DNA of 30,371 nt from a virus, in the IMG/VR virus record IMGVR_UViG_3300030085_002540, positions 1 to 30,371 of that record; one strand, 5' to 3'. A program made the position numbers and the translations under genes. Of the stretch, positions 1 through 30,371 are shown one piece after another (the stretch's first letter is position 1; each line of letters opens with the position of its first letter). The notes beneath the pieces are model-generated. The model had not been told where the DNA came from. It ran no database searches and was given only the letters and a program-made list of their open reading frames with translations.

Positions 1-2
1 GT

Positions 3-392
3 GCCATACTTGCTCCTGCCCAGGCGGTCCCCGTGGTCCCAAACTTCACACAGGGCTCAATGACGAGCCACACGGAGACCACCTCAAAGGTGACCGAGAC
101 CATAAACAGCATGGACTACAACACGGGATATCAGTATTCCGTGACTGGCTCAGGCGTTACCGCTTCTGGTAACCTAAATCCTGGTACAGGATCAAACAAT
201 GTAACTATTGATGGAGTGACTTCTTCATGGACAACCGTAACGGGCAAACCGTCCTTCACGCAGACAGCACCAGGGCAGGCGTTTCAGTTTACCGAGACAC
301 TGCAGGGACCAGGGCTGACTCAGCAAACAATTATTCAAAGAGTGACCGAGGTCACAAGCGTAACAGATACCACAAGTATCTTTACCCAGTAA
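3..392 (+). CDS. Secreted beta-rich hypothetical protein, 5' partial
   Basis: The reading frame is open from the first bases of the window, so the true start lies upstream. The visible product begins with residues AILAPAQAVPVVPNF, which look like the end of a signal peptide with an AQA cleavage site followed by the mature protein. The mature part is about 120 aa, rich in Thr, Ser, Val and Gly, has almost no charge or Cys, and contains alternating polar/hydrophobic stretches as in beta-strand surface or fibre proteins. It resembles conserved hypothetical proteins of cyanomyoviruses that I recognise only by general style. It lies on the opposite strand from nearly all other genes, and the next plus-strand gene, also with a signal peptide, overlaps or directly follows it. 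Function is unknown; export to the periplasm or outer surface is an inference. Confidence 0.7.
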   Translation, partial: AILAPAQAVPVVPNFTQGSMTSHTETTSKVTETINSMDYNTGYQYSVTGSGVTASGNLNPGTGSNNVTIDGVTSSWTTVTGKPSFTQTAPGQAFQFTETLQGPGLTQQTIIQRVTEVTSVTDTTSIFTQ

Positions 393-1240
393 TAGCACTG
401 TTTATTGCAGCACCAGTTAACGCTGAGACTGTTGGTGGTGTGAGTGCAACAGCATCTCCAATCGCGAATAGCTCAGGCTCAGTGACGAACCAGGCAATTC
501 AGGTTTTACAGGGTCCATATATTACTAACACATACGGGAATGGTATCCAGTGTCAAGGACCCACCATGAATTTCACACCCTATGTGACAGGCACAGCGTC
601 AGCACAGAAACCATATGAGCCATACTATATGGATCCTGTGTATGACATGCGTGACCTTAATGAGGACGGTTCGCTTGACAATCCTGGAGACATTCTCTAT
701 CACGTCCCTACCAGGACAGGTCAGAAGGATAACTACAGTATTGGTGTTGGTTTCTCTGCCACATGGTCTAGACCATTGGATAAGAAACTACAGGAGTTAT
801 GTAAGACAGCAGCAGCATCTAACATTGCAATGATGCAACAACTGACTGCCAATAAGCGCCTCGACTTTGAGATCGCGAGACTAAAAAATTGTGGAAATTT
901 ATTGAAGGAGGGAATTCGCTTCGCTCCTGGGACAAAGTATGCTTCTATCTGTGCAGATGTGCAGGTAAGTAATGTGAATCTATTACAGAATCACCAACAT
1001 CCTATTCCCGCCCCTTCAAAATCCGAATCGCCTTATTCCTCTGACGCTGCTGACCTCGGCGGAACATTACAGACTCAATCGGAGTCTTCTTCCCTCGGAG
1101 AGTCGCAATCTTCTTCATCACCTTCTTCACAGTCGGCTTCACAACTTTCAGAAGCAGATCGGCAAGCGGTTTTGCAAGCAGTGCGGAAGTCGTTGCAACG
1201 ACAGCAATCGATGCAGTCGCAGTCACAGCACCAGCACTAG
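227..1240 (+). CDS. Secreted hypothetical protein with signal peptide; start uncertain
   Basis: The convincing part begins near residue 44: a basic stretch (KRNRYHKY), a hydrophobic core (LYPVIALFIAAP) and a VNA|E signal-peptidase-like site at residues 64-67. A globular region rich in Tyr, Asn and Gly follows (about residues 67-245), with Cys at 104, 192, 222 and 242 by my count. The only ATG in frame is at 227, 166 bases inside the preceding gene. No ATG, GTG or TTG lies in frame between it and the signal peptide, so the first 43-50 residues are probably not native and the real start may be non-canonical or damaged. The C-terminal 79 residues are Ser/Gln-rich and antisense to the opposite gene's 3' end, so they may be an accidental read-through tail. 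No family recognised. Confidence 0.6.
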   Translation: MDNRNGQTVLHADSTRAGVSVYRDTAGTRADSANNYSKSDRGHKRNRYHKYLYPVIALFIAAPVNAETVGGVSATASPIANSSGSVTNQAIQVLQGPYITNTYGNGIQCQGPTMNFTPYVTGTASAQKPYEPYYMDPVYDMRDLNEDGSLDNPGDILYHVPTRTGQKDNYSIGVGFSATWSRPLDKKLQELCKTAAASNIAMMQQLTANKRLDFEIARLKNCGNLLKEGIRFAPGTKYASICADVQVSNVNLLQNHQHPIPAPSKSESPYSSDAADLGGTLQTQSESSSLGESQSSSSPSSQSASQLSEADRQAVLQAVRKSLQRQQSMQSQSQHQH

Positions 1241-1784
1241 GTATATTGCCTACAATCTGATCAGGAATAGATAACTTCTCTGTTACCTGAATACATTCCT
1301 TACCAACCAGTCGATACTCAGTGACCTTCTTGTCACCTTTGATGTGTCCGACTGGTTCTTTTAATTTCTGTGCTTCTGTAGGGCACTCCACCTTTGCTGT
1401 CGCTGCATTTCCTGTATCAGGTACTTCAGGTGCCTTGATTTCAGGATTCTTAGTGGGTGCTACAGGGGGGACTGGAGTATCATACTCAAAGTCCATCTTA
1501 TTTGTGTCATAGTCTAGTGGATTGAATGACGGGACTCCAGCATCACAGTATGTGACCAGTCCATTCTCATCATCAACACCGACTGTATTAGAATTATTGT
1601 TTGATTCGTGTGCCTCTACACAACCAGGGATGTCCACGATAGGTACACCCACCTGATTCACTATTGGTGATGCTGGTGGTATTGCAGTAGGTGCAGACAC
1701 TGCCCAGTCACGGACCTCAGGGATAGTAGTGTCCCTAATATCAATAGTGTTAGTGCTGATATCAGGAATGTCAATGTTAGGCAT
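1002..1784 (-). CDS. Pro-rich hypothetical protein with one membrane anchor and basic tail
   Basis: 260 aa, family not recognised. Residues 1-130 are acidic and rich in Pro, Asn and Asp, with repeated short P-V/I-P motifs typical of an extended stalk. Four Cys (55, 80, 134, 164) could form two disulphides if the region is exported. Residues 183-205 form a single hydrophobic segment (GAVTATASIAVVATTSALLA), followed by a strongly basic tail (KKVMKKIATLRGKK and onwards to residue 260). By the positive-inside rule the C-terminus would be cytoplasmic and the Pro-rich part outside, although there is no N-terminal signal. The start ATG overlaps the stop of the upstream oxygenase gene by 8 bases. The last 239 bases overlap the convergent plus-strand gene. 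It could be a virion or envelope protein. Confidence 0.65.
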   Translation of the reverse strand: MPNIDIPDISTNTIDIRDTTIPEVRDWAVSAPTAIPPASPIVNQVGVPIVDIPGCVEAHESNNNSNTVGVDDENGLVTYCDAGVPSFNPLDYDTNKMDFEYDTPVPPVAPTKNPEIKAPEVPDTGNAATAKVECPTEAQKLKEPVGHIKGDKKVTEYRLVGKECIQVTEKLSIPDQIVGNIPSAGAVTATASIAVVATTSALLAKPLADLLLKVVKPTVKKVMKKIATLRGKKTPIESVMFRRGQQRQRNKAIRILKGRE

Positions 1785-2271
1785 AGGTCACTACCAATAC
1801 GACACGACGTTTGTCTTTAGGCATACCATGGCAATGTGGTCCCTGAAATAAAATAATAGAGTCTTCCTCTGGATGGAATACATCATCTCCAACGATGGTT
1901 TCACCACCAGCATCAGTCAAATATATCAGGACATTCTTGTGTGGGAAAGTATGATCCTCATGCACAGCACTAATCTTAGGGTTAGTTACTAGAGGATCAA
2001 CAGCATTTGCATTCATCCTAAGAAGATAGTTAAAGTCCATACCTTCATTAGCACGAATGATCTGAGCAAAGTAATCTAGAAAGATATCGATATGCTCAGA
2101 CCTGGGTTTAGGAAACCCAGAAAACTCAGGTCTTTCTAAGAAGGTATGTCCATAGAAGTAAAAACTATCGTGTCCGTTTTTACTGCACATCCAAGGAAAC
2201 AATTCACCCAGGACTCTAGATTTCAGTGTGAAATAATCTGGAGTCTTTGGATTGACCAATTCTCTCAACAT
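1777..2271 (-). CDS. 2OG-Fe(II) oxygenase (canonical HxD...H)
   Basis: 164 aa. The C-terminal half has the double-stranded beta-helix pattern of 2-oxoglutarate/Fe(II) dioxygenases: HED at residues 104-106 (the HxD iron ligands), a strand KNVLIYLTD, a GGET turn, the segment SIILFQGP, a distal His near 146-148 (PHCHG) and an Arg pair at 155-156 for 2OG binding before the final strand VVLVVTYA. It is related to prolyl-hydroxylase-like proteins common in cyanophages; the substrate is unknown. The open frame begins 9 bases earlier with TTG, but the ATG at 2271, two bases after the upstream stop, is the more natural start. It lies in a cluster of membrane and secreted proteins, unlike the two other oxygenases of the window, to which it is only distantly similar. 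Confidence 0.8.
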   Translation of the reverse strand: MLRELVNPKTPDYFTLKSRVLGELFPWMCSKNGHDSFYFYGHTFLERPEFSGFPKPRSEHIDIFLDYFAQIIRANEGMDFNYLLRMNANAVDPLVTNPKISAVHEDHTFPHKNVLIYLTDAGGETIVGDDVFHPEEDSIILFQGPHCHGMPKDKRRVVLVVTYA

Positions 2272-2273
2272 AA

Positions 2274-2855
2274 TTAACAATCATTAAATACTTCACCGAC
2301 TTGTGATCCTAACTCAGACCCTGCCTTCTGTCCTAGAAGGAGTGCCCAACCACCTGCCAACCATCCTATGTAGGGGACACTAGACAGTGCAGGGACAGCG
2401 ACACCAGCAGCAATAGCACTACCTGCCATCGCACCTTGTGACCGTGCTCCAGCGTCCGCCGCTATGCACTCGGCGCTTACACCTCCTGTCTTTCCCACTT
2501 CACCTATTGCACCTCCCATATTTCTGGTGCCATCCATGGTGTATTGATCATAGCGAGTCTCGCTACGTTTCTCACGACTGCCACCAAACATTCCCTTCTT
2601 ATCCTTGTCCAGGTTTAGAGATCTATGTGACTCTAAGATAGCAGGATCATTGGCCTTGTATTCAATACTATAACCATCCTTAGTTGCTTCAAGTTTGTAT
2701 GAAGAATAAGGAGTCCCCTGTGGGATCTGGATTGTAGGGACCTGTGACACACGAGGTTGCTTTGGTCTATGAATAACATACCCTAATAGCCCAATGTGGG
2801 CGATGGCAAAAGCACCACCGACCACACCTGCTGCAATCTTTAGTTTGTTATTCAT
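2274..2855 (-). CDS. Hypothetical membrane protein with Gly/Ala-rich C-terminal hydrophobic region
   Basis: 193 aa. An N-terminal hydrophobic segment (about residues 8-28, AAGVVGGAFAIAHIGLLGYVI) follows MNNKLK and is followed by HRPK, as in a signal anchor. The central region (about 35-125) is soluble and charged. Residues about 125-185 are rich in Gly, Ala and Ser, with two hydrophobic stretches (AMAGSAIAAGVAVPAL and IGWLAGGWALLLGQ) of the glycine-zipper type seen in small pore-forming or membrane-inserting proteins. The start overlaps the upstream stop as ATGA. No family is assigned. The arrangement would suit an envelope-interacting or membrane-permeabilising protein, but that is inference. 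Confidence 0.65.
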   Translation of the reverse strand: MNNKLKIAAGVVGGAFAIAHIGLLGYVIHRPKQPRVSQVPTIQIPQGTPYSSYKLEATKDGYSIEYKANDPAILESHRSLNLDKDKKGMFGGSREKRSETRYDQYTMDGTRNMGGAIGEVGKTGGVSAECIAADAGARSQGAMAGSAIAAGVAVPALSSVPYIGWLAGGWALLLGQKAGSELGSQVGEVFNDC

Positions 2856-3085
2856 GGCATCGCGGGGATAATTGCACCTCCAGTTGCCTTAGGCAACTCG
2901 GGTGTTGCAGAATTCATAAGACTAGGTAACGCAGCACTGATTGCCTCAGTTGCTGCTTCAGCAACTTGACCCATGACTCGGGATCTAATTGCTTCGCGTT
3001 GGAAGTACACATATGCACCTCCACCGATGAGTGTGGCAGTCCCTAGAAATGAGATTACTGCCAAGGCGTTAATTACCTTTTGCAT
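2852..3085 (-). CDS. Small single-pass membrane protein
   Basis: 77 aa from the ATG at 3085, chosen because AGGAGG lies 6 bases upstream and because the longer frame (from 3136) gives an unlikely basic leader. Residues about 5-25 form one membrane segment (ALAVISFLGTATLIGGGAYVY). After it comes a basic turn (FQREAIRSR), then an Ala-rich probably helical part and a Pro-containing end (GGAIIPAMP). The start overlaps the end of the upstream gene by 17 bases, and the stop overlaps the next start as ATGA, so translation is coupled on both sides. Function unknown. Size and topology would fit a spanin or holin accessory, but no diagnostic motif is visible. Confidence 0.65.
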   Translation of the reverse strand: MQKVINALAVISFLGTATLIGGGAYVYFQREAIRSRVMGQVAEAATEAISAALPSLMNSATPELPKATGGAIIPAMP

Positions 3086-3362
3086 TTGTTTCCTCCTGTT
3101 TTCCGATTGACGGGGCTTTCTTTGGAGCACTACCATTTTTCGCTGGCGAAAGTCCGAAGGCAGCTAACGAGCCGCTGAAGACCGAGGCTATGAAGGTAGG
3201 ATCGAAATCTAAGATTTTCTGTCCGTTAGGAAGTCGGACGTAACTGAAGGTGAGTAGGGATGCCGACCAGATAAGGACGACAACTTTCACTAAATTACCA
3301 AGAACTTCACTTTTGTCTTCATCATTTTCCTTCTCATCTACAGCAGGCTTTGTGTCTGCCAT
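3069..3362 (-). CDS. Small membrane protein, possibly two-pass (holin-like topology)
   Basis: 97 aa. A highly charged N-terminus (residues 1-20, ending DEDKSEV) precedes a first hydrophobic segment at about 22-43 (GNLVKVVVLIWSASLLTFSY). A short loop leads to a second, weaker one at about 57-71 (FIASVFSGSLAAFGL), followed by a Lys-rich tail. This two-segment plan is seen in some class II holins and in many unrelated phage membrane proteins, so I do not assign lysis function. It starts 6 bases after the regA stop and is probably the next cistron of the gp45-gp44-gp62-regA transcript. It begins the run of membrane and secreted proteins filling the left end of the window. Confidence 0.65.
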   Translation of the reverse strand: MADTKPAVDEKENDEDKSEVLGNLVKVVVLIWSASLLTFSYVRLPNGQKILDFDPTFIASVFSGSLAAFGLSPAKNGSAPKKAPSIGKQEETNAKGN

Positions 3363-3368
3363 GATAAG

Positions 3369-3791
3369 TTATACCTCTGCTGGTTGTTTTTTCTTTCCAA
3401 TGTTGTATTTGGACTCAAGAGTCCATTCACCTTTGTCCTTGAAGGACAAAACTTTAATTTGATTCAGTGGTGCCAGATCAGCAACCTCTTCCTCTCTCGC
3501 GATTGCAATCAAACCCCAGTCTGATAACAATTTTGCAATGCGATTTCTACGTTGGATGTCATTCGTGGTGATGTTGGTTGGTTTTCCATCCAACGCAAAC
3601 AACTCCTTGAAGTGTACAACGTAATACTTACCACGTTTGTGGAGAATGTGACAAGACTGATACAGTTTGCGCTCTTTCCTTGACGCAACACCAATACGGG
3701 TGAGGGTTTCTCTTACCTTGAGAAAGTCATCAGGTTCTTTAAGCGTCACTTCGAGCATCATGTCTTGAGACCATTGGATCTCGTCGCTCAT
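3369..3791 (-). CDS. regA: RegA translational repressor
   Basis: 140 aa against about 122 in T4. From residue 12 the sequence follows T4 RegA closely: MLEVTLKEPDDFLKVRETLT, then LYQSCHILHKRGKYYVVHFKE, and the C-terminal motif VLSFKDKGEWTLESKYNIG. RegA binds AU-rich ribosome binding sites of phage early mRNAs, including those of clamp and clamp-loader genes, and represses their translation. The start at 3791 is chosen because GGAGG precedes it and it overlaps the gp62 stop as ATGA. This gives about 11 extra N-terminal residues relative to T4; an internal ATG at residue 11 or 12 is possible. Its place directly after gp62 is the classical T4 order. Confidence 0.95.
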   Translation of the reverse strand: MSDEIQWSQDMMLEVTLKEPDDFLKVRETLTRIGVASRKERKLYQSCHILHKRGKYYVVHFKELFALDGKPTNITTNDIQRRNRIAKLLSDWGLIAIAREEEVADLAPLNQIKVLSFKDKGEWTLESKYNIGKKKQPAEV

Positions 3792-4180
3792 TTCTTACCT
3801 CCAGTATTCAATTTAGATGCAATGATTTGTAGTTGGTCCTGGGTTAGAATCTTTAGCGCCGCTTGTGCTTTCTCAGTGTTGTAACCATAGTATTTTTTAA
3901 CTAGGTCAAGATCACCGTTCTTTATCTTCTTGTCCCATGGAGAAAATCGTTTCGACTTTCTCACACTATATAGGTAATATGAATATTGTAGATCGTTATC
4001 AGCATGGTCGCACATATTCATCATGTTAGCGTGCATCAACGTGTCGATATGATGCATCATACATTTGTTGATGACGTATGCTGGATACTTCTTCATGGCA
4101 ACAGGATCTTCTGTGAGATCCCCCTGCTTTAGATTGATGCTGTTGAGATAATCTTTGAGAGGAATATCATACTGTTTCAT
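3788..4180 (-). CDS. 62: Clamp loader small subunit gp62
   Basis: 130 aa, shorter than T4 gp62 (187 aa), as is usual in cyanophages. With gp44 it forms the clamp loader that opens the gp45 ring at primer-template junctions. It has no ATPase motifs, as expected of the small subunit. The assignment rests on a short all-helical sequence with KYPAYVINKCMMHHIDTLMH and a PW-containing basic segment (RKSKRFSPWDKKIK), similar to the T4 gp62 region RGKRYGKWAK, and on its position immediately before regA. The start overlaps the end of the dam gene by 14 bases. It is separated from gp44 by about 2.6 kb of other genes, whereas in T4 the two are adjacent. Confidence 0.8.
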   Translation of the reverse strand: MKQYDIPLKDYLNSINLKQGDLTEDPVAMKKYPAYVINKCMMHHIDTLMHANMMNMCDHADNDLQYSYYLYSVRKSKRFSPWDKKIKNGDLDLVKKYYGYNTEKAQAALKILTQDQLQIIASKLNTGGKK

Positions 4181-5015
4181 AGAGGGATGACAGAGGAGTG
4201 GATTCAGTGAAGTTAGTGACCAGCAATTCGGTCTTGAGTTTGTTGTCTGCCCTATGCTTCATGCCATAGGTAATCTTAAACTCTTCCTGGTTGAAGTCCT
4301 TGTATGCTTCCTTCAACTCATCGTCGATATTATATGTGACCAACCACTTATGAGGACAGATCTTACAACAGTCTACAAATAATTCGTGATTGAAATTCTT
4401 ATGCATCTCTGCATTGGTGCCATATAGATAGGTGCCAATCTTGTAAGGAGGATCCAAGAATACAAAGACACCAAGACGCTCACTCTCTTGATCATTCATT
4501 ACATCATTGTAATCAAGGTTGGTGATGTGCCACTTCTGAATCACCTCGGAGATACCCTTCAGATGATGAGCACCACGAGTGGTAAAGTTTTGTTTGGATG
4601 CAGTCTTAGAGAAGGATGAGTTTTCAGTCAACCCGCTATAGCTACACTTATTAAGAATCCAAAAAAGCACAGCTTGCTGAAAAGTATCCGCCTTGGATAT
4701 CTCATCTTTAGCGGAGAGGAATAACTCTTTTGCTTTTTCTTCTGTGCTGTTTTCAACTTTGATGTTGTAAAGGGTATCTGATAACTCATCACCACGCTCT
4801 TGAAGAGTCTTCCAGAAACTGTAGAGATACTCATACTTGTCATTAACCCACACGGGGATGTCAGGATACTTCTGAGAGAATAGAAGTGCTACGCTCCCAC
4901 CACCCACGAAGGGCTCACGGAATTCTTTGATCTCACTTGGAAACTTCTCAAGCAACATCTTTGCTACCCTTGATTTACCACCAGGATAACGGAGTGGTGT
5001 CTTCAAATACTTCAT
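4167..5015 (-). CDS. dam: DNA adenine N6-methyltransferase (Dam, D12 class)
   Basis: 282 aa from the ATG at 5015, which overlaps the upstream stop as ATGA. The longer frame from 5099 adds an unlikely 28-residue leader inside the neighbouring gene. The protein starts MKYLKTPLRYPGGKSRVAKM, the AdoMet-binding PGGK motif of the D12 class, followed by the FxGxG-like segment REPFVGGGSVALLF. The catalytic motif DPPY (in VFVFLDPPYKIG) lies at about residues 187-190. T4 Dam has the same architecture and methylates adenine in GATC; the target here is likely GATC-like but not proven. Such enzymes protect phage DNA from restriction or mark it. It is inserted between the oxygenase pair and gp62, inside the replication operon. 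Confidence 0.92.
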   Translation of the reverse strand: MKYLKTPLRYPGGKSRVAKMLLEKFPSEIKEFREPFVGGGSVALLFSQKYPDIPVWVNDKYEYLYSFWKTLQERGDELSDTLYNIKVENSTEEKAKELFLSAKDEISKADTFQQAVLFWILNKCSYSGLTENSSFSKTASKQNFTTRGAHHLKGISEVIQKWHITNLDYNDVMNDQESERLGVFVFLDPPYKIGTYLYGTNAEMHKNFNHELFVDCCKICPHKWLVTYNIDDELKEAYKDFNQEEFKITYGMKHRADNKLKTELLVTNFTESTPLSSLYETV

Positions 5016-5650
5016 GAAATAGAAACTGTTAGTTGTGGCATGTCGTATGGACCAACGTTTATCTTCCCACAAGGGAAGACATTGAATGAGATAGTCCAAC
5101 GGTCATAGGTATCTAGTTGACGACCTGAATAGTGCTTCAACCAGGAGGGAAAGAGAATAAGTTTATTCTCATCTGCATCAACTTTCTCATTGATGCCCCA
5201 CTCACGATCCATCATATCACCTTGGAATACATCTAGTGTATCAGATGTGCGAGGTGTAACAGGATCTTCAAAGAAGGTAGGAGCACCAGGGGTGAGATAA
5301 TAAACAGCACTCAGATAGGACATTGGATGCCTATGTAAGGGGTGTCCATACCCACTCTTTGCAGGTGCATGGTTAAACCACATGGAAGAGATCTCTAGAG
5401 AATCACAGTAGAGTTTATAGGCATACCTATACTCCGCCAGACAGTCCCAAAAGAATTGCCTCAACTCAGTGATAGGACCTTCCTCAATCTTATGCAGATC
5501 AGGACGTGAGGTAATAACACCCTCAGGAAAGTTTGACTGAAAGGATGGATACCCATCCATAGATTCAATCACACGTTGATTGAGAGTCTTATCAGGTTGC
5601 ATGTATGTCCTACACACAACAGGAAACATATGTACTTCAGTCCCTTGCAT
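5012..5650 (-). CDS. 2OG-Fe(II) oxygenase family protein, tandem copy 1
   Basis: 212 aa. It carries the pattern of the TIGR02466/PF13759-like putative 2OG-Fe(II) oxygenases: HRHPMSYLSAVYYLTPG (residues 106-122), then FFEDP, then LILFPSWLKHYSG with the probable distal iron His at 173, then R184 in RWTISFN as the likely 2OG-binding Arg. A simple HxD motif is absent; the first iron ligands are probably in the HRH segment. The downstream gene's product is a clear paralogue sharing HRHPMSYLS, YLTPG.PT and FPS...H. The substrate may be a protein, nucleotide or small metabolite. The stop overlaps the dam start as ATGA, tying expression to the methylase. Confidence 0.8.
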   Translation of the reverse strand: MQGTEVHMFPVVCRTYMQPDKTLNQRVIESMDGYPSFQSNFPEGVITSRPDLHKIEEGPITELRQFFWDCLAEYRYAYKLYCDSLEISSMWFNHAPAKSGYGHPLHRHPMSYLSAVYYLTPGAPTFFEDPVTPRTSDTLDVFQGDMMDREWGINEKVDADENKLILFPSWLKHYSGRQLDTYDRWTISFNVFPCGKINVGPYDMPQLTVSIS

Positions 5651-6299
5651 AGTCGCTAAGTTTCAATGGTCCAAGATCTTTCCATGCGTCAACTTTTACT
5701 CTAGACATAGGTGCGTCATGCCCACCACTGTTAATACTACCTGTGGGGAAGGTGTTAAATGCAATAGAATACCTATCAACATCATCATGGTTAGGTAGAC
5801 TAGCATGAATCATATAACTGGGGAATATAATTAGTCCACCAGGACCGCCATGAAATGCTATCTCCTGAGCAATCGTCCCATCTAGATGGAAAGACGCCCA
5901 TTCTCTTTGGAAGAGAGGGTCAACAAAGATAGTAGGAGGACCAGGAGTAAGGTAAAAGATACCACTCAGATAAGACATGGGGTGCCTGTGGGCATCATGA
6001 TGATGACCAGTCTTTGCTAGAGATCTATTTGCCCATGCTTTGTTGACTGCCAAACGATCGCAATCAAGACCTGTATCAAAGTGAATAGTATCTACACACT
6101 GCTGAAACCATGACATGAGTGGTGCAAACACTTCACGATCATGGAGGTCAGGTGATGTCTTAACACCAGTGGGTTGGTTATATGATTTATACTCTAATTC
6201 CTTTATAAGATTTAGAGTGTTATCAAGAAGAATTTGACTACAACGAAACTCATAACACTGAATAGGAAAGAAGTTATGTTGTTGATAATTCTGTCTCAT
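5637..6299 (-). CDS. 2OG-Fe(II) oxygenase family protein, tandem copy 2
   Basis: 220 aa. Paralogue of the neighbour at 5012-5650. Motifs are HHHDAHRHPMSYLSGIFYL (99-117), TPGPPTIFVDP, GLIIFPSYMIHASL with the distal His at 165, and R176 in RYSIAFN. The additional HHD at 100-102 could serve as an HxD ligand set, but it is not conserved in the paralogue, so the HRH segment is the safer candidate. Both proteins keep a similar N-terminus (FP...C/Y) and a conserved SPDLH/SRPDLH motif near residue 50. The gene starts 4 bases into the preceding small membrane gene and overlaps copy 1 by 14 bases. Tandem duplication followed by divergence is the simplest origin. Substrate unknown. Confidence 0.8.
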   Translation of the reverse strand: MRQNYQQHNFFPIQCYEFRCSQILLDNTLNLIKELEYKSYNQPTGVKTSPDLHDREVFAPLMSWFQQCVDTIHFDTGLDCDRLAVNKAWANRSLAKTGHHHDAHRHPMSYLSGIFYLTPGPPTIFVDPLFQREWASFHLDGTIAQEIAFHGGPGGLIIFPSYMIHASLPNHDDVDRYSIAFNTFPTGSINSGGHDAPMSRVKVDAWKDLGPLKLSDYARD

Positions 6300-6481
6300 A
6301 TCACACCATTGAAACGATCATTCTTATGTAGTAGGACACCATCAACCTTCTGCATTAGATCTTCAAGAGAGTAATGTAGTTGGCGATAACCACTACCAAC
6401 ATAAAGTTGCCCAAGGACTACTGCAATAGTTGCAGCACCCCAGAAAATATAATAGTAATTTGACTTCACTTGCTTTTTCAT
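6296..6481 (-). CDS. Small single-pass membrane protein
   Basis: 61 aa. The N-terminus MKKQVKSNYYY is basic and is followed by one hydrophobic segment at about 12-28 (IFWGAATIAVVLGQLYV), then a polar tail of about 30 residues (DLMQKVDGVLLHKNDR). The start and stop both overlap neighbours by 4 bases (ATGA), which supports real translation of this short gene. No family is recognised. Many cyanophages carry such small membrane proteins between replication genes; nothing in the sequence points to a role. Confidence 0.65.
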   Translation of the reverse strand: MKKQVKSNYYYIFWGAATIAVVLGQLYVGSGYRQLHYSLEDLMQKVDGVLLHKNDRFNGVI

Positions 6482-6768
6482 AGCACCAGTTTCTTACTAG
6501 GAGTTTCAATTATACCAAACATTTGCTCAAACTGCTCGACCACTCCCTCCTGAGTATCAGTAGGACCATACACAAGGTAGTCTTTAGGCACAGTTACTGG
6601 AGTGTTACGACCAGCAAGCAGTGGTGCCCATGGAGCAAACCCTAGAGTGCCTTGTCCGTTAGGGATAGCAACAATAGGATTGGCAACAGTGACGGTGGTG
6701 TCACTCTCTTCAATCAGGTCTGCAACGACATCTTCGCCAGACCGCATACGCATCAGTTTTACATTCAT
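6478..6768 (-). CDS. Sm-like/LSm-like small protein downstream of gp44
   Basis: 96 aa. The N-terminus VKLMRMRSGEDVVADLIEES and the following TVTVANPIVAI look like the Sm1 half of an LSm/Hfq fold: a strand, S-G-E/D at the turn, then V.A.L. After it comes a Pro/Gly-rich loop with FAPWAPLLAG and a final strand VPKDYLVYGP. The C-terminal 25 residues are probably helical (VEQFEQMFGI). The 147-aa protein at 16582-17025 has a similar start (VKLVSGEEVMGSMI). I infer an RNA- or protein-binding role, or an accessory role near the clamp loader, without proof. The start overlaps the gp44 stop as ATGA, so it is coupled to gp44. Confidence 0.65.
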   Translation of the reverse strand: MNVKLMRMRSGEDVVADLIEESDTTVTVANPIVAIPNGQGTLGFAPWAPLLAGRNTPVTVPKDYLVYGPTDTQEGVVEQFEQMFGIIETPSKKLVL

Positions 6769-7709
6769 TTGGTTTCACACCTCATCATTAACTCAGTCAA
6801 GAATGCCACCATGTTGATCTCCTGGTCAACAACAAAAGCAGACTTGTACTGATACTCAGAGATGACCAGCACTGCTTCAGGAATTGATTTGGGATCGAAG
6901 TGGTTGTAGAGATTGTCATAGATCTTCCTCATAATAGCGACGGGCTCGTTGTCCATATTCTGAGTCACCCACTTCTTCATGTTGGTAAACTCTTTCTTAC
7001 GAATATATCCGACGAGGTTGGTAATGTTGATGTCATTAGAGACACCAAGGATACCTGTATCAATCTTCCCAGAAGAAGAATACCGTTGCAACTCATTGAG
7101 TGTGCGACGGAAGTCAGGGAAGTGTTTCTGGACTACCTCAGCGACAACCTTAGGTTCGTAGGTTACGCTCTCACTATCTAGGATAGTTTTAACACGGTTG
7201 AAGAATGCTCCTGCCATTGTTGCTTTCTCCTTACCCTTGAGGGTGAAGTCAACAACAGAGCAACGTGAGTGCAGAGGAGAGATGATCTTATTCTTGTAGT
7301 TACAAGTGAAGATGAATCTACAATTCTTTTGAAACTCTTCGATGCAAGCACGAAGAAGCATCTGCACATCAGGTGTGGTGTTGTCTGCCTCATCAATGAT
7401 GATGACCTTATGCTTAGCAGTGGAGGTCAGAGAGACAGTAGAAGCATAGACCTTTGCCTGATTACGGACGGTATCGAGGAAACGACCTTCGTCAGATCCG
7501 TTGATAACCAGACAGTCAGCACCCAACTCTGCACACAGTGCCTTGGCGATAGTAGTCTTACCGACACCAGCAGACCCTGAGAGCAGGAGGTTGGGGATCT
7601 CACCTTGGTCCAGAAAACCTTGAAAGATTTCCTTAGTGCTCTCTGGTAGAATACATTCGTCAATAGTTTGAGGACGATACTTTTCTACCCAAAGAAACAA
7701 GTTGGACAT
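6765..7709 (-). CDS. 44: Clamp loader ATPase gp44
   Basis: 314 aa (T4 about 319). AAA+ ATPase of the RFC/DnaX family: N-terminal WVEKYRPQTIDE, Walker A GSAGVGKT at 45-52, Walker B IIIDEAD at about 103-109, sensor 1 in FIFTCNY and the SRC arginine-finger motif at 148-150. With gp62 it loads the gp45 sliding clamp for the phage DNA polymerase, and in T4-like phages the clamp is also the mobile enhancer of late transcription. The gene begins 2 bases after gp45 ends, and its stop overlaps the Sm-like gene as ATGA. gp62, usually next, lies 2.6 kb further on beyond an accessory block. Confidence 0.97.
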   Translation of the reverse strand: MSNLFLWVEKYRPQTIDECILPESTKEIFQGFLDQGEIPNLLLSGSAGVGKTTIAKALCAELGADCLVINGSDEGRFLDTVRNQAKVYASTVSLTSTAKHKVIIIDEADNTTPDVQMLLRACIEEFQKNCRFIFTCNYKNKIISPLHSRCSVVDFTLKGKEKATMAGAFFNRVKTILDSESVTYEPKVVAEVVQKHFPDFRRTLNELQRYSSSGKIDTGILGVSNDINITNLVGYIRKKEFTNMKKWVTQNMDNEPVAIMRKIYDNLYNHFDPKSIPEAVLVISEYQYKSAFVVDQEINMVAFLTELMMRCETK

Positions 7710-7711
7710 AA

Positions 7712-8428
7712 TCAGGGTTCGAGTGCGATGAAATAGTTGAGCTCACTGGCGCTGAGACTGGTGAAGTTAGCAATGTTGCGATTAGAAATGCACACATGGT
7801 AACTACCAGGAAGCAGTTTCAGATTCTCAACCTTGAAACAGAAACAGAAATTGACCCTTTCAGGTGTCATTTTCGTAGGGTCATGGAAGACAACCTTCTT
7901 AAGTGGAAGAGAGAATACATTAGAAGTATCATTCTTCTTGTCCTTCACACAGATGCTGTACTCACCTTCGTATCCATAGATGCAGAGATCTTCCACACCA
8001 TAGACTTTAGATGCCTGCATCAGTTGCTCCAGATCCTGTTGAGGCAGGTCGAAAAACAACTCAGGGTCAGGGAGGTCGGGGTTAAACTCAGGGACTCTAC
8101 CAATAATTTCGGGGTCACTGTAGTAGAAGGTGGTCTTACCCTTAGTATCTTCATCAAAAATCACAACCTTCTTGTTGTCGGGGAAGAAGAGAGTGGGACT
8201 CTTGAAGAGAGACAGAGCACCAAGGAAGAGAGGCAGGTCATAGATTGCCATCTGCTCGGGAATGCCTTCGCGAATTTGCGTGGCAGCAATGATATTTTTA
8301 TTGACTGACATCGTTTCGACAAACTTACCAGGGTCAATAAGGATAGACTTGTTAATAGCACTGAAGTTACGCAACACCTCAATGGTCTGCTTGCTCAGTT
8401 TAACAGTTTGTCTTGCTTCTTGATTCAT
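7712..8428 (-). CDS. 45: DNA polymerase sliding clamp gp45
   Basis: 238 aa (T4 228). It aligns with T4 gp45 in the N-terminal VKLSKQTIEVLRNFSAINKS, in MAIYDLPLFLGALSLF and in the C-terminal LKLLPGSYHVCISNRNIANF followed by YFIALEP. The trimeric ring tethers the polymerase and couples replication to late transcription through gp55. There is no clear Shine-Dalgarno sequence before the ATG at 8428, which sits 2 bases after the upstream stop, so translation is probably by coupling. The gene is the second cistron behind the TTGACA/TATCAT promoter at 8741-8769. RegA, made from the same operon, is the expected translational regulator. Confidence 0.95.
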   Translation of the reverse strand: MNQEARQTVKLSKQTIEVLRNFSAINKSILIDPGKFVETMSVNKNIIAATQIREGIPEQMAIYDLPLFLGALSLFKSPTLFFPDNKKVVIFDEDTKGKTTFYYSDPEIIGRVPEFNPDLPDPELFFDLPQQDLEQLMQASKVYGVEDLCIYGYEGEYSICVKDKKNDTSNVFSLPLKKVVFHDPTKMTPERVNFCFCFKVENLKLLPGSYHVCISNRNIANFTSLSASELNYFIALEP

Positions 8429-8430
8429 AA

Positions 8431-8718
8431 TTACTGGGGGTAAGTTTCGATTTGTGTGGACTGGTCGCTGAAGTGAATCAGCAACACTGCATAGTGTAGC
8501 ACTTTCATAAGGTCACGTCTAGCGGTGCCTTTCTTGTCATAGCGAGAAGCATACTTCAGGATGTTACTCCTGCAGAATGCCTCAGCGTCACCACAAGCAT
8601 TGATGAGATCAAGGGTTTGGATACCATCAGGACCACTGGAATAGTGTGCCCTGTAGGTATCCGAAATGTAGTCTTGCAACTCCTTGATGATCTCGTTTTC
8701 GTTATACTTGTTTGCCAT
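8431..8718 (-). CDS. DUF3310-like protein
   Basis: 95 aa. The core IQTLDLINACGDAEAFCRSNILKYASRYDKKG followed by RDLMKVLHYAVLLIHFS matches the DUF3310 pattern (a helix with (E/A)FCRGN..KY..RY..K, then a second helix with DL.KA..Y...L). The family is widespread in phages, and its biochemical role is not established. It is the first gene after a good sigma-70-type promoter and precedes gp45 by 2 bases, so it is probably an early gene of the replication operon. The ATG at 8718 is about 16 bases from the predicted transcription start and has no obvious Shine-Dalgarno sequence. Confidence 0.75.
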   Translation of the reverse strand: MANKYNENEIIKELQDYISDTYRAHYSSGPDGIQTLDLINACGDAEAFCRSNILKYASRYDKKGTARRDLMKVLHYAVLLIHFSDQSTQIETYPQ

Positions 8719-8740
8719 AATAAACAGAGATTATCTATAA

Positions 8741-8769
8741 ATGATATCAGAGATTGAGAGGATTGTCAA
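8741..8769 (-). promoter_or_regulatory. Sigma-70-type promoter of the DUF3310-gp45-gp44 operon
   Basis: On the minus strand TTGACA (8764-8769) is followed after exactly 17 bases by TATCAT (8741-8746), five of six matching the -10 consensus. The -35 lies inside the last codons of the CobS-like gene. The predicted start is near 8734, leaving a leader of about 16 bases before the ATG at 8718. It should be read by the unmodified host RNA polymerase early in infection. Confidence 0.75.
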
Positions 8770-9829
8770 CGGAAACATCAACGTCAGCGTCAATCTTATC
8801 ATACAATTCGATGAATGATTGCTTGGTCTCATCATCGAAACGGTTGAGGCACACCTTGATTGCCTTCACACGGTCAGAGAAGATGCTGTAAGCACGGATG
8901 ATGTGGACGAGGCGACGAGTGGAGATCACTTCATCGACACCACCATCCTTGAAAGTCTTACGGATGATGTCTGCCCATGCAACCAGATTCTTGATGTAAT
9001 CATCGTCACAGCACTGCAACTCAGCACAGTAGTTGTTGAGCATCTTGGTCTCAAGAGAGGGAGCAGGATACTCTTGCTCAAAGGTGACAGGGAAACGCTC
9101 AAGGAATGCTTCGTTGAGCACGTTGGTGCCAACAAAACGACCGTCATCGCTACCCTTACCCTTGGTGTTAGCAGTGGCAAAGATGTTGAAACCAGCAGCA
9201 GGAGACACCTGACGACCGATCTTCTTCAGGAAGACACCCTTACCTTCAAGGATGGACTGCAGACAGAGGATCTTGTTAGATGCAAGGTCGATCTCGTCAA
9301 GCAGCAGGACAGCACCACGCTCAAGTGCTTCGATCACAGGACCGTTGTGCCACACAGTCTCACCATTGACGAGACGGAAACCACCGATGAGGTCATCCTC
9401 GTCAGTCTCTACAGTGATGTTGACACGGATCAACTCACGTCCGAGTTGGGCACATGCTTGCTCGACTCCGAGAGTCTTACCGTTTCCAGAAAGTCCAGTA
9501 ATAAAAGTTGGGTAGAAAATCTTGGACTTAATAATCTTCTTAAGATCTGTAGCGTTGCCAAAGGGTACATAATTGGCGTCCTTAGAAGGGATGAGTGATT
9601 CAGTTGCCTTCACGACAGTCTCAAGTTGCTGACGGACTTCCTGCACAGAGAGATTCCACTTGCCGATGCCAGACTTGTGGTCCTTGAGGCGCTTCTTGAC
9701 AGTGGCAAAGGAGCAAGAGAAGTGCTCAGCAGCACCAAGCAATTCCGTGGTGCCGACTTCCTCGCCGTGCTTAACTGTAAGGTAGTTGATGATGTCGTCG
9801 GTGGTCACGGGGTGTGGTGCGAATGCCAT
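8747..9829 (-). CDS. cobS: CobS/MoxR-like AAA+ ATPase
   Basis: 360 aa from the ATG at 9829. The open frame extends to 9916 through the upstream promoter palindrome, which cannot be coding. Residues 1-55 look like a small helical, HTH-like domain (DDIINYL, then FATVKKRLKDHKSG). The AAA+ core has Walker A GLSGNGKT at 112-119, Walker B VLLLDEID at 174-181, sensor 1 in FNIFATANTKGKG and the arginine-rich RRLVHIIRA. Cyanophage homologues are named CobS after the cobaltochelatase ATPase subunit, but the sequence is equally that of a MoxR-type ATPase, which works with a VWA partner. That partner is the gene at 10391-12517, controlled by the same upstream element. Confidence 0.88.
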   Translation of the reverse strand: MAFAPHPVTTDDIINYLTVKHGEEVGTTELLGAAEHFSCSFATVKKRLKDHKSGIGKWNLSVQEVRQQLETVVKATESLIPSKDANYVPFGNATDLKKIIKSKIFYPTFITGLSGNGKTLGVEQACAQLGRELIRVNITVETDEDDLIGGFRLVNGETVWHNGPVIEALERGAVLLLDEIDLASNKILCLQSILEGKGVFLKKIGRQVSPAAGFNIFATANTKGKGSDDGRFVGTNVLNEAFLERFPVTFEQEYPAPSLETKMLNNYCAELQCCDDDYIKNLVAWADIIRKTFKDGGVDEVISTRRLVHIIRAYSIFSDRVKAIKVCLNRFDDETKQSFIELYDKIDADVDVSVDNPLNL

Positions 9830-9843
9830 GTGTGTTTCTTTGT

Positions 9844-9867
9844 TGTGTATGCATATATTATACACAC
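9844..9867 (-). promoter_or_regulatory. Palindromic promoter/operator element upstream of the CobS-like gene (copy 1)
   Basis: This 24-base element is identical to 12526-12549. It has perfect 7-base inverted arms (TGTGTAT and ATACACA) around a 9-base AT-rich centre. On the minus strand it contains TATAAT at 9857-9862, 27 bases before the ATG. No -35 hexamer lies 17 bases upstream, so an activator or phage-modified polymerase may be required, or the palindrome may bind a repressor. Confidence 0.65.
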
Positions 9868-10394
9868 GCATGAGGGGAATAGAAGTCCACCCATGACGGT
9901 TTTCTATCTGGCACACGCAGGTAGTTGGTCGCTACCCATGGTTTGCTTGCCACATAGCGTTGGTATGCAGTGATGGTGTCTATATCTTCGTCATATTTCC
10001 ATTCGTCAGGCATAGCACGAGCGAAGGGAGTGTGATCGTCGGGACAACCATATTGATACGTCAGTGCAGCGAGCACCAGTGATGGTTGACATGAGTGTTT
10101 CTTTCCATATCTATATGTATACTCTTCGCATAGAGAAATACCATGCTGCATTAACCACTGAATGTTATGCTTAGACTCTGCTACCCACTTAGTGCATGGA
10201 TGATTACGAAATGCACCTTTCTCTGTACGATAAGGAGTCCCATCCTTTTTAAGGACAGGACCGTGATTGAGATACCATTTACTGAATACAATAGAGAGCA
10301 TTTGACAGCACTCTAGTGGCATTTTTACGATGTGTTTGTCTGGCAGCATAGTCGCTGCCAGGACAGGATCATCATCTACTGCAAAGATATTCAT
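9858..10394 (-). CDS. Conserved phage hypothetical protein (DKHVVKM-type)
   Basis: 178 aa. It starts MNIFAVDDDPVLAATMLPDK, then HIVKMPLECCQMLS, and ends with RKPSWVDFYSP. This type, with a conserved N-terminal D.DP..AA..L.DKH..KM segment and a C-terminal basic/aromatic block, recurs in marine T4-like phages. Database names vary and I do not trust a specific function. It also has HPCTKWV (66-72) and several conserved His/Cys, which would suit a metal or nucleic-acid enzyme. The start overlaps the stop of the VWA gene as ATGA, so it is the second cistron of that transcript. Its stop codon lies inside the promoter palindrome of the CobS-like gene. Confidence 0.7.
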   Translation of the reverse strand: MNIFAVDDDPVLAATMLPDKHIVKMPLECCQMLSIVFSKWYLNHGPVLKKDGTPYRTEKGAFRNHPCTKWVAESKHNIQWLMQHGISLCEEYTYRYGKKHSCQPSLVLAALTYQYGCPDDHTPFARAMPDEWKYDEDIDTITAYQRYVASKPWVATNYLRVPDRKPSWVDFYSPHACV

Positions 10395-12517
10395 GCAATT
10401 TGTGTGATAAAGGATGAAAGAATACGCTTGTTGTTTGCTTTCGCTTTGAGGGTCTTCTTGAAGGCACGAGTGATCTGTGCCTTGGTTGCATCTTCCTCTA
10501 CATCAAACTCTACGTCATCATGCATCTTGCTGCTTTGAATTACAAACAATTCTTGATAACCCATCATCGGTGCAGAGGCAGACTTGTGCTTCTTAAAGTT
10601 AGCATGGACACTCTGCTTCTCCTTGATTGTCAGGGTATTGAAATTGTTGATGATGTAATTGATATCACGAGGAGTGCCGATACGGAAACCAGTGAAGTTG
10701 CACTGTGGGAAGCGACCCTTCAGGTAGCGAAGGATAGTTTCAGTCAGGTAGTTACCCCACTTAGGATAGTTGTAGGTACGACCAGTCTTACGGCAACGAA
10801 TTGACTCACTACCACGCATTGCAGAGCGATGAATCTCATCATCATAAGAAGACTTGACCCAGATACCAGACCAGTTGCTCTCACCATCAGACAGGACACT
10901 GATGTGACACTTCTCAACGCCATGCTTGGCAGTGAATGCAGGGATCAGTGTCTGTAGGCACAGAAGTGCTTCATTCAGAGGAGTGCCACCAAGGTGGAGG
11001 TGGGGAGGGAGTGCATCAGGCACAGGACGCTCGAAGAATGGACGCTTGTTTCCATAGCGTTGCTCATACATCTGAGTAACACGGAAGAGATCGCGAGCAT
11101 AACGGTCAAACAGTTGGTTATTGAGGTCACTGTTGAGGAATTCTACGAGGTGGAAGTATTCACCGATGTAGAAAGTATTTTCCTTGCCAACCTTCTCTTC
11201 GTAGTTACGAATATCACCGTATGATCCATCATTTACGAAGGCATATACGCTGAATGGGATGCCTGACTTACGGCAGAAGAAGCACAGCGACAGCAGTTGC
11301 TTGAAGGTGTCATGGATTGCTTCTGCCATGGACCCAGACCAGTCAAGGAGGAAGATCAGACCGTGATTCTTGCCATCAGGACGGATAGTAACCTTCTTGA
11401 AGAGGTCTTCATTATAAAGATACTGGTGAAGTTTGGCAGTGTCAAGTACACCTGTCTTAGAGATGGACTCGCGAGCGTATGCTGCTGCAGATTTCTTCAA
11501 CTCAAACTCTTTTTGGAGATATGACACCTCACGGGTGCATTCTTTCTTGAAAGCAGCGTAGTTTTGGTCAGCAACAGTGAAGTCAACGGGTTGATCAGGA
11601 TTCATGTGGTTGCGCCACTCATCCCAATACTTCTGGGACTTCACATTGACAGTCCTAGGGTCAATAATGATGTGTTTCAGGTCAACATCAGCGACTTCAA
11701 TGTAACGAGACTCGTGATGATCATACTCAGATGCAATGTCTTGCATTGCTTCCTGAAGGGACTGATCAGTGACTGCCTCTACGCTGTCACGGTTGTAGGA
11801 AGGGGTGTCAAGGTCAGCATCTTGCTGAGTTTCCTTGTCATCTCCCTCTTGCTGCTCATCACCATCATCTTCTTCACCCCCATTAGAAGGTCGCTCATCA
11901 GGTGCTTCTTGCTCGTCGCTACCACCACCAGCATTGTTGTCTACTTCGGGCAAATTATCGATTTTTTGCTGCTCTTTCTGTGCTTTCTCAAACTCTTGGA
12001 TAGCAACAGCAGCATCGATAGCATCTTGGAAAGTCTCTGCTTCACCCACTGCATCACGAAGAGGAATCTCCTCATCAGTGAAGGGGAAGAAGTGATTTGC
12101 ACCTAGTTTATAGTAAAGATTGATGCGGTCAATCAGTTTGAGACTGTCTGCATTGATGTCCTTGACTGAGAAGAAATCATCTTCATGGAGTTGCTTGTAT
12201 CCACCGTAGAAATCCTTGGAAATACCAGCAAATTTACGCTTCATCAACTTCTCAATGCGAGCATCCTCAGTCACGTTGACGTAGGACTTTGGACAAGGAA
12301 GGGAGTCCAGACTGTCGTCATTAGGAGTGAAGAGAGCATGACCCACTTCATGTGCAACCAGAAGGTTGAAGACAATTTCTTTAGCATTCCAGATAGGGAG
12401 AGTCAAAACGCGCTTCTGCACATCAAAGGAAGCGGTGGTAACTGCCCTGTGCTCAACAACAAGGTTTTCAGATGCGAGGAGTTTGGCGAGAGTGCCTTTG
12501 ACTTCTTGTACGGTCAT
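10391..12517 (-). CDS. HExxH metallopeptidase-VWA fusion, CobT-like partner of the CobS-like ATPase
   Basis: 708 aa from the ATG at 12517; the open frame to 12547 runs back through the promoter palindrome. Residues 1-140 hold a gluzincin-like site: HEVGH at 56-60 and the downstream acidic TEDARIE at about 83-89, so a zinc protease fold is likely. Residues about 190-240 are strongly acidic (DEQEAPDERP, EEDDGDEQQEGDD), as in CobT. The C-terminal VWA domain starts near 385 with the MIDAS motif DWSGS at 392-396; a later Gly-Gly-Thr (LHLGGTPLNEA) and SDGESNW match MIDAS motifs 2 and 3. CobT-type VWA proteins pair with CobS/MoxR ATPases. Here the pair may remodel or process a protein complex rather than insert cobalt, since no other cobalamin gene is visible. 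Confidence 0.85.
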   Translation of the reverse strand: MTVQEVKGTLAKLLASENLVVEHRAVTTASFDVQKRVLTLPIWNAKEIVFNLLVAHEVGHALFTPNDDSLDSLPCPKSYVNVTEDARIEKLMKRKFAGISKDFYGGYKQLHEDDFFSVKDINADSLKLIDRINLYYKLGANHFFPFTDEEIPLRDAVGEAETFQDAIDAAVAIQEFEKAQKEQQKIDNLPEVDNNAGGGSDEQEAPDERPSNGGEEDDGDEQQEGDDKETQQDADLDTPSYNRDSVEAVTDQSLQEAMQDIASEYDHHESRYIEVADVDLKHIIIDPRTVNVKSQKYWDEWRNHMNPDQPVDFTVADQNYAAFKKECTREVSYLQKEFELKKSAAAYARESISKTGVLDTAKLHQYLYNEDLFKKVTIRPDGKNHGLIFLLDWSGSMAEAIHDTFKQLLSLCFFCRKSGIPFSVYAFVNDGSYGDIRNYEEKVGKENTFYIGEYFHLVEFLNSDLNNQLFDRYARDLFRVTQMYEQRYGNKRPFFERPVPDALPPHLHLGGTPLNEALLCLQTLIPAFTAKHGVEKCHISVLSDGESNWSGIWVKSSYDDEIHRSAMRGSESIRCRKTGRTYNYPKWGNYLTETILRYLKGRFPQCNFTGFRIGTPRDINYIINNFNTLTIKEKQSVHANFKKHKSASAPMMGYQELFVIQSSKMHDDVEFDVEEDATKAQITRAFKKTLKAKANNKRILSSFITQIA

Positions 12518-12525
12518 GCGTTTCG

Positions 12526-12549
12526 TGTGTATGCATATATTATACACAC
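12526..12549 (-). promoter_or_regulatory. Palindromic promoter/operator element upstream of the VWA/peptidase gene (copy 2)
   Basis: Identical to the element at 9844-9867, with 7-base arms TGTGTAT/ATACACA. The minus strand contains TATAAT at 12539-12544, 21 bases before the ATG at 12517. There is no -35 at 17 bases. A short GC hairpin (ACCCC/GGGGT, 12557-12571) lies just upstream in the gp46-VWA gap and has no T-tract. Confidence 0.65.
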
Positions 12550-12582
12550 CCAGATGACCCCCGATAGGGGTAGGGTGCCACT

Positions 12583-14298
12583 TTATTGACTGTCCAGTGC
12601 CATGGACGAGAAGTCACCCACCTTATCAAACTTGACCACAGTATCAAACTTGTCCAGAAGGATGTCCCCCTTGTGACTGATGACAAATAGGTTGGTGCGC
12701 TCGTCCATACCCCTCAAAATCTTCATCAATTCGTCTGTAGCAGCAGTATCAAGGGAAGAATCGAATACCTCGTCAAGAATGAGGAGGTTGGTCGATGCAG
12801 AGTTTTTCATCTTCGCAATATCACGCCAGCAAAACAGCAAAGATAGGTCAATTTTCTGCTTTTCACCCTCCGAAAACGATGCATAGGAGAATATATCACG
12901 GAAGCGAGACTTGATGACCTCGTTGAATTCTTCATCCAATGTGAAGTTGACAAAGAAGTCCATGGACTGCAGATATTTATTGATCAAAGTGTTAAAAATA
13001 GGCACAAATTTGCTGATTACCTTACTTTTAATGCCACTGTCACGGAGCAGTGAGGACACAACTTTTAGGTTGTCAAACTCCTTGCTGACACCTGCACAAC
13101 GCTCCATATTTTGAGCGTATTCTGCCTCATAATCCTCCAATTTTTGCCTCTCTGAATCAATATCTGGGGTCTCTTTGTTGACTTCAACCATGATATTTTC
13201 ATTCTCTCTTAGCAGTCGAGCGACCTGCTTGTCAATACTCAAATTATCGCTCTGCAATTCAATAATTGACTGCCCATACCCCTTCAGATCACGCAATTTA
13301 TCATACAGTTTACTGACCTGATCATCGATCTTCTGGTAACCCTCAGTGTATTTTACACGACGTGACTCAGCGTCCACCAGTTGACGCTGTTTGTGGTCTT
13401 CTTCAAGGTTTTGTGAGCATGTTGGGCACTTATCATGCTTAGTATAGAATTTATGATCCTTCTCTGCTTTGTTTTTATTCTGCTCAATCTTAGATCGCAT
13501 GTCACGGAGACTCTCATACTTCTCCTGCACATCTGCAGAGTTAGTTACACTCTCTGCAAGCACACTCATAGAGTGATCATTCTCTTTCTTGCGTGTTTGC
13601 AGATTAACAATGCTATCTTCGTTGGTAGTAAACTTTGTTTGCAGTTTCTGGATCATTCCTTCCTGCAATTCTGTCAGTTTATGGATGGATGCACGCTGGT
13701 GATTCAGTTTTGTCTCACAGATCTCCATCTCATGCTTACACTCAGTGAATGTATCCTTATTATCCTTGACTCGATCCTTCAGGATCGTATTCATTTTGGA
13801 GAAGATTTTGATGTCAAGGAGGTCTTCAACAACTTCTCTTCTGTGCGTAGCAGAAAGCTGCATGAAAGGGACAAAAGTTGAAGAACCAAGAATAACCACT
13901 TGAGTGAAAGACTTGTAGTTAAATTTGAGTATGCTCTGCTCAAGGTATTTCTGATAGTCTTTCTGTGCAGCGTCTTGATCGAGGAGTTGTCCGTTACGGA
14001 AGATCTTAAAAACGCCTGGTTTGATACCTCTGATGACATGATAACTTACTTTACCAATAGAAAACTCAATCTCAACAACACATTCTTTCTCATTGACGCT
14101 GTTGATTAGTTGAGACTTACTAACTTTACGGAATGGTTTATTAAATAGCACAAAGCACAGGGCATCTAGCATAGTAGATTTCCCTGCACCGTTACTTCCG
14201 ATAACAAGATGTGATTTAGATTCGTTGAGAGATAACTCAGTGAAAGTATTACCTGTGCTCAGGAAGTTTTTCCAACGAATCGTTTCAAAAATGATCAT
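12583..14298 (-). CDS. 46: Recombination endonuclease subunit gp46 (Rad50/SbcC-like)
   Basis: 571 aa (T4 560). SMC-type ATPase: Walker A GSNGAGKS at 34-41, a long coiled coil from about 180 to 420 with a central zinc-hook CPTC at 291-294, the ABC signature FSEGEKQKIDLS at about 475-486, Walker B LLILDE at 505-510 and the final switch His in VISHKGD. With gp47 it resects DNA ends for recombination-dependent replication and host DNA degradation. The start overlaps the upstream small gene as ATGA. It is followed by a 65-base gap with a promoter-like palindrome, so it is probably the last gene of the gp55-gp47-gp46 unit. Confidence 0.97.
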   Translation of the reverse strand: MIIFETIRWKNFLSTGNTFTELSLNESKSHLVIGSNGAGKSTMLDALCFVLFNKPFRKVSKSQLINSVNEKECVVEIEFSIGKVSYHVIRGIKPGVFKIFRNGQLLDQDAAQKDYQKYLEQSILKFNYKSFTQVVILGSSTFVPFMQLSATHRREVVEDLLDIKIFSKMNTILKDRVKDNKDTFTECKHEMEICETKLNHQRASIHKLTELQEGMIQKLQTKFTTNEDSIVNLQTRKKENDHSMSVLAESVTNSADVQEKYESLRDMRSKIEQNKNKAEKDHKFYTKHDKCPTCSQNLEEDHKQRQLVDAESRRVKYTEGYQKIDDQVSKLYDKLRDLKGYGQSIIELQSDNLSIDKQVARLLRENENIMVEVNKETPDIDSERQKLEDYEAEYAQNMERCAGVSKEFDNLKVVSSLLRDSGIKSKVISKFVPIFNTLINKYLQSMDFFVNFTLDEEFNEVIKSRFRDIFSYASFSEGEKQKIDLSLLFCWRDIAKMKNSASTNLLILDEVFDSSLDTAATDELMKILRGMDERTNLFVISHKGDILLDKFDTVVKFDKVGDFSSMALDSQ

Positions 14299-14558
14299 TT
14301 ATCTTGCGGTGGCGGAATAACAAAATTGTCAGCATCGATTACGGAGAAACGATATCCATACTGACGACAATTCTCTTTGACAGTATCTTCATCTACCTCC
14401 GTGACGGAGAGATCACGGGGGTATTCGTCTGCCTTTAGCATTATATAATAACGTTCTGCGTCATCCTTGTCAACAAACAACTGGACGACTCGCTCCATCT
14501 TCTCATCGTCTCTGACTGCGTATACTCCACCTGATTTATTGTCAGTTAGTACAAACAT
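14295..14558 (-). CDS. DUF3110-like small protein between gp46 and gp47
   Basis: 87 aa. The layout YAVRDDEKMERVVQLFVDKD, then DAERYYIMLKADEYPRDLSV, then CRQYGYRFSVIDADNFVIPP resembles DUF3110, a short cyanobacterial and plastid family: expression-level hydrophobic core VVLMFEDEDDA-type, a C-terminal C...GY, and a PP end. The resemblance is from memory of the family pattern and is not tested. The start shares its A with the gp47 stop (TAATG), and the stop overlaps the gp46 start (ATGA), so it is translated stoichiometrically between the two nuclease subunits. A role with the gp46/47 complex is possible but unproven. Confidence 0.7.
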   Translation of the reverse strand: MFVLTDNKSGGVYAVRDDEKMERVVQLFVDKDDAERYYIMLKADEYPRDLSVTEVDEDTVKENCRQYGYRFSVIDADNFVIPPPQDK

Positions 14559-15583
14559 TACACCTCCAACGCTTCCACATATAGGGACTTTAAGATACCA
14601 AAGATCTCTTCGCGATTGGAATACTCAGAGACACACGATTCTAGGATAGAAAGAGTGTCTTCAACCTCAATCTCTTCATCAATTTCACCCAACTCCTGAG
14701 TCATGTCTTCGACAATCTTCAGGTCTGCTAGGTCAACCTGCTGAAGTTTCCTTACGCATCTATCAAACTTTACCTGATCCTTCTTGTCACCTACAATTAG
14801 TTTAACATAGGTGCCTTCTAACTGTGGGAAGGTAGAGACATCAATGTCATCTGTGTAGTAGACTTTATTGAAGGTATTATAAGGATTTGCCACGAATTCC
14901 ATGGACAAATCATCTGTATTTAGGACATGAAATCCACGATCATATCCATAATCATTCCAGTAAAGTTGATAAGGATTACCAAGATACTGGATAGGACCCT
15001 GCTTACTCTTCATATGATAGTGACCAGAGCAGGTAAGGTCAAATTTCTCAAAGGGAGAGCGGTCAATACCATGCTCCATCTTAAGACCAGGAATGACCTC
15101 AAATCCATTCAACTCAAGGTGTCCTAGACACACAGATGCCTTAGATGTTTTGACCTTTTTCATCACCTGCTCCTTGTTTTCAGGGCAGATCCATGGTAGA
15201 AGAAGAAAGTTTGTCTTACCAAACTTCTTAGATGTAGGTTCTGTGATGACTTCAATGTTGTTGTAGTCACCCAGCAGCAACTCAGGTGCATTCACCTTGA
15301 GAGTATTCTTATAATAGATGTCATGATTACCCACCAGCATGGACATACGAATGCCACGCTCAGCAAGGGGATCAAACCACATCTCTCTTGCTGCATCAAG
15401 TGAATTAAAATTCACATACTTACGACGATCAAAGGTATCACCAAGTGCAATGACCTGAGTAATACCTTCTCTGTCAATGTAAGGGATGACTATATCATTA
15501 TAAAATTTTTGATACAACTTGGTGTAGAAAGTATTGTCATTTCTAACACCAAAGTGTTGATCAGTTATCAGTAGAATCTTCAT
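14558..15583 (-). CDS. 47: Recombination endonuclease subunit gp47 (Mre11/SbcD-like)
   Basis: 341 aa (T4 339). Metallophosphoesterase motifs: D-x-H in MKILLITDQHFG (D8, H10), GDTFDRR at 48-54, GNHD at 85-88, GHLE and GHYH. With gp46 it forms the nuclease acting at DNA ends. The ATG at 15583 matches the T4 start (MKIL); an in-frame ATG at 15595 would add MVKG. Its start lies 23 bases inside the 47-aa gene at 15561-15704, so translation is probably coupled. C-terminal residues are acidic and helical, suitable for binding gp46. Confidence 0.96.
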   Translation of the reverse strand: MKILLITDQHFGVRNDNTFYTKLYQKFYNDIVIPYIDREGITQVIALGDTFDRRKYVNFNSLDAAREMWFDPLAERGIRMSMLVGNHDIYYKNTLKVNAPELLLGDYNNIEVITEPTSKKFGKTNFLLLPWICPENKEQVMKKVKTSKASVCLGHLELNGFEVIPGLKMEHGIDRSPFEKFDLTCSGHYHMKSKQGPIQYLGNPYQLYWNDYGYDRGFHVLNTDDLSMEFVANPYNTFNKVYYTDDIDVSTFPQLEGTYVKLIVGDKKDQVKFDRCVRKLQQVDLADLKIVEDMTQELGEIDEEIEVEDTLSILESCVSEYSNREEIFGILKSLYVEALEV

Positions 15584-15704
15584 TCCTTTTACCATTCTCT
15601 AGATCACGGAGGCGGCGACGCCAATAACCACGGTCATTACTATCGGAGCAGGGGTTGTCACGCTCTTGGGCATCGTGCAACTCTTGATTTCCGTCTCGTG
15701 TCAT
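15561..15704 (-). CDS. Small 47-aa protein upstream of gp47
   Basis: Short ORF read directly from the sequence: MTRDGNQELHDAQERDNPCS, then a C-terminal half with DRGYWRRRLRDLENGKR. Its ATG shares the A of the preceding gene's TAA stop (TAATG), and its 3' end overlaps the gp47 start by 23 bases. The YWRRRLRDLEN segment looks like an amphipathic basic helix. No family recognised. The coupled junctions are the main support; it may serve to relay ribosomes into gp47, which has only a poor ribosome binding site. Confidence 0.55.
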   Translation of the reverse strand: MTRDGNQELHDAQERDNPCSDSNDRGYWRRRLRDLENGKRNEDSTDN

Positions 15705-15997
15705 TACAGTTTAACTCCTTTGGTAGTGTTAACGTGTCTAGTATACAGGTGCATGGTGCCTTCTTGCAAGCACTTGAGATGCCATCTCGTCATCTTAAGG
15801 ACACCTTCATAAGTGCCCCCTGTAAGGAAGTTGGCACCAAGGGGATCCCTAACTACACTGGTGTAGAGACCAAAGCGGGTCTTCTTGATGTAGAAGGCAT
15901 CATCAATCCATTCGACATCCTCGGGGATGTGCTTCTCAATCGTGGGATTAGATCCCAGCGACGTTGCAAGGGTTGCTCTTTTCGTCTCAGTGGTCAT
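15704..15997 (-). CDS. Hypothetical protein between gp55 and gp47
   Basis: 97 aa, not recognised. Mixed composition without signal or membrane segment: MTTETKRATLATSLGSNPTI, then IPEDVEWIDDAFYIKKTRFG and a Thr/His-rich end (TMHLYTRHVNTTKGVKL). The ATG shares its A with the gp55 stop (TAATG), so it is in the gp55 transcription unit. A location next to the late sigma factor could suggest a transcription accessory such as a gp33-type coactivator, but I see no motif to support this, so it is left hypothetical. Confidence 0.7.
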   Translation of the reverse strand: MTTETKRATLATSLGSNPTIEKHIPEDVEWIDDAFYIKKTRFGLYTSVVRDPLGANFLTGGTYEGVLKMTRWHLKCLQEGTMHLYTRHVNTTKGVKL

Positions 15998-16473
15998 TAG
16001 TTACGCATGTTGGTTTCGATACGACTCTTGATAGAATTCATGTCCGCATGGTTATCATTCTCATCTGAGTGGAAGACTTGATCGTAACCATTCTTCTCGA
16101 TGAGTTTGTCGCGGATGTCCATCTGACGCTTTTCTTTGGCGATTCGTCGCAGAAACGCATAATACACGATCTGTGTGAAATATGCAAATGGGTTTTTACT
16201 CTTGGCAGGATCGAAATTATCGATGTATTGGACACAATTCTCTACACCATCGGAGATCATATCCTCCTTATACATGTAGTTAATGAAATTAGGTCTATAT
16301 GACAGGTGGGTGGCAATCTTCAAGAAGCAATCCCCTAGGTAGTGAGTAATCCTAGGCTTAGGTCTGTCTTGTAGCTTGGCAGTCTCAACTGCTTCTCGAT
16401 ACTTAACGATCTCCTCAAGAAACTTTTTGTTATCAACGTAATGTTGTTTTTTCTTAGGAGGCATTACAGTCAT
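15997..16473 (-). CDS. 55: Late-transcription sigma factor gp55
   Basis: 158 aa (T4 185). The conserved core MISDGVENCVQYIDNFDP, then KSKNPFAYFTQIVYYAFLRRI and AKEKRQ, matches sigma region 2 of T4 gp55 (EMIADGIEASIKGLHNFDE, KNPHAYITQACFNAFVQRI). gp55 directs RNA polymerase to TATAAATA-type late promoters, several of which are present in this window, and works with the gp45 clamp. The start is the ATG at 16473; a second ATG three codons later (MPPKKK) is possible. It is preceded by a strong host-type promoter, consistent with early or middle expression of a late regulator. Confidence 0.95.
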   Translation of the reverse strand: MTVMPPKKKQHYVDNKKFLEEIVKYREAVETAKLQDRPKPRITHYLGDCFLKIATHLSYRPNFINYMYKEDMISDGVENCVQYIDNFDPAKSKNPFAYFTQIVYYAFLRRIAKEKRQMDIRDKLIEKNGYDQVFHSDENDNHADMNSIKSRIETNMRN

Positions 16474-16496
16474 ATTTAATTTTTTCTCACTTAATC

Positions 16497-16525
16497 ATTA
16501 TAAAAGATAATGCTTGAAAGGTCAA
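16497..16525 (-). promoter_or_regulatory. Sigma-70-type promoter upstream of gp55
   Basis: On the minus strand TTGACC (16520-16525), 17 bases, then a perfect TATAAT (16497-16502). The predicted start is about 16490, with a leader of about 17 bases before the gp55 ATG. The 107-base gap between genes here is AT-rich and holds another TATAAT (16549-16554) without a -35. Confidence 0.8.
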
Positions 16526-16581
16526 GCTTGACACAGTTAAGAATAATAATTATACTCAACCATGTAAGGGTTGGAAAGGAA

Positions 16582-17025
16582 CTACTTAGAGTCTTTTTCT
16601 TTAGGTGGTTTCTTCCACTGAGCCTCTAGTTTCTTTCTCATCTCTGACACCTTTCCCACAAGACCCATGTTTTCATTCATGGGCACACCAGGATCAGGAT
16701 CTTCACTGCCTCTACCTTCTTTTCTCCACCACATCTTATACATCATGATTGCTTCTGTAGACATTGGAGCAATCGTTACGATGTCAGGTTCTTGGATTAT
16801 ATAAAACTCTTCATCTGACCACATCATCCATTTAGTAAATCCCGCAGCAATACCCATCTCACCATCTCTCTCGATGGGAGTCAGGGTAGGACAGAGAGGG
16901 TCAGACACATATACCATTGTGCAGTTATCTTCATTCGTGGCGATCATTGATCCCATTACTTCTTCACCAGACACCAACTTAACAATGCCGTAGAATTCGT
17001 TGTCGTGACGGATGTAGTTAATCAT
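16582..17025 (-). CDS. Sm-like-start hypothetical protein downstream of UvsW
   Basis: 147 aa. Residues about 10-45 (GIVKLVSGEEVMGSMI, then TMVYVSDPLCPTL) resemble the Sm1 strand-turn-strand unit also seen in the protein at 6478-6768. The middle has FTKWMMWSDEEFYIIQEPDI, the other half of a small beta-barrel. The tail is Pro/Lys-rich and probably helical/disordered (EMRKKLEAQWKKPPKEKDSK). The start overlaps the uvsW stop as ATGA. It is followed by the gp55 promoter, so it is the last gene of the gp3-uvsY-uvsW transcript. RNA or DNA binding is an inference only. Confidence 0.65.
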   Translation of the reverse strand: MINYIRHDNEFYGIVKLVSGEEVMGSMIATNEDNCTMVYVSDPLCPTLTPIERDGEMGIAAGFTKWMMWSDEEFYIIQEPDIVTIAPMSTEAIMMYKMWWRKEGRGSEDPDPGVPMNENMGLVGKVSEMRKKLEAQWKKPPKEKDSK

Positions 17026-18482
17026 TTTCGTAGGTTTACCTTAGTTACTTCATAATCAAATTTCTCTTCATCATAGATCTTCAATCGTTCTATGAGGTGA
17101 CGGAGAGTGTAGTTGTGTCTGCTACCTCGGGAGCAATCATCGGCAATGTCATACAACACTGCTTGGGCTTTATTGTCTCCTTTACGCAAGACACGTCCAA
17201 TGGACTGGAGGTTTCTTACTCGTGATTTAGATGGACTTGCAAAGATTACATTATGTAGGTTGCGAATGTTGATGCCTGTAGAGAATGTGCCGTAGGATGC
17301 AAGGATGATTGCATTCTTCTCTTGCTCACAGATTTTGCGAGCCTCTTCTCTTTCGACAGCATCGACACCACCATGGATAAAGAAGATCTTACGATCTTTA
17401 CTCACCTTATTATTTAGCATCTCCCACAGAGGGTCTCCGTGCTTCTCGATGTAGTTGAATAGGATGAGTGTATTGCCATCTAGATCCTCTGCTAGATTAC
17501 AAATTAGGTTATTTCTCTTAGGATGTGTTACTATGTAATCCATCTCTTGCTGATAGGAATCGAATGGCACATGACCATGCTGCAACAACAGGCATTTCAC
17601 TTTCAGTGGTGTCAGCTGTCCCTTTTTCATTAGATCGACAGTTGTGGTCACCTTATCACAGCGTCCAAATAGACCCTCCAGCACCAACTGATGACTATAC
17701 ATTCCATCTAAAGTACCAGTCAGTCCAATGCGGTAGCGTGCATCGTGACATTTATTCAGAATACCTGTTAGACTCTTCGCCTTATACAGGTGTGCTTCAT
17801 CGCCAATGATTACATCAAACCTTTCAAAGAATTTCTTGGGCTCTTTGTAGATGCTCTGCCATGTAGAGATAACAACAGGCGCTTCTACATACCTCTCCTG
17901 TCCACCCATAATCTGATGGACATATCCATCTGCTGCCCAACCATAGTCTTTGAAATCCTGTGTCAACTGAGACACCAAGGAGACTGTGGGCACAATGATT
18001 AGGATCTCTCTTTCCGCCTTGAGATGCCAGCGGACAAGACCATAGATGATCAGCGATTTTCCCGATCCTGTCGGGGATAGTAGTAACTTGCGACGCTGCT
18101 TAATTGCCGTGAAAAGTGCTTTGAGTTGGTAGTCTCGAATCTTAAATGGCAATCCCAGAGATCTAACAAAAGACGCAACGCTTTCAGGTGAGACATATTC
18201 CTCCTCGTCATTGGGTAGACCAAAGTATTTACTATCTCTGATAGTATACTCGTATCCTTTCTGGTCAAGATACTGTGTAAGGTAATCATATAGTCCGACA
18301 TAGATCTCTCCTGTCCCAGGAGAATACAATCTGATCTTACCGTCCCATACTCTCTTCCTAAATTGCGGCATGAATTTAGCGCCAGGCACTTCAAACTGGA
18401 AGTGCTCGCTTAATTCTTTATGGATATGTTGCTCACCTTCAACCTTCAGAAAAACCTCGTTTTTCTTTTCGATAGTTATCAT
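17022..18482 (-). CDS. uvsW: UvsW recombination helicase
   Basis: 486 aa (T4 503). SF2 helicase: a small N-terminal domain, Q-motif-like RDYQLKAL (about 116-123), Walker A PTGSGKS near 137-143, DEAH at 228-231, motif III GLTGTL, and motif VI QSIGRVLRKGD near the C-terminus. UvsW branch-migrates recombination intermediates, drives stalled-fork regression and removes R-loops at origins, turning origin replication to recombination-dependent replication late in infection. It is coupled to uvsY (ATGA overlap). A late promoter before the gp3-like gene would give late expression, as known in T4. Confidence 0.96.
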   Translation of the reverse strand: MITIEKKNEVFLKVEGEQHIHKELSEHFQFEVPGAKFMPQFRKRVWDGKIRLYSPGTGEIYVGLYDYLTQYLDQKGYEYTIRDSKYFGLPNDEEEYVSPESVASFVRSLGLPFKIRDYQLKALFTAIKQRRKLLLSPTGSGKSLIIYGLVRWHLKAEREILIIVPTVSLVSQLTQDFKDYGWAADGYVHQIMGGQERYVEAPVVISTWQSIYKEPKKFFERFDVIIGDEAHLYKAKSLTGILNKCHDARYRIGLTGTLDGMYSHQLVLEGLFGRCDKVTTTVDLMKKGQLTPLKVKCLLLQHGHVPFDSYQQEMDYIVTHPKRNNLICNLAEDLDGNTLILFNYIEKHGDPLWEMLNNKVSKDRKIFFIHGGVDAVEREEARKICEQEKNAIILASYGTFSTGINIRNLHNVIFASPSKSRVRNLQSIGRVLRKGDNKAQAVLYDIADDCSRGSRHNYTLRHLIERLKIYDEEKFDYEVTKVNLRK

Positions 18483-18922
18483 CTGATACCATAATACTTC
18501 ACAATCTCGATAGTATTCTTGATGGCAAATCCACGACTGTCGATTTGTTTTAGAATCCTATCAATAGAATTTATACAAGTTTCAAGGTAGTCGATTTTCT
18601 GCTGTGCTCTGGTCAATTCAGGGTCGCTATCAATGTACATAGGGAGATCTCCCTTGAGCACTTTGAGTGCAAAGGGTTTCTCTTTGTATACAGCAGCGGG
18701 TGCCTTACCAGAATAGTATTCAAACTTCTCGCGAAGCATCACCTTGCGCTTCACCTCTGCTTCTGATAGCATCAGTTTGAATTGATTATAAAACTGCAGG
18801 TATTTTGCATGGAGTCGAGGAGTTTCCATACTGTCGTTAGCAAGCAGCTCAGGCAACTCTCGATGGTCAAAGAATTTCTCTGCATCCTTTGCCCACATCT
18901 CCTCAATTTTTTCTAGATTCAT
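18479..18922 (-). CDS. uvsY: UvsY recombination mediator
   Basis: 147 aa (T4 137). The segment RKVMLREKFEYYSGKAP corresponds to T4 KKVALKARLDYYSG, and the C-terminus DSRGFAIKNTIEIVKY to T4 KSRGFAIKHIQDM. UvsY loads the UvsX recombinase onto gp32-coated single strands. The protein is helical with a conserved Lys/Arg-rich ssDNA-binding part. The start shares its A with the stop of the gp3-like gene (TAATG), and the stop overlaps the uvsW start (ATGA). Confidence 0.93.
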   Translation of the reverse strand: MNLEKIEEMWAKDAEKFFDHRELPELLANDSMETPRLHAKYLQFYNQFKLMLSEAEVKRKVMLREKFEYYSGKAPAAVYKEKPFALKVLKGDLPMYIDSDPELTRAQQKIDYLETCINSIDRILKQIDSRGFAIKNTIEIVKYYGIR

Positions 18923-19476
18923 TAAGTAAGTCGCTTATCACGCGAGTAATTGACGGTATCCTGTATCTCATAGCGTAGGTAATTGAATGTTACCTGTGCC
19001 ATGGCATACTCTGTGCCATCTATTGTAGCATTAAACTCTAGTGCATTCAACCCAGTAGGAATCAGGTCCTCAAACTGGACGTTAAAATTCATTTTGAAGT
19101 TGCTGTTGAGCACAGTGAGTGTGCCGTCAGCATACAGATCATCGTTGCCAAACAGTGCAACCATACGACTTCTGAAGTCACGTCTCTCTACTGTGTCATC
19201 AGGTGTGCCGAGTGCGCGGATCCAGTTGTGCATGATCATATAGTTGGTCATATCCTCATCTACAAGGAATGACAACGTGAGGGGCTCATATGTCATGAAA
19301 CCTTCCAGAGGCAGTGCTCTGAATGGTGTAGGTTGTTGCTGAATACCCAGTGTAATTTGTGGGATATTAGCAGACTGAGCGAAGTATGCAACCTTAGGAT
19401 ACTTGGCAAGCGAAAACCTAAACCCAATAGGCGACAGGAAATTCCTGTTTTCAATTTGTTTATTCCACGTTGCCAT
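18922..19476 (-). CDS. 3: Tail protein, gp3-like (tail completion/sheath stabiliser) by position
   Basis: 184 aa. The pattern FRFSLAKYPKVAYFAQSANI, then PTPFRALPLEGFMTYEPLTL, SFLVDEDMTNYMIMHNWIRA and a C-terminal beta-rich part VTFNYLRYEIQD is that of tail-tube-fold structural proteins of T4-like phages. In cyanophages the gene between gp23 and uvsY is called gp3, the tail terminator that caps tube and sheath. The fold could equally be that of another tube-like protein, so the number is by synteny. A perfect late promoter (TATAAATA) lies 24 bases upstream. Its leader can form a weak hairpin (TAGGA/TCCTA, 19483-19499) close to the start codon. Confidence 0.65.
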   Translation of the reverse strand: MATWNKQIENRNFLSPIGFRFSLAKYPKVAYFAQSANIPQITLGIQQQPTPFRALPLEGFMTYEPLTLSFLVDEDMTNYMIMHNWIRALGTPDDTVERRDFRSRMVALFGNDDLYADGTLTVLNSNFKMNFNVQFEDLIPTGLNALEFNATIDGTEYAMAQVTFNYLRYEIQDTVNYSRDKRLT

Positions 19477-19500
19477 GTGTCTTAGGATATCTTGTCCTAG

Positions 19501-19508
19501 TATTTATA
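19501..19508 (-). promoter_or_regulatory. Late promoter TATAAATA before the gp3-like gene
   Basis: A perfect T4-type late promoter octamer on the minus strand, 24 bases before the ATG at 19476. It overlaps the stop codon region of the small membrane gene at 19504. Recognition would be by gp55-programmed polymerase. Confidence 0.75.
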
Positions 19509-19701
19509 GGAGTGTATGTATATCCAACCAGGGAAAGAGGGGCTCTATAACTCCAATAAGTCGAAGCAAACCCTCAGCAAAAAGTGCAAGAACAACCCAA
19601 CCAACACAAAAACTGATAATTGAAGCGTTACGATTATGTTGTCGTATGGCATCATCAATCATCTCCTTGACTTCTTCTTTAGTAATAGGAGCATTAGTCA
19701 T
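19504..19701 (-). CDS. Small membrane protein, micro-operon gene 3
   Basis: 65 aa from the ATG at 19701 (MTNAPITKEEVKEMIDDAIR). The longer open frame to 19800 overlaps the upstream micro-gene throughout and is rejected. An amphipathic acidic helix (residues 7-20) is followed by a hydrophobic segment at about 27-47 (ISFCVGWVVLALFAEGLLRL) and a C-terminal PLFPWLDIHTLL. The ATG overlaps the upstream TAA (ATGACTAA). It looks like a tail-anchored or single-pass membrane protein. Function unknown. Confidence 0.6.
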   Translation of the reverse strand: MTNAPITKEEVKEMIDDAIRQHNRNASIISFCVGWVVLALFAEGLLRLIGVIEPLFPWLDIHTLL

Positions 19702-19822
19702 CAGTGTCCTCGTTATGCCAGAAGTCTTCCCAATCTTTTTCATCAGCTTCGGTGATGTTTTTAGACTTCTCGTCGCTTGTAACGCGCTCAAAGAAATCAT
19801 CGATGAAATCTAGGTCTTTCAT
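19694..19822 (-). CDS. Acidic 42-aa protein, micro-operon gene 2
   Basis: Read directly: MKDLDFIDDFFERVTSDEKS, then KNITEADEKDWEDFWHNEDTDD. It is strongly acidic and aromatic (FF, W, FW). Its ATG overlaps the upstream stop (ATGA), and its TAA overlaps the next ATG (ATGACTAA). The composition resembles acidic phage proteins that mimic DNA or bind basic host factors, but this is speculation from composition alone. Confidence 0.6.
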   Translation of the reverse strand: MKDLDFIDDFFERVTSDEKSKNITEADEKDWEDFWHNEDTDD

Positions 19823-19968
19823 TCAGCGTATTCTTGTAAGTGGTCTAGGACTTTGTTAAGTGCATCATGGGCACCGTCGTGCCAGTCCCCATTCTTGTCA
19901 TGATGCTCACCATTATATAGTGAGGTCTTTAACTTGTATATTTTAGCAAGGAGATCGACCTTTCGCAT
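19819..19968 (-). CDS. Conserved-looking 49-aa protein, micro-operon gene 1
   Basis: Read directly: MRKVDLLAKIYKLKTSLYNG, then EHHDKNGDWHDGAHDALNKV and LDHLQEYAE. The His/Asp-rich centre (HHDKNGDWHDGAHD) between two helices is distinctive and typical in style of conserved cyanophage micro-proteins. It could bind a metal. It lies 27 bases downstream of a TATAAT (19995-20000) and just after the terminator at 20012-20035, so it seems to begin its own small transcription unit. The stop overlaps the next start as ATGA. Confidence 0.6.
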   Translation of the reverse strand: MRKVDLLAKIYKLKTSLYNGEHHDKNGDWHDGAHDALNKVLDHLQEYAE

Positions 19969-19994
19969 TCTATTCCTAGGCATATATCTACCAT

Positions 19995-20000
19995 ATTATA
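19995..20000 (-). promoter_or_regulatory. Putative -10 (TATAAT) before the micro-gene operon
   Basis: Perfect TATAAT on the minus strand just downstream of the terminator T-tract. No -35 at 17 bases (that position falls in the terminator stem). A nearby GTTAAATA (6 of 8 to the late octamer) could act instead. Weak evidence. Confidence 0.35.
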
Positions 20001-20011
20001 CCTTATTTAAC

Positions 20012-20035
20012 AAAAAAGCGACCCCTGAGGGTCGC
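20012..20035 (-). terminator. Rho-independent terminator
   Basis: A perfect 7-base stem GCGACCC/GGGTCGC with a 4-base loop (20018-20035), followed on the minus strand by six T (20017-20012). It ends transcripts of the 57-aa gene region or read-through from gp23. Confidence 0.85.
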
Positions 20036-20060
20036 CAGAAATGAAAGTGTTAGGGGTTTC

Positions 20061-20234
20061 TCACATAAGTATCCTCCTGCAATATCTCTTGCAGCTGGTA
20101 TTGTGTTGGATATCGCAATCAATTAAACATTCGTAGTAGTCATTAAGTTTCTGATTCTCGATGTCCATCTCATCGATCGTATCTTCAAAATGACGCCACT
20201 CGTCGAGTTGATTTCGCGAAGTTATGTTGTGCAT
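20061..20234 (-). CDS. Small 57-aa hypothetical protein
   Basis: Read directly: MHNITSRNQLDEWRHFEDTI, then DEMDIENQKLNDYYECLIDC and DIQHNTSCKRYCRRILM. GGAGG lies 6 bases before the ATG. It is helical and charged, with four Cys in the last 24 residues (ECLIDC...SCKRYC), possibly a zinc or disulphide site. It lies between two strong terminators, so it needs its own promoter, which I could not identify securely (weak TACAAT at 20329-20334). It overlaps another short frame at 20185-20280. Confidence 0.5.
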   Translation of the reverse strand: MHNITSRNQLDEWRHFEDTIDEMDIENQKLNDYYECLIDCDIQHNTSCKRYCRRILM

Positions 20235-20280
20235 AACTGACCTCCATATGTGACTCCATGATGTATGAAAGGAATTTCAT
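20185..20280 (-). CDS. Possible 31-aa leader peptide overlapping the 57-aa gene
   Basis: A short frame starting MKFLSYIMESHMEVSYAQHN, with GGTGGAG about 7 bases before the ATG at 20280, ends 50 bases inside the 57-aa gene in another frame. An ATG 5 bases earlier reads only Met-Lys-stop. It may be a translated leader controlling the downstream gene, or chance. Confidence 0.3.
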   Translation of the reverse strand: MKFLSYIMESHMEVSYAQHNFAKSTRRVASF

Positions 20281-20376
20281 TTCATGTCTCCACCTCATAA
20301 TTCTATTACTACTTATCTTTGTTTTGGTATTGTAATATACATTTGTTGCTTTTTTACAGTGGCGTTACATAAAGAC
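20235..20376. other. AT-rich intergenic stretch after the gp23 terminator
   Basis: It holds the leader of the 57-aa gene with two Shine-Dalgarno-like sequences and the 31-aa frame. Beyond a weak TACAAT at 20329-20334 (upstream GTAAAA, 3 of 6 to the -35) I see no clear promoter. Confidence 0.4.
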
Positions 20377-20401
20377 AAAAAAAGAGACCCTTGCGGGTCT
20401 C
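20377..20401 (-). terminator. Rho-independent terminator of gp23
   Basis: A perfect 7-base stem GAGACCC/GGGTCTC with loop TTGC (20384-20401), followed on the minus strand by seven T (20383-20377). It begins 25 bases after the gp23 stop and ends the head-gene transcript. Confidence 0.9.
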
Positions 20402-20425
20402 CATGTAACGTTTGTGAAACAAGGA

Positions 20426-21787
20426 TCACATGAGGTTGGTGACCTTAACACGTCTGTAGTAACGGTTGGCGTTAGCGGTGAGTGCGCCTTGACCCTGAGT
20501 AAGACCCTCAGCGAAGGGATTAGCGACCATGCCGTAGCGAGTCTTAAATCCGATCTTGGGCTGGAAGGTGTCAGGACCCACAGCACGGACCATCTGGAGG
20601 GGCACATAAGGGCAGTAGAAGAGACCTGCGTCATAAGCACTGCTACCTTTGTAACCAGCCACATAGAAGTGAGCATCGGAAACGTTGGCAGAGTAAGGAT
20701 CGACGTAGACCTTAATACGACCGTTAAGTGTACCAGCAAGAGTGCTGCTGTTGTCGTCGGGCAGCAGGTTGCTGTTACCAGACAGTGCAGGGGTGTAGTC
20801 AAGCACACCAGCCATGGACAGAGCAGATGCCACATCAGCAGAGCAGATGAGGATGTTGCCCTTCCCGCGACGAGTCTCGTGACCGATAGCATTCATGTCT
20901 CTCTCAATTTGGAAGAGAAGACCTTTGAATTTCTCAACAGACCAGCGACCGTTGGAGTCAACGTCGAGGTCAAACACACCAGCAGTAGCGGTGTTGTTTT
21001 GAGCGCCAGGACGAGCGATCTTGTAAACAGTTCTGACAACCTCACGGTTGATTTCAGCCAGCACTTCAGTGCTGAGGATGTTTGCAAGCTCAGACTCGGC
21101 GTCCAGACCGTGGACTGCCTTCAGATCCTGAGCAAGCTCAAGACTGTATTCTGCTTTCAGTGCTCTAGACTTCGCAGTAACGGTGACCTTCTCGATCGAG
21201 AAGCCCATTTCGTTGAAGTGGTTGTTAGCAGCGTCACCCAGTGCTTCAGCCTGGGCAGTAGTCATACCTTGACCACCGATGGTGTATTGACCAGCGCCGT
21301 CAGCAAGCAGACCAGGGTTGCTACCTGTCTGAGTGTTAGAGGCAAGACCGTTTGCGCTATTCTCGGAAGAATGCTCAGTATCAACTTCGTTGAAGAAGGT
21401 CTCAACGCCACTGTTAGCGATGTCTCTGTTGGTGCCCTTAGTGGAGCGCATTGCGAAGATCAGTCCAGTAGGACCAGTCATAGGCTGCACGCCGCAGATG
21501 TCATAAGCAATCAGCTTAGGCATGGAGCGTCTGATCAGAGAGATCAGCACAGGGTCGAAACCTGCAACAGGACCCGTAGCAGTGCTGCTACCAGAGTAAC
21601 CTGTACCACCCAAGGAGTTAGTAGGAGCAGCTTCTGTTACCAGACCGCGCTCTTCCTTGAGGAATTTTTCTTGGTTTTCCAGGAGGACAGAGGTAACCGC
21701 CTTTCTGTAGGTATCCTTGATAGGATCGAGCTCATTGTGCTCAAGAATGGGGTTCCACTTTTCCTGGAGTGCTTCTGCGTTAAACAT
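20426..21787 (-). CDS. 23: Major capsid protein gp23
   Basis: 453 aa (T4 521 before cleavage). Conserved blocks: LQEKWNPILEHNELDPI at the N-terminus, LISLIRRSMPKLIAYDICGV followed by QPMTGPTG (T4 MVRRAIPNLIAFDICGVQPM), FNEMGFSIEKVTVTAKSRAL, then AEYSLELAQDLKAVHGLDAE, and the C-terminal RVKVTNLM. A gp21-type cleavage site is expected at VTE|A after residue 52, removing the delta piece, as T4 does after LTE|A at 65. It forms the hexamers of the prolate head. A strong terminator follows immediately. I find no late octamer just upstream, so it is probably transcribed from the gp22 promoter. Confidence 0.98.
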   Translation of the reverse strand: MFNAEALQEKWNPILEHNELDPIKDTYRKAVTSVLLENQEKFLKEERGLVTEAAPTNSLGGTGYSGSSTATGPVAGFDPVLISLIRRSMPKLIAYDICGVQPMTGPTGLIFAMRSTKGTNRDIANSGVETFFNEVDTEHSSENSANGLASNTQTGSNPGLLADGAGQYTIGGQGMTTAQAEALGDAANNHFNEMGFSIEKVTVTAKSRALKAEYSLELAQDLKAVHGLDAESELANILSTEVLAEINREVVRTVYKIARPGAQNNTATAGVFDLDVDSNGRWSVEKFKGLLFQIERDMNAIGHETRRGKGNILICSADVASALSMAGVLDYTPALSGNSNLLPDDNSSTLAGTLNGRIKVYVDPYSANVSDAHFYVAGYKGSSAYDAGLFYCPYVPLQMVRAVGPDTFQPKIGFKTRYGMVANPFAEGLTQGQGALTANANRYYRRVKVTNLM

Positions 21788-21819
21788 TTTTGTACTCGTA
21801 GGTTAAAAGGGGTAAAAAA

Positions 21820-22866
21820 TTACTTGCTCCAACGGGAGATCGCTTGGGCATAAGCTGCCATTGCGTCGCCAGTAGGTGCGTTCTCGACTTCAACGTCCTC
21901 AGTGACCGTAGTCGCTTCAGGTTTTGTAGAGAAATACGATTCACGGAGGGTAGAGACCTTCGCACGGAAAGACTCTTCATTTTCAAACTCAACAGCTTCC
22001 GCCAGGGAGACAAGCTTCTCGCGTTGCGAGAGCGAAAGTCCCTCAGCGATCTCTGTCACAATCCCATTCTTGATATAGGTGCCGACACTCTTAGAGAGCT
22101 CGACATTTTCTTCAATAGACTCGTTGAGTTTTGCTTCCATGGTATCAAGTTGTGCCTGAATTTCTTCAACGACATCAACTTTTTCTTCGGGGAGATCAAT
22201 ATAGTTCTCCACGAAAACTTGCTTGAGACCAGTCAACATGTTCTCAGCCATCTCGGTCTTGATACCGTGCTCAATGGCGAGCTCATTCTTGGACATCCAT
22301 TGACCAACCGCATAAGTCAGATACTCATCGACTTTTTCTGCGAGGTCGGACTTAACAGTCTCAATTTCTTCTTCAAGGACTTTAGCGTAGTCCTCGTGCA
22401 TACGCTCCAGCTCTTCGTTGATTCTGGAAACGACCGCTGCTTCAAAGATAGTCTTAGCTTTCTCTTTGAATTCCTCAGACAGTTCTTCACCTTCTGTGAG
22501 AGCAGCAACGTCGGCAGACAGATCAACTTCGATCACTGTCTCCTGTGCTTCTTCAGCGGGCTCTTCAGCAATCACGTCGCCTTCAGGCTCGTGACCAGCT
22601 TTCACATCACCCTTAGCAGCAAATTCTGCTTTAGCGCCAGAGGCATCAGAGGGCTTAGTTGTTGGAGCGGGGGCATTCCCACCAGCAATAGTCTTATACT
22701 TATTGCTGTCATCAGTGGGTTTGCTGTTTTGGGGTGTTGGACCACCGAGGTCTTGCACACCAGCGAGACTACTACCGTCAGCGCCCAGTTTGGGCATTGG
22801 GTCAGCAGGTTTTGCGCCAGCGGTTACACTCGATTCATCCAGAGTTGTTTCAATCTCTTGTGACAT
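21820..22866 (-). CDS. 22: Prohead scaffold (core) protein gp22
   Basis: 348 aa from the ATG at 22866, which has AGGAG 5 bases upstream. A TTG-initiated extension to 22884 is unlikely. The first 100 residues are Pro/Ala/Gly-rich and disordered; the rest is strongly acidic and helical with coiled-coil stretches (LERMHEDYAKVLEEEIETVK, then EEIQAQLDTMEAKLNESIEE). The C-terminal block SLSQREKLVSLAEAVEFENE is characteristic of gp22. It fills the prohead core and is degraded by gp21. It is longer than T4 gp22 (269 aa), mainly through the N-terminal linker. It is followed by gp23 after 32 bases, with a late promoter 39 bases upstream. Confidence 0.92.
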   Translation of the reverse strand: MSQEIETTLDESSVTAGAKPADPMPKLGADGSSLAGVQDLGGPTPQNSKPTDDSNKYKTIAGGNAPAPTTKPSDASGAKAEFAAKGDVKAGHEPEGDVIAEEPAEEAQETVIEVDLSADVAALTEGEELSEEFKEKAKTIFEAAVVSRINEELERMHEDYAKVLEEEIETVKSDLAEKVDEYLTYAVGQWMSKNELAIEHGIKTEMAENMLTGLKQVFVENYIDLPEEKVDVVEEIQAQLDTMEAKLNESIEENVELSKSVGTYIKNGIVTEIAEGLSLSQREKLVSLAEAVEFENEESFRAKVSTLRESYFSTKPEATTVTEDVEVENAPTGDAMAAYAQAISRWSK

Positions 22867-22905
22867 TTTGTCTCCTGGGTACAAACGTGCGATATTTGCT
22901 ATAGT

Positions 22906-22913
22906 TATTTATA
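22906..22913 (-). promoter_or_regulatory. Late promoter TATAAATA before gp22
   Basis: Perfect late octamer on the minus strand in the gp21-gp22 gap, 39 bases before the gp22 ATG and 3 bases after the gp21 stop. It probably drives gp22 and gp23. Confidence 0.8.
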
Positions 22914-22915
22914 GA

Positions 22916-23563
22916 TTAAAGATTTTTGATGAAGGAGTGAAACGCGGAAAGTTTCATCTCATCCAACTGAGAGCGGTGTGCGTTATCAATTCTTTGTTTG
23001 ATTTGCTCGATTCTTTGCTCTTGGATTGCGCCTCCAGCATAGACCCACTCTTTTCCTTCCATGATGCCATTGACAAAAGCGTCAGGGGCGGAAGGATCTG
23101 CTACGATATCCGCAGCAGTTGCGAGCATAAAGTCATCAGCGACAACTTTAATACCACCTTCTTCCTTGATAGATCCGAGACCTCTGGAAGATACACCTAG
23201 TTTCACACCCTCGTCGAGAAGCGACTTAGCGATGTTACCCATGGGGGTATCGAGAAGTCTTGCCTTACCTACGAAGTTGTTACCCTCTCTTTGCAGAGAA
23301 GTAATCAGGTGGGACACTCTATCTAGGTTAATAGTAGGACCATCGGGATGACCCAATTCACCTAGTGCGCGACCTTTGGAAATGTATTGCTCGTTGTATT
23401 TAGCAACTTCACGCTGAAGAGTTTCTGCGCGATACATGCGTCCATTTCTATTCTTGATTTCACCCTGCAGGAAAACACCTTCGATAAAGTGGCGCTTTCT
23501 GCCATCCTTACCTTCAGTGATTGTTACCTTAGCGGATTCAATCTCCTCCCTGATCAGTTTCAT
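22916..23563 (-). CDS. 21: Prohead maturation protease gp21
   Basis: 215 aa (T4 212). Serine protease of the herpesvirus-assemblin-like fold: N-terminal VFLQGEIKNRNGRMY, catalytic His72 in LGELGHPDGPT, catalytic Ser at 125-126 in KLGVSSRGLGS, then DFMLATAADIVADPSAP. It cleaves scaffold, capsid and core proteins after (L/I/V)xE sites during head maturation. The gene overlaps the gp67-like gene by 26 bases and is followed at once by the gp22 late promoter. Confidence 0.96.
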   Translation of the reverse strand: MKLIREEIESAKVTITEGKDGRKRHFIEGVFLQGEIKNRNGRMYRAETLQREVAKYNEQYISKGRALGELGHPDGPTINLDRVSHLITSLQREGNNFVGKARLLDTPMGNIAKSLLDEGVKLGVSSRGLGSIKEEGGIKVVADDFMLATAADIVADPSAPDAFVNGIMEGKEWVYAGGAIQEQRIEQIKQRIDNAHRSQLDEMKLSAFHSFIKNL

Positions 23564-23786
23564 CTGTAGTTTCCTCTGGTGGTGTATCAGTTACTTCAGT
23601 CTCTGCAGATGCTTCGACTTCAGGTGTTTCCTCGGGCTCCTTAAACATGGAGGATCCGATTTCTTGTTTCTTTGCGTCAATTTGATCCACCGCTACGGTT
23701 TTCATAGCAGCGTCAACATAATCTGAAAGGTCTTTTTGACCCGCAAACAATGCGTTGACAATATCAAGCGCGGATTGTGTTGGCAT
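23538..23786 (-). CDS. 67: Prohead core protein, gp67-like
   Basis: 82 aa between portal and protease, the position of T4 gp67. The N-terminal half is helical (SALDIVNALFAGQKDLSDYV, then DAAMKTVAVDQIDAKKQEIG). The second half is extremely acidic and Pro/Thr-rich (EPEETPEVEASAETEV, TDTPPEETTDETDQGGD). The acidic tail and size match T4 gp67 (80 aa), a core component cleaved by gp21. There is no Shine-Dalgarno sequence before the ATG, and two copies of TTCTAAATA lie directly upstream. Confidence 0.75.
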   Translation of the reverse strand: MPTQSALDIVNALFAGQKDLSDYVDAAMKTVAVDQIDAKKQEIGSSMFKEPEETPEVEASAETEVTDTPPEETTDETDQGGD

Positions 23787-23810
23787 GATTTATTTAGAAT
23801 TCAATAATAC

Positions 23811-23818
23811 TATTTAGA
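23811..23818 (-). promoter_or_regulatory. Late promoter variant TCTAAATA before the gp67-like gene
   Basis: One mismatch to TATAAATA on the minus strand, 24 bases before the ATG and overlapping the end of gp20. A second copy of TTCTAAATA lies exactly 20 bases downstream (23791-23799), only a few bases from the start codon. Confidence 0.55.
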
Positions 23819-25448
23819 AATCTCCTTTTTTACGATCCGCAGGATCGATGCCCTGCTCCGCGTATTGATCCATCGCTTGCTGCTGAGGATCAACTGGCTC
23901 AGGTTGGAGTTGCATTGCCATTTGCTCGTGCTCCATGGCTGGCATTGCCATAGGATCCATGACTTTACCGTCAGCGATCTCCTTCTCCATCTCCTTATCG
24001 ATTTCCTTAAACAGGTTATCGGGTTGCTTCAGGATCTGACGACGCATATACTCCAGCGAGAAGTAGCGACCCACGAAAGGATCCATCTGCTGCAGCAGTG
24101 CCATGCGTGCATTCATGATCTCCTGCTCTTTCAGCTCGGAGAAGTAGTTGTCAGCGATGAAGTCATACTGGATATGCTCTTTTGCCTCATCCCATTCCTC
24201 ATGAGTGAAGACACCTTTCAGAATAAGTTGAGTCTTGAGCAGATCATTGAAGACATCAGCAAACTTTTTGCGGAGTCTAACGACGAATTTTTGGAATTTA
24301 ACCTCGTCGCGGGTGATCTCTGCAGACCTACCAACGTTGAAAGAAGAGTCAGATTCTAGACGTGACTCAGGAACATTCAGCGATCTGTAGAGTTTCTTTT
24401 GGAAGTATTTGACATCCTCAAGCTCTCCAAGATTTTGTCCACCTGGGAGCGTAGTGATCTCAGTGCCTCTTCCGCCTTCCCTTCTTGGGAGCCAGAAGTC
24501 TTCGAGCATCGACATGAATTTCTTGTCGTCTCTGATTTCGCCTGTGTCTGCATTGTATACAAGTTTGTTTCTGTAGCGAGACATCACCTCACGGAGGTAT
24601 TGCTCAGCTTTCTGTTTGGGCAGATTACCAACGTCGATGTAGAAAATTCTACGCTCAGGTGCGCGGGACAATCTATAGATAACCAAGGAATCCTCAATCA
24701 TTCTCAACTGATTGAGTGCCTTAATTGCTTTGTGGAGGTGTGACAGCACATAGTTGCGCTGCATATCAAGTTGACCTGAGTGTGCAAAACAGATTGCATC
24801 AGGTGCAATTTTGATACCGTTATTTTCGTAACCTTTGAGTCCCTTAGGGGAGTAAATATAATACTCAATCGCCTTAGGAATCAATACGTTTACCTGAGGA
24901 TCTGCAGGTGATACCCGATCCTTGGGTTTATCGTATTCAATAACTTTCTTGATTTTGCGAGGATCAATATACCTCAACTCTGTAATCCCTTCCTTGGGAT
25001 TATCAGGGTTAATCATCTTATGGTAGAAGAGGCGACCGTCGATATACCATCTGCGGAAGATGTCATACGCCTTTCTATCAAAATCGAGGAGACTGAGAAC
25101 ATTCTCAAACTCCTCGCGGATGCGTGTCTTAACAGAGTCAGACACTTTAAGATTAGAAAGCTCAATATCAACAGGGTGATCGTCAAGATCTCCAGCGATT
25201 GCCTCATTCACGATATCATTGATAGCAGCATCCGCTTCAGGATGAAGTGACATCTCACGGTATCTACCGATAAGATCTACATCGCTAGCTTTGTTTGCTG
25301 CGTCCCCCAGATCAACATATTGTCCGAAATAACCACCAGCAACAATAGGTTGCGCGGCATCATCCGAATCTTTATGCACGAAAGAAGGACCCTTTTCAGA
25401 GCCCTTCCCTTTCTTTCGATCTAGGGAATAACCAAATAGTTGTGACAT
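23814..25448 (-). CDS. 20: Portal protein gp20
   Basis: 544 aa (T4 524). Conserved portal blocks: RYREMSLHPEADAAINDIVN near the N-terminus, LRYIDPRKIKKVIEYDKPK, SHLHKAIKALNQLRMIEDSL followed by VIYRLSRAPERRIFYIDVGN, and LESDSSFNVGRSAEITRDEV. The C-terminus is acidic with Gln/Met-rich repeats (AMPAMEHEQMAMQLQPEP). The dodecameric portal nucleates head assembly and is the gate for DNA packaging by gp17. A perfect late promoter stands 25 bases upstream, and AGGGA serves as the ribosome binding site. Confidence 0.97.
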   Translation of the reverse strand: MSQLFGYSLDRKKGKGSEKGPSFVHKDSDDAAQPIVAGGYFGQYVDLGDAANKASDVDLIGRYREMSLHPEADAAINDIVNEAIAGDLDDHPVDIELSNLKVSDSVKTRIREEFENVLSLLDFDRKAYDIFRRWYIDGRLFYHKMINPDNPKEGITELRYIDPRKIKKVIEYDKPKDRVSPADPQVNVLIPKAIEYYIYSPKGLKGYENNGIKIAPDAICFAHSGQLDMQRNYVLSHLHKAIKALNQLRMIEDSLVIYRLSRAPERRIFYIDVGNLPKQKAEQYLREVMSRYRNKLVYNADTGEIRDDKKFMSMLEDFWLPRREGGRGTEITTLPGGQNLGELEDVKYFQKKLYRSLNVPESRLESDSSFNVGRSAEITRDEVKFQKFVVRLRKKFADVFNDLLKTQLILKGVFTHEEWDEAKEHIQYDFIADNYFSELKEQEIMNARMALLQQMDPFVGRYFSLEYMRRQILKQPDNLFKEIDKEMEKEIADGKVMDPMAMPAMEHEQMAMQLQPEPVDPQQQAMDQYAEQGIDPADRKKGDF

Positions 25449-25473
25449 TCAACTGTCCCTATACATTATCAAT

Positions 25474-25481
25474 TATTTATA
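25474..25481 (-). promoter_or_regulatory. Late promoter TATAAATA before gp20
   Basis: Perfect late octamer on the minus strand in the 43-base gp19-gp20 gap, 25 bases upstream of the gp20 ATG. Confidence 0.8.
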
Positions 25482-25491
25482 CGCTACGAAT

Positions 25492-26169
25492 TTACTTGTC
25501 TACAGAGTTACCTGCGTTGTTATCGTTAGCGTATGTCCAGTACTGGACCTGGAATTCAACAGTATACTCTTCAGGAGTATCGTTGCTGTCCCAAGCAAGG
25601 TCGATTGCACTGATGTTTGAAGGCCAGATGCCAACAAACTGATACGATCTGACCACGCCACCTTGACGATCATACTGACGCACAAGTGCGCTAGACTGAT
25701 ACTCGCCAATGGTGCGAGGGGTCTGCAGGTTTTGCTGCAGGTTTTGGATCTTGGTTGACCACTCCTCAAACTTGGAGCGCAGTGCGAAACCTTTGTCGTT
25801 AAGGACAGTAACTGTCCAAGGCTCAAAGGTGCGGTCACCAGCGATCTTGAGGGTGCGACCTCTGTAAGGGACCTCAATCACACCCACTGTAGAAGCAGGA
25901 ATGTTTGCTGCCTTCACAAGGAAGGTAGCGAGAGATCCAGAAGATGCCGAGGATCCTGCCTGGGAAGCGCCAGCAGATTCCTGCTCACGCTTCTCTTGAG
26001 ATCCAGGGGTGGCACCCGAAGCAGGGGTGCCTTCATCAACGATAGAGGGGAAACCAATTTCCACTTGGAAAAGGTTGGGGCGGGCGAGGTCCCCGATTCT
26101 GTTTCTGAAGTCAAGGATGGGTGCATTGACCATCTTGCCTTCTGTCTGCCCTGGGTATTTGTCAGCCAT
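25492..26169 (-). CDS. 19: Tail tube protein gp19
   Basis: 225 aa, longer than T4 gp19 (163 aa). N-terminal FRNRIGDLARPNLFQVEIGF and central FLVKAANIPASTVGVIEVPY, then RGRTLKIAGDRTFEPWTVTV, match the tube fold, and the C-terminal EEYTVEFQVQYWTY is the last strand. Residues about 46-79 are a low-complexity Ser/Ala/Gly/Glu insertion (TPGSQEKREQESAGASQAGS), which is absent in T4. The protein stacks as hexamers in the tail lumen and is sheathed by gp18, the gene just upstream. The 46-base gap before it contains only a poor late-like CATAAACA. Confidence 0.93.
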   Translation of the reverse strand: MADKYPGQTEGKMVNAPILDFRNRIGDLARPNLFQVEIGFPSIVDEGTPASGATPGSQEKREQESAGASQAGSSASSGSLATFLVKAANIPASTVGVIEVPYRGRTLKIAGDRTFEPWTVTVLNDKGFALRSKFEEWSTKIQNLQQNLQTPRTIGEYQSSALVRQYDRQGGVVRSYQFVGIWPSNISAIDLAWDSNDTPEEYTVEFQVQYWTYANDNNAGNSVDK

Positions 26170-26215
26170 TTTAGAGAAGTACTCCGATGTTTATGAGGTT
26201 AGATGGATAAAGTTA

Positions 26216-28987
26216 TCAGGAAACGAGCTCGGTGAAGCTAGCGCCAGTCCTTGTTGCCGTGAAGGTCAAGGTGATGAAGTTGATGGATCTTGTGGGTTTC
26301 ACAAAGATCTCAGCGTAGAATTCACCACGGTCGATTGCTTCCGCAGGGTTGTTGGTGCCATCACAGACAACCAGGAAGTCAACAATACCACGACGGGATT
26401 GGACAGATCTCAAGTAAGGCTCAACGATATTCTTGAATTGTTGGCGAGTAAACTCATCATTCAATTCAAAGAGTTGAGTCTTAGCAGCGTCAGAGATTGC
26501 TTCTTCGATAACGAGGAAGAGTCTTCTAACGTTGATTCTGTCGAAGGCAGATTGATAACCCAGTGCAGTCTTATCTCCGAAGAGGATCATACCCTGACCA
26601 GGGAATGCGACGATGGGGTTAACTCTTGCTGCATAAAGCAGATCTCTGTGATCTTTCAGAGGAGAGTATGCCAGTTTGATAGCATTTCTCAAGTTACCAC
26701 GGTTGAAACCTGCAGGTGAGAACCAAGGCTCTTGGTTAAGAGTAGTGCTCAGGACCAGACCTGCCATGTCAGCGTTACAAGGGATGTAACGATAAACGTC
26801 ATTATACTTGTCGTAGATATACTTGTAGTTGTTATCGAAGACAGTATAAGAGGAAGATCCGAGTTGATCGAAGTATTCAACGGTGCGGGAGACGATAGTC
26901 GAAGTGTTAGGTTGACCGACGACATCAGCGCGGTAAGGCGAGATGAAAGCGATACAATCCTTACGAGAATCGGCAATGCCAATGATGTGTTGTGCCTTAG
27001 CAATAGTATCATTGAGGCTATTCATGCCAGGACCCATCAGGATGTAGTCCAGCTCGACCGTCTCAGCATCATCGAAGAGGCTGTATGCACCCAGGATGTT
27101 AGGACGTGAGATGGTGTAACCATCAACGCCACCTTGGAGAGCGAAGCGCAGAGTTGCGCGACCCTTTGTGCCAACCAGAGGCACAGCGAGGGGGTTGAGA
27201 CCAGTAGGATCATCCAGGTTGTTAAGGGAGTTGTCAGACTTGATCAAGTCAAACTCTCTGTTAACACCGCTCAGACCGAAACCGCCAGAGGCGTTGCTGT
27301 CACGATCATAGATGTTGTTAGTCTCGTGGGATCCCCAATACAGATACTGGGAATAGGTCTTGATCTGATTCTTGTAGTAGATATTGTCGCCCTGAGGAGA
27401 GCGTGCATCAGATGCCTTAGACACGTTGAGGTGCTTCTCAAGGAGAGCGCCAGGAGTGCCAGTCAGTTTGCCATCACCATCAAGGACCAGGATGTGCATC
27501 AGGTCGTTATAACCGCCTCTGTCTTCCACCCATGCGGATGTAGTAGGACGGGGAGCAATAGATGCCCAACGCTGATTCACACCGTAAAGACGGGTGTCGT
27601 AGTCATTCTCAACTGCTGCGATCAACACAGAGGTGGAGTTTGCATCATCGACATTCTGGTTTGCTTGGAAAGTAGGAGATCCAGGATTGAGAGAAACTCT
27701 CAACTCTCTGCGGATGCTCTCAACAGTGCCAGCGTCGCCAGTTGCACTACCAGGAGTGTTGCTGTTGTTTGCCAACTCGGAAACGGTATCACCAACTTCC
27801 AGCACGTCAGCGGAGGAAGAATCGATAGCGACTTCCAGTTTACGGGTTTCTTTGTCCCAAGCAACGATACGACCAGTAACACCACCGCTAACAGCAGTGA
27901 TATAGTTGTCCTTCTCGAAGGATCCGACCAGTGTGCTGTCGTCAACCAGAGTGACGATGACATCGTAGTTGTAGACCTTACCGTAGATGTTTGCTGCAGA
28001 GTATGCAACTTCAGCGCCATCAACGAATTGCCACTCAGTGCTAGTAGGTTGTGCCAAAGACAGGACCTGATCAGCACCAGCGTCGGTCATGACCACGCGG
28101 ATGGAGTTACCAAACAGACCAGCAGACTTAGCAGCCCACTTCCAGTTGTTTGCAGCATTCTCAACGTTGTTTTCATACTCGTCATCATTCTTGATGAGAG
28201 GAGCAGAAACACCAGTTGCAGTTGTTTCGTTAACCTCAGTCTTCTGAGCAGTAACGAGTTGCAGGTTGACTGCAGATCCATCGGTGTGTGCCGAAGCAGT
28301 TGTGCCGAGCAGACCGCGAGTCACGTTAAGGTTGTTACCAGAAACGCCAGTGATCTGCATGATCTCGTCGTCAACTCTGATGTAGGAGTTGGTGCCACCA
28401 GCAAGAGTGGTAGCAGAGGTCACGGTCAAAGTCGTGTCTGAATCAGTGAAGGTTGATCCCTCATTGATTGTGGAGCTGGTGCCTGCAGGCTCGATAAGAG
28501 TGATAGGTGCAGCAGCAGCGTGAGATGCAGCAGATGTAGCGAGTTGACCACGGAGGACTGTAACGTCACTACCAGAAACTGCTTGGATCACCATCAATTC
28601 TGCGTCGATGAGAAGCAGATCGTTAACGTCCAGATCAGTTGCGGAAGCAACAGTCAGCGTGGTGTCGGTGCTGCTAAAAGTAGTAACAACGAATTGCGCT
28701 GTGTCGATTGCGTTTTTAAGCGATGCATTCATCGCACGGACCACCTTCAAGGTGCCGCCATACAGCAGGAATTGTGCTGCGCTAAACCAGTACTCGTAGT
28801 TATACTCGTTGGGTCTGCCGAAGATCGAGAGAAGCTCGCGCTCGCTCGTAACTGTGGTGAGAGCCTCAACAGGACCTTTTTCAAAACTACCGACGATAGC
28901 AGCAACATTATCAACTGTTGCGTTTGCTACGGCGGTTAGGTCTCTTTCAAGTACAACAACCCCTGGTGAAAGTTGTGTTGATGCCAT
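26216..28987 (-). CDS. 18: Contractile tail sheath protein gp18
   Basis: 923 aa, against 659 in T4. N-terminal SPGVVVLERDLTAVANATVD and GRPNEYNYEYWFSAAQFLLY are the conserved sheath start. The C-terminal domain has FGDKTALGYQSAFDRINVRR followed by LFLVIEEAISD and TRSINFITLTFTATRTGASF, the interlocking arms of contractile sheaths. Between residues about 100 and 250 it carries two tandem repeats of about 60 residues (TDTTLTVASATDLD..., SDTTLTVTSATTLA...), which explain part of the excess length; a further region (250-430) is also phage-specific. CAGGAGA precedes the ATG. A late promoter variant lies 39 bases upstream. Confidence 0.97.
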   Translation of the reverse strand: MASTQLSPGVVVLERDLTAVANATVDNVAAIVGSFEKGPVEALTTVTSERELLSIFGRPNEYNYEYWFSAAQFLLYGGTLKVVRAMNASLKNAIDTAQFVVTTFSSTDTTLTVASATDLDVNDLLLIDAELMVIQAVSGSDVTVLRGQLATSAASHAAAAPITLIEPAGTSSTINEGSTFTDSDTTLTVTSATTLAGGTNSYIRVDDEIMQITGVSGNNLNVTRGLLGTTASAHTDGSAVNLQLVTAQKTEVNETTATGVSAPLIKNDDEYENNVENAANNWKWAAKSAGLFGNSIRVVMTDAGADQVLSLAQPTSTEWQFVDGAEVAYSAANIYGKVYNYDVIVTLVDDSTLVGSFEKDNYITAVSGGVTGRIVAWDKETRKLEVAIDSSSADVLEVGDTVSELANNSNTPGSATGDAGTVESIRRELRVSLNPGSPTFQANQNVDDANSTSVLIAAVENDYDTRLYGVNQRWASIAPRPTTSAWVEDRGGYNDLMHILVLDGDGKLTGTPGALLEKHLNVSKASDARSPQGDNIYYKNQIKTYSQYLYWGSHETNNIYDRDSNASGGFGLSGVNREFDLIKSDNSLNNLDDPTGLNPLAVPLVGTKGRATLRFALQGGVDGYTISRPNILGAYSLFDDAETVELDYILMGPGMNSLNDTIAKAQHIIGIADSRKDCIAFISPYRADVVGQPNTSTIVSRTVEYFDQLGSSSYTVFDNNYKYIYDKYNDVYRYIPCNADMAGLVLSTTLNQEPWFSPAGFNRGNLRNAIKLAYSPLKDHRDLLYAARVNPIVAFPGQGMILFGDKTALGYQSAFDRINVRRLFLVIEEAISDAAKTQLFELNDEFTRQQFKNIVEPYLRSVQSRRGIVDFLVVCDGTNNPAEAIDRGEFYAEIFVKPTRSINFITLTFTATRTGASFTELVS
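28253..28444 (-). repeat. Tandem domain repeat 2 inside gp18
   Basis: Encodes residues about 182-245: SDTTLTVTSATTL, then DDEIMQITGVSG, LNVTRGLLGTTASAHTDGSA. It aligns with repeat 1 at 28493-28672. Confidence 0.75.
28493..28672 (-). repeat. Tandem domain repeat 1 inside gp18
   Basis: Encodes residues about 106-165: STDTTLTVASATDL, then DAELMVIQAVSG, VTVLRGQLATSAASHAAAA. It shares TDTTLTV.SAT, (A/D)E(L/I)M.I..VSG and V.RG..(A/G)T.A..H with repeat 2. Confidence 0.75.
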
Positions 28988-29026
28988 TTGATTCTCCTGA
29001 TTAGATTCCTAGTCGGATGCTGAAAC

Positions 29027-29034
29027 TATTTAGA
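29027..29034 (-). promoter_or_regulatory. Late promoter variant TCTAAATA before gp18
   Basis: One mismatch to the late consensus on the minus strand, 39 bases before the gp18 ATG, the same spacing as at gp22. It lies in the 82-base gap after the zinc-binding small gene. Confidence 0.6.
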
Positions 29035-29069
29035 ATAAGGAGTATTTTCAGAGGGTAAACAAGACGTAA

Positions 29070-29297
29070 TCACCAGTCAGGATAGTCTGTAATCCATTGC
29101 CGCTTCTTCTTTCTATAAGCGGCATTGCGTTTCACTGTGCATTGCTTACAGATATAAGAATAGGCTGACATATTCTTACCTCTATCGGGTCTTGTCTTAT
29201 AGAAATGCTCAACCAAGGTGAGAGTGCGAAGACACTTACGGCACTGCCTATCTACAAATAGAAACTCTTCTAGATCTAGATCGTCTTCAAAGTCCAT
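29070..29297 (-). CDS. Small CxxC-CxxC zinc-binding-type protein
   Basis: 75 aa from the ATG at 29297, which shares its A with the gp17 stop (TGATG); a start at 29312 would add MGLSV. The N-terminal 18 residues are acidic (MDFEDDLDLEEFLFVD). They are followed by CRKC and, 27 residues later, CKQC, a four-Cys set suitable for one zinc ion, and a strongly basic end (KRNAAYRKKKRQW). Such CxxC...CxxC proteins resemble recombination-endonuclease-VII-like or HNH nuclease fragments (KxCxxC...F....S.C..C), but no catalytic His pair is visible. It lies between terminase and sheath genes, where cyanophages often have a small gene. Confidence 0.7.
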   Translation of the reverse strand: MDFEDDLDLEEFLFVDRQCRKCLRTLTLVEHFYKTRPDRGKNMSAYSYICKQCTVKRNAAYRKKKRQWITDYPDW

Positions 29298-30371
29298 CAC
29301 CGATAGTCCCACATATATGACATGTCTCCATAGTCAGCGATTGATTCTCTTTCTGCATTGTGCCATGTCTGTCCCTGTGGATCTGTAAATGTCTCTTCAC
29401 CGAGACCATCATCCATGAATCCAAAGGGTGCCATGTCTGCTTCGATTGCTTCTTTCTGCTCCAGATACATTCGAGTCCTGACATCATTGTCATGCAACTC
29501 TCTAAAGTAATCTGTTGTTGCCAACCATGAGAAGATTACCAGACACATAGAGAGGTCATCATTACATCCCTCTTCTGCTTCCCATGCCTGACCCTTCTGA
29601 ATGAATGTGGTCAACTCTGCAATAATATCATAGTCATTAAAGACAAGTTTGTCATCCTCAATCAACTGCTTCATGTTTGCACACCCAGTCTTCTTGACTG
29701 TAGTGGACATCTTGACGCCTAGTTGCACCTTAGATCCAGAGAATCCTTGACCCACAACCTGACCAGCGCGTCCACGCATGGAGCACATCAGGAGGTTATC
29801 ATACTCTAGATCAAATTGCATAATGTCCGCTACCTGTCCACCAATATCATTGACTTCAATCAGAGTGAATGCATGATTATAACTTGAGCATACCTGATGA
29901 ATGATGTTTGGGAATAGTAGTGGTTTAATTTTATTGTTTCTATACTTCGCTACTAACTTATACGGGATCTCTGTGGTGTCAATAATACAAAATGCTGAGT
30001 AGTCTTTAGTAATACCACGAGCAACGTCAACTGTACATACATAAGTATGATCGGGTTTCGGCTCTTCATACACATCTAGTCCTTGATTGGACTTCAAAGG
30101 ATCATCGTATACCAAAGTTTTTAGTTTAGATGATGTAATAAGAGTGTTAACCGATCCTAGGAATTCGCATTCAAATTCCTGATTAAACTGCTCTTCAGAT
30201 GTATTACGAATCGTCTGCTCTTTCCAGTCCGCGTCTCTACCTGGCACCTCTGACCAGTGGACTTCTGTAGTAACGTATTCATTCTTGCCCTTCTCTGCAT
30301 CATGCCAGAGTTTGTAAAACATATTCATCCCCTTGGGCGTGGAGATGATGATCACCTTTGTTGACTTACCA
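29297..30371 (-). CDS. 17: Terminase large subunit gp17, 5' partial
   Basis: The frame is open to the window edge, so the N-terminal ATPase part with the Walker motifs is missing. The visible 357 or so residues begin GKSTKVIIISTPKGMNMFYK (T4 LMISTPKGMNHFYD), the coupling motif of the ATPase domain. The nuclease domain follows: VCTVDVARGITKDYSAFCII (catalytic Asp in VD, T4 ATLDCSEGRGQDYHAL), IEVNDIGGQVADIMQFDLEY, and WEAEEGCNDDLSMCLVIFSW (T4 WAAEEGYHDDLVMSLVIFGW) with the last catalytic Asp. It drives DNA packaging through the gp20 portal and cuts concatemers. Its stop overlaps the next small gene. Confidence 0.97.
   Translation of the reverse strand, partial: GKSTKVIIISTPKGMNMFYKLWHDAEKGKNEYVTTEVHWSEVPGRDADWKEQTIRNTSEEQFNQEFECEFLGSVNTLITSSKLKTLVYDDPLKSNQGLDVYEEPKPDHTYVCTVDVARGITKDYSAFCIIDTTEIPYKLVAKYRNNKIKPLLFPNIIHQVCSSYNHAFTLIEVNDIGGQVADIMQFDLEYDNLLMCSMRGRAGQVVGQGFSGSKVQLGVKMSTTVKKTGCANMKQLIEDDKLVFNDYDIIAELTTFIQKGQAWEAEEGCNDDLSMCLVIFSWLATTDYFRELHDNDVRTRMYLEQKEAIEADMAPFGFMDDGLGEETFTDPQGQTWHNAERESIADYGDMSYMWDYR

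Follow-up and report, generated by a model that had tools for sequence, protein, structure and literature searches.

Matching promoters with a shared upstream dyad predicted before the cobS and VWA/peptidase genes of a T4-like cyanophage

The window, by which we mean the whole 30,371-nucleotide stretch of viral DNA analysed here (IMG/VR record IMGVR_UViG_3300030085_002540), is a fragment of a T4-like cyanomyovirus, a virus that infects marine cyanobacteria. It carries sliding clamp, clamp loader and gp46/gp47-like recombination genes, together with genes for a gp55-type late sigma factor, UvsW, UvsY, protease, portal and tail sheath. The features from which this analysis starts are three genes and two copies of a short element:

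8747..9829, minus strand: CobS-like AAA+ ATPase gene (360 aa; PF07728 AAA_5; PHROG 249)
9858..10394, minus strand: gene between the pair (PF03013 Pyr_excise / PHROG 624), with the cobS dyad described below inside its 3' end
10391..12517, minus strand: VWA/peptidase gene (708 aa; PHROG 459)
9844..9867, minus strand: 24-base element, copy 1, in the predicted cobS promoter
12526..12549, minus strand: 24-base element, copy 2, in the predicted VWA promoter, spanning about -17 to +7 relative to the predicted start

A sequence-only reading of this DNA had claimed that the two sites are identical over 24 bases, that they have perfect 7-base arms and that they occur only before these two genes, and our searches bear out all three claims. 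The 24-mer TGTGTATGCATATATTATACACAC is found exactly at both coordinates (its minus-strand reading is GTGTGTATAATATATGCATACACA), and both copies have perfect arms, TGTGTAT/ATACACA, separated by a 9-base spacer. It is the longest repeat in the window, where the next longest direct repeat is of 15 bases and any other match to the 23-mer differs at seven positions or more. In contigs of 91, 66, 60 and 57 kb from relatives, the clade pattern TATAATNNNTNNATACACA occurs only at cobS and VWA, with which a position-weight scan agrees. Elsewhere in IMG/VR the exact 23-mer is present in two other contigs, both of close relatives and both times upstream of cobS. What is notable about the element is its 24-base identity and its placement before both genes, rather than the palindrome alone.

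The window, L083 and L090 each carry a pair of identical promoter cores, and the core sequence differs from one of these three genomes to another. Three identical pairs compare with 0.34 expected by permutation (P 0.002, kinship ignored), and over all lineages the cobS and VWA cores of the same genome are more alike than permuted pairs (P 0.0002, likewise with kinship ignored). What has kept the two cores alike? They look homogenised or co-selected, and the possible causes are gene conversion, a factor that both share and a promoter flavour of the whole genome.

The promoter core

The conserved parts of the two elements, with the transcription starts that we infer from them, are as follows:

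9857..9862, minus strand: cobS -10 box TATAAT, 27 nt before the ATG at 9829
9850, minus strand: predicted cobS transcription start; A in 90% of 60 dereplicated cobS promoters; 21-nt leader
12539..12544, minus strand: VWA/peptidase -10 box TATAAT, 21 nt before the ATG at 12517
12532, minus strand: predicted VWA transcription start, the A of C-A-T; A in 98% of 40 dereplicated VWA promoters; 15-nt leader

The distance of 21-27 bases between TATAAT and the start codons that had been claimed for the two sites is thus correct, and the cobS box overlaps the TAA with which the PHROG 624 gene ends (9860-9858). A TATAAT-like box lies 17-37 nt before the start codon in nearly all of the cobS and VWA upstream regions of about 100 contigs, from which 60 cobS and 40 VWA dereplicated promoters were aligned with the -10 as anchor. 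The invariant bases of the -10 carry 1.8-2.0 bits, and a second conserved block is found 6-8 nt past the hexamer (C 72%, A 90-98%, T 78-90%). Because this C-A-T sits where transcription should start, the right arm ATACACA would be the start of the RNA. The earlier view that both sites look like promoters is supported, and the proposed co-regulation of cobS and VWA is plausible. The -10/initiator part differs among lineages; the cobS promoter of S-SZBM1, for instance, carries TATAATTACAAGGTAATC instead.

The two sites had also been set apart from both TTGACA-type and late promoters, and this distinction stands. The best TTGACA-like -35 at 15-19 nt matches 2/6 bases at either window site, and neither site is among the matches of a scan with the host-type promoter consensus. 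The T4-type late promoter, (N)ATAAATA of gp55, is similar in that it has no -35 and only a -10-like element, but the window sites carry TATAAT and not TATAAATA, which occurs in the window at 19501, 22906 and 25474, two of these sites immediately preceding the head protease and portal genes. The cyanophage late promoter has been given as NATAAATA (PMC2984593).

Elsewhere in the window there is a strong host-type promoter match, TTGACA-17-TATCAT (8769-8741, minus strand; 11/12, with TG before the -10). It lies where cobS ends, ahead of the DUF3310/sliding-clamp genes, and its class differs from that of the cobS and VWA promoters.

The upstream dyad and a wider promoter class

Further upstream, a motif, AACTGTCCAC, begins 38-40 nt before the -10 in most cobS sites; at two mismatches or fewer it is present in 35 of the 60 sites, as against about 2.5 expected from shuffles, and its position is independent of the intervening hairpin. 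Extending the alignment brought out a second, mirror half-site beside AACTGTCCAC, which completes a dyad, TG[AC]CA[CG]TT-N4-AA[CG]TG[TG]C[CA], that starts 51 nt before the -10 at both window sites. The half-sites match as reverse complements with r = 0.81 at a centre of -41.5 from the hexamer (about -53.5 from the predicted start), compared with -0.33 to 0.31 at other centres. In the window the dyads are:

9894..9913, minus strand: cobS promoter dyad TGCCAGATAGAAAACCGTCA, with two mismatches, inside the 3' end of the PHROG 624 gene
12576..12595, minus strand: VWA promoter dyad GGACAGTCAATAAAGTGGCA, a predicted operator, with one mismatch to KGMCASTTNNNNAASTGKCM, overlapping the 3' end of the gp46-like gene

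A dyad at 49-53 nt accompanies 2 of the 119 -10-like hexamers of the window, namely the two sites, and all the others have more than three mismatches. The window's cobS dyad is imperfect, and its two mismatches and coding location could count against it; since it lies in coding sequence, part of the conservation of the dyad could reflect the protein. In many IMG/VR loci (L009, L015 and L036 among them) a hairpin resembling an intrinsic terminator, followed by a T-run, stands between dyad and -10, a placement by which termination and re-initiation adjoin upstream of cobS and VWA; in the window this hairpin is degenerate or missing.

We scanned three complete genomes with a composite model of dyad plus -10, for which cobS and VWA sites alone had served as training set; it gave 9 matches in Syn9, 21 in S-PM2 and 10 in S-SZBM1 (1, 0 and 0 in the respective reversed-sequence controls), including genes outside that set. 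An ATG that opens an ORF follows 18-30 nt after the -10 in 29 of the 40 matches, a proportion that is about 10% for the remaining strong -10 hexamers. Among the members are cobS and VWA in all three phages, a helicase gene (Syn9 gp75, S-PM2 p232, S-SZBM1_33) and many small genes of unknown function. The earlier picture of cobS and VWA as the sole carriers of a shared regulation was therefore incomplete, for the upstream dyad, which the sequence-only reading had not seen, marks a wider class. The model has no match in the main structural regions of S-PM2 (24.1-88.3 kb) and Syn9 (53-127.5 kb), which argues that the class is not late; its timing may be early.

The same dyad and -10 stand before a gene starting MAKNTHLEH at G006:18704 (L134) and G010:18966 (L137), minus strand, where the ATG falls at the expected transcription start, so that the mRNA may be leaderless. 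In Syn9 gp61, gp73, gp150 and gp183 (L108, L145) and in S-PM2 p035, p056, p119 and p120 (L147, L148), the predicted -10 falls on the annotated start of the CDS or within it, and these genes have an in-frame ATG 21-27 nt further on, which suggests that several published start codons have been placed too far upstream.

Is the dyad a phage or a host site? At one mismatch or fewer it occurs 4, 9 and 3 times in Syn9, S-PM2 and S-SZBM1 (control 0), whereas five host-type genomes (about 11 Mb) hold one such site and their control nine. Similarly, exact dyads were found in 4 of 151 host-family genomes and in 3 of the reversed controls, which is no enrichment, nor is the dyad enriched at one mismatch in WH7803 or RCC307. 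Because the dyad is not enriched in host genomes, the site appears to be a phage affair.

A candidate mechanism, its alternatives and known systems

From the conserved layout just described, we consider it probable that each 24-mer forms the start-point half of a promoter, and that the two promoters match and belong to one phage promoter class. In such a promoter the core would consist of the -10 TATAAT, a discriminator ATATGC and an initiator whose A, at the start of ATACACA, is +1, with no -35. A dimeric and probably phage-encoded protein would bind the dyad about 53.5 bp before the predicted start and bring host RNA polymerase (sigma-70 type) to the -10; in this way cobS and VWA/peptidase would be switched on along with other non-structural genes carrying the same promoter. 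As there is no -35 box (best 2/6), host RNA polymerase alone would be expected to bind poorly, for which a dimer on the dyad would be a natural helper; that the dyad serves a repressor instead of an activator is less likely. We take the factor to be phage-made because no host regulon for the dyad was found. For a middle class, an early phage protein would be enough. For an early one, the factor would need to arrive inside the virion, or else it would be a host protein whose own sites are few or degenerate. HTH_3, tried as the family of the regulator, had no match in the phages.

An early class would need a factor that is present at once, and this is one reason to consider that the dyad is the site of a host regulator hijacked by the phage rather than that of a phage protein; another is the published prediction that host NtcA and Pho boxes serve cyanobacterial phages (PMC3037559). 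We regard this as unlikely, however, given the lack of enrichment in the 151 host-family genomes and in WH7803 and RCC307, and given that no NtcA box GTAN8TAC occurs within -100 to +30 of either window site, for which reason an NtcA-regulated promoter was rejected. We find it quite unlikely that these are ordinary host-type promoters and that the upstream motif is a feature of the preceding gene's 3' end or terminator. Host-type promoters have been reported for cyanophages (PMC5780444, PMC2984593), and the motif often stands just before the hairpin and T-run that end the upstream gene, but the 38-40 nt to the -10 are kept even where there is no hairpin or a very different one, the motif is part of a symmetric dyad, the combination of dyad and -10 before gene starts is far above control, and the -35 matches at both window sites are at the low level already given.

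A phage promoter class of the kind that we favour has a parallel in the middle promoters of T4 (MotA box plus TATAAT), which also combine a host -10 without -35 and an upstream site for a dedicated factor, and which also serve non-structural genes. They differ in that the MotA box, TGCTT, lies at about -30, whereas the element here is a 20-bp dyad centred at about -53.5. Reports on marine T4-like cyanophages state that motA and asiA are missing (PMC2984593, PMC5780444), as are T4-like middle promoters (PMC5780444), and the control of their early and middle genes has been described as unclear (PMC2984593). A putative middle promoter of Syn9 and P-SSM4 (cited in PMC2984593) resembles the present class in being predicted as non-late and in lying upstream of homologues of T4 middle genes. 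There is no TGCTT in the 45 nt before either window -10, and a search of 7 records with the MotA profile PF09114 gave no match, the control search being equally silent. Tentatively, we extend the proposal to T4-like cyanophages without MotA/AsiA in general: these might run non-structural genes from a class of their own, in which a host -10 lacking a -35 is paired with a dyad at about -53.5, the site of a phage-encoded dimeric activator absent from the host regulon; cobS and VWA/peptidase would be the most widely conserved members of this class.

In work on Syn9 and P-TIM40, Doron et al. (2016, ISME J 10:1437) are said to have described a new element that serves the early genes, the middle genes being driven by promoters of host-like type. 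That early element could well be the dyad found here; as Doron et al. may already describe this dyad, its novelty is uncertain. Our literature search, the reach of which did not extend to Doron et al., found no paper giving the sequence of the element. A defined 20-bp dyad at a fixed spacing offers both a bait for the regulator and a motif by which the class can be predicted in any cyanophage genome; should the element of Doron et al. be the dyad, what remains of value is that it is a dyad, that host regulons lack it and that cobS and VWA are assigned to it.

The palindrome

Perfect 7-base inverted repeats are common in the window, where there are dozens, so that a palindrome of this size is unremarkable by itself. 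It had been proposed as a possible operator; on such a reading, a regulator dimer on TGTGTAT/ATACACA would block or open the -10 of both genes. The arms are perfect in both copies (those of copy 2 extend to 8 bases) and are kept in most members of the window's clade, in three genomes of which the paired cores match as described above, and arms of at least 6 bases occur at 16 of 109 dereplicated sites, compared with 7.9 expected (P 0.003, kinship ignored). Against this, the arms are on average no longer than under a column-shuffle null (P 0.10-0.15), arm changes within the clade (L082, L083, L087 and L092) are never compensated, and across lineages the left-arm (TGTG) columns carry 0.0-0.6 bits; outside the clade it is the right arm, as initiator, that is conserved, together with the -10. 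We therefore judge an operator at the palindrome to be very unlikely. The palindrome is probably incidental, a by-product of a TGTG beside the -10 and a CACA in the initiator, and the upstream dyad is the better regulatory candidate, which looks like the docking place of a virus-specific regulator.

An RNA hairpin was rejected, because the left arm, upstream of the predicted start, would not be transcribed; the leaders are unstructured. The cobS promoters of L003 (S-SZBM1), L008, L075 and Syn9 have TATAATTAC-N3-GTAATC in the -10/start region, a different small inverted repeat in the same place as the palindrome of the window.
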